Below, piece by piece: positions 1-39,517 of a stretch of DNA of 39,517 bases. The DNA is taken from positions 1 through 39,517 of IMG/VR virus record IMGVR_UViG_3300009154_000109, one strand, 5' to 3'. The position numbers were made by a program, and so were the translations under genes. Within the stretch, counting starts at the first letter, position 1. Each line of letters starts with the position of its first letter. A model generated the notes under the pieces. It was not told where the DNA came from, did not search any database, and saw only the letters and a list, made by a program, of their open reading frames with translations. This stretch comes from a virus.

Positions 1-672
1 AGGAATTGCAACCTTTTCCCAAGCATCGTCTGCTACTGGGGTGCTGTTATTGTTTGCATTTGGCTCAGATGTGGTTGCCTTAATGCATTTCCAGAAATTT
101 CCGAGTTTACCACCATAGGCAGTACCACTTGTTTTTGAAAAGTAACTATTGGCTTTATAAGCCCAATATACAACCTGACCTGGGACATATGAGGACCCAG
201 TAGTATAAAGGTCACCAATCAGGTCTGGGGTAGACTTCTTGTAGGTAATATAAAGTTCGTTAGCATCAGGTGCATCTACAATGATTCGTCTAATGGTTTT
301 AAGCACATTTCCAGATACAACCTCTTCGTATGTATCAAAACTAAAGCCAATTTCCTTGTGCTTACCCTTTGAACGAGGGTCTTGAACGGTTACTTGCATA
401 ATTGTACCAATATCTACTTTAAATGTACCTTCTGAGTTTGTAATAATACCATCTTCAGGAATTAGGATGTAATGTAATGTGTCAACATTAACTACGGGAA
501 ATTTAGTAATTCTGATTAAGTCTGGGAAAGCATCGTACTCCCATCCGTATTTCAGACGCTTGTCTGCAAAGTCTCTGATTTGGTTAAAACTCTCTTCTGT
601 GAGGAAAGTCTTATCCATCCCAATCGCTTGAATGGATTGGGATAATATAGTTTCAAAATCGACGGTTCTCAT
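1..672 (-). CDS. Putative neck/tail structural protein, 3' part outside the window
   Basis: An open frame starts at ATG 672-670 and stays open to base 1, giving 224 codons with no stop, so the C-terminus lies outside the window. The start overlaps the stop of the upstream 123-aa gene as ATGA. Residues 1-150 are mixed alpha/beta. Near the end are the elements YVPGQVVYWAYKANSYF and then DDAWEKVAIP, which resemble the small carbohydrate-binding-like repeats (Y-x-x-G-x-x-V ... W-x-x-V) often seen in phage neck and tail proteins. The position just after the capsid gene fits a head-to-tail connector or tail tube protein. The family was not identified; the role is inferred from position. Confidence 0.65.
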   Translation of the reverse strand, partial: MRTVDFETILSQSIQAIGMDKTFLTEESFNQIRDFADKRLKYGWEYDAFPDLIRITKFPVVNVDTLHYILIPEDGIITNSEGTFKVDIGTIMQVTVQDPRSKGKHKEIGFSFDTYEEVVSGNVLKTIRRIIVDAPDANELYITYKKSTPDLIGDLYTTGSSYVPGQVVYWAYKANSYFSKTSGTAYGGKLGNFWKCIKATTSEPNANNNSTPVADDAWEKVAIP

Positions 673-1040
673 TTTACAATAAAGCCATTAGCGTCAAAGA
701 TGCCCTTTGCACCTCCGACCATAGTTCTTTTTACTCTGTTATGAACAGCAACCTCTGGGTTGTGTTTTAGGAAATCTTGCATAAATTCTTTATCCTCCCA
801 GCATTCGTAGCCGAGACGAGTTCCCCAATAATGAAATGCAGCAGGGGGGATTCTTGCTACAAGTTGACCTATGCCTTCAATTGATGATGCGGCATTAGCG
901 TGACCAAACGCTGCTAATTGTTTTGCTTGTTTCTTTGCTTCAACTTCTTGAAGTCTCCAACCATTGAGGAGTTCCTCCTGAACCTGCTTTCGCAGGTCAG
1001 AAGGAATCACATCAGCCAAATCTTGGATTAAGTCTGGCAC
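669..1040 (-). CDS. Small virion-region protein, unknown function
   Basis: This 123-aa protein starts at GTG 1040, nine bases after the capsid gene stop, and overlaps the next gene by four bases (ATGA). The N-terminal half is helical and charged, with Lys/Gln/Glu-rich stretches; the C-terminal half carries aromatic residues (AAFHYWG, YECWED). No transmembrane segment or catalytic motif is visible. Its place between the major capsid protein and a neck-like protein suggests a head completion, decoration or adaptor role, but this rests on position only. There is no clear ribosome binding site, so translation may be coupled to the capsid gene. Confidence 0.7.
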   Translation of the reverse strand: MPDLIQDLADVIPSDLRKQVQEELLNGWRLQEVEAKKQAKQLAAFGHANAASSIEGIGQLVARIPPAAFHYWGTRLGYECWEDKEFMQDFLKHNPEVAVHNRVKRTMVGGAKGIFDANGFIVK

Positions 1041-1049
1041 CGCTTAGGA

Positions 1050-2123
1050 TTAAGCAGTTAGGTCGAACTTACCGAAGCCGAGAGGATTGTGTACGCACAA
1101 ACCTGCAACTGCTTCAATCATTCTTGCGGGACCACCACCATAATCAGGCAGATTGGTTACTTCGGCAATATTGCCACCGTAACGAATTTCTACGAGGTCG
1201 AATGGAATGACATATCCTACAGTATGGTTCTTTAAGAACAACGATGGGTGTAAGCGAAGTGCACCGAAATCTCCTTCGAATACATCAATAGATGCTGTAT
1301 AAGTAGCATCTGCTGCGTCTCTTTGGAATTGGCGAACTGCTACAGTCGTGTCTGCTGAACCAGAAGAACGAGTGGTATAGGTCAAGTTGGTAAACGCTCT
1401 CTTGAGGATAGGTCCGAGAAGTGCGTCGTAAGACTTGAATTGACCAGTTTGTTTATAGATAGAAGTCAGAACATTCTGTACTGTGGTTTCGTCAAGGTCA
1501 TTGACTGAACCAGTAGCAATCGAAGAAGAGGTTGCATCATTCGCATCATAAGGAAGACAGAACTCATTAGGAACAATGGTTGTGTTTTCATTCGTGTCTT
1601 TGTCTGCGGCTTTTACGAGCCACTTGTCAAGACCACGGGTCTTATAAGGAACTAAAGAACCACTTACAGTTTTTTCTGCTTGAGATGAGTTAGCGGAACA
1701 GAAGGTTTTTTCCATGTCACGCTTAAGCATCGTCATACCCTTAGCAACATTGTTCGCAAGTTCGTCTTTGACACCGGCGATGTTGGTTACTGAGGATTGG
1801 GTTAATTTGGAAACGCGGACGCTTCTACGGAAGATTTGGATGTACGCAGCGAGTTCATTTCTGTACTGGCGAGCATCGGTCTTAACATAGTTTTCATAGT
1901 CGCCAGATGTTACATCTGTGCCGTCTACTACACCGTCGGTTTTAGGGTCTGGAAGTGCGTCAACTTGCCAGCGAAACAAAGTTTGCTGTGGTTGGGCACC
2001 CTTTTTCGCCATTGACGAGAAAGGAGTATCTTTAGCATCAACTAAAGAGATGAGGTTTGCAATTTCCTCACGGCGACCAAGTTTATTTGATTGCGAGAGG
2101 GTTCTTTCGGTTAACATAGCCAT
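1050..2123 (-). CDS. Major capsid protein, SU10-like (DUF5309 type)
   Basis: This 357-aa protein builds the head shell. The N-terminus has the pattern typical of the SU10-type HK97-fold capsid family: EEIANLISLVDAKDTPFSSM (residues about 19-38), then FRWQVDALPDP, where an aromatic-Trp-Gln segment follows the 'xTPF' turn. The length suits the family. It follows a scaffold gene and sits in the usual portal-scaffold-capsid order. A TATAAA box lies five bases before the ATG (2129-2134) without a good -35, so a short-leader promoter is possible here. There is no Shine-Dalgarno. Base composition is less AT-rich than in the tail genes, as often seen for highly expressed capsid genes. Confidence 0.9.
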   Translation of the reverse strand: MAMLTERTLSQSNKLGRREEIANLISLVDAKDTPFSSMAKKGAQPQQTLFRWQVDALPDPKTDGVVDGTDVTSGDYENYVKTDARQYRNELAAYIQIFRRSVRVSKLTQSSVTNIAGVKDELANNVAKGMTMLKRDMEKTFCSANSSQAEKTVSGSLVPYKTRGLDKWLVKAADKDTNENTTIVPNEFCLPYDANDATSSSIATGSVNDLDETTVQNVLTSIYKQTGQFKSYDALLGPILKRAFTNLTYTTRSSGSADTTVAVRQFQRDAADATYTASIDVFEGDFGALRLHPSLFLKNHTVGYVIPFDLVEIRYGGNIAEVTNLPDYGGGPARMIEAVAGLCVHNPLGFGKFDLTA

Positions 2124-2145
2124 ATTATTTTATAGGTATTAGGGG

Positions 2146-3156
2146 TTATAGGAATTTTGATACTATTGACTTTAGGTCTTCTCGTGAACCAGTTTTCGCA
2201 TATCTGGAATGAGCACCTCTTGCAGTAACATCACTTCTGCTAGTTTGAGTGCTCGAAACAATTGGCTTGACCGACATTGATGGGACAGATTTACCAGATG
2301 CAGTCTTCTTAATTGAAGAAGCGTTTCTTTGTAAATATCCTCTAATGTAATCACCTACGAATAATTCATAATCTGGGAATTTCCTAAAATCAGGAAAGTT
2401 CTTTAAAACTTGAGTGTATAATTTATATTCTTGTGAATCCTTATTCTTTAACCAAGGGTATGTTTCCATTGCGACTGGTTTCCATTGGTTTCGAGACTTG
2501 ATGAAATCTAATTGCTTTGGAATATGTAATTCCATTGCTTTCATGCAGTTTAGTTTCATAGTTCTAACGGTATTAGCGTCATAGTATGTTTCGCCTAAAC
2601 TGAATCCATCAGGACTTGCTTCACATTGATATCTTAATTCTCTTGCTTGTTCATACTCTTTTTTGAGTGCTTCTACAGTATCTAAATCTGAAAATGGGTT
2701 GTCAGGAGTTGGGGCAACTGATGTACCTCTGGTTTCAAGTTCTTCTACTTTAGATTTGAATGTTTCAAGTTCTGCTTGCAATGCTTCTGCTCGCTCTTCA
2801 GCGGACTTACGCAATGAAGTTAACTTGTCGATTCGTTTCTGAACGCCAGTTAAGTTTTCTTCGGGGCTTTCGCCGTCTGTTTCTTGAGAAAGAACATTTT
2901 CGCCATCCTCCGCCTTGGGGTCAGTTTCTGGATTTTCTTCAACTCCGTCGAGTTGTTCTACTTCTCCTTCTTCCGCCTTGTCTTCCGTTTGGGCTTCTTC
3001 ATCGTTGATTTCTGAAGGTGATGAATTACCTTCGTCTTGCTCGTCGGAGAACAAGACATCTCGCAATTGGTTTGCAAGACTGCTTTCATTAAGAATTCCG
3101 AGGTTCTGTTCCGTGGGATTTAAAGACTCTCCACTATCGTCTGGGTTGTTGGTCAT
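2146..3156 (-). CDS. Putative scaffolding protein
   Basis: This 336-aa, very acidic protein stands directly before the capsid gene. Residues about 1-100 are low-complexity and Glu/Asp-rich; residues about 100-145 form a predicted coiled coil (LTSLRKSAEERAEALQ and what follows); the C-terminus is basic and Ser-rich. An acidic N-terminus, a coiled coil and a basic C-terminal tail are typical of phage scaffolding proteins, which bind capsid subunits through the basic C-terminus during procapsid assembly. There is no protease domain, so it is probably a true scaffold rather than a protease-scaffold fusion. A promoter-like element lies upstream at 3191-3218. Confidence 0.8.
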   Translation of the reverse strand: MTNNPDDSGESLNPTEQNLGILNESSLANQLRDVLFSDEQDEGNSSPSEINDEEAQTEDKAEEGEVEQLDGVEENPETDPKAEDGENVLSQETDGESPEENLTGVQKRIDKLTSLRKSAEERAEALQAELETFKSKVEELETRGTSVAPTPDNPFSDLDTVEALKKEYEQARELRYQCEASPDGFSLGETYYDANTVRTMKLNCMKAMELHIPKQLDFIKSRNQWKPVAMETYPWLKNKDSQEYKLYTQVLKNFPDFRKFPDYELFVGDYIRGYLQRNASSIKKTASGKSVPSMSVKPIVSSTQTSRSDVTARGAHSRYAKTGSREDLKSIVSKFL

Positions 3157-3190
3157 ACTTCAGCGTTTAGAGTTCGCAGAAACTAAAATC

Positions 3191-3218
3191 AATCTAACTA
3201 TGTCTTTAATTTTGTCAA
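3191..3218 (-). promoter_or_regulatory. Sigma70-like promoter before scaffold and capsid genes
   Basis: Read on the minus strand, TTGACA (3218-3213) is followed after 16 bases by TAGATT (3196-3191). The predicted start point is near 3184, giving a leader of about 28 bases to the scaffold ATG at 3156. The surrounding pattern GCTTG-N14-ATAGTTAGATTGA recurs with identical spacing, and one base difference in the 13-mer, before the giant virion gene at 32679-32710. Confidence 0.55.
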
Positions 3219-3222
3219 GCAA

Positions 3223-3453
3223 TTAGTGCTTGGCTCGATTGTAATGTACAGAAGTGATTGCAAGATTCTTATATGTGCTTCTCATTGGATTGCCATCTTT
3301 ATGGTCAATATCTTTACCGGCAATCTTCTTTTTGCCATATTTCTTTTTCATCATCAATCGTGCATGGTTCCGTGAAGAACGGTGCTTAATTTGCTCAGGT
3401 TTGCCTTGGTATTCACGATATTCTTTTTTGTAGTCTCTTGGTGCGTCAGCCAT
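3223..3453 (-). CDS. Small HNH-like protein
   Basis: This 76-aa basic protein contains IDHKDGNP (residues 49-56), followed by YKNL (61-64) and a final HYNRAKH. The order Asp-His ... Gly-Asn-Pro ... Asn-Leu ... His-x-Asn matches the core of HNH/Endo VII-type nucleases found in many phages, though the usual Asn pair after GNP is replaced by Met-Arg. The N-terminal half is rich in Arg and Lys. It lies between the small 80-aa gene and the scaffold gene. HNH proteins near terminase can assist packaging cleavage; a structural role or homing activity is also possible. A GGGAG lies about ten bases before the ATG, one of few Shine-Dalgarno-like sites here. Confidence 0.65.
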   Translation of the reverse strand: MADAPRDYKKEYREYQGKPEQIKHRSSRNHARLMMKKKYGKKKIAGKDIDHKDGNPMRSTYKNLAITSVHYNRAKH

Positions 3454-3455
3454 AA

Positions 3456-3698
3456 TTATTTTCTCCCAGATAGGTGTAATGCTTCAGAGCGAGTACTTTG
3501 AAGCAAGTCTTTAATATAAGCAATTCCATCTGCTCTACCGGCTTGATGTGAACGCTTACCCTCATCAATTGTTTGATTTATTGCAATATCAACCTCGTTT
3601 TTAAATGCTTCGTCAATAACAAATAACACTCCGTCCCATAGGTCAGATTGCTCAAATGTTAATGAATTTAGAAGTTTAACTTTATTGTCTTGTTCCAT
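3456..3698 (-). CDS. Small protein between portal and scaffold genes, unknown function
   Basis: This 80-aa protein starts three bases after the portal stop codon, so the two are probably translated together. It is acidic in the first half and predicted helical; no known motif, membrane segment or cysteine cluster is visible. The tight packing (3 and 2 base gaps to its neighbours) supports it as a real gene of the head operon. I do not recognise the family. Confidence 0.7.
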   Translation of the reverse strand: MEQDNKVKLLNSLTFEQSDLWDGVLFVIDEAFKNEVDIAINQTIDEGKRSHQAGRADGIAYIKDLLQSTRSEALHLSGRK

Positions 3699-3701
3699 AA
3701 G

Positions 3702-5915
3702 TTATTGCTGTTGAGGCATTTGTGGTTGACTTTGCTGTGCTCCTTGTGGAAGCAACTGGTTTGCTACTGCTTGGTCTGGTTGTGGTTGTTCGCCTTGTTT
3801 AGCCATTTCAGCAAATTGGTCACCTACAGGAGAGACACCAGTTCTTCCAATTTCCCTGTTCTTTTCTTGTGAAATAGACATTTGTAGGTTCTTTTGGTAG
3901 TTATCAAGAAGTTTCTGGAATACACCATCTGACTTAACTTGTTCCTGTGCTTTTGGATTCTTTTGTAAGATTTCCTGTAATGCATTCATCTTAACACTAG
4001 CAGCAGGGTCCATTTGGGTATATTGTGCTTCAAGACCTAACATCATTAACGCAAGGTCATTTTGTACATCTTTATATTGCTTTTGACTTGCAGTTGCTTG
4101 GTCTGTAAGGATTTCAGCAGCAGTCTCAGGTGCAATAGCATTAACAAGTAATTTAATAAGTTTATTTCTGTCAATAAGACCACTTGAGTCCATAGGAAGT
4201 ACGAACTGATTAATGGTCTTAAGTTTTTCTAAAACGAAATCTGTGTCGTGTTCACGAACATCAAACTTAATTGCAAAGTCATACATCTTATGAATTTCTT
4301 CTGGTGTTGCTTTGATTTCAATTTCAGTAATTCGTTGAATTTCTTCTGGTAAAAGATACTGCAAACAAAGACTAAAAATCTGACGGTACACTTGACTCCA
4401 AGCCATAAAGTAATTATTTACAATATGCTGTTGAGTCATTTGCGTATGTACTGGCAGTATTTTCTCATGGTATAAACCAAGCATAGATGCAACCTTCATT
4501 TCAACCCTATCCATTAGAGCAAACGCAGTTGCTGGGGTGCCTGTTGGACTGGGGAGGTATGCATAGTCATCTGGACCGTTAACAGGTAATAACTGTCCAG
4601 GTCCTATTCTTTGTTGTGCAGCAAGTCTTCGCTTATACATAATAGGAGGCATAACTTCTAATGCAGTTCTGTCTCTGGTTGCATCGTGTTGTGCTTTTAA
4701 CTCCTCTTGGTCTGTATATAGTAATTCAGGAATACCACGAGACTCAACAATTGAGCGTCGTAATCTTTCTCTTCTGAATTCAATGAACGGATATTCTCCG
4801 TGTGCGTAATCTAAAATTTCGTGTTTGCCATAAACATCATTAGAAACCAATGGGCAAAACACCGTGTAATAGATTGAAGTGAATCCGCTTTTATCAATCT
4901 GTTTAGCGTAGGAGTAAACGATTTCGATTAAGTTATTTGCTTTCTCAACTGCGTTTGGAACAGTATTGATAAGCGGAATTAGTGTGCTGTCTTGTAGGTA
5001 TCCTGCCTTGCCGGCTGTATGACATGCTTGTTCTATAAAGTCTTCATCCCATTGTTCTGTTGCACCGAGAGAGCGTAATTGAATCTCGGTCATAAATGTT
5101 CTTTTAAAAATTACTCGTGCATCTTGCAGGTCAACTGTTTCAGGTGGAAAAGCAATTTCGTCAAATGGTTTTAATGCTGCAACTACAGGTGCATTCTTAT
5201 GAATGTATGGTTGTTCGTAATCTGCAGTACCCTTATCGTGTAAATCTTTACAAATTTTTCTTGCTTCTTCTTTTGAACATCCAAGTGAGTTCTGAATAAT
5301 CATTACAACAAAGTCATTTTTGGGGTCTTTTTGTAATGCATCAAGTGCTTGAGTTAAAATTCCATTTCCTTGTGCTGCTGCATTTTGAATATCTTCAATG
5401 GTGATAGTGTCGTTTCGTTTAGCCATTTTTCTTTCCCAACCTACATGAACAGCAGACCAACCAAATTGTAATGTGTACTGAGCCCAAAGTTCTGCTTCAC
5501 GCTCAAGGTCAGCACGGATTTTATTCTTAACAATCCACTCCATCAAAGTTTGCGAAGCCGCTGCTTGTTCAGCATCATCTACTTCAATTCCATTAACTTT
5601 AATATTTGCTTTTTGCCAAGATGTGATTAAAAGTGTTACAAGTTGATTAATAGTTGTATCAATTAAACGAGTTCTAACATCAGATGAACCTTCAAATGGA
5701 AACGGTTCAAATCCTAAATGTTCTTCGTGTTTTTTTCCGTCATCTGATTGACCTTCCCATCTGCACATACGCTGGTCATCAGAAGTAGTGAGTCGAGACA
5801 TGTTACCACCATAGAATAAACTTCTATGTAGTTCGTCATATAAATATTGAATGTTTGGTTTATGGGACGAAAATGCAAGTTTATCTTGACCCTGACCCCA
5901 GATTTGTTCGGACAT
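3702..5915 (-). CDS. Portal protein
   Basis: This 737-aa protein should form the dodecameric portal at the unique head vertex through which DNA enters and leaves. Length, place directly after the large terminase and overall pattern fit podovirus-type portals: an N-terminal region with RLTTSDDQRMCRW and FPFEGSSDVR, a segment with DQEELKAQHDATRDRTA near residue 410, a long helical stem and crown, and a low-complexity Gln/Pro tail (last 30 residues). No fused protease or other domain is seen. The gene has its own promoter candidate (5922-5949) inside the end of the terminase gene, and no Shine-Dalgarno before its ATG. Confidence 0.88.
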   Translation of the reverse strand: MSEQIWGQGQDKLAFSSHKPNIQYLYDELHRSLFYGGNMSRLTTSDDQRMCRWEGQSDDGKKHEEHLGFEPFPFEGSSDVRTRLIDTTINQLVTLLITSWQKANIKVNGIEVDDAEQAAASQTLMEWIVKNKIRADLEREAELWAQYTLQFGWSAVHVGWERKMAKRNDTITIEDIQNAAAQGNGILTQALDALQKDPKNDFVVMIIQNSLGCSKEEARKICKDLHDKGTADYEQPYIHKNAPVVAALKPFDEIAFPPETVDLQDARVIFKRTFMTEIQLRSLGATEQWDEDFIEQACHTAGKAGYLQDSTLIPLINTVPNAVEKANNLIEIVYSYAKQIDKSGFTSIYYTVFCPLVSNDVYGKHEILDYAHGEYPFIEFRRERLRRSIVESRGIPELLYTDQEELKAQHDATRDRTALEVMPPIMYKRRLAAQQRIGPGQLLPVNGPDDYAYLPSPTGTPATAFALMDRVEMKVASMLGLYHEKILPVHTQMTQQHIVNNYFMAWSQVYRQIFSLCLQYLLPEEIQRITEIEIKATPEEIHKMYDFAIKFDVREHDTDFVLEKLKTINQFVLPMDSSGLIDRNKLIKLLVNAIAPETAAEILTDQATASQKQYKDVQNDLALMMLGLEAQYTQMDPAASVKMNALQEILQKNPKAQEQVKSDGVFQKLLDNYQKNLQMSISQEKNREIGRTGVSPVGDQFAEMAKQGEQPQPDQAVANQLLPQGAQQSQPQMPQQQ

Positions 5916-5921
5916 AGTTTT

Positions 5922-5949
5922 TACTTAGTTAGTTTTTTAAAATAGTCAA
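5922..5949 (-). promoter_or_regulatory. Promoter candidate before portal gene, -35 overlapping terL stop
   Basis: On the minus strand TTGACT (5949-5944) contains the TGA stop of the terminase gene. After 16 bases comes TAAGTA (5927-5922), then six bases to the portal ATG at 5915. The gap from the -35 box to the ATG is 28 bases, the same as before the genes starting at 17908 and 36901, which would make the mRNA leaderless or nearly so. The -10 box is weak. Confidence 0.45.
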
Positions 5950-7562
5950 TAAGAACCTCCGCCAATTGGTTTATAGGAATTTTCATCTTCATATGACGGG
6001 TTCATTACCGCAAGATACCTCAAAGCATCGATTGGGTCTTTGGCTGCACCTTTGTCTCCGTCTCCGCCAGTCCACTCACGCATTGAGTAAATTAGGTTTT
6101 GACATCTTTCAGAAATATACAGTTTGGGTTTGTTGACCATTGATATCGGTTGTGACTGATTATAATACAACCAGTCGTTTAAAATTGCAATACCTTGGTC
6201 AATCTTGATACCAGACGAAGGGGTAAAGGTCATTGGGTTCTTTCCAGAGTCTAGCAACTCAATCAAACTAGTGCCTCCTTCATTTGTAATAAGTTGGGAA
6301 GCACCAGCACGAGGGTCAATGTAACGCTCGGTCACGCTTTCTCCGTTTTCAAGTTCAAGGATTAACTCTTTGTATTCTTCGATGCCCCGCCCCGCACCAG
6401 ACCTTTGAGCAGGTCCTTCACGACCATCAACTTTTGAATCAGGTAACGCCCACTCGCCGTAAGAGTCGTCTGGAAACTCCCTATAAACGACGATATCGCC
6501 TTCTTTCGTGACTTTTGCCCACAGCAGGAACCAGTTTCTGGCTCCAGCAGGGTCGCACGAAAAGAATATAGTACCTTCTTTCGGGACGCTGGTTTCTGGT
6601 ATAATGTGCGTTTCGCTGAACATCGGGAATTGTGACCCGACGAGTGCTTGTGCCCATCCGTATGCTCTGATTTTTTTTTCATAGTCTGTTTTAGATTCAA
6701 GTTGTTTGACCATTTGGTCGAAAGGTGAATATACATTAAATTTTGAGTGAAACCAAATCACCCCGCCAGTTTTATTTCTGGCATTTGCTGTATATGGCAT
6801 ATGCCCCCTAGGGCACCCAGGCACATGGATTAAATGTTGTGGTAATATATCGGCTTTTTTAGTTTTTGTGATAGAACATCCACTAATATACTCTTTTACT
6901 ACCTGCGAAAACCCATTGATTGGAGTAAATGTAACTAATAACTTACCTCTTCGTGTCAATATGCGATAACGCAAGGTTTGCACCCAGTCAAGTGGTACTA
7001 ATTCGTCGCACCAAATGAAATCTGGCTCTCCGCCCTCAATAACTACCTTGTCTTGCGAGTAATTCATGAAAATACATTGACTTCCATTAGGCAAAACAAA
7101 CGAATTGTTAGAAAACCCGTTCTTCAAAGAGTATTGTATGTTTGTTATTCTGCCTTTTTTTGTATTTTTAAGTTCTAATGGAATATATTTCCACAAAACA
7201 TTTTGTTGCATCTGAATTGATGACATAGATGTTGTGTGAATGCACCACACAATTGCACCCGGCTTATTGACTAATGTAAAGATTGCTCGCTTGGCTGCAT
7301 ATTCTGTCTTACCAGCACGATTTCCACCAAGAATTAACAGTTCGTCTTTGTCTTTTAGGATTTCGTCTGCGTCTTTCCAATGAAATGGCTCATATCCGTG
7401 ACGATATGGGTCTTCTTTTTCTGCTTTAATCTTGTCTTCACGCAGTTGAATCAGTTCAGTAACCTGTTCAACACCTTTTTCTTTAATTAAATTTCGTAAT
7501 TGCTCTTCCGTTGGCTTTATTAACAACGGATGGTCGCTCATTTTTTGTAGTATGTCGTTCAT
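5946..7562 (-). CDS. terL: Terminase large subunit
   Basis: This 538-aa packaging motor has an N-terminal ATPase domain with Walker A GGNRAGKT (residues 79-86) and Walker B FIWCDE (182-187, with the catalytic Glu), then an RNase H-like nuclease domain with Asp residues in FFSCDPAG (D337), RYIDPRAG (D416) and KDPIDALRY (D512). The domain order and length match intact phage large terminases. The ATG overlaps the stop of the 484-aa gene upstream. No small terminase is obvious next to it; the HTH protein at 16977-17426 or the 139-aa protein at 9576-9995 could serve, but this is speculative. Confidence 0.93.
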   Translation of the reverse strand: MNDILQKMSDHPLLIKPTEEQLRNLIKEKGVEQVTELIQLREDKIKAEKEDPYRHGYEPFHWKDADEILKDKDELLILGGNRAGKTEYAAKRAIFTLVNKPGAIVWCIHTTSMSSIQMQQNVLWKYIPLELKNTKKGRITNIQYSLKNGFSNNSFVLPNGSQCIFMNYSQDKVVIEGGEPDFIWCDELVPLDWVQTLRYRILTRRGKLLVTFTPINGFSQVVKEYISGCSITKTKKADILPQHLIHVPGCPRGHMPYTANARNKTGGVIWFHSKFNVYSPFDQMVKQLESKTDYEKKIRAYGWAQALVGSQFPMFSETHIIPETSVPKEGTIFFSCDPAGARNWFLLWAKVTKEGDIVVYREFPDDSYGEWALPDSKVDGREGPAQRSGAGRGIEEYKELILELENGESVTERYIDPRAGASQLITNEGGTSLIELLDSGKNPMTFTPSSGIKIDQGIAILNDWLYYNQSQPISMVNKPKLYISERCQNLIYSMREWTGGDGDKGAAKDPIDALRYLAVMNPSYEDENSYKPIGGGSY

Positions 7563-9013
7563 TCGTCAAATTTAATTCCTTTTGCTTTATAGAACTTCCT
7601 TCTCATTTCATCTGTTATTTCTGGATGATTTGCTGCATTATCTGGATGAAATGCTGCCATTTGATTAATATAAGCGTCATAGTCTTCTTTAATATATGTT
7701 TTACCATCTTTTTCAATAAGTTCACTTGGTAATACAACATCTACACCGTTGCCAACATCCATAAACTCACCACCTTTTAAAACTCTTGAAATCATTCCAA
7801 GTTCTCCTGAAATACCAGCAAGACCAAGTAAGAATCCACCAGTATTCCATTTATTTAATCTTCCAGGACTTATTTCATCTGTTCTAAATTCATCTGGATG
7901 AAGACCTGCTCTTTTTACTTTTTCTCTCCATTGTCCAGACAAAGTTCTTATTCTTGGTTGCTCTGATTTAACTTCTCCTTCTGTTGGTATTAAACCAGTT
8001 CCATGATGAGGAGAATATCTTGACCCATGTTCAATCATTCTTGTAAAAGATTCGTCACTTGGAAAATCAACTCGACTTGGGTTTAAACCGTCTTGGTACA
8101 AAATCATTTTCATGTAATCAGGGTTTTCTTTAATTAAAGCCGCTAATTTATCATTTTGTCCTTTGTTAAATTGACTTAATCTATAAATCAATTGTTTCAT
8201 AGAAAGATTTTCAAGTTCTGATGCAATTGCGTGACCTTCTGGATTACTTAAACGAAAATCTTGAATTGCTTTTTGTCTTTCAATAAAGTTTGCTGCTCTT
8301 TCTGCCTCCATCGAAGATTGGTCCAATATTCTTTTTTGGTAGTTATCAAAAAATTCTACACCGCCTCCACCCATTGTATCAATAATTGGGAGTTCACCAC
8401 CAACATATCTTTGTTGTAAATTTATTCCATGTTCTTGTTGTAATCTTCTTACTCCTTGCCAATAATTTGGGTCTTGTTCTGGATGAACTCTTGTTAACTG
8501 TGGAAAATCGTGGTAATCAAAAAAACCTGGAAGTCTTTCAACCATACCTTTTGGAGACATAAATTCTCTATCTAGAGGTGTATATTTACCACCCATTCCT
8601 GGAATTTCTGGTTCACGAATTTTTTTTAATGTTTCGTCAGATGGGTCAATATCTAAAACTCCAAGTCTTTTATACCAACCTAATTGTTTTTTATCAATAA
8701 ATCCTGCTGTTGTTGGGTCAACATGAATATCCATACCTCCTTTATTTGTTTGGTAATAATCAAGGTCAGTTCCAAGTTCTTTAAACATTTGTTGCAACTC
8801 TGGGTCTTGTGTTCCTTCGTATGTCCAATGTATTTTTGGTGGTTGTACAGATTCTCCAAATGGAAATAAAGGTGGTCCTTCAACTGTTCTTTTAAATGTT
8901 GCAGGATAAACACCTTTTGCATTAAAACTAGCAACTCCTCTTGTGTATTGATTTTCTCTTTGCTGTAACCAAGCCAAAGAATCCATTTCTGGGTCGTCAA
9001 ATATTCCTCCCAT
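7559..9013 (-). CDS. Unknown 484-aa protein upstream of terminase
   Basis: I chose ATG 9013 (MGGIFDD), which gives 484 aa and starts two bases after the stop of the 35-aa gene; a TTG four codons upstream is possible but overlaps that gene. The stop overlaps the terL start by four bases. The protein is soluble-looking, rich in Pro, Gly, Tyr and Trp in the first 200 residues, with charged helical stretches at about 225-310 (MEAERAANFIERQKAIQDF). A short Gly/Leu/Ile stretch near residue 395 (GGFLLGLAGISGELG) could bury in a membrane or a core. No enzyme motif was recognised. Its place in the packaging operon suggests a virion or head assembly protein. Confidence 0.8.
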   Translation of the reverse strand: MGGIFDDPEMDSLAWLQQRENQYTRGVASFNAKGVYPATFKRTVEGPPLFPFGESVQPPKIHWTYEGTQDPELQQMFKELGTDLDYYQTNKGGMDIHVDPTTAGFIDKKQLGWYKRLGVLDIDPSDETLKKIREPEIPGMGGKYTPLDREFMSPKGMVERLPGFFDYHDFPQLTRVHPEQDPNYWQGVRRLQQEHGINLQQRYVGGELPIIDTMGGGGVEFFDNYQKRILDQSSMEAERAANFIERQKAIQDFRLSNPEGHAIASELENLSMKQLIYRLSQFNKGQNDKLAALIKENPDYMKMILYQDGLNPSRVDFPSDESFTRMIEHGSRYSPHHGTGLIPTEGEVKSEQPRIRTLSGQWREKVKRAGLHPDEFRTDEISPGRLNKWNTGGFLLGLAGISGELGMISRVLKGGEFMDVGNGVDVVLPSELIEKDGKTYIKEDYDAYINQMAAFHPDNAANHPEITDEMRRKFYKAKGIKFDE

Positions 9014-9015
9014 AA

Positions 9016-9123
9016 TTATAACCAAGTACTGGAGTCGTCTCCGTTAACATAATATTCGTCGCCCGTATCTTCATCATCATCGACAGGGTAGTCGACGGAA
9101 ATAAATTTCTTGGGGACGAACAT
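9016..9123 (-). CDS. Acidic 35-aa small protein
   Basis: A short frame runs from ATG 9123 to TAA 9016 and encodes 35 residues, including the acidic run PVDDDEDTGDEYY. It fits exactly in the gap between two operon genes (two bases after the stop at 9126, two bases before the next ATG at 9013), and the unusual Asp/Glu content suggests that it is translated. Function unknown; an acidic DNA-mimic or assembly peptide is conceivable but unsupported. Confidence 0.55.
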   Translation of the reverse strand: MFVPKKFISVDYPVDDDEDTGDEYYVNGDDSSTWL

Positions 9124-9125
9124 AA

Positions 9126-9320
9126 TTACATTCCCATACCGGGTGGCATTCCGGGAGGTCCCATAGGAGCACCCTTATAATTTTGACCTGGGGCTTGTCC
9201 ACTAGGATTTGCTTGGTCCATCATTTGCTGAAACATGGCTAACTTTTGCATAGCCGCATCTTTAGCAGGTTTTGTTGAACCTTTCTTGGACATTTTTTTG
9301 GATTTAAATTTCTTTTTCAT
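9126..9320 (-). CDS. Small basic Met/Gly/Pro-rich protein
   Basis: This 64-aa protein starts at ATG 9320 with a Lys-rich stretch (MKKKFKSKKMSKKGSTKPAK), followed by a Met/Gln-rich middle and a C-terminus of Gly-Pro-Met repeats (GPPGMPPGMGM). An upstream ATG at 9338 lies between the -35 and -10 boxes of a strong promoter candidate, so I prefer 9320. The composition (basic N-terminus, Gly/Pro/Met tail) suggests a DNA-associated or capsid-associated minor protein; there is no motif to confirm this. Confidence 0.6.
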   Translation of the reverse strand: MKKKFKSKKMSKKGSTKPAKDAAMQKLAMFQQMMDQANPSGQAPGQNYKGAPMGPPGMPPGMGM

Positions 9321-9329
9321 TCGATTGTC

Positions 9330-9357
9330 TTTATACACATCTACTTGCCATTGTCAA
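9330..9357 (-). promoter_or_regulatory. Near-consensus sigma70 promoter for the packaging operon
   Basis: On the minus strand TTGACA (9357-9352) and TATAAA (9335-9330) are separated by 16 bases. The -35 box lies in the last codons of the 80-aa gene 9341-9583. The expected transcription start is at about 9323, three bases before ATG 9320, so the transcript would have almost no leader. It would drive the small genes, terminase and portal. Confidence 0.6.
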
Positions 9358-9583
9358 GAATATGTTTTGCTCCTCTTGCTGACATCTTTGATGAAGATGT
9401 TAGCAACGCTTTCAATTTTGCAGGTGATTCGCCTTTTGAAAATGCAAAAAGAAACTTTTCTCCCTTAATTTTTGCAAAAACAGTACCTTCAACACCATAA
9501 TGTTCCATCATAGCAGAGAAATGTTGACATGCACCCTCTACTTGGTCGGAAATATGGACATTTTTTATAGATTTTTTACGCAT
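9341..9583 (-). CDS. Small protein, unknown function
   Basis: This 80-aa basic protein has the look of a small alpha/beta fold (VEGTVFAKIKGEKFLFAFSKGE in the middle as two strands, shown here only as a description of strand-like hydrophobic alternation). A good Shine-Dalgarno, GAGGA seven bases before the ATG, supports the start at 9583; most genes in the window lack one. It overlaps the preceding gene by eight bases. I do not recognise the family. Confidence 0.65.
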   Translation of the reverse strand: MRKKSIKNVHISDQVEGACQHFSAMMEHYGVEGTVFAKIKGEKFLFAFSKGESPAKLKALLTSSSKMSARGAKHILDNGK

Positions 9584-9995
9584 TTATCTTTCCTCGGTGG
9601 TCAGTTTTAAAAATTGACACCCATCCATCCTTTTTTAACACCACAGGTATCACAGAATTCTTGCGTAATGCAGAAGAATCCCTAACTTTGACAATTTGCA
9701 AGGAATTCCAGCCCTCAATATTGCAAGCCACAATCCTTTTATTGACAAATTTGTTGTGAACCATCGCAGTTAACTTTTTTTCGACAAATTCTTCTTGAAC
9801 TTTTAAGTCCTTCATAGCCATAAGGCGGTCATACCCTTCCTTCGTCCACCAAACTGCCTTACGACCCGCTTTGGACTCCGTTAAAACCCAATCTACATTT
9901 TCTTTGAAGTCTTCAGATGCTCGCATTTTAATTAACCTACTCTTTGTGTAGATATCGTCACTAGCAATTAGGTCATTTTCTTTTATAAAACTCAT
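9576..9995 (-). CDS. Unknown 139-aa protein, first gene of the left late block
   Basis: I chose ATG 9995 (MSFIKEND). The longer frame from a TTG at 10031 begins in the -35 box of a promoter candidate, so it is unlikely. The N-terminal part is charged and may form a small DNA-binding fold (IYTKSRLIKMRASEDFKEN); a BRO-N/Ant-like reading is suggested by 'KENVDWVLTESKAGRK ... WWTKEGYDRL', an alternation of strands and helices with a late basic tail, but the match is weak. It stands beside the iteron-bearing intergenic region, as a regulatory gene might. Confidence 0.65.
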   Translation of the reverse strand: MSFIKENDLIASDDIYTKSRLIKMRASEDFKENVDWVLTESKAGRKAVWWTKEGYDRLMAMKDLKVQEEFVEKKLTAMVHNKFVNKRIVACNIEGWNSLQIVKVRDSSALRKNSVIPVVLKKDGWVSIFKTDHRGKINA

Positions 9996-10003
9996 AGTCG
10001 CAC

Positions 10004-10031
10004 ACCATAAACAACTCGCAGCCATAGTCAA
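10004..10031 (-). promoter_or_regulatory. Promoter candidate for leftward genes next to the iterons
   Basis: On the minus strand TTGACT (10031-10026) and TATGGT (10009-10004) lie 16 bases apart, and ATG 9995 follows after eight bases, giving a near-leaderless transcript. The first 16-bp iteron begins 14 bases upstream of the -35 box, so a protein bound there could affect this promoter. Confidence 0.45.
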
Positions 10032-10044
10032 CTAATAATCCCCC

Positions 10045-10163
10045 GCCAGTTTTTAGCCACAACCCTTTATTATACCTATTACTATAACCTATTACTATAT
10101 GTGCCAGTTTTCAGACACCCCCCCCGCCAGAAAATAGACACCCCCCCGGCAAAATATTGCCAC
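10045..10163 (+). repeat. Iteron cluster with AT-rich tandem repeat, candidate origin or operator
   Basis: Four 16-bp units of the form GCCAG-WWWW-Y-AG-M-CAC lie at 10045-10060, 10103-10118, 10126-10141 and 10148-10163 (the last diverged, GGCAA...TGCCAC), separated by runs of C. Between the first and second units is a perfect tandem 13-bp repeat, CCTATTACTATA plus one base, at 10075-10087 and 10088-10100. The same 16-bp unit occurs at least twice inside the initiator-like gene near 19000, next to a related AT-rich repeat. GC-rich initiator sites beside AT-rich 13-mers are the usual plan of theta-type origins. Replication function is inferred. Confidence 0.7.
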
Positions 10164-10323
10164 CCACCATCCCTTTTTGTAAAAAAATTGTCTGTGTTGT
10201 AATGAAGCACGATTTTGCGGTTTTTTTTTCCTCTATATTCCCCCCCACCCCCCATTTTATTGTAAAAAAGATGTAAATCTTCACCTTACCCCTAAAATAG
10301 TTACCCTATTTTCCTATTAGGGC
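10164..10323. other. Intergenic stretch with homopolymer runs and hairpins
   Basis: No gene is visible. It holds a run of nine T and runs of C, a small hairpin with AAGAT/ATCTT arms near 10268-10281 that on the minus strand is followed by T residues (a weak terminator candidate), and a 7-bp hairpin with AAAATAG/CTATTTT arms near 10295-10313. Together with the iterons it forms the divergent control region between leftward late genes and rightward small genes. Confidence 0.4.
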
Positions 10324-10351
10324 TTGTAAAAAGGCAAAGGGTGTGTATTAT
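10324..10351 (+). promoter_or_regulatory. Promoter candidate for rightward small genes
   Basis: TTGTAA (10324-10329) and TATTAT (10346-10351) are 16 bases apart. Transcription would begin near 10358, leaving a leader of about 135 bases before the ATG at 10493. This long leader contrasts with the near-leaderless promoters elsewhere in the window. Confidence 0.4.
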
Positions 10352-10400
10352 TATAGATGTTCGGTTAATCGTTCTTCGAAAGTCTAAAAAGCCCCATAAG

Positions 10401-10454
10401 CCCCCTAAACTAACTAAATGGGGGTTTCAAGGTTGCAAGCCCTGTCGGGTTTGC
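10401..10454 (+). promoter_or_regulatory. Structured 5' leader with two hairpins
   Basis: Two hairpins follow each other in the leader of the 109-aa gene: CCCCC/GGGGG arms around a 14-base loop (10401-10424), and GCAAGCCC/GGGTTTGC with a four-base TGTC loop (10435-10454, one G-U pair). No T-run follows, so these are more likely to influence translation or RNA stability than to terminate. No known riboswitch was recognised. Confidence 0.35.
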
Positions 10455-10492
10455 AGGCAATCAAAAGGCATTAAGTACGGACGCTTAAAGTT

Positions 10493-10822
10493 ATGGCAAA
10501 TGTTAATATTAACCTGCTTATGCAGGCGAGCGGTTTGCAGGCGGAACACCCGACTGCTGAAGGTAAAGCGAGCATTAAGGCAACTGCCGTACTGCTTAAA
10601 ACTAGTAAGAACGGCGTAGCAGTTATTGAACTGACCGCTAAAAAGAACTGCGGAACTATCGGTTACTTGTTAATCAATGTAACTGATTTTAGAGAAAATA
10701 AAGACACCGCAGGTCTAGTGTTCTGGAAAGACAAGCGAGACAAAGCGACACTAGAAAAGATGGTCAATGCCCACGGAGCGACACTAGGTCTAGAATCGGT
10801 CAAACCGAAACCAGCCAAGTAA
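10493..10822 (+). CDS. Unknown 109-aa protein
   Basis: This basic protein begins MANVNINLLMQ and alternates hydrophobic and small residues in a way that suggests a beta-rich fold up to about residue 70 (ATAVLLKTSKNGVAVIEL, TIGYLLINVTDF), then a basic C-terminal tail ending KPKPAK. It has no signal peptide, cysteine pair or enzyme motif. It uses GCG, CGC and GGC-containing codons more than most virion genes, so it may differ in origin. It is transcribed away from the iterons and stands alone with the basic gene downstream. Confidence 0.6.
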   Translation: MANVNINLLMQASGLQAEHPTAEGKASIKATAVLLKTSKNGVAVIELTAKKNCGTIGYLLINVTDFRENKDTAGLVFWKDKRDKATLEKMVNAHGATLGLESVKPKPAK

Positions 10823-10836
10823 GCCCAATAGGAAAG

Positions 10837-10850
10837 CCCCCGAAAGGGGG
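10837..10850 (+). other. GAAA-tetraloop hairpin between two small genes
   Basis: CCCCC (10837-10841), GAAA, GGGGG (10846-10850) form a very stable five-pair stem with a GNRA tetraloop. There is no T-run, so it is probably not a terminator. It lies 14 bases after the stop of the 109-aa gene and may protect mRNA or modulate expression of the downstream gene. Confidence 0.5.
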
Positions 10851-10879
10851 TGAGTACTATCACTTTCCACCCACCCAAT

Positions 10880-11128
10880 AAAATGAAAAGATACTACAAA
10901 CCCACCCTATACTACAACACCCTCAAGTCTAAAAAGCGTATAAAACGCTTTCGCTTGATACAAACCCAAGCCCTAAAAGACCTGCGAAACTCAACCAGCC
11001 CGTTATGGCACATTGACCGCCTTAAGTTAAAATCTAAGATTGTCAAAGCCCAACGCTCTATTGACCTAGCGAAAATGCACGAAAAGCGAATCAAAGCATT
11101 TAAGAAATGGTTTAAAGCCAACCGATAA
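10880..11128 (+). CDS. Small very basic protein, unknown function
   Basis: From ATG 10880 (MKRYYKPT) this encodes 82 residues; a GTG at 10850 would add ten but starts in the hairpin. It is rich in Lys, Arg and Tyr, with helical C-terminal half (KSKIVKAQRSIDLAKMHEKR), and would bind nucleic acid non-specifically if made. No Shine-Dalgarno is seen before either start. Strong hairpins follow the stop codon, in line with the end of a transcription unit. Confidence 0.5.
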   Translation, partial: KMKRYYKPTLYYNTLKSKKRIKRFRLIQTQALKDLRNSTSPLWHIDRLKLKSKIVKAQRSIDLAKMHEKRIKAFKKWFKANR

Positions 11129-11141
11129 CAACCGCCGGACT

Positions 11142-11162
11142 CCCCAGGACAACCTCCTGGGG
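11142..11162 (+). terminator. GC-rich hairpin after rightward small genes
   Basis: CCCCAGGA (11142-11149) pairs perfectly with TCCTGGGG (11155-11162) around a five-base loop. It lies 13 bases after the stop of the basic 82-aa gene. The sequence after it is G-rich rather than T-rich, so termination may depend on the second hairpin at 11175. Confidence 0.45.
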
Positions 11163-11174
11163 GGGGTCGGTCGT

Positions 11175-11202
11175 GATAGTGACCATCTTGATGGTCACTA
11201 TC
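11175..11202. terminator. Perfect 13-bp inverted repeat between converging units
   Basis: GATAGTGACCATC (11175-11187) and its exact reverse complement (11190-11202) are separated by two bases. It sits between the rightward small genes and the leftward amidotransferase gene. A pyrimidine-rich stretch follows on the plus strand. It may be a bidirectional terminator; a cruciform or operator site is also possible because the palindrome is nearly uninterrupted. Confidence 0.5.
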
Positions 11203-11469
11203 ATTCCTTCTATTCCTACATTCCTACTTTTACAAGGTTTGTAGTGTTTATAGGTTCCTCCTATTCCTATTTCACTACCAAACTTATCGCACTTATAGCC
11301 CTTCGTATTCGCCTTTTTCAAGTTTCCTTGTATTCCTTGTGTTTCATATTTAACAACCTTCCTTCAATATCTATTGGCATTTGTAATCCTACAATACTTG
11401 TGTTCCGGGAACCGGTAGGTTTGCAAGTTTCCTTAAAATTTTTAATTCCTACGGAATCTATAATGCTAC
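11203..11469. other. Gene-free AT-rich spacer downstream of amidotransferase
   Basis: No convincing gene: frames here are short and cross the hairpins. The stretch is made of repeated short words such as ATTCCTA, TTTCCTTG and TTGCAAGTTTCC, and contains a TCCGGGAACCGG element at 11403-11414. The same vocabulary reappears in the spacer at 14231-14756, which suggests that both flanks belong to the same module. Confidence 0.4.
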
Positions 11470-11507
11470 AAAAAAACCCCCACTACTATTTCTAGTAATG
11501 GAGGTTT
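11470..11507 (-). terminator. Rho-independent terminator of the amidotransferase gene
   Basis: On the minus strand a 15-pair stem (AAACCTCCATTACTA against TAGTAGTGGGGGTTT, two G-U pairs) closes a GAAA tetraloop (11492-11489) and runs into seven T. It lies 23 bases after the stop of the amidotransferase gene. This is a textbook intrinsic terminator. Confidence 0.85.
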
Positions 11508-11529
11508 GCAAGTTTACTTGTATTTTAGT

Positions 11530-12642
11530 TTATCGAGTATCCTTGTAGGGGTTGTATTTCTTGCGAGCGTTCTTTTTGTAGTTTGCCATCATTTCTGCTT
11601 TATGAGTATCAAACGCTTTCTTGTCTAAGTCGGATTGGGAGGTTCCTACTAATGGGAGGGTCGTTTGAGTTGGAGTACTGGGAGTACTGGGAGTAATGGG
11701 AGTAGCACTTCCACCAATCCGTTCACGAGAATAGTAGTCATAGTCGTAATCGTCCCATGCTCGTGATTGGTACTTTTCTGTATATCCTTTTGCTCCTGCT
11801 GAACCTAGCGAAGTATACATACTTGCAGTACTAATATACGGAGATGTTGAAGAAAACTCCTCAAAGTAGTTTGAGTCGATTTCTCCTGATGCTTTGAAAG
11901 TATGTTTTACAAACTTCTCAAGCATAACAGGTTCTGTATAAGTCTCGTTCTTCAAGTTATAGAAGGACGCTATAAGTACTGCCAGTTGGATACAATGGGA
12001 GGAATCGGTGCAAATGATAAATGTCTCCAGTTGCTTCATATAGGAGATATACAAGGGGGCTTTATTATCTCGTAAGACAAACAAATCTCCCGATGGATTC
12101 AATCCTACAATCGCCGCATAACCACTAATATGTTCTTTAAAAGAATGCTCCCCTTTCAAGTACATAAAGCAATTTAGTAAATGCTCGGAATCACAGGTTG
12201 TACGCAATGGGAGTTTATCGCCTTTCCAAGCAACAATACCATTGTGAGCAATATGCCATTCCTTGTCATCTATATTTCCTGAGAATGGGTGAGTATTAGA
12301 AATCACCTTATCACAAGTTGCAGTACGACCATGAGCAATGAAGTTTCCTTTTAAAACTCCTTTACTAGGATATACACCTTTGGAGTCAAAGTCGACTCCT
12401 TGCTTTTCTAGTGTTAGTAGATTTGCAGGTAAAGAGTCAATACTGCGTTTCATAGTACCCATACCTTTGCAGGAACTGGGGTTAATGAAGCGTTCTGTAT
12501 AAACTCCCGTTTGATGTTTAAGAGAATAACCGAATCCGTCCTTTTGGGAGAGTCCGAGTAATTCTGCCGATTTGGAGACAAGTGCCGATGCTTGTTTCGT
12601 AGATTTAAGAGTAAGACCACTAATTGCGATTAACTTGCACAT
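11530..12642 (-). CDS. Class II glutamine amidotransferase
   Basis: This 370-aa protein has the N-terminal nucleophile hydrolase domain that releases ammonia from glutamine. The catalytic Cys is residue 2 (MCKLIAISG), exposed after Met removal. Supporting motifs are DGFG (35-38), HGRTAT (104-109), NTHPF (116-120), HNG (133-135) and CDSE (150-153), in the family order. The C-terminal 100 residues are different: Ser/Tyr/Asp-rich, with a TPITPSTPSTPTQT linker (about 315-330) and a basic end. There is no synthetase or isomerase domain, so the ammonia must serve a separate partner. The amidoligase gene immediately upstream is the obvious one. A strong terminator follows. Confidence 0.85.
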   Translation of the reverse strand: MCKLIAISGLTLKSTKQASALVSKSAELLGLSQKDGFGYSLKHQTGVYTERFINPSSCKGMGTMKRSIDSLPANLLTLEKQGVDFDSKGVYPSKGVLKGNFIAHGRTATCDKVISNTHPFSGNIDDKEWHIAHNGIVAWKGDKLPLRTTCDSEHLLNCFMYLKGEHSFKEHISGYAAIVGLNPSGDLFVLRDNKAPLYISYMKQLETFIICTDSSHCIQLAVLIASFYNLKNETYTEPVMLEKFVKHTFKASGEIDSNYFEEFSSTSPYISTASMYTSLGSAGAKGYTEKYQSRAWDDYDYDYYSRERIGGSATPITPSTPSTPTQTTLPLVGTSQSDLDKKAFDTHKAEMMANYKKNARKKYNPYKDTR

Positions 12643-12670
12643 AGTATTTTGTAGTTTTAGAAGTTTTCCG

Positions 12671-12703
12671 GGATTAGGAGGATCGAAATAACCCTCCTAA
12701 TCC
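12671..12703 (-). terminator. Perfect 11-bp hairpin between amidoligase and amidotransferase genes
   Basis: GGATTAGGAGG (12671-12681) and CCTCCTAATCC (12693-12703) pair perfectly around an 11-base loop. It lies seven bases after the amidoligase stop. On the minus strand no long T-run follows, so it may attenuate read-through or act on mRNA stability rather than stop transcription fully. One of only two GATC sites in the window lies at the stem-loop edge (12681-12684). Confidence 0.55.
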
Positions 12704-12709
12704 TAGGAA

Positions 12710-14230
12710 TTATTCTAAACTCCCTTCTACTGCTTGTATCGCTTCCTTGTATTTATCCAAATTGTTGATATCTGGTAAACCTTCTTTAAGGTAGGATTGG
12801 TGGAACTTAAGCATACGCTTAAATATATAAACCTTGATTTCGGGCGAACAATCGGATTGCATAAAATCATCGAATGTCGCAATACTTGCACCAGGAGATA
12901 CGCAGTATTCCAAGAATCCTACCCATAACTTCAATTTGTAGAAATTCAAGGTTGCCATGCCTACTCGTACTTCTATCGTTCCGAAGCGACGGAAGGGTAA
13001 CAAGTTTACTGCCGTATACTTGTTATTCAAGTGTTCTCGGAATACTCCACAATACTGATTGTAGGAACGCTTGTGATGCAAGGAACGATGTGCCCAATCT
13101 TTTAGTGCTTGTCGGAGTTTATTAGCAACACGAGAAACCTGCTGACTGGAGCGTCCTCGCATATCTAGGTGTACATGGTTTCCACAAGAACTATTAACAC
13201 GAGCACCAGCACCATTCATAGTATCGAGAACTTCCTTGAGATTCTTCCAATCCTCAGGAGACTTCCCATTCATGAAATAGGTCATTTCTTGGAATCGTGG
13301 TAATGCGTCATCACTTGCAATCGTGTTAATGGAGGAATCTCCCTTAAAGTGTAAAAAACGCTTTTTAGGATAATCACCAGAACTCCATTTCATCATATCG
13401 GAGTTATTCTCGGAAAGGAACTCTAATTCTATTCCTAAACAACTTCCACTAGGACGAAACTTATTTGCTACCAATAATTCCATTGGGCGTAAATTACCAT
13501 ACCAGTTAAGAGGAGAAAGACCAGAAGTCGCCACATTATCTAAAGCATCTGATACTTTATCTTTAAGGTTCTTACAATTAGGAGTATTGCGAGAACGCTC
13601 AAGTTTCTTCACATCACGCTGATGGCTAATATGCGTTAATGCTCGTACTACTACAGATACATAATCTTGGTGAATATCTATAAAACGATAGATTAAACCA
13701 GAATCAGAATACTTGTAAGTCTTGAAGAACTTGTTATCCACCAATTCCTCAATTACTCCCGAAACGCAATCTGGTGTAGTTACTTGTAAACAATCTCGCG
13801 AAAGTTTACTTGCGAAATCGTTAGAGTCGTGAATCATATTTGCTTGCGTTTCTCGTGTCATACCAATGTATGAAAGGAGAGACATCTGCCGATTGTCGTC
13901 TCGCAAGGTTATGGAGGAATTGGAGCAATAGTCTAATGCTTTTACTCGCACTAAAAACTCTGAAAGCGATAATGCTCCCATTGCTCGTGTTGGGTGGAAG
14001 TATCGTGTTCCTTCTAAAGCCATCTTTAGGAGGGGAACATTATTTCGAGAACTAGGAGGCATGGTGTTAAACCACGCAACCTTAGTTTCGAGAGTTTTGT
14101 TAGTAAATCCAAAGTAGTGGACTGCTTTCTTTACGAATAATGCTTGCTGTATAGCAATGCGAGTATTCGCTGAAAGTATCAACTTCTTAGATACTTCTGA
14201 GGTTAATAATGCAAGAATATGAGGGTTCAT
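12710..14230 (-). CDS. COOH-NH2 amidoligase family protein
   Basis: This 506-aa protein shows the glutamine synthetase-like fold of the amidoligase family (Amidoligase_2) in its C-terminal half: LGIELEF (265-271), GDSSI (297-301), a Glu in FQEMTYF (315), CGNHVHLD (349-356) and FGTIEVRVG (416-424). Members are predicted to join a carboxylate and an amine or ammonia using ATP, and are often paired with a class II amidotransferase. The N-terminal 250 residues are helical and not recognised; they may bind the substrate. The gene is followed by the amidotransferase gene after a 67-base gap with a hairpin. The substrate is unknown: small peptide, protein side chain or cell-wall component. Confidence 0.82.
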   Translation of the reverse strand: MNPHILALLTSEVSKKLILSANTRIAIQQALFVKKAVHYFGFTNKTLETKVAWFNTMPPSSRNNVPLLKMALEGTRYFHPTRAMGALSLSEFLVRVKALDYCSNSSITLRDDNRQMSLLSYIGMTRETQANMIHDSNDFASKLSRDCLQVTTPDCVSGVIEELVDNKFFKTYKYSDSGLIYRFIDIHQDYVSVVVRALTHISHQRDVKKLERSRNTPNCKNLKDKVSDALDNVATSGLSPLNWYGNLRPMELLVANKFRPSGSCLGIELEFLSENNSDMMKWSSGDYPKKRFLHFKGDSSINTIASDDALPRFQEMTYFMNGKSPEDWKNLKEVLDTMNGAGARVNSSCGNHVHLDMRGRSSQQVSRVANKLRQALKDWAHRSLHHKRSYNQYCGVFREHLNNKYTAVNLLPFRRFGTIEVRVGMATLNFYKLKLWVGFLEYCVSPGASIATFDDFMQSDCSPEIKVYIFKRMLKFHQSYLKEGLPDINNLDKYKEAIQAVEGSLE

Positions 14231-14756
14231 ATGATTGTTAGGTTTGTATGTTTTGTTAGTTTTTTAGGTACTTGTTTACGCTTCCATTCCATAGATTACA
14301 AGTTTCCTCCCGACACAAGATTACTTGTGAGAGGTAGGAGACTCGTAGTTTTAGTAGTAGAAGTTTCAACACTCCCTATCCTAGCGACCCTCCCGAAAGT
14401 GGCGATACAATTCTTTTTTATTTTTACAAGTAAACTTCTAAAACTCCTACACTTCCGGGACTACTAATACAAGTCCAGGCAGCGTTATAAGTTATAGTAG
14501 AATACTTTGATTGTTAGGATTGTAGGATTACAAGTCCGGTGATAGTTCTACAAATCCTATAAATCTAATAAAACCGGGATCGAAGTATCTATAGAAAACT
14601 ACTGATACAGAAATACTTGTAATCCTAAAATACTTGAACCGGTGGAATCCTTGAAATCGAGAAATCGATTTATTTGGAAAACGATTTATCTAAACACAAA
14701 ACTTTTTCCGACCCGTGGATATATATCCACTATCATACATTTCACTATCATACATT
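14231..14756. other. Gene-free spacer upstream of amidoligase with repeated ACTTGT motif
   Basis: I find no convincing gene. Seven exact copies of ACTTGT or its complement ACAAGT lie at 14270, 14298, 14323, 14426, 14469, 14530 and 14615 (first base given), often extended as TTACTTGT or ACTTGTAA. CCGG or TCCCGG words and a second GATC (14578-14581) also occur. At the right end are two tandem 15-bp repeats, CACTATCATACATTT (14728-14742, 14743-14757), and a perfect 16-bp palindrome GTGGATATATATCCAC (14715-14730). The region probably holds the amidoligase promoter, but no clear TTGACA/TATAAT pair was found. Confidence 0.55.
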
Positions 14757-14924
14757 TCATTTTGGTTGGTTTAATTTAGTTTTGAGTTCAATGTTTTCCT
14801 TGCGGAGATTTTCATTGGTTGTGATTAGCAACTCTAACCAATTTTCATATTCCACAAACATCATTTTTAATTTTGTTCGTGCAATACCTTTTTGGTAATC
14901 TGTAACTTCGTATGGTTCGCTCAT
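14757..14924 (-). CDS. Small coiled-coil protein, 55 aa
   Basis: A frame from ATG 14924 to TGA 14757 encodes 55 residues starting MSEPYEVTDYQKG. The C-terminal half looks like a short coiled coil (LLITTNENLRKENIELKTKL). The ATG overlaps the stop of the 103-aa gene upstream as ATGA, which supports real translation as the last gene of the unit. Function unknown. Confidence 0.6.
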   Translation of the reverse strand: MSEPYEVTDYQKGIARTKLKMMFVEYENWLELLITTNENLRKENIELKTKLNQPK

Positions 14925-15232
14925 TTGCTATTTTTTACGAATGGTGCAATTACTGAATCAATATTTTGATATTGGAATGGTCGTTCCTCTGCAACAATAA
15001 CGGTGTCGTAATTGTCGTTATCGTCGTCGTAAAACTTGCAATCATATACCTTGTTGGCAAATGATTTAGCATTATTAAGAATCTCTGGCATATTGATTTC
15101 GTAGTAAAGGTCTGAGCAACCCTTATCTCCAAACATATAGATTGGGTGACAAGACAATGCAGACATACTGCATTTAGTTGGGTCAGACTTGTCTTTAGCA
15201 AGTTTGTATATTGTTATGTAGTTAATTTTCAT
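14921..15232 (-). CDS. Small protein of the leftward early block, unknown function
   Basis: This 103-aa acidic protein begins MKINYITIYKLAKDK and overlaps both neighbours by four bases. It has an Asp-rich stretch (KFYDDDNDNYDTV) near residue 70 and four Cys scattered without a zinc-finger spacing. The pattern of strands suggests a small alpha/beta fold. I do not recognise the family. Confidence 0.65.
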   Translation of the reverse strand: MKINYITIYKLAKDKSDPTKCSMSALSCHPIYMFGDKGCSDLYYEINMPEILNNAKSFANKVYDCKFYDDDNDNYDTVIVAEERPFQYQNIDSVIAPFVKNSK

Positions 15233-15741
15233 TTTTTGTTTTGGTTTTTGTGGTAGTAGTGAAAGATTTGTTTTCCGTTAACATATGTTGATTCATATGA
15301 ATCCCATAAGTCCATTTCATTGATTGCTTCAATGTCAAATACGAGTTCTCCATATACAAGTGACACATTTTGTATCCATTGTAAAGGAGCATTACAACGA
15401 GTTTTAAATGAGAATACAACCTTGTCTACTGATTCTTCGTCAATTTGTGGTGAGACTACATCGTATGGTACACCCCATTCTTTATAGGTGAATTCAAACA
15501 TATTTCGGAATCCACACAGGGTATAGTTGTCTTTGTATGTTTCTTCATCACAAGATGTGAATGTATCAATTAAGCAGTTTGGTATTTCGTAAATAGAATT
15601 AAGCGTCAATGGCGAGCCATCGTCTAAATCCTTAACTTCTTCGATAAACGAATACAACGAGTGTTGTGTTTGCTTACATTTGATATTACCAGCACTTACA
15701 GTCAAAGTGCAGTATGCCCAGTCATTTGTTGGTGTGCTCAT
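15229..15741 (-). CDS. Protein resembling DUF1281/YubB ferredoxin-like family
   Basis: I chose ATG 15741 (MSTPTNDWAY), four bases after the previous stop, giving 170 aa. The opening WAYCTLTVSAGN and the later VVFSFKTRCNAPLQWIQNVS followed by YGELVFDIEAINE resemble the strand pattern of the YubB/DUF1281 family found on plasmids and phages, in which an aromatic-Thr-Trp-x-Pro-Pro type segment precedes a Leu-rich helix. The match is by eye and partial. Function of that family is not established. It overlaps the next gene by four bases. Confidence 0.6.
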   Translation of the reverse strand: MSTPTNDWAYCTLTVSAGNIKCKQTQHSLYSFIEEVKDLDDGSPLTLNSIYEIPNCLIDTFTSCDEETYKDNYTLCGFRNMFEFTYKEWGVPYDVVSPQIDEESVDKVVFSFKTRCNAPLQWIQNVSLVYGELVFDIEAINEMDLWDSYESTYVNGKQIFHYYHKNQNKK

Positions 15742-15745
15742 TGTA

Positions 15746-15964
15746 TTAGTACCAAGGCGAGTTGTTGTATGCTTTCCAATCGTATGCGTCATATGACTTA
15801 TTTTCTAAGTCAGCCATAACAGATGTGCGAGCAAGAAAAGCAAGTGCATCTTTTTGTTGTTTCTCTGTTGGTACTTCACCGCCAAAATATTTGTCGATGA
15901 GTTCCTTGTGTTTTTCTAATAAAGATTCGGTTAACGAATCCTCTGGTAGTTCTTCTGGTTTCAT
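15746..15964 (-). CDS. Small acidic helical protein, 72 aa
   Basis: The protein begins MKPEELPEDSLTESLLEK, is acidic, and appears to be two or three helices with no motif. It is the first gene after a 168-base gap and four bases ahead of the next gene. Function unknown. Confidence 0.6.
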   Translation of the reverse strand: MKPEELPEDSLTESLLEKHKELIDKYFGGEVPTEKQQKDALAFLARTSVMADLENKSYDAYDWKAYNNSPWY

Positions 15965-16132
15965 TGTTGTTTTATTTGTTGTGTCAGATTTATACGATGG
16001 CTAACTGAGTGTTACTTTCGTCCCTTTGCTCATTGCATCAAGAACCATCGTGTTCAATCTAGTGGAGTTCTAAGTTCCACTATTGGTGACAAGGTGTAAT
16101 ATACTATGTTTTATTTAGTATGCAAGTATAAT
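15965..16132. other. Intergenic gap with hairpin
   Basis: No gene is visible. A hairpin with GTGGA/TCCAC arms lies at 16062-16080. On the minus strand the hairpin is directly followed by TAGATTGA, a word also found in the two late promoter candidates, but no -35 box at the correct distance was found. A promoter or partial terminator for the 15964 gene is possible. Confidence 0.35.
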
Positions 16133-16549
16133 TTAGATATTTCGTAAAATATGTTGAAGTACTTGTTGGCGAACAGTCATTTCGTGATTATCAAACGACA
16201 TAGCAAATGTATGTACGATTGAGTCAACTAATGCAGGATTCTTTAATCGAAGTTCTGCAATCTTTACGAAACACTTGCGTTGCAATTCATATGCAATAAC
16301 AACTTTTGAACGAGTTGTTAGTTTTTCTAAGTTGTGGGTTTGACGAAGATTTGGTTCTTGTGCAAGTCGGATGTAAACTCCTAATACTTGGAATTTAGAT
16401 TGAGATGCATTTGCAAAATCTGTGTCGTCAATAAACAAACTAGCAAATCGAGCAGACTCTCGGCTGGTTAACGATTTTACAGTAGCGTATTTGTATGCGG
16501 TTAGATTTTTAATCTCGTCCGTGATTTTTTTATGTTTTGTTGGGTTCAT
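16133..16549 (-). CDS. Unknown 138-aa basic helical protein
   Basis: The protein starts MNPTKHKKITDEIKNLTAY and looks all-helical, with regular Leu/Val spacing and few Gly or Pro. No motif is recognised. Its ATG overlaps the stop of the gene before it (ATGA), so they are translated as a pair. A role in early host takeover or regulation is possible because of its place downstream of the HTH gene, but there is no direct evidence. Confidence 0.65.
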   Translation of the reverse strand: MNPTKHKKITDEIKNLTAYKYATVKSLTSRESARFASLFIDDTDFANASQSKFQVLGVYIRLAQEPNLRQTHNLEKLTTRSKVVIAYELQRKCFVKIAELRLKNPALVDSIVHTFAMSFDNHEMTVRQQVLQHILRNI

Positions 16550-16965
16550 TTTTTCTTTTTGTTTTTGTTGTTTTTGTTGGGCTTTTTGATTGATTTTGTA
16601 ACTTTAACAGATTCTTCGTTAATGTCAATGCCTTTTTGTAAAAGAATTTTTGTGATACGAATCTTTTCTCCGTTTTCGATTTCTTCTGTTAAGATATTAC
16701 TTTTTCGTAACATATCGCAACCTTGCTCATATAGTTCGGTGAATTGTACATAATCCTTTGCTAAGGAAAATACGGTTAACAATCCGTATTGTGGTAATCC
16801 GCAGTCGTATTCACCTTGATGAATAAGTTGCATCAATCGCCAAGCGTCTGTGCGGGAGATTAGACCATCTGAAAACAAGTTTAGTAACTTGATTGGGTCA
16901 TCTTCGGTTAATATGTCGGTGTTGAGTACATAAGAGTACTCGTCATTGTTGTTGTTGTTGTTCAT
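16546..16965 (-). CDS. Unknown 139-aa protein with Asn-rich ends
   Basis: The N-terminus is a run of Asn (MNNNNNNDEY) and the C-terminus is Lys/Asn-rich (KPNKNNKNKKKK); the middle is acidic and helical (PIKLLNLFSDGLISRTDAWRL). No known motif. It lies 11 bases after the HTH gene and overlaps the 138-aa gene by four bases. Function unknown. Confidence 0.65.
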   Translation of the reverse strand: MNNNNNNDEYSYVLNTDILTEDDPIKLLNLFSDGLISRTDAWRLMQLIHQGEYDCGLPQYGLLTVFSLAKDYVQFTELYEQGCDMLRKSNILTEEIENGEKIRITKILLQKGIDINEESVKVTKSIKKPNKNNKNKKKK

Positions 16966-16976
16966 TGTGGGAAAAG

Positions 16977-17426
16977 TTAAGTATCTAGTGTTATATCTGT
17001 ATTCTTTTTTTCGTCAAGTATAAATTGTTTATTTAATTCGTCTTGGGTAATTGTTAGTCGTGTTGAAACTGTTATTGTTGGTGTATCTTGTAAATCACGC
17101 ACCTTGTCAATAGCGATTGCTAAAGCCATTGGAAGTTGTCCAAGCGGAACATTATCTATTTCGTTGCTGAGTCGTTCTGCACCTTTCTTAACAAAGTTAG
17201 CAAGAAGTCCAGATACCTCTTTTTTCCAAGAGCCAAGTTCTAGTTTGCCTTCTTCTTCCATTGATTGCCTTACTGCAACAACCGTTTCTTTCCTTACTTT
17301 ACAAAGTTTAGCGGTTTCCTGACAATTTTTGCCGTCTAACATTAGATTTTCTATAATTTCCCTTTTCATAGCAGGAAGTTTTTTTGCTGGGTTATTTAGA
17401 CTTTCATTATTTGCTTGATATTCCAT
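16977..17426 (-). CDS. HTH DNA-binding protein, possible regulator or small terminase
   Basis: I chose ATG 17426 (MEYQANNES), giving 149 aa; longer frames run into the divergent RusA gene and begin in a promoter -35 box. An N-terminal helix-turn-helix is visible (KREIIENLMLDGKNCQETAK then VRKETVVAVRQSM, about residues 21-55), followed by a helical part with LPMALAIAIDKVRDLQ near residue 100, a pattern known from small phage HTH proteins, some of them terminase small subunits. It is the first gene of the leftward early block, divergent from the recombination block, where a regulator would be expected. The choice between regulator and small terminase is open. Confidence 0.65.
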   Translation of the reverse strand: MEYQANNESLNNPAKKLPAMKREIIENLMLDGKNCQETAKLCKVRKETVVAVRQSMEEEGKLELGSWKKEVSGLLANFVKKGAERLSNEIDNVPLGQLPMALAIAIDKVRDLQDTPTITVSTRLTITQDELNKQFILDEKKNTDITLDT

Positions 17427-17446
17427 AAATTTAGTATTTGTTAACA

Positions 17447-17474
17447 ATATGAATTCCATTTTACTAAATGTCAA
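17447..17474 (-). promoter_or_regulatory. Promoter for the leftward HTH gene, inside the start of the RusA gene
   Basis: On the minus strand TTGACA (17474-17469) and TCATAT (17452-17447) are 16 bases apart. The -10 box covers the ATG of the divergent RusA gene. Transcription should begin near 17440, about 14 bases before ATG 17426. Confidence 0.5.
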
Positions 17475-17877
17475 TATTATTCCGACTCGTACTACACATC
17501 AATCCGCCCTGCGTATCTTGAAGGGTAAGGGGGGTAAGATGTTTGTTGGCAAGTACCAGAAGTCAGAGTTTAGGGCTTGGTTAGAGGAATTCAAGTTAAA
17601 GATTAAAAAAAGCGTTCCTACCGAACCATTAGCCGGTCCAATTGAGGCAGAAATAGAGTTTTACTTCCCTTACAATAAATCAGCATCTGATAAATTAAAG
17701 GAAACTGAATCTTGGAAGGTTACACGACCAGACCTTGATAATATGGAAAAGTCAATTTTTGATTGTTTAACAGATATGGGGTTCATTGAAGATGATTCTC
17801 TTATATGCCGAAAAATAAGCATAAAAAGGTATTCTCCAAAACCGCGAATCTTTATTAAATTAACTAAAATTACTTGA
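17449..17877 (+). CDS. rusA: RusA-family Holliday junction resolvase
   Basis: This 142-aa enzyme cuts Holliday junctions made during phage recombination and replication. The family signature is clear: RPDLDN (93-98), a following helix KSIFDCLTDMG, and EDD (114-116), which supply the acidic residues that bind magnesium. The length fits the family. It is the first gene of the rightward block and stands with an exonuclease and an ERF annealing protein, together a recombination set. Its start codon lies 22 bases from the start of the divergent HTH gene. Its stop codon is part of the next promoter's -35 box. Confidence 0.9.
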   Translation: MNSILLNVNIIPTRTTHQSALRILKGKGGKMFVGKYQKSEFRAWLEEFKLKIKKSVPTEPLAGPIEAEIEFYFPYNKSASDKLKETESWKVTRPDLDNMEKSIFDCLTDMGFIEDDSLICRKISIKRYSPKPRIFIKLTKIT

Positions 17878-17901
17878 CAAGGTTATATGTAGTGTAAATA
17901 T
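17874..17901 (+). promoter_or_regulatory. Promoter for exonuclease and replication genes, -35 overlapping rusA stop
   Basis: TTGACA (17874-17879) contains the TGA stop of rusA. TAAATA (17895-17900, 15-base spacing) or AAATAT (17896-17901, 16-base spacing) can be the -10 box. The ATG follows at 17908, exactly 28 bases after the -35 box, so the mRNA would be almost leaderless. Confidence 0.55.
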
Positions 17902-17907
17902 GGGTAC

Positions 17908-18705
17908 ATGTACCCAACAAATACGATACTCAATAACATTAGCGATGAAGAATACTTGAAGATTGATGCTATAAACTATTCATCATTAAAGAAGTTTATG
18001 GTGAGCCCAAAGCATTACAAGTATTCACAAGAAGATAAAGCACTAGATACTAAAGAAGCATTTAATGTTGGTCGTGCTATTCACCACCTTGCTTTAAAGC
18101 CAGACACTTTCAATGATAACTGGATTGTTTCTCCTGTATGCGATAAGCGTACTAAAGACGGCAAACAAGCATACCAAGATTTTTTAGATTCATCTAATGG
18201 TAAGAGTGTTCTTGCACCAGATGAATTTGAAGTGGTTTCTAATTGTGGTAAAGCGTTACTCAATAACCATTACTTTCGTTATTTCCTTGGAAATGGAATA
18301 GTGCATAAAGAATGCGTAATCATTACTGAATATGCTGGTGTTAAAATTAAAGGACGACTTGATGCATTTAATGAAACACTAAATATTGTTATGGATATTA
18401 AATCATTTAATAAACCACCTGAACAAATGGAAGTTGTACGAGAAATTTTTAATCGTAAGTATAATTATCAAGCATTTCTTTATCGTATTCTTGCAAAATC
18501 TATTACTAATGAATTGCCTAAGTTTCAATGGGCTTTCATTGAGAAGCAATCTCCCAATGCAGTTGCTTGGTATGAGTATTCTGACCGATTGGTTTCAGAG
18601 GATTCAGTAGAAAATATTGAGGAATCGTTATGCCGATTCTTTAACGCAAAAGAAAATGACGAATGGGCTGGACTTCCAAGTGAGAATATTCCTATTATAT
18701 TGTGA
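17908..18705 (+). CDS. PD-(D/E)XK exonuclease, exodeoxyribonuclease VIII-like
   Basis: This 265-aa RecB-type nuclease probably resects double-strand ends for the ERF annealing protein encoded downstream. Visible motifs are GRAIHH (55-60), KGRLD (148-152), DIKS (163-166, the D-x-K core) and QAFLY (188-192, the Q-x-x-x-Y motif), in the order expected for this nuclease family. The N-terminal part has the usual NYSSLKKF helix. The stop codon overlaps the next ATG by one base (TGATG). No Shine-Dalgarno is visible. Confidence 0.87.
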   Translation: MYPTNTILNNISDEEYLKIDAINYSSLKKFMVSPKHYKYSQEDKALDTKEAFNVGRAIHHLALKPDTFNDNWIVSPVCDKRTKDGKQAYQDFLDSSNGKSVLAPDEFEVVSNCGKALLNNHYFRYFLGNGIVHKECVIITEYAGVKIKGRLDAFNETLNIVMDIKSFNKPPEQMEVVREIFNRKYNYQAFLYRILAKSITNELPKFQWAFIEKQSPNAVAWYEYSDRLVSEDSVENIEESLCRFFNAKENDEWAGLPSENIPIIL

Positions 18706-19364
18706 TGAGCAACAATCAATTCTCTGGTGTATTTATTCCTCGTGAAGTTTTATTAGACGAAGATATTTCTGCGTCTGGTAAAATCATATTCGCAATCATT
18801 CAGTCGTTGGATAACGACAAGGGGTGCTTTGCGTCTAATGATTACATCGGTAAGAGTTTGAATCTTTCTGAGTCTGCGGTTCGTCATTCGATTGCTGACC
18901 TTGAGCGTAAAAAGTATTTAATTCGTTCCATAGATGAAAATGGTAATCGTACTATTCGTACCTGTACGACTGCTTCTCTTTCTGGAGATGACCGCCAGAA
19001 ATCAGACACCACCCTGTCTGAAAACAAGCGTACCCCCCGCCAGAAAACAGCCACATATAGTAATAAGGATAATAATAGTAATAAGATACAGGGAATGTTA
19101 TTACCACCAATTCCTTTTGATGATGAATTTGCAAACCTATGGGTCAACTGGTGTGAATATCGAAAAGAACGAAAAAAGCCGTTGACAAACCAAACGGTTA
19201 AATTACAACTAGAATTTCTAACAACACTAAACAAAAATGACGCAACCAACTCAATTCTCAACTCTATTAAACACGGCTGGCTTGGACTCTTTGCTCCGAC
19301 AAGCAAAGGAAGTTCCTATTCAAGCAAAGCCCCACTTACCGAAGATGACCACGGCACTTTTTAA
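18705..19364 (+). CDS. Lambda O-like replication initiator with winged-helix domain
   Basis: From ATG 18705 this encodes 219 aa. Residues about 5-80 form a winged helix-turn-helix (SGVFIPREVLLDEDIS, then YIGKSLNLSESAVRHSIADL), as in phage replication proteins of the O/DnaD-like type. The middle region (about 95-125) is translated from DNA repeats, visible as RQKSDTT and PRQKTAT. The C-terminal part (about 140-200) is helical with Trp residues (FANLWVNWCEYRK), a usual partner-binding region. The DNA-loader gene overlaps its 3' end. Iterons inside the initiator gene plus a loader downstream copy the lambda O-P-ori plan. It is predicted to bind the 16-bp repeats. Confidence 0.78.
   Translation: MSNNQFSGVFIPREVLLDEDISASGKIIFAIIQSLDNDKGCFASNDYIGKSLNLSESAVRHSIADLERKKYLIRSIDENGNRTIRTCTTASLSGDDRQKSDTTLSENKRTPRQKTATYSNKDNNSNKIQGMLLPPIPFDDEFANLWVNWCEYRKERKKPLTNQTVKLQLEFLTTLNKNDATNSILNSIKHGWLGLFAPTSKGSSYSSKAPLTEDDHGTF
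18994..19085 (+). repeat. Iterons and AT-rich repeats inside the initiator gene, candidate origin
   Basis: Two clear 16-bp units of the GCCAG-WWWW/Y-AG-M-CAC type lie at 18994-19009 and 19039-19054, with a diverged unit between them (19016-19031) and C-runs between units. An AT-rich stretch follows with ATAGTAATAAG at 19057-19067 and again at 19075-19085 (18-base period). The 12 bases next to the last unit, CACATATAGTAA, are the exact complement of those beside the second unit at 10103, where the related 13-bp AT repeats lie. This is the plan of a lambda-type origin within the initiator gene. Confidence 0.72.
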
Positions 19365-20010
19365 ATGTGATTGTGGTGGTCTGCGTTATCCAATGACTGA
19401 TGGAAAGAAAATCATCTGGAATGACCTTTACTGCCCATCTTGTGAAAGCAAGTATAACGATGGTCGCTTCCGTGACCTAAAGTGGGCTATAGGGGCTATT
19501 GGAGTACCCTTAGAGTACCAAGGAACAGTCATTGACAAGATTCCTTGTGCCAAGATGCGTGATGTTGCTTCCAACTGGAGTAACTGGGGAACACGCTCAT
19601 TGCTATTACACGGAACTACTCGTGTTGGCAAGACTCGTGCCGCTTGGGAGGTTTACAAGCGTTGGTGGACAACACATTACAAGAAGCAAACATATGCTAC
19701 AATGCGAATCTTCGAGAAGAACATTGAGGAGGGCTTTGAGAAGTTTGACCACAACAAGCGTGTGCAGTCATTGATAAATGTTCCATTTTTGTTCATTGAC
19801 GATTTAGGCAAAGAAAAGACAACTCAACGAGTAGCGTGTGACTTGTTTGCCGTGATAGACGAGCGTACTATTAACCATCGTCCCACAATTATTACAACTA
19901 ACCACAATTCATCGAATTTGCTTGACCGCTTTGAAGATAAGGAATTAGGTCAAGCACTCATTGGTCGCTTTGCCGACTACTTTGATAAAGTTGGAGCAAC
20001 CTCAAAATAA
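19237..20010 (+). CDS. DnaC-like helicase loader ATPase
   Basis: This protein should load the host replicative helicase at the phage origin. From ATG 19237 it has 257 aa: a Cys cluster (C44, C46, C66, C69) likely to bind zinc, Walker A GTTRVGKT (126-133), Walker B FLFIDD (184-189) and a sensor-like IITTNHN (218-224), as in DnaC/IstB-type AAA+ proteins. Starting at 19237 means a 128-base overlap with the initiator gene; ATG 19345 would leave 221 aa with the zinc cluster intact and reduce the overlap to 20 bases. Neither has a clear Shine-Dalgarno, so the start is uncertain. No helicase or polymerase gene is present, so host enzymes are needed. Confidence 0.85.
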   Translation: MTQPTQFSTLLNTAGLDSLLRQAKEVPIQAKPHLPKMTTALFKCDCGGLRYPMTDGKKIIWNDLYCPSCESKYNDGRFRDLKWAIGAIGVPLEYQGTVIDKIPCAKMRDVASNWSNWGTRSLLLHGTTRVGKTRAAWEVYKRWWTTHYKKQTYATMRIFEKNIEEGFEKFDHNKRVQSLINVPFLFIDDLGKEKTTQRVACDLFAVIDERTINHRPTIITTNHNSSNLLDRFEDKELGQALIGRFADYFDKVGATSK

Positions 20011-20029
20011 TTTAAAATAACACTTGACT

Positions 20030-20866
20030 ATGAAATATAAACCAGAACAATACACATCCTCAACCAATATTATGAACAACGAAAATCAAATCACCGACCC
20101 ATATTATAAAAATCGTGCAGTACTGCACACAGCATTAGTTAAGGCGATTGCCGAGACTCAAGATGTTGTTGCAGACAGCACTAATCCATTCCACAAAAAT
20201 AAGTATGCGTCATTAAACGCACACCTGTCTGTGGTAAAACCAATCTTTGCTAAACACGGATTGGCAGTAGTTCAGTTTCCATCAAGCGATGAAAAATCGA
20301 TTGGTGTAACTACAACAATTATTCACGAATGCGGTTCGCAACTTATGGATTCAATTCACATTCCTGTTTCTGACTCAATTACTGGTCAACAAGCAGGAGC
20401 AATTATTTCTTACTTGCGTCGTTACGCATTAGCATCTGTTGCTGGTATTGCAACTGAAGATGATGATGCCGAAACAGACCGCATTCAGCGAGCACCTTCT
20501 GGCAGTTCAAAACCTCAGTCCATCGCAAATCATGTAGTGCGAGTTAGCAATGAATCCTCAACAGGTACATTGGGAACTGTTAATTTTGAACTGCCAGTAC
20601 CATTTGGAGACGCAAAGGGAACTAAGTTAAATGAGTTGCCTCTTAAAAATACAGACCGAAGTCTTAAGTGTGCTGATTTAAGTTATTGGGCTAAAGTATG
20701 GACTCCTAAACCATTCGGAACTTCCACTAAGATTAGTCAGCGTGACTTAGACTTTAAGGCATCTGCACAAGCATTATATGCTATGAAAAATGCAGAGTCT
20801 AATGGAGATACTACTCCTAAGTTTGAACCAGCACAAGAGGAAACTCAGGACGAAATACCCTTCTAA
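20030..20866 (+). CDS. ERF-family single-strand annealing protein with extra C-terminal segment
   Basis: This 278-aa protein has an ERF domain in residues about 25-140: NPFHKNKYASLNAHLSVV, GLAVVQF, then GQQAGAIISYLRRYALASVAGIATEDDDA, the family's conserved block. Together with the PD-(D/E)XK exonuclease it forms a recombination pair. After a Ser-rich linker comes a second segment (about 185-255) with PFGDAKGTKLNELP and LSYWAKVW, like the small PFG-x-x-KG motif (DUF3820-type). The protein ends QDEIPF, close to the acidic tip of single-strand DNA-binding proteins. A TTG start two codons upstream is possible; ATG 20072 is also possible. Confidence 0.85.
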   Translation: MKYKPEQYTSSTNIMNNENQITDPYYKNRAVLHTALVKAIAETQDVVADSTNPFHKNKYASLNAHLSVVKPIFAKHGLAVVQFPSSDEKSIGVTTTIIHECGSQLMDSIHIPVSDSITGQQAGAIISYLRRYALASVAGIATEDDDAETDRIQRAPSGSSKPQSIANHVVRVSNESSTGTLGTVNFELPVPFGDAKGTKLNELPLKNTDRSLKCADLSYWAKVWTPKPFGTSTKISQRDLDFKASAQALYAMKNAESNGDTTPKFEPAQEETQDEIPF

Positions 20867-20879
20867 TCCAAGTTACCCC

Positions 20880-20951
20880 AGTCTTGTAGTTCAACGGATA
20901 GAACATCCGCCTTCTAAGCGGAGAATCTAGGTTCGATTCCTAGCAGGACTA
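20880..20951 (+). tRNA. tRNA-Arg (anticodon TCT)
   Basis: The 72-base sequence folds as a cloverleaf: acceptor AGTCTTG (20880-20886) with CAGGACT (20944-20950), one G-U pair; D stem GTTC/GAAC; anticodon stem TCCGC/GCGGA around loop CTTCTAA, anticodon TCT at 20913-20915; T stem CTAGG/CCTAG with loop TTCGATT; discriminator A. The variable loop has four bases and no CCA is encoded. It reads AGA (and AGG by wobble) codons. It lies between the ERF gene and a zinc-ribbon gene in the same direction, so it may be cut from that transcript. Confidence 0.93.
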
Positions 20952-20967
20952 TATCTTTCCAACACAA

Positions 20968-21174
20968 ATGAAATGTAACCACATCGAAAAGTTCAACCCT
21001 CGTGAAAACGACGGGTGGAAACTAATCGTAACATATAAAAGCGGTGAAGAAGCAAACTTCGTAGGTTATACCTGCGATTTTTGCCCAAAGTGCGGTGAAC
21101 GCATACACCCAGATATGTCAAAGATGTTAAAGAACTTTGATTCACCAGAAATTGAGGCATACGAAAATGGTTAA
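20968..21174 (+). CDS. Small zinc-ribbon-like protein
   Basis: This 68-aa protein begins MKCNHIEKF and carries CDFCPKCG near residue 35, with C-x2-C-x2-C spacing and earlier Cys/His (C3, H5), suggesting one bound zinc. The ending SPEIEAYENG is acidic. It follows the tRNA by 16 bases and overlaps the next gene by eight bases. Possible regulator or nucleic-acid-binding protein; not recognised further. Confidence 0.65.
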   Translation: MKCNHIEKFNPRENDGWKLIVTYKSGEEANFVGYTCDFCPKCGERIHPDMSKMLKNFDSPEIEAYENG

Positions 21175-21433
21175 GATTCCTAATAGTTCTTATAAATCAG
21201 CAGCCCTATGTCTTGGAATGTCAGTTGAAGAACTTGACAAACTTATGCAAATCCAAAAAGATTACAAAATGATGGAACACGACCAACAAATTCGCCGAAG
21301 TATATATGAATCTAATCTTGCTGATTTAGAAGCATTACTTGAAGCAGGAGAAAAAATGTATCAATTACTTAAAACCATTGATAATGTTAAGACACAAGAA
21401 GCGTGTGAACATTGGAGGAACTGCCGACTATGA
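21167..21433 (+). CDS. Small helical protein, 88 aa
   Basis: I chose ATG 21167 (MVKIPNSSY), overlapping the zinc-ribbon gene's end. The N-terminus (KSAALCLGMSVEELDKLM) resembles a short helix-turn-helix, followed by a long charged helix to residue 75 with coiled-coil spacing. No known family. Its stop overlaps the next ATG by four bases. Confidence 0.6.
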   Translation: MVKIPNSSYKSAALCLGMSVEELDKLMQIQKDYKMMEHDQQIRRSIYESNLADLEALLEAGEKMYQLLKTIDNVKTQEACEHWRNCRL

Positions 21434-21630
21434 AAGAACCCATCAAAGAAAAAGACTTAATCAAATCACTTGCTCAAACTTGTAAATCTTTTGCATTTAT
21501 TTTGCCAGAGCCAACACAAGACATAAATATGTGTAAGACAAATACTGAGTTATATCGCATTCAACATAAACTTGCCAAACAAGTTTGGGCTGATACACTT
21601 AAACAACTTAACAAATACGAAAAACAATGA
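21430..21630 (+). CDS. Small helical protein, 66 aa
   Basis: I chose ATG 21430 (MKEPIKEKD), which overlaps the previous stop as ATGA. GGAGG lies about 13 bases upstream, a little far for a Shine-Dalgarno. The protein is basic and helical. It overlaps the metallophosphoesterase gene by four bases, so the three genes are probably translated together. Function unknown. Confidence 0.6.
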   Translation: MKEPIKEKDLIKSLAQTCKSFAFILPEPTQDINMCKTNTELYRIQHKLAKQVWADTLKQLNKYEKQ

Positions 21631-22316
21631 AGAAAATTAACAAATGGAAAAAGTTTATGGCTATTGGTTGCTCACACGGCAATCACGCAGACCCAGAAGC
21701 ATTACAAAAAGTATTAGACTTTAAAAAAGAGTTTAAACCAGACCAAGTTATTCACTTAGGGGACTTTACGGATATGTCTGCATTTATGGGTAGTGCCAAT
21801 GGAAATGGTGAGCCAGTAGCACCAGACCTTGACGGAGGAATAGAGTTTTTAAAGCGATTAGAGCCAACTGTAGTTCTTTGTGGTAATCATGAAGCACGAT
21901 TATGGAGGGACCGGTTAAGTAATAATGCACTCCGAGTACAAGCCGCAGAATCTGTGATAGACGAGATTGAAAAATGCTGTTTTGAGTTAGGAGCAAAACT
22001 TGTTCCATATGACGGAGTATGGCAGGTTCACAAAATTGCAAACTTTACATTTACACACGGAACAATTTACAACGAAAACTCATGTCGAGATATGGCTGAG
22101 ACTTACGGAAATGTAATCTTTGCCCATACCCATAAGGTAAGCCAGCAATATGGTCGTCGTATTGATAACCCTATTGGAATTAGTGTAGGAACATTAACAC
22201 GCAAGGGTGCTATGGAATATGCAAACACTCGTCGTTCTACTCTTGCTTGGTCACAGGGGTTAGTATATGGTGAATACACAGATACAGAACTTAAACCAAC
22301 AATCAAATTCTTATGA
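21627..22316 (+). CDS. Calcineurin-like metallophosphoesterase
   Basis: This 229-aa protein has the two-metal phosphoesterase motifs in order: GCSHG (14-18), GDFTD (45-49), GNHEA (86-90), THG (143-145) and AHTHK (166-170). In motif I the usual Asp of D-x-H is replaced (Cys-Ser-His), which is also seen in some phage members and may change the metal site. The substrate is unknown: nucleic acid ends, cyclic nucleotides and phosphoproteins are all possible for this fold. It lies in the early block and overlaps genes on both sides by four bases. Confidence 0.85.
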   Translation: MKKINKWKKFMAIGCSHGNHADPEALQKVLDFKKEFKPDQVIHLGDFTDMSAFMGSANGNGEPVAPDLDGGIEFLKRLEPTVVLCGNHEARLWRDRLSNNALRVQAAESVIDEIEKCCFELGAKLVPYDGVWQVHKIANFTFTHGTIYNENSCRDMAETYGNVIFAHTHKVSQQYGRRIDNPIGISVGTLTRKGAMEYANTRRSTLAWSQGLVYGEYTDTELKPTIKFL

Positions 22317-22564
22317 AATCACAAGCACAACAATTACTAGAAAAACTTCATAATCTCTCTATAAACAAAGAAGATGAAGTAGAAGCAGGTTATCACGATG
22401 TACCATTTTATGCAAAAGAATGGAATATGAGTGTACGACAAGCCCGCTATAAACTTACAAGTGCAGTAAAATTTGGAATAGCAACCAAAAAAGAGTTCCA
22501 TCTTAATTGCAACGGATATATGAAATTTATTAACCACTACGCTTTAACAAATGAAAATAAATAA
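22313..22564 (+). CDS. Small winged-helix-like protein
   Basis: This 83-aa protein has a likely DNA-binding fold: YHDVPFYAKEWNMSVRQARY (about 27-46), a helix-turn-helix, and then KFGIATKKEFHLN, a possible wing. It overlaps the phosphoesterase gene by four bases and the next small membrane gene by 14 bases. Possible regulator; family not recognised. Confidence 0.65.
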   Translation: MKSQAQQLLEKLHNLSINKEDEVEAGYHDVPFYAKEWNMSVRQARYKLTSAVKFGIATKKEFHLNCNGYMKFINHYALTNENK

Positions 22565-22673
22565 GTATTTTGATATATTCATGACAATCAACTTTGTATT
22601 ATCTATTGTATGTTTAATTACGATAGTAATTGCATCTATTTGTTTATTGATTTATTCTTTTTTTATAATGTAA
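22551..22673 (+). CDS. Single-span small membrane protein, 40 aa
   Basis: A frame from ATG 22551 to TAA 22673 encodes 40 residues: a basic start MKINKYFDIF and one hydrophobic segment of about 26 residues (VLSIVCLITIVIASICLLIY inside it). Its stop shares a base with the next start (TAATG), a strong sign of coupled translation. Function unknown; it could act on the host membrane early in infection. Confidence 0.55.
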   Translation: MKINKYFDIFMTINFVLSIVCLITIVIASICLLIYSFFIM

Positions 22674-22888
22674 TGATTCATGAATTCCGCAATCCGATGC
22701 CTGTTAATACTCCTCTTGGTGGTGGTATGCTTATATATGTCCGTGATGGCGGTGCTTTCTCTAATGACACTTTCGCAATCGTACTTATTAGCAATGGTCA
22801 ACTTCGTCATTTCGACAGCACACAATTTACTTTTCTAGAAAACCCTACACACGAAATTAAAAATGACAAAAGTAAATGTAATAAATGA
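22673..22888 (+). CDS. Small beta-rich protein, 71 aa
   Basis: I chose ATG 22673 (MIHEFRNPMP) because it overlaps the stop of the membrane peptide. The strand-like segments GGGMLIYVRDGG and TFAIVLISNGQLRHF suggest a small beta barrel. Longer upstream frames would begin in the membrane gene. It overlaps the next gene by 26 bases. Function unknown. Confidence 0.6.
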   Translation: MIHEFRNPMPVNTPLGGGMLIYVRDGGAFSNDTFAIVLISNGQLRHFDSTQFTFLENPTHEIKNDKSKCNK

Positions 22889-23174
22889 CTGGAATGGTGC
22901 TGCGAAACTAATACAAGAATTAAGGTACAAGATTTGTCATCTTGAACGGGAAAATCAGGCACTAAAGTATGAGTACTGCATAACGAAAGAGCGTTATGGC
23001 AAAACTAAAGGCATAGTTTATGAGTGCTGGAAGCAGGGTATGACATGCCCAGAAATAGTAAAAATGCATAAGATTGGTCGAGGGTCTGTTAGGAGTGCCT
23101 GTACATCACTTGGTATTAAACTTAAAACTACCTACGAAAAATTAGAAGAAAAGCGTCTTAGCCACCTGCGTTAA
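22863..23174 (+). CDS. Coiled-coil plus HTH protein, possible regulator
   Basis: This 103-aa protein has a short coiled coil (LIQELRYKICHLERENQALK, about 17-36) and then a helix-turn-helix of the resolvase/sigma type: VYECWKQGMTCPEIVKMHKI followed by GRGSVRSACTSLGI. It is basic at the end. As the last rightward gene it may regulate the switch to late transcription, but this is inference from place and fold. Confidence 0.7.
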   Translation: MTKVNVINDWNGAAKLIQELRYKICHLERENQALKYEYCITKERYGKTKGIVYECWKQGMTCPEIVKMHKIGRGSVRSACTSLGIKLKTTYEKLEEKRLSHLR

Positions 23175-23241
23175 AAGCGGTGGTTAGACTAGCCAAGACT
23201 ACCCCAACTGGAAACGACAATGAGCACAACGAACCATAAAC

Positions 23242-23260
23242 GCATAATACTTGGTTATGC
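23242..23260 (+). terminator. Terminator candidate at the convergence of early and late genes
   Basis: GCATAA (23242-23247) pairs with TTATGC (23255-23260) around seven bases, followed by TTAATTTATATTATA. The hairpin is short and the tail only T-rich, so it is a moderate candidate. It lies between the last rightward gene (stop 23174) and the end of the leftward lysis genes (23271). A second stem, CCACC/GGTGG, lies at 23162-23183, over the stop codon. Confidence 0.45.
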
Positions 23261-23270
23261 TTAATTTATA

Positions 23271-23669
23271 TTATACCTTGTTTTTGTCCAGTAAATAGTC
23301 CCGTGTCTTAACATAGACCACATATAATATATCTAAAAGTAGTAAAACAAGAAAGGTTCCAATCACCCATTTAAACCAAGAACTATTGGTAATTAGGTTG
23401 ATTTGACTGATTCCTATTCCTATTCCAATAGTTGATATTGAGGTCAACTTAGAAATTCCCAAAGTGCTACCAATTAAAAAAGAAATTACCCCAACACCGA
23501 CAACCGCAGCGGACACCCATTCCCAAAATACCATATCACTTGCAATAATTTGTTGTTCAATATTTTCTACTGAACATGAATCATATTCATCAAAACCAGG
23601 GACTTCAGGCGTAACAGAAACACAGGAACACAATAAACCAATTGTAATAATAGAAAGTAAGTATCTCAT
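23271..23669 (-). CDS. Membrane lipoprotein of the lysis cassette, spanin-like candidate
   Basis: This 132-aa protein starts MRYLLSIITIGLLCSC, a lipoprotein signal with a likely lipidated Cys at about residue 16 (LCSC lipobox). After a short acidic periplasmic piece come hydrophobic segments at about 47-67, 70-90 and 98-118. It is the last gene of the holin-muralytic enzyme set, where outer-membrane disruption proteins are often placed; a single protein with lipobox and C-terminal membrane span recalls unimolecular spanins, though several spans are unusual for those. It overlaps the previous gene by four bases. Confidence 0.6.
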   Translation of the reverse strand: MRYLLSIITIGLLCSCVSVTPEVPGFDEYDSCSVENIEQQIIASDMVFWEWVSAAVVGVGVISFLIGSTLGISKLTSISTIGIGIGISQINLITNSSWFKWVIGTFLVLLLLDILYVVYVKTRDYLLDKNKV

Positions 23670-24442
23670 TTTTTTGCTTTAGCCGCTGCGTCTGCTTTTG
23701 CCTTTGCTTTTATTTCTTCAAGTTTTTTTCTTGCTTCTTCTGCTTCTTTTTTTGATTGAAAAGTAGCCATACTTCTCCATACTTTTGCATATCTTTCCCT
23801 GTCTGGTCTGTTAATATTAGTTGAACCAAAGTGGTACATTAAACCAATTTCTTCATTTGTTGCTTTTCTTCCAAGTTTTTTTTCTAATTCTGGAAGTTTA
23901 TAATCTATAAATTGACCACCAATTTCTCTTGCCTTATTCATATCTTTTGAATCATCATGAACAAATAATGGTCTTTCTGGATGATGTAATTTATTAAGTC
24001 TATTTACTTCTTCTACAAAATCCAATGTTTGTTGAATATCACCTTTTGATGGATTGTCCTTTGTGCCATAGTCTGGTGCTTTCATTCTTTCTTCTGGAGT
24101 TAAATCTTTTTCTCTACCATATTCTGCTCTTTGAGTTACTTTCCAAATATGGTCCCATTTAGTAGGTTTTACTTCATATGCTGGTGGTTTTGGTGGTGTA
24201 GCAGTAGGGGCTGCTGGTGCTAATGTGTTTGTTTTAGTTTGAACTGGTTTAGCATTTTGAGCATCAATAGTTGCCTTATTAGATGGCTCACCCCATCCAA
24301 ATGGGTCATACCATTCATATTCAGGTTCTATTTGTTTTTCTGCTGGTTTATTTTCTGCCATTGGATTGTCCTCCAGCAAATAGGTCATTCCAGCCAGACA
24401 GAGCGTCAGCCCAGCCAGTATTAGGGTCGTTTTGTGGTTCAT
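23666..24442 (-). CDS. Putative membrane-anchored muralytic enzyme (lysozyme-like)
   Basis: This 258-aa protein starts with a membrane segment (TTLILAGLTLCLAGMTYLL, about 4-22), then a Pro/Ala linker, then a domain (about 100-230). In it, SKGDIQQTLDFVEEVNRLN and, later, ARE-IGGQFI and EEIGLMYHFGSTNI match in order the pattern of a phage lysozyme-like fold (G-x-x-QI...VxDVN...A...YL...A-x-x-x-N-G). The catalytic Glu may lie in QRAEYG. The C-terminus is a Lys/Ala helix. The segment could be a signal-anchor-release signal. Place between holin and lipoprotein fits an endolysin. Enzyme type is uncertain. Confidence 0.62.
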   Translation of the reverse strand: MNHKTTLILAGLTLCLAGMTYLLEDNPMAENKPAEKQIEPEYEWYDPFGWGEPSNKATIDAQNAKPVQTKTNTLAPAAPTATPPKPPAYEVKPTKWDHIWKVTQRAEYGREKDLTPEERMKAPDYGTKDNPSKGDIQQTLDFVEEVNRLNKLHHPERPLFVHDDSKDMNKAREIGGQFIDYKLPELEKKLGRKATNEEIGLMYHFGSTNINRPDRERYAKVWRSMATFQSKKEAEEARKKLEEIKAKAKADAAAKAKK

Positions 24443-24445
24443 TGT

Positions 24446-24754
24446 TCATATGTTGGAGAGTTTTTTTATAAGTTTAGTTCTTAATATTTCAAATAATTCT
24501 GGGGCAATAGCACCAGACATTGAACACATAACACTCTTGTATATGGGGTCAACTTCAAGCCCATATAACGCAAAGTAACATATAATCCCCGTAATTCCAC
24601 CTGCTATAATCTTTCTTATCCAAATCCAAGTATCGTATTTGGCATCTGTCAAAATTAGACGGGCTAGCATACCTGCTCCACCAAGAATAGCCATAATCCA
24701 ACCACCCTTTTTGAATTGTTGCAATAGTTCGTCTAAATTGTTATCAGGAATCAT
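24446..24754 (-). CDS. Putative holin
   Basis: This 102-aa protein has membrane segments at about 18-36 (GWIMAILGGAGMLARLIL) and 46-66, and a third at about 74-90, between a short acidic N-terminus and a basic C-terminal helix (RTKLIKKLSNI). Size, GGAGMLAR element and position ahead of the muralytic enzyme match LydA-like phage holins, which make the inner-membrane lesion at lysis. Its ATG overlaps the stop of the giant virion gene (ATGA). Confidence 0.75.
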   Translation of the reverse strand: MIPDNNLDELLQQFKKGGWIMAILGGAGMLARLILTDAKYDTWIWIRKIIAGGITGIICYFALYGLEVDPIYKSVMCSMSGAIAPELFEILRTKLIKKLSNI

Positions 24755-27700
24755 CGTCTTTGTGGCACTACTCTTGATGGAGTTGCTGGGTATTTTGGTC
24801 TATTTTGTGGAGGATTTACTTCCGCTATGATTTCTTTAGTTACTTTTTCATTCTTCTTTTCTTCTTCGGCAGCCAATGTTTGTGCTTCTTGCATTGTTCT
24901 TGCTTGACCTACAATAACACCGCTTGGAGTAAATACATAAAATATTGCATGACTTTGGTTAAATCCAATTGGAGGTGTTTTTGCATTTGGTTTTTGAAAT
25001 TGGATATTATTTGTTTTTATCTTAAATCCCCATAAACTTTGTTTCTTTGGGAACATTGCTTGAACAATAGTATGACCAGTACCAGCAACCCAAGCACCAA
25101 CTATTGAATTTTGATGCATGCCCATTTGGTCAAGTTTATTAGCAACCATTTGTTCAATAATTGGATTAGCATTTTCTCCAGAAACAAGAATTTTAGGAAT
25201 TTTACTTGCCTGTTCATTGTAATGTGACTGCAAATTTTGCAATGTTTTAGCCCATTCAACTAACCTTGAAAGTTCTTCGTGTGCATAACCTATATCTTGT
25301 TGTTGAGTTTGTCTTTGTTGTTCAACTTCTTTTGCTCTATCTCTAGTGGCAACATCAAATGCCGTTGATGTTTCAATATCCAAATCACCTTTTACAATAG
25401 GATTTTCTGGTTTACTTGTTACAGTAACCAATGGGTCGTTCTTGCCTCGTTTTAATGCATTAGTTTCTGGTTTATGTGCAGGAATAACGGTTCCATCAGC
25501 AACAAGAAGTGACGCTCTAGTTCTTGCCTCATCTGCCTTAATATCTGCAAATGCATTTTTTGACATTTGTTCAAGGTCCCAATTGTGTTTTCCAACAAAC
25601 TCCTGAATCCATTTAATTGTTACTCCAGTTGATGTTGCTTGACCGGTTTTGTCTTTTGTAATTGCACTAAAGTCATTTTCAATAGCGTCAACACCAAGTT
25701 CCTGTTTCATTTTTTCAAGTATTTTTAGTGCATTAGCATGTCCAGTAGATTGAATTAACTTTCGCTTAAAGTCATAGTAAACAGGATTACTTCTTGCAAA
25801 CATAATTCCTTTTGCTTCTTTTCTTCCATCTGGACGAATAATAGGTGTCCACTCAGAAAGATTATGACCATTTACCCATTCTTGATTTAGTCCTTCTATT
25901 CTACTTTCTTCAATTTTAAAATTAACAAAATTTCCTGTTTCAGCCATAATAATAGCGGCTTTTACATTACTAATGTCTGGTTGATTTGTTATATCAAATC
26001 CTAAATGAATATCGCTAACAAGTGGAATACCGCTTACATTATCTATTAATGTATATTTTGTACTTTGTGTTCCGTTTTGAACTGATGTTAAAATGTATTT
26101 TCCATCAGAACTTGCAAATGTGTTTCTTGCTGGACCATTTTGTGTAATACCAACAGGAACAAATCCATGTTCATGCAATGATTTTTCAATTGGATTATTA
26201 AAATCTGGTCTTTGTACTTTATTTGCTGCATATGTTTCTGCATGTTTAATTGCTTCATCAAAACTAGTAATACCTCCATTAGAAAGACCACTTCCATCAA
26301 AAATAAGTTTATTATTACTATCGTAAATCATAAAACTAACATCTTTGCCTTTGTTTTTTGAAAGTTGAACAATGTTCATACCGGTCATTTCGTGTGTTAC
26401 TACACCTTGAATTATTGTATTTTTGCCACTAACAATTGGAATATTTTTTAATACACCTTGACCCGCTTCTGTGTGCATTTCTACTGGTTTCCAAGTGTTT
26501 GCAGAAAAATTAACACTTGCATATCCATTACTATACTGAGTCCAAGGTACGCTTTTTCCACTAGGAACAATTTCACCTTGAAATCTATCTAATCTAATCA
26601 TAGTCCAAATATTGTTTTGGCTTCCCATTGCCCTTTCTCCAATTGGATTTGCTCTGTCTTGTAATGCACCAAAAGCCCTATCTCCCGCTTTAGGTACAGG
26701 AGGATTCTTTCTCAATTCTTCAAGTCTGTTTAATCCTTCTTCCGTAAGAGTTCCCTTTACTTCTTGGTCTGCAAGGTCTAGCATTTCAAAGTAATTTTTT
26801 CCGGGAACACCAATAACTCTATTTACAATATCAGCCATATGTTTTGCAACAGTAGGATTTCCACCTGCTTCTGGTAATAAAACCTCCCATGAGCGTTCTG
26901 GAACAAAGTGATTTGGGTTTGACTTTACTGGACTTCCGCCCTTTGCATAATTAGTTAATACCAAATCCATGCATCTTGAAAAGTTTTCTGGAGTACCAAA
27001 AAACCTTCTAACTTCACCTTTTTTAAAGAAAGGACTGCCATTTTTATCAACAAGTAATCCCTTGTATGCATCATCAATTCTTTGTATTCTTTGTTGTTCA
27101 TCTATAACATAAGCATATGATACTTTAACTGGTGATTTTAATGTATTTCCATGTACATCCGTAAATGTGTCTCTTACAAATATTTGAACGGGTGTAAATA
27201 CTCTTAATCTTGCACCATTTGCTTTTGATTTTTCTGTTGAATCAATAAATAATTGCTCTGTATTTCCAGCATATTCACCAACAAATGTTCTTGTTAAACC
27301 AGGACTTGTTGCTTCTGGGTCAAATGGATTGCTATCTGCAATAGCAGTCATAAATGTAACTAAATTATTCATTTCAGTCATTGCATTTTGATTAAGATTA
27401 CCTTGCATATCTGTTATGTAACTAACAAGTCTGTTTAATTGTCTTTTATCTGCTACACCAACAAGCATTCTTTTATTTGCACCTTTTACATCATCTGTTA
27501 AATTAAAACCAAAAAATAAATCACTTGGTGTGACTCCATCTCCCCTGCCAGTTCCACCATCAATTATTCTATTAAACAATGTTGCTGTTTGTACATTGTC
27601 TTTATAAATTAACTCTGGTATTGGACCAACAAGATTTCCATTAAATTTTCCATCAGGACCTTTTTCCAGCCAATGAGTATTTCCAGTAGCCATTGCCCAA

Positions 27701-30700
27701 CTAATTCTTTGTGTTTTTGCAGCGTCAGAATTATCTCCTATGTTTGAAAATATAGTAAATGAACTTGCAATAGCGTTCATGTCTTTTTTGAAATTTACAT
27801 TTCTTGTAATATTTATCATTGAATCAACAATATGTTGAAACCTTGGGTCTATTTCAATCATTTGTCCGCTTTGATAATCATATAATTTTCCAGTTTCCCA
27901 AAACCTTGCAGGGTCTGCAGACTGATTTCCTCTTGGCATCATTCCCATGTCCTTTAATGCCTGAACTCTATTTGCCTTAAACATTAAATCATAAAGACCA
28001 CCAACACCAAATACTGTTAATAACTTTGTAGCACCAGCAATTGTTTCTGCATAAGTTGCTTGTTGTGCTGGTGTCATTCTTGACAATTCAGCCATATTTG
28101 CTGCTCTTTCCTGTCCTGTAAAGTGACGAACTAATTCATTTAAAGTTAATGAACCAGTTGTTAGTTTTCTAAATATTTCTCCCGGACCCTTGCCAACAAT
28201 AATAGGACTTTGTTCAATGCTTCCTTTGTATGAACTTCCAAATTGGTCACTTCTTCCCATATGTGGGTCAAGTGTTGACATTCTTCCTTTGTACATAGCA
28301 GCAAAAATTTCCATAATTGCTGGCTCTAAATTTCTAAAATCTGCAGGATTTGTTGAAAATTGTTTTTTTCCAACTTCATATTGGGCTTTAAACATCATAC
28401 CAGCATCTTTATCAAGACCAGAAGCATAAACATCAACAAACTTATCCACTAAACTAATATCAATAAATGGTGCTTGTGTATTAACCCATTGACCTGACTT
28501 ATTTAATTCCCATTTGCCAAATAATGACTCCAAGATTCTTGGCTTAATTGTTTTCATTGCATCTGTATAAAACAATGCATGGTTTAATTCCTCATAAACT
28601 GTTGAAATATCTACTTTGTCATCAAACAATACTCTTGTTTTTCCATTTTGCTCTAAAAGTGTTACACCACCACCCCAATTTTGGGCAGTTGTATTAGTTT
28701 GAGCATTATGAACAATCTCTCCGGGTCTATAATCAACAACACTTGATACTCTTTGATGGTCAATTCTTTCTTGTTCTAAATTAGCAATTTTTTCATTTAC
28801 ACCATTTATTGCAATATTATTTGCAATTCTTTGGTCCCTTACTCTTGCGTATTCTTTAGTTAATGAAGTAATCTGGTCTAATTGTTTCTGTTGTAATGGT
28901 GGCAATGGCTTTCCTGCAACAGTAATATTATTATTTTCATCAATATGGAACTTTGTAATATCTATTCCTAATCTTTCTGCAACTTTTCTTACACCTTGTT
29001 CATATTGATATAAATCTTTGTTTGTTTCATTTGTTAATTTTTGTTTTTGACCATTAAGAAGTTCAATTTCTTCTGCAATTTTGCCAATTCTGTTTCCACT
29101 TAAAACATTTTCTCTTCCATTATCAATTAATTTTTGTGCATAATTCAATGCTTCATCTCCAGTTAAACCATACTTGTTTGCTTGTTCAATTAATTTATTA
29201 ACTAAATCTGCCTGAGTTGCTGGGTCAAAATAAGAAGTTGATTGCATTATTCTCATGATTCCCATGTTAACATGTTTGTCATGTATTTCAACATTTCCTC
29301 CGGTTGCCTTCATTGTATATAACAATGATGCAATCATTCTTGCAGTATGTGCATCTCCAACTTCAGGAATTCTGTCTTTTCCCATTGCTTGACCTTCATC
29401 TTTAGCCCTTTTAATTAACTTAACAAAATTCATTTGCTGAACTGGGTCCATACCATCTAATCTAGTTACTATTTCATAAATATCTTTATTTGTTCTTTCT
29501 CTTATTGTTGCTTGTCTGCTTCCGTTTGTTCTTACCCAGTCTATAGATTTATCCATGGCACCCATTGTAACAGCACCACCAAGACCAACACCAGATTGAG
29601 ATGTTCCAATATGTGCTATTGCTTCATTCATTAAACCTTGAGAAGCAAGACCGGTTCCCCAATCGACTGCACTTAAAACACCAGCAGCAGTCCATCCATG
29701 AACATATTTTGCACAAATCATTTTGCTTTCTAATTTTGCAGATTCTTCATCTATTCTTTTAAGTGCACCTTCTACACCTCCCTTTCCGGCAACACCTGCT
29801 TTTTTTAGAGCAGACTCATTACCTTGAACCCATGCCCTATGAACCTGTTTATCTAATTCATCAATTACAATATGTTTTGTTGACTGACCCCTTGCTGTTA
29901 AATCAGCAATAAGTTTTTCTTTTTCGACAACCCCAACAATTTGTGCTTTAATTCTTGAAAGTTCTTCAAGTCTTTTTCCATAATTATAATACATTCCAAG
30001 ACCAGTACTTTTAAACATGCTGATTTTACCATCTGCTGCTATAAAATCAGAAAGAAATTCTCCAGTATCTAAAACGGCAGAAGTTAATTCTAATAAACTT
30101 TTAATTTGTGCTACTTTTGTAATTGTTTTAAACATATTCTGTTCTGACCTAACTGTTGCTATTTGAACAGCAGAAGTCTCTGTTCTTCCACCAGCAATAA
30201 ATGCACCCGGTTCAACTCCTTTTGGTAAATTTGCAGTAACTGATTCATCCCACCAAGTTAACCAATTTTTAACATTACCTGAAGCCCAGCCAAGTCCACC
30301 AGCAATCTTACTCATTGCTGTATATTTAAGTTCAAATGGAATTGCACCTGCTCTTTCAAAACCAGCCAAATCTGTTAAATCTAATTTTAACCATTGATTT
30401 CCAACTTCTCTTTGAGCATCAAATACCATTCTAGCCCAAGATGCTTTTGTTAATGGTACTTTTGTTAAAGATACAGTACCATCTCCTAATACAGGAAAAT
30501 GTTCAATTGGATGAAAATTAACCTTACCCTCTCTGATTGCTTGATAAACCTTAGCATCAGAAACATTGTCCCAGTTAATTTGAGCAGTTAATGGGGGACC
30601 CTTTGGTTCAGGTCCAACAGAACCACCATCTACCCATGCTTTCCAAGGTCCTTCCATAAACTCCATATGTGCCTGATACGCTTTATTTTGTGCCTCATGA

Positions 30701-32673
30701 AGCATATCTCTAGCAAGTTTTAGTGTTCTATTTGTTTCTTCTGTGTAAACAATTTTGTTTCCTCTTGCTATAGCATTTGCCGCTTGTCTTCTAAGACTTT
30801 CTGTATTTTTTACCTGTTTTTTAATAACACCATATATGTCATCTAAACCATCAGAAGGAAAATCAACTAATTTTCCACTTGTAGGGTCTTTAATATCTGG
30901 AATTTTTACTTTTCCTTTTGAAATTTCAGTTATAATTTCTGCATCTGTAAGTGTTTTACCAGCCGCTTTTTCTAAAGTATCTTTTGCTGCTTTCCATTGT
31001 AATTGCAAATCACCACTAAGATTTCCGTGGATATCAAATGCGTATTTGTTTTTTGTAATATTTTCTATACTAGCAATTGCTTTAAACTTTTTTGCTTCAT
31101 CTAATTTTCTAAATAAACCAAAATCTGCTTTTGTTGTTTTTGCAATAAGTTTTAATAATTTAGCACCCTTTCCCAAAACAAGTGTTGGGTCAACAAATGT
31201 TGTTAATGGTACACCGGCACGAGGGTCATAGTTTTTATCTCCAAAATATCCGTGTTCTAAACCATGTTGAAGCGTTGCATCGTATTTAATTGCCTCATTA
31301 AATCTTCCAATTGCAGATGTATAATATGAATCCTGCAAAGATTTGTTTGTTGTTGCAAATGTGTACATGCCACCAACAGCACTTTCTGCTAGAGCAGACC
31401 AAGAATTTGGGTCTGTTGAATGAAGCATTTGACCAAGTTGACCAACTGAATTCATAGCAGCAGATACAAATGTAAGACCTGTATTCCAACCTTCTGAGTC
31501 TTCTGCTATTCCTCCATCTGCTTTTATAGCATCAAATGCAGCAATCATTTCTCTATGCAGTTTTGGCATTTCTGATGCATAGTTTGCAGGGTCTATTAAT
31601 TTAAAATCTTCTTCTGATAATTGTTCTGCACCTTTTGTTCTTAAAAGTAAATCAAGTTTTGAACCAGGAGTCCAGTTCTTTGTTGGACTTTCTGCACCTT
31701 CATAATTTTGATTTGCTGATTTTATTGCTTTAATTGCTGCTAGAAATTTTTGTTTTCTTTCTAATTTATATCCAGTTGGCTCTATATAATCACCAGCCCA
31801 TTCAATTTGTGGGTCTGCCAATGTTTGTACCATTCCAGTACCCGCTTTACATAAATCTCCAATAATTAAATCACCAATTTTAAATGCACCGTCAATTAAA
31901 CTTGGACTTGTATCTACCAAATATTTTCTGTATTCATCAAATTTTCTTCTATCTGCTGGGTCATCTGGATTTAATCCTCTATTTTGAGAATGAAGAGTTT
32001 GTACTAGGTTTGAAATGTGGTCCGGTGCATTTTTTACATCTTCTCCAAATTTTTCTTTAACTGCATCAGCAACGCTCATACCTGCGTTAATACTATTTTT
32101 GTTTCCTCCGTGTTTTACAAAAAAATCATATTCTGAACGACTTTTAATAATACCATTTATTGCAAGATGGTATCCAAGAAATTCTGCATCTGCATTAAGA
32201 AGTTCTGGCGATGCTTTAAATAATTTTGCAGTAATAGGATTATCAATATATTGCTTTGTATAAAATTCAGCCCTATTTGTGTCTCTTATTTGACCTGCTG
32301 TAATTTCTGCATCTGAATTACCAAAATCTGTTAGCCATTTTGCGTATCCACCAACACCTTGACTATATGTAGTTTCTCTTTTTCTATTTTTAATTGCTAA
32401 TGCACTTTTAAATACACCTAATGTTTTTCTTCCATTATCAGTATTTGATAATGTAGCCATTGTTTTTTGAAACTTTGGACTTGATATAATAGAATCATCT
32501 GTTTCAACCCATGGGTCTGCACCTTCAAATGTAATACTATCTGCTGGCTTATATCCAGATTTTTGTGAACTTGAAGCGTTATTATTATTAGACGCTACCG
32601 CTGCAGTTGCATCTCTTTGCCTAATAATAGGTTCTGCAAGTGTTTCTGGTTGTATAACAGGTGTTGTAGCCAT
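24751..32673 (-). CDS. Giant internal virion protein (2640 aa), probable DNA-ejection/polyvalent protein
   Basis: At 2640 residues it takes up a fifth of the window. No lysozyme motif, signal peptide or clear membrane bundle was seen. Charged helical regions alternate with Gly/Asn-rich ones. Around residue 1358 the segment TVYEELNHALF, with a later NLEPAIMEIFAAMYK, resembles the zinc peptidase helix and downstream Glu found in large phage polyvalent proteins, but the first His is replaced by Glu, so it is probably inactive. A late IMFARSNP and basic C-terminus also occur in such proteins. The gene is more AT-rich than head genes. It likely enters the cell with DNA, as T7 gp16 does. Confidence 0.75.
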   Translation of the reverse strand: MATTPVIQPETLAEPIIRQRDATAAVASNNNNASSSQKSGYKPADSITFEGADPWVETDDSIISSPKFQKTMATLSNTDNGRKTLGVFKSALAIKNRKRETTYSQGVGGYAKWLTDFGNSDAEITAGQIRDTNRAEFYTKQYIDNPITAKLFKASPELLNADAEFLGYHLAINGIIKSRSEYDFFVKHGGNKNSINAGMSVADAVKEKFGEDVKNAPDHISNLVQTLHSQNRGLNPDDPADRRKFDEYRKYLVDTSPSLIDGAFKIGDLIIGDLCKAGTGMVQTLADPQIEWAGDYIEPTGYKLERKQKFLAAIKAIKSANQNYEGAESPTKNWTPGSKLDLLLRTKGAEQLSEEDFKLIDPANYASEMPKLHREMIAAFDAIKADGGIAEDSEGWNTGLTFVSAAMNSVGQLGQMLHSTDPNSWSALAESAVGGMYTFATTNKSLQDSYYTSAIGRFNEAIKYDATLQHGLEHGYFGDKNYDPRAGVPLTTFVDPTLVLGKGAKLLKLIAKTTKADFGLFRKLDEAKKFKAIASIENITKNKYAFDIHGNLSGDLQLQWKAAKDTLEKAAGKTLTDAEIITEISKGKVKIPDIKDPTSGKLVDFPSDGLDDIYGVIKKQVKNTESLRRQAANAIARGNKIVYTEETNRTLKLARDMLHEAQNKAYQAHMEFMEGPWKAWVDGGSVGPEPKGPPLTAQINWDNVSDAKVYQAIREGKVNFHPIEHFPVLGDGTVSLTKVPLTKASWARMVFDAQREVGNQWLKLDLTDLAGFERAGAIPFELKYTAMSKIAGGLGWASGNVKNWLTWWDESVTANLPKGVEPGAFIAGGRTETSAVQIATVRSEQNMFKTITKVAQIKSLLELTSAVLDTGEFLSDFIAADGKISMFKSTGLGMYYNYGKRLEELSRIKAQIVGVVEKEKLIADLTARGQSTKHIVIDELDKQVHRAWVQGNESALKKAGVAGKGGVEGALKRIDEESAKLESKMICAKYVHGWTAAGVLSAVDWGTGLASQGLMNEAIAHIGTSQSGVGLGGAVTMGAMDKSIDWVRTNGSRQATIRERTNKDIYEIVTRLDGMDPVQQMNFVKLIKRAKDEGQAMGKDRIPEVGDAHTARMIASLLYTMKATGGNVEIHDKHVNMGIMRIMQSTSYFDPATQADLVNKLIEQANKYGLTGDEALNYAQKLIDNGRENVLSGNRIGKIAEEIELLNGQKQKLTNETNKDLYQYEQGVRKVAERLGIDITKFHIDENNNITVAGKPLPPLQQKQLDQITSLTKEYARVRDQRIANNIAINGVNEKIANLEQERIDHQRVSSVVDYRPGEIVHNAQTNTTAQNWGGGVTLLEQNGKTRVLFDDKVDISTVYEELNHALFYTDAMKTIKPRILESLFGKWELNKSGQWVNTQAPFIDISLVDKFVDVYASGLDKDAGMMFKAQYEVGKKQFSTNPADFRNLEPAIMEIFAAMYKGRMSTLDPHMGRSDQFGSSYKGSIEQSPIIVGKGPGEIFRKLTTGSLTLNELVRHFTGQERAANMAELSRMTPAQQATYAETIAGATKLLTVFGVGGLYDLMFKANRVQALKDMGMMPRGNQSADPARFWETGKLYDYQSGQMIEIDPRFQHIVDSMINITRNVNFKKDMNAIASSFTIFSNIGDNSDAAKTQRISWAMATGNTHWLEKGPDGKFNGNLVGPIPELIYKDNVQTATLFNRIIDGGTGRGDGVTPSDLFFGFNLTDDVKGANKRMLVGVADKRQLNRLVSYITDMQGNLNQNAMTEMNNLVTFMTAIADSNPFDPEATSPGLTRTFVGEYAGNTEQLFIDSTEKSKANGARLRVFTPVQIFVRDTFTDVHGNTLKSPVKVSYAYVIDEQQRIQRIDDAYKGLLVDKNGSPFFKKGEVRRFFGTPENFSRCMDLVLTNYAKGGSPVKSNPNHFVPERSWEVLLPEAGGNPTVAKHMADIVNRVIGVPGKNYFEMLDLADQEVKGTLTEEGLNRLEELRKNPPVPKAGDRAFGALQDRANPIGERAMGSQNNIWTMIRLDRFQGEIVPSGKSVPWTQYSNGYASVNFSANTWKPVEMHTEAGQGVLKNIPIVSGKNTIIQGVVTHEMTGMNIVQLSKNKGKDVSFMIYDSNNKLIFDGSGLSNGGITSFDEAIKHAETYAANKVQRPDFNNPIEKSLHEHGFVPVGITQNGPARNTFASSDGKYILTSVQNGTQSTKYTLIDNVSGIPLVSDIHLGFDITNQPDISNVKAAIIMAETGNFVNFKIEESRIEGLNQEWVNGHNLSEWTPIIRPDGRKEAKGIMFARSNPVYYDFKRKLIQSTGHANALKILEKMKQELGVDAIENDFSAITKDKTGQATSTGVTIKWIQEFVGKHNWDLEQMSKNAFADIKADEARTRASLLVADGTVIPAHKPETNALKRGKNDPLVTVTSKPENPIVKGDLDIETSTAFDVATRDRAKEVEQQRQTQQQDIGYAHEELSRLVEWAKTLQNLQSHYNEQASKIPKILVSGENANPIIEQMVANKLDQMGMHQNSIVGAWVAGTGHTIVQAMFPKKQSLWGFKIKTNNIQFQKPNAKTPPIGFNQSHAIFYVFTPSGVIVGQARTMQEAQTLAAEEEKKNEKVTKEIIAEVNPPQNRPKYPATPSRVVPQRR

Positions 32674-32678
32674 TCAGT

Positions 32679-32710
32679 TCAATCTTACTATATTTTGATA
32701 AATTGCAAGC
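32679..32710 (-). promoter_or_regulatory. Promoter candidate before the giant virion gene
   Basis: On the minus strand GCTTG (32710-32706) is followed after 14 bases by ATAGTAAGATTGA (32691-32679), the same plan as before the scaffold gene at 3189-3220. TTGCAA would be the -35 box and TAAGAT the -10 box (15-base spacing). Transcription would begin a few bases before the ATG at 32673. Confidence 0.45.
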
Positions 32711-32721
32711 AAAAACACCTA

Positions 32722-35700
32722 TTATTGTGGAGTTGTAGGTATCATTGAGTCAAGTACACTATGAGTTAATTGTCTTGCATCTTTAAGACTTTGTTCACTT
32801 GCATTATTTCTCTTAAGTCTGTCGTAATTAGATTCATTTTCACTAAACACATTATACATTTTCTCAATTTCTTCTTTTGTAATTTTTCTTCCAATTGCAT
32901 CACCAAGTTGTTTATTATACATTTCAACCGCTTGTGGTGTTAATTCCATACCAGCAGCCATCATGTTTTTATGATTAACTAATACGCTCATTAAAGCAAG
33001 ATTTTGATATCTTCTTACATTTCTCTTATCAATTGATAATAGGTCATTTGGATTAGGTATTAAGTCATTTAATAACTCTTGTTCATAATTTGATGGATTA
33101 CCACCACCAACTGCCTCTTTTCTGTATGCAGACTTTAATTGTGATAAAGCCCATGTAATTGTATTGTTTTCATCTCCCATGATTTTTGTATATGCAGATG
33201 TACCAATTCCTTTACTTGCTAACATTTTTGCAACCCTAGACAATGCTTGAATTGCCGGGAATCCTTGTCTGTAAGCACCTAACGACTCTGTAACTGTCTT
33301 TTTCTGTTCTGGAGTTATTGCAAATTGTGCCAATGATTGAATATTTTTGTATTTTCCATTTTTAATAGAAAGATTAATATTTTCTCTAACTCCAATTCTT
33401 TTATTAATAAATAGCGGTCTTCCATATGAATCAAGTACAGGTTTACCCTTTGAATCCATTTGAGGAATTTGAATTAACTTTCCTGAGTCTTGTTTAAGTG
33501 CTGGAGACTGATAACCTTGGAATTGATTTAAACTTTCTAAGTTATAACCAGGGAATCCTTGTGCAAGTTCTATTGCTCTATCTACTGCTTTAGAATCTGA
33601 TAATTCTGACGCAGCAACTTCATTATTTGCTTTGATTATTTGCATTTGTGCTTCAACAAGTTTATTATATGAATTTTGATTATCAATTATATTTTGTTGT
33701 GTTGCTCTTTGAGAATTGCTAAGAGATGTAAGACTTTGAACTTGTTTTACCATTCCATCAAGTTCTCTTACTAAACTTTTTTGTGTATCTGGGTCATCAA
33801 CAGACGCTTTAATTTTTTCCTCAGTTGTAGCAATTTTTTCAGTTAAATCAGCAATTTGTGGTGTTATTTTATCGTCTTCTGCTTTAAATTCTACAACTTT
33901 AGGTGCATTTGCTACTAATCTAGTAATATTGTCTGTTGCTTGTTGAATCAATTTAGTTCTTCCGCCACCATCGCTTGTATCAATATCAACACCTGTTGAT
34001 AAAGCACTTCTTCCAGTAGCCCAAAACTCGTTTGGTTCTGAACCAAAATCTTTTCTAAACATTTCAGAAATTAAATCTGCATTTTGATTATATTTTCCTG
34101 TTGCTTCACTTTCCTCAATATCTCTAACAAGTTTCCATGCTTTTGATAATTTTCCAAGTTGCATTGAATTTCCTGCATGATTAAAAATGGTACCAGCGGC
34201 AATTTCATCATTAACCTCAGTTTTAACATTTGAAAGCATTTCTGGATGTTTATTTAATACCCATGTAGCAAATTCAAGTTTTCTATTATGTGCAACATAT
34301 TCTGGTCCTGTTACATTTGGGTTAATTACAGTTGTAAATACTCCAGTATCTTTATTGTGCAAAATAGTCGATTGCATTGTTGCACCATTTTTATTTTTAA
34401 GACCAGAAGTTGTTCCATTTAAAATAGCACCATCTAATTCAGATGGAACTGGTGCTTCGTTTCCTTCATATGTTGGGTTTCCGTCTTGGTCAACACCAGT
34501 CTGAGTTCCAACTGGCTGAGACATTGGATTTAAATTATTATAAGTGCTAAGTTGTGGTCCTGTTTTGCTACCAGTTGGGTCGTCTACGCTTGGTATATCA
34601 AAAATAGATACAGGACCTCCAGTTGTAGTTGCAGGTGCTGGTTGTTGGAGTTTTCTTTCTTTTGCTAATTCTTCATCATAAATTGTTTTTAAATCATCAG
34701 GTCCCCTAAAATTCACAGGTATTCTATCGTATATTGCTCTTGCGTTAGTCATTGCTCTTGCTTCAATACGAGCGTTTAATTTTGCTGTTGCTTCATCTTC
34801 TGCCTTTTTTTTAGCAACTAATGCAGATTGTGCTGCTTGTTCGGGTGTTTGACCCATTAACTTTGTTTGTTCTTCATCAATTAAAGTTTGCAATCTTTCT
34901 GATGCTCTTCCTGGTGTTCCGCCTTCTGCCCTAAATCTTGCTAATGCATTTGCGTATGCTTTTTCTGATAATTCTTTTCTTAGTCTTGCCGGTTCTTCAG
35001 CAGCATATTTATCTGCATCAGTTGCATTTAAATTAGTACCTGTTTGAGTTGTTTTTCCTTTTAGTAAATCTCCAAATGTTGGTTGGCTTGGACCTTTTGC
35101 TGGTACAAATGGCAATTCTGTAGTAGCAGGTGCTACTGCAGGTGCAGGTGAACCATACCCGCCATTACTTGTAGGAGGAGCATATCTTTGAGTTGTTTCT
35201 GATGTAACCGATGATTGACTTCCTGCTCGTGGTCTTCCACTTAAATTGTTACCAAAATTGTTTGCATGGTTTAGGTATTGAGCACCAATAGCATTTACAC
35301 TTGCTTGTGCAGTTGCAACTTGTTGAATAAGTGCAAGTCTTTCTGCTTCTGGTAGTTTTTTCTTAGGGTCTTTTTCGTTCTTGTCATCAATAAGTTTATT
35401 ATTTAATTGAGTATAATTTGACCGTGCAATTTTAAGAGACTCAGAAAACACAGTCATTTTTTCCTTCTGTGTATTCAACTGAAGTGTTTTATAATCTACA
35501 TCATCTTTGTTAGCAATTTTATCTGCTTCATTCTGCAATTTTAATGTTTCATTTGCTGTTTTTTTGTAATCAAGTTCTCTGTCTGCACTTTTTTCTGATG
35601 CAGTCATTGCCATCTTTTGTCTTTCAAGTGAAAGTTGATTTGCTTGATTTTCTTGGTCTGCCCTTAACTTAGCAGCGGTAGCAAATGACTCTAAATAACC

Positions 35701-35793
35701 AGAAGGAAGTACTGGAACTTGCTCCTGGGTATATCTAGCAAATAAGTTCGAAGTTTTAGGGTCTGGTGCTGAAAAAATTGGTTCTTGTGGCAT
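32722..35793 (-). CDS. Large coiled-coil internal virion protein (1023 aa)
   Basis: This protein is highly helical and Gln/Ala/Lys-rich with long coiled-coil stretches (residues about 40-165 and 610-720) and a Pro/Thr/Gly-rich part at about 190-240 and 385-460. There is no membrane segment or catalytic motif. The order (small Gln-rich protein, this gene, giant protein) parallels the T7 gp14-gp15-gp16 set of internal core proteins which form the ejection channel, so a gp15-like role is inferred. The gap to the next gene holds a promoter candidate. There is no Shine-Dalgarno. Confidence 0.7.
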   Translation of the reverse strand: MPQEPIFSAPDPKTSNLFARYTQEQVPVLPSGYLESFATAAKLRADQENQANQLSLERQKMAMTASEKSADRELDYKKTANETLKLQNEADKIANKDDVDYKTLQLNTQKEKMTVFSESLKIARSNYTQLNNKLIDDKNEKDPKKKLPEAERLALIQQVATAQASVNAIGAQYLNHANNFGNNLSGRPRAGSQSSVTSETTQRYAPPTSNGGYGSPAPAVAPATTELPFVPAKGPSQPTFGDLLKGKTTQTGTNLNATDADKYAAEEPARLRKELSEKAYANALARFRAEGGTPGRASERLQTLIDEEQTKLMGQTPEQAAQSALVAKKKAEDEATAKLNARIEARAMTNARAIYDRIPVNFRGPDDLKTIYDEELAKERKLQQPAPATTTGGPVSIFDIPSVDDPTGSKTGPQLSTYNNLNPMSQPVGTQTGVDQDGNPTYEGNEAPVPSELDGAILNGTTSGLKNKNGATMQSTILHNKDTGVFTTVINPNVTGPEYVAHNRKLEFATWVLNKHPEMLSNVKTEVNDEIAAGTIFNHAGNSMQLGKLSKAWKLVRDIEESEATGKYNQNADLISEMFRKDFGSEPNEFWATGRSALSTGVDIDTSDGGGRTKLIQQATDNITRLVANAPKVVEFKAEDDKITPQIADLTEKIATTEEKIKASVDDPDTQKSLVRELDGMVKQVQSLTSLSNSQRATQQNIIDNQNSYNKLVEAQMQIIKANNEVAASELSDSKAVDRAIELAQGFPGYNLESLNQFQGYQSPALKQDSGKLIQIPQMDSKGKPVLDSYGRPLFINKRIGVRENINLSIKNGKYKNIQSLAQFAITPEQKKTVTESLGAYRQGFPAIQALSRVAKMLASKGIGTSAYTKIMGDENNTITWALSQLKSAYRKEAVGGGNPSNYEQELLNDLIPNPNDLLSIDKRNVRRYQNLALMSVLVNHKNMMAAGMELTPQAVEMYNKQLGDAIGRKITKEEIEKMYNVFSENESNYDRLKRNNASEQSLKDARQLTHSVLDSMIPTTPQ

Positions 35794-35806
35794 TGTTTAA
35801 AATTGT

Positions 35807-36901
35807 TTAGTAGCCGTGGTACCCAGTAGTCATTGTATTTAATCCTAGTAGTCCATTTGCAGGGTCGCCTCCAAGATATTGATTTTTACTATGGTTATTA
35901 ACTGGTGTGGTATATATACCATTTTTCCAGCCAGTACCAATTGTTTGTCCTGCTCCTCCTCCATGAAAAGCGTTTGGACCATACTGCCAATTTAATGCTT
36001 CGTATGCATAGTCTTGTTGCATTTGTGAATTTCTTAAGTTGGCAAAGTACTGAGATTCTGGAGATAACATCGAAGGTGCAAGTGCACCAAGTGCCTGATT
36101 AGCCATCTGTAATTGACCATATAAGCCCGCTTGTTGTGATGCCTGTAGGTTTGTATCGTAAATACTCTTAGAGCCCATCTCTTGAAGTTTTTGTGAATTA
36201 CCATAAGCAGATAGTGCTTGTGCTTGTCTTTCTTTAAGTCTTTGTTGACCGAGTTGATACGACTGAAGAACTTCTGCATCTGAGCCCTGTCTGCTAAAGT
36301 TTTGTCCTCTTGCTTCTTGGGCTGCTCGTGCTGATTGTTGAGCATATTGCTGGTCTTCCGCACTTAGCGACGAACCCATACGCAAACCAGACAATGCTTG
36401 TTGATTGATTTGGTCATACATACTGCGACCACCAGCATCCATAGCATTATATTGAGCACCAATAGCACCTCTCATTAAATTGCCTTGCATGCCAAGCATT
36501 TGATTAGAGTACTGATTTTGGAATTGATTAACACTATTCATCATTCCAGTTTGCATACCAAGTAGTCCTTTAACTTGACTTTCGTATTTATCAATAAAGT
36601 TTCCTTGAAGTTGACCCATCATACCTGCTTCAAGGTCCGATGCTTGACCTAAGTTAGTTGCCTGAATACCAAGAACACCAGATGTTAAATCGCCATATTG
36701 TTGAAGACCTGCACCAACATCATAGGATGGTTTTGGAATTGAAGTTGGTCTTCCACCTCCACCAAAACCTGGGTTGCTTCCAACTGCTGGTTTTCCGGGA
36801 TTTCCGCTATAACCTCCAAAAACTTGAGGGGTTTGGGGTGGTGGTAAAATTTGTGGACTTGCAATCGTTCTAGGTTGCAATGTCTGATGGTACAAAGGCA
36901 T
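35807..36901 (-). CDS. Gln/Gly-rich virion protein, gp14-like candidate
   Basis: This 364-aa protein starts with a Pro/Gly-rich part (residues 1-60), followed by Gln/Met/Ala-rich helices (FQNQYSNQMLGMQGNLM, QQYAQQSARAAQEARGQNF) and a Gly/Asn/Tyr-rich end. Such composition is common in small internal virion or ejection proteins. It lies directly ahead of the two large internal proteins. It has a strong promoter, with -35 in the stop of the tail fibre gene. Function is inferred from place and composition. Confidence 0.7.
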   Translation of the reverse strand: MPLYHQTLQPRTIASPQILPPPQTPQVFGGYSGNPGKPAVGSNPGFGGGGRPTSIPKPSYDVGAGLQQYGDLTSGVLGIQATNLGQASDLEAGMMGQLQGNFIDKYESQVKGLLGMQTGMMNSVNQFQNQYSNQMLGMQGNLMRGAIGAQYNAMDAGGRSMYDQINQQALSGLRMGSSLSAEDQQYAQQSARAAQEARGQNFSRQGSDAEVLQSYQLGQQRLKERQAQALSAYGNSQKLQEMGSKSIYDTNLQASQQAGLYGQLQMANQALGALAPSMLSPESQYFANLRNSQMQQDYAYEALNWQYGPNAFHGGGAGQTIGTGWKNGIYTTPVNNHSKNQYLGGDPANGLLGLNTMTTGYHGY

Positions 36902-36907
36902 GGTGTT

Positions 36908-36935
36908 TATATAGTTATAATGTTACAAATGTCAA
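36908..36935 (-). promoter_or_regulatory. Near-consensus promoter, -35 overlapping tail-fibre stop
   Basis: On the minus strand TTGACA (36935-36930) contains the TGA stop of the tail-fibre gene. TATATA (36913-36908) follows after 16 bases and the ATG at 36901 after six more. From -35 box to ATG is 28 bases, as at 5915 and 17908. A leaderless transcript is expected. Confidence 0.65.
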
Positions 36936-37930
36936 TACCCAATTGCCGTTACATATACATCTCCTGTGTATGAACCATTGGCGTTAGTAATCTTTGCCTT
37001 TTTCTTGCTAATTGAGGCACCGCCAATTTCCGTGAAACTTGCTGAATAGTTGTTGGCTGTTAAAATATCATTTCTGGCTCTACTTGCTGTAACAGATACC
37101 ATTTTAACTGGGTATTCAAGTTGGAATTCGACTTCAAGTGAACTTTGATTTGTAAATGTTAATTTTGACCATTGAATCAGGAATCCAGTAGAATTATCTT
37201 TAAAGTATCCAGTATTCTCGTTCATTGCTGGAACGGAGATAACATTTGGATTTGAACCAGTCTTTTGCTTAACTGCAAGTGTGTTGGCTACACCCCTTGT
37301 ATTCATTGCACTTGTCTGAATTGTTCCGTCGCTGTATTTAATACCACCAGAGCCGATACTTATGTTTGCAATTGTATCAGGTTCTACTCCAATGCCAACA
37401 TGACCAGCATTTGAAACTTTAAAGTTAGAGTTTATATTTAATGCAAGACCAGTACCTGTTTGTGTAATGTCAAGTGCTGGTGTATCTGCAGTAACAGTAA
37501 TTGTCTGTTTGGCTGTGAATAAGTTTTGGGCTACATCCGAAATGGAGGAATATTGGTTGTTATCTTCGCCAACCCAACTCAACTTGTCTGCTTTGATATA
37601 TAAATCACCTGATTCTGGGCTGGAAGGGTTGGTATCAGTACCAATGTTTAAACCCGCCTTAGTTGCCCTTGCAGGGGCATAAATCTTACCACTTGTGCCT
37701 GTTAATGCTTTTGTGAATAACGCAGTTACATTTGTCTTTTTAAGTGCATCGTCGCTTGCGTCATATACAATTGTAAGGTCGTTGTCTCCGTCAATAGACG
37801 CAGATGATAGTGAAGTTTGCTCTGAGATAATCCCCGGAAGGATTACGCTGTTGTTAACAATATTATTGAGTCTTTCGGCTGTTAACTGTTCGCCTATTTT
37901 AAAGACCTCTGGTGATTGTAATTGTGACAT
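36932..37930 (-). CDS. Tail fibre-like protein B, gp53-like C-terminus
   Basis: This 332-aa protein has an N-terminal tail-fibre start (FKIGEQLTAERLNNIVNNS), a shared domain with DLTIVYDAS (residues about 51-59) and GKIYAP (about 81-86), a middle SVGSGG-type repeat with DGTIQTS (about 200), and a C-terminal gp53-like tail-fibre domain, KDNSTGFLIQWSKLTF ... VYVTAIGY. It is paralogous to the neighbouring protein: same blocks in the same order. It is likely to form trimers and take part in host recognition. The stop is inside the next promoter. Confidence 0.8.
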   Translation of the reverse strand: MSQLQSPEVFKIGEQLTAERLNNIVNNSVILPGIISEQTSLSSASIDGDNDLTIVYDASDDALKKTNVTALFTKALTGTSGKIYAPARATKAGLNIGTDTNPSSPESGDLYIKADKLSWVGEDNNQYSSISDVAQNLFTAKQTITVTADTPALDITQTGTGLALNINSNFKVSNAGHVGIGVEPDTIANISIGSGGIKYSDGTIQTSAMNTRGVANTLAVKQKTGSNPNVISVPAMNENTGYFKDNSTGFLIQWSKLTFTNQSSLEVEFQLEYPVKMVSVTASRARNDILTANNYSASFTEIGGASISKKKAKITNANGSYTGDVYVTAIGY

Positions 37931-37933
37931 AAA

Positions 37934-39517
37934 TTAGTATCCGTATGCGTATATTAGTACAGCACCTCTAAAATAGCCATGGGGTGAGCCAGACCTAAAG
38001 TCGAGTTGACTGTTTGAAAGATTGATTGTATTTAAGTCACCATTAATGTCAATGTCAATATCTGCGTTCCATTGACCATATAGTGCTGGCTTAATTACCT
38101 CTGGTACGCTTATAAATTGAGTAATTGTAATATTTCCTCCGGGTGAGTACACTTCGTTTGGAACTGCAATTCCTGTACCAATAGTGGTTGTTGAGACATA
38201 TGAAGCGTCTGGGGTAGAAAATTGACCTGCTGTTGACACATTATTACGCTCTGGTACAACGGTTACACCAAAACAAGCATTAGGAAATGCAGTAGGTAGT
38301 GTAAGTTTATACACCTTGTTCCATGCCGGGCTTTCGCTTGTACCAACATTTTGTGGTGGGTCTATTACACCGCCAGCACCATAAAGTATCCATTGTTGAA
38401 TAAACCCAGTAGAGTTATCTCTGAACATCCAACTTTTTTGTGGAATGTTATATGGGTTAGAGTTTGCTGTGTGGACTTCGCCCTGTGAAATTGTTGTTAA
38501 GGACTTTGGGTATGAAGTAAACTTCCATATTTGATATCCTTTATAATAATAACATTGTGCACCCTCTGGGTCTTCTGGTCCTCCACACCAATAAAAGTCC
38601 TCTACTTGAGTGTCTTCTATTAACTCAAGTGTTCCTGTATTTGCTTTCCAAAACTTACTTGAATCCCTTGGAACATTTAATTGACTAGCAAATAATTCGC
38701 TTACATCAACATCTGTTCCAGTTACTTGACTATTAACAAAACTAAAGTCTGCATTATTCAAATCTCTGTTTGGATGATAATTATCGTTTGGGTCACCAAA
38801 ACCCCAGTCTAATTTAATAGTAAATTCTTTTGTTTCAACTGATGGGTTATTCTGATTGGGGTCTTGCCAGTTGTACCAAGTATTTTGATTAACCGTGCTA
38901 CCGTTTTCAACAAGAGTGTTTGGAAGACCGGTTCCATTGTTTCCAGAAACAGTTTGAATTGTTCCATCTTTAAACTTAAAACCACCAGAACCAACAGAAA
39001 GTCTTTGACCAGTTGAAGGACTTGCACCAATACCGGCATTGCCAGACCACAAAACAATAAAACTATTAATTTTGCTTTCACCTTGGTTATTTACACCAAA
39101 TGCAACATAGTCTTCGCCAGTTGAATTTACTGCTGTTAATGATGCTGGTGTTGTATTTTTAATTACTACTGGGTTTTTAAAATAGTTTTCACCAGTATCA
39201 AGTATTGGTAAAAGTTTATTATCGCTAGTAACAAATAAAAAATTGTCGTTTGAAATGATTAAGTCTCCCGGCTCTGTGACTATATCTCCAGTAACCTCAT
39301 CTGAGTTAATGTTAATGCCAGCCATAACTGATGTTGAAGGTGCATAGATTTTACCCCTGAATTTATTGGTTAAACACGCATCTACAAGGTCAGACGCAGT
39401 AGCATTTTTTAGATTACTTGCACTTGCGTCGTAAATTAAAACAAGGTCATTAAGGATATCTAGGTCTGCATTATCAAGCGTATCTTTTCCAGACACAAAA
39501 CTCTTATCTAAAACCGC
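37934..39517 (-). CDS. Tail fibre-like protein A, 5' part outside the window
   Basis: The frame is open from the right window edge to TAA at 37934: 527 codons. The first seven codons before a possible GTG (39496) are also in frame, and alignment with protein B (AVLDKSFVSG against SVILPGIISE) shows that only about 27 N-terminal residues are missing. It shares LVLIYDAS, GKIYAPS, GSGGFKFKDGTIQT, RDNSTGFIQQW and the final YAYGY with B. It has an insertion of about 120 residues (about 230-350) with acidic and Asn-rich parts and Cys-Tyr elements that B lacks, perhaps a receptor-binding module. It sits three bases ahead of gene B. Confidence 0.8.
   Translation of the reverse strand, partial: AVLDKSFVSGKDTLDNADLDILNDLVLIYDASASNLKNATASDLVDACLTNKFRGKIYAPSTSVMAGININSDEVTGDIVTEPGDLIISNDNFLFVTSDNKLLPILDTGENYFKNPVVIKNTTPASLTAVNSTGEDYVAFGVNNQGESKINSFIVLWSGNAGIGASPSTGQRLSVGSGGFKFKDGTIQTVSGNNGTGLPNTLVENGSTVNQNTWYNWQDPNQNNPSVETKEFTIKLDWGFGDPNDNYHPNRDLNNADFSFVNSQVTGTDVDVSELFASQLNVPRDSSKFWKANTGTLELIEDTQVEDFYWCGGPEDPEGAQCYYYKGYQIWKFTSYPKSLTTISQGEVHTANSNPYNIPQKSWMFRDNSTGFIQQWILYGAGGVIDPPQNVGTSESPAWNKVYKLTLPTAFPNACFGVTVVPERNNVSTAGQFSTPDASYVSTTTIGTGIAVPNEVYSPGGNITITQFISVPEVIKPALYGQWNADIDIDINGDLNTINLSNSQLDFRSGSPHGYFRGAVLIYAYGY

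Follow-up and report, generated by a model that had tools for sequence, protein, structure and literature searches.

The window analysed here, i.e., the whole stretch of viral DNA of 39,517 nucleotides, carries two copies of one module of iterons and an AT-rich tail, located about 9 kb apart, one of them within the gene of the replication initiator (locus 2) and the other at the head of the terminase operon (locus 1). The two copies represent a conserved two-module system, which resembles the oriL/oriR pair of phage SPP1 and has iterons of the lambda type, being by the tests made a member of neither group. Judging from the sequence, the initiator very probably reads both loci.

A pattern scan of both strands of the 39,517-base record revealed exactly five matches to GCCAGNNNNNAGNCAC, all of them on the plus strand and within the two loci (start positions 10045, 10103, 10126, 18994 and 19039), and two diverged units (10148 and 19016), which are situated 22–23 bp from a good unit. 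The occurrence of the same iteron and AT-rich module at two loci, claimed in the earlier note, was thus confirmed by the pattern and matrix scans, as was the presence of units at both loci, its six clear units being corrected to five clear and two diverged ones. With the matrix made from these same five units, they scored 22.5–26.5 bits, the next-best site of the genome 12.3 bits, and the top sites of eight first-order shuffles 12.2–18.0 bits; no equally good units, which were named in advance as a ground for rejecting the idea, were found elsewhere in the genome. The 12-mer TTACTATATGTG is indeed shared in opposite orientation (10092 on the plus strand and 19052 on the minus strand), because the whole module, units first and AT tail after them, is inverted between the loci. 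Being simple sequence, the C-runs and AT repeats are as would be expected if the similarity were due to chance or low complexity; however, such an explanation has practically no probability, considering the five exact units at two loci, the shuffles remaining at background and the module in 8/8 genomes, and it is refuted by the relatives described below. No Rfam family was recognized at locus 1 or locus 2, the GC skew of the window gave no clean origin signal, the named phages searched by nucleotide sequence showed no match to the window, and a collection-wide scan of viral contigs for two asymmetric units close together returned chance matches only.

Locus 1 begins on the plus strand with a unit lying beyond the AT tail, i.e., the fourth unit GCCAGTTTTTAGCCAC (10045..10060, exact match). 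It is followed by the AT-rich tail (10061..10102), which reads ACATATAGTAATAGGTTATAGTAATAGG on the minus strand, falls within the least stable 0.3% of 40-bp windows and is regarded, on the basis of its stability and its junction common with locus 2, as a candidate unwinding element; ACATATAGTAATA is the string common to this tail and locus 2 in the window. Further on the plus strand are the unit adjoining the tail, GCCAGTTTTCAGACAC (10103..10118), the second unit, GCCAGAAAATAGACAC, 23 bp on (10126..10141), both being exact matches, and the diverged third unit, GGCAAAATATTGCCAC, another 22 bp on (10148..10163), detected by the matrix scan. The locus separates the leftward terminase operon, starting at 10031, from a group of small genes directed rightwards. 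A homologue of the gene with which the operon opens (9576..10031, minus strand) adjoins locus 1 in 7/7 relatives, and the large subunit of the terminase (PHROG 2) is encoded at 5946..7562 on the minus strand. The statement of the earlier note that the intergenic copy lies beside promoters appeared to be weak, as no sigma-70-like site above chance was found near locus 1.

Locus 2 lies within the gene of an O-like replication initiator with an HTH_36 domain (18702..19364, plus strand; PHROG 678), which also matches other replication-initiation PHROGs. That this gene holds the repeats had been noticed correctly; its ORF comprises 220 amino acids from the GTG at 18702, not 219. The units, all on the plus strand, are GCCAGAAATCAGACAC (18994..19009, exact match), the diverged GTCTGAAAACAAGC (19016..19029, delimited by comparison with the relatives and by reading frames) and GCCAGAAAACAGCCAC (19039..19054, exact match), the latter adjoining the AT-rich tail ATATAGTAATAAGGATAATAATAGTAATAAG (19055..19095), a second candidate unwinding element, which belongs to the least stable 0.2% of 40-bp windows. 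In the AlphaFold model of the initiator (mean pLDDT 63, i.e., of modest confidence) a winged helix (approximately residues 10–88) is followed by a disordered linker (89–132) and a helical C-domain, and it is this disordered stretch that is encoded by the iterons and the tail. A fold search with the same model of mean pLDDT 63 gave weak winged-helix and DnaD-like matches, none of them below an E-value of 0.001, and no relatives of the initiator were found in bacterial genomes. The end of the initiator gene is overlapped by the gene of a DnaC/IstB-type (AAA+) helicase loader (19237..20010), and the neighbouring genes, likewise on the plus strand, encode a RusA-type Holliday junction resolvase (17449..17877), a PD-(D/E)XK exonuclease (17908..18705; PHROG 412, DUF3799) and an ERF single-strand annealing protein (20024..20866). 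No phage-coded replicative helicase was detected among the 30 window ORFs searched.

Locus 2 has all the features of a lambda-type origin that can be seen in the sequence: palindromic iterons with an A4 centre and a spacing of about 22 bp, an AT tract and the O-like gene. Lambda itself has, inside gene O, palindromic iterons with an AAAA centre placed 20–24 bp apart, with an AT tract on one side (PMC7466680). Locus 2 is therefore a supported candidate for a lambda-type origin within the initiator gene, in agreement with the initial reading. Unlike lambda, which has one iteron cluster and a P-type loader, every genome considered here possesses two clusters, and the loader of the window is the DnaC/IstB-type AAA+ protein.

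The conservation of the module was followed in seven close relatives (G001–G007) taken from viral contigs, whose initiators are 59–85% identical to that of the window; all the genomes of this group (group A) are metagenomic contigs without a known host. Relatives lacking the repeats would have spoken against the proposal; all seven keep units at both loci (8/8 genomes with the window), with only scattered single chance matches elsewhere, and the loci are 8.4–11.7 kb apart. The unit of the relatives is the palindrome GCCAG-WWWW-CTGGC, repeated every 22–23 bp with C- or G-run spacers and followed by the AT-rich tail, and in G001, whose initiator is 85% identical to that of the window, perfect palindromes occur at both loci. 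Apparently, the ancestral unit was a palindrome, from which the units of the window have decayed: they are half-decayed palindromes, the right half of which is now YAGMC in 5/5 clear units at both loci. The module is built of three units and a tail of about 40–45 bp, usually with a fourth unit past the tail at locus 1; thus, it is the whole module that is duplicated, iterons and tail in the same order at both loci. Synteny across the relatives extends to the GATase, amidoligase, RusA, exonuclease, initiator and loader genes. A scan with the palindrome matched 64 stretches and gave real arrays only in stretches of the known family; the match in L126 was rejected as chance.

The two copies of the module change together within genomes. 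The junction of unit and tail is ACCATATAAGACTA at both loci in G003 and G005, ACCATATAGTAATA at both loci in G006 and G007, GACATATAGTA at both loci in G002 and ACATATAGTAATA at both loci in the window and G004; G001 is partly exceptional, having ACATATAGTAATA and GTATATAGTAATA. The 20-bp AT junctions of the two loci have a mean identity of 0.81 within genomes versus 0.50 between genomes, the comparison being ungapped, so that a one-base insertion weighs heavily. The permutation P value of this covariation is 0.0006 for eight genomes and 0.008 for six genomes after thinning of close pairs, and both values serve as guides only, since the genomes are related. No cross-locus covariation was registered for the last iteron alone. 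Such concerted change suggests one protein as the reader of both copies. Gene conversion between the copies could produce part of the covariation without selection.

In the window, G001 and G004, the three units within the initiator gene translate as RQK or RQI / xENKR / RQK; in G002, G003, G006 and G007 they are read in frames 1, 2 and 0 (RQIS or QQKT / PENxR / AGKLA). Being read in two or three frames, they are conserved and selected as a DNA word, not as a peptide, and the idea that the DNA repeat shapes the protein holds more strongly than it was initially put. In G004, the locus 1 module is inverted relative to the conserved right flank and the neighbouring genes, the flanks themselves being unchanged, and the function of the module is therefore unlikely to depend on orientation. 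The earlier note had missed this inversion, the palindromic ancestral unit and the SPP1 oriL/oriR precedent. A distant, orientation-independent array of like units is also what would be expected if locus 1 paired with or titrated the origin, by handcuffing or by looping of the kind seen in iteron plasmids, and set the initiation frequency, not being an origin itself. This role seems improbable to us, given that an inert site needs no copied unwinding tail and that the tail is both kept and covarying.

A second group of phages (group B), reached via the terminase, displays the same arrangement with a different DNA word. The circular genome of phage C75C1 (OQ984151; 39,484 bp) encodes a terminase 33% identical to that of the window, a DnaB-like helicase of its own and a shorter initiator, which has no BLAST similarity to the initiator of the window, both proteins touching PHROGs 678 and 428. 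Its palindrome, GGGAC-N6-GTCCC, is entirely unlike that of the window family. The end of the C75C1 initiator gene carries GGGACAAAAAAGTCCC and then ACCAATACCAAACAAT; at the second site, 4.4 kb off and directly preceding the first gene of the terminase operon, two units 22 bp apart are followed by ACCTATACCAAACAAT. Unit matches of at least 14/16 are confined to these two sites, and 0/60 shuffles had any. Phages L179 and G017, with initiators 71% and 61% identical to that of C75C1, respectively, have their own units at both places. The group was found post hoc and comprises three genomes that have the two loci, and the coding copy is under partial constraint from the conserved C-terminal peptide PIPNNEYIYIEPY. 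In two generic screens of more distant phages, made without any motif, the signal of a second cluster was inseparable from the background; these screens, too insensitive to gauge how widespread the layout is, were left out of account. C75C1 and its relatives share with the window family the two-locus layout, the 22-bp spacing of units and the second module heading the terminase operon.

In group B, the large subunit of the terminase beside locus 1 is 93–95% identical and the genes of the terminase operon are 84–95% identical, and in the alignment of locus 1 the leader and the start codon are conserved, the intervening 40 bp of units being different. Since the units diverge at a nearly constant terminase, the diverging initiator is likelier to be their reader than the terminase. 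A signal for packaging (pac/cos) or recombination, recognized by the terminase instead of the initiator, would suit the position of locus 1 beside the terminase genes in both groups; however, the module is also present within the initiator gene and the group B units differ in spite of the 84–95% identical operon genes, and we consider such a signal highly improbable.

The main competitor, a serious one although we regard it as less likely than not, is that the chief task of the initiator at locus 1 would be to regulate transcription, repressing or timing the terminase operon until the initiator or replicated DNA suffices, with the AT tail serving as the promoter or leader. It would account for the position of locus 1, which in all group A genomes adjoins the gene opening the terminase operon, and for the units of C75C1 and its two relatives standing directly before the start codon of the corresponding gene, behind a very conserved leader. 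On the other hand, the module is inverted in G004 and differs in orientation between groups A and B, its distance to the start codon ranges from about 15 to 290 bp, no conserved sigma-70-like promoter was found at locus 1 or in the leader of the C75C1 group, and the tail has been copied together with the iterons, a feature superfluous in an operator. The sequence TTGACA...TATACT in the leader of the C75C1 group was considered as a promoter and rejected, its spacer being 13 bp and the site being absent from the promoter scan.

A similar arrangement, and the one described best, is that of Bacillus phage SPP1, where oriL in gene 38 and the intergenic oriR are 12–13 kb apart, each consisting of repeats and an AT-rich unwinding element, and both are bound by G38P (PMC6316719, PMC3485210). 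It was proposed (PMC6316719, PMC3485210) that G38P on oriR stalls replication forks and triggers concatemer synthesis via a resolvase, an exonuclease and a recombinase. Paired origins with one initiator have been described in detail for SPP1, and the role of its second site is still a model. The window family likewise has repeats with an AT-rich element within the gene of the initiator, another site of like organisation at a distance in an intergenic region (8/8 genomes) and a resolvase, an exonuclease and an annealing protein, represented by RusA, the PD-(D/E)XK exonuclease and ERF; the SPP1 genome of about 44 kb is similar in size to those of the relatives studied here. Unlike SPP1, with its DnaB-family phage helicase and G39P-type loader, the window has the DnaC/IstB-type loader, its iterons are lambda-like palindromes and its second module heads the terminase operon. 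As the loader differs and no phage helicase was found among the 30 ORFs searched, the system is better described as working like SPP1 than filed as an SPP1-type replicon, SPP1 having been compared by description. One initiator with the same repeats at two separated cis sites, ori and crr, is also found in the satellite phage P4, the alpha protein of which, in contrast, is a primase-helicase, and crr is not known to lie beside terminase genes.

Considering the SPP1 precedent and the same three activities around the initiator, we favour, somewhat above even chances, an oriR-like role for locus 1, i.e., a late origin and/or fork barrier for concatemer replication. The initiator (18702–19364) would bind two copies of one module, consisting of palindromic iterons of about 14 bp and an easily melted AT tail. 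The copy within the gene would presumably be the main origin, where the initiator would occupy the iterons, the tail would melt and the DnaC-type loader would recruit the host helicase. The locus 1 copy would act like oriR of SPP1, firing late as an origin and/or blocking forks by means of the bound protein, and together with the neighbouring RusA resolvase, exonuclease and ERF it could convert the replication of circles into that of concatemers to be packaged. The modules, their conservation and covariation, their occurrence in either orientation and the set of genes are read directly from the sequences, and it is inferred from this organisation that the initiator binds, that the tails melt and that the loci share the work in this way. 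Counted against the oriR-like role are the GC skew without a clean origin signal and the helicase not found among the ORFs searched, unlike SPP1; besides, locus 1 heads the terminase operon in both groups, a position that suits an operator as well. The oriR-like role and control of the terminase operon are not mutually exclusive.

In two phage groups with initiators unrelated by BLAST, the second site has been kept as a copy of the whole module, which can be inverted, is located at the terminase operon and diverges together with its counterpart within the initiator gene. A broader generalization is conceivable, though doubtful: in a wide range of phages, the initiator would recognize a private iteron word present only twice, within the initiator gene itself and where the terminase operon begins, thus tying the mode of replication to packaging. 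With this word changing rapidly and simultaneously at the two sites, the neighbouring terminase being 93–95% identical, the paired sites would then act as replication-specificity groups, which keep co-infecting relatives from using each other's initiator, in a manner comparable to immunity or incompatibility groups. The system offers an evolutionary handle on the switch from circle to concatemer replication, with natural variant pairs for swap tests.

The AT-rich stretches that adjoin the iterons at both loci, at positions 10061-10102 beside the terminase operon and 19055-19095 within the initiator gene, are built of TAG/TAA steps (ATA TAG TAA TAA ... TAA TAA TAG TAA TAA), which resemble, by likeness only, the DnaA-trio repeats of bacterial origins (PMC6669920). 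At locus 1 the diverged third unit (10148-10163) is itself a near-palindrome (GGCAATATTTTGCC, minus strand). In the leaders of the group of phage C75C1, which carries a different palindrome in the same two-locus layout, the module is preceded by a very conserved, common element, TTGACA-N13-TATACT (L178, 23180-23216; L179; L183), whose spacing is a poor match to that of a sigma-70 promoter.

Between the two modules, a class-II glutamine amidotransferase-like gene adjoins an amidoligase-like gene (11530-14230); this pair is kept in all relatives, and an amidoligase is likewise located near locus 1 in C75C1. The replication operon includes a tRNA-Arg gene with the TCT anticodon (20880-20951).

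The initiator gene and the helicase loader gene overlap out of frame by approximately 127 bp (19237-19364). In the relatives, the start of the loader gene as located by tblastn implies a comparable overlap. The two genes also hold the arms of a 17-nt inverted repeat (18800-18816 and 19384-19400), which are 94% complementary and 567 nt apart. The recognition helix of the initiator comprises residues ~58-64 (18873-18893) and reads AVRHS in the window, AVRCS in the close relative G001 and SVRAS in most others. This difference is a candidate for the counterpart of the changed right half-site in the window units.
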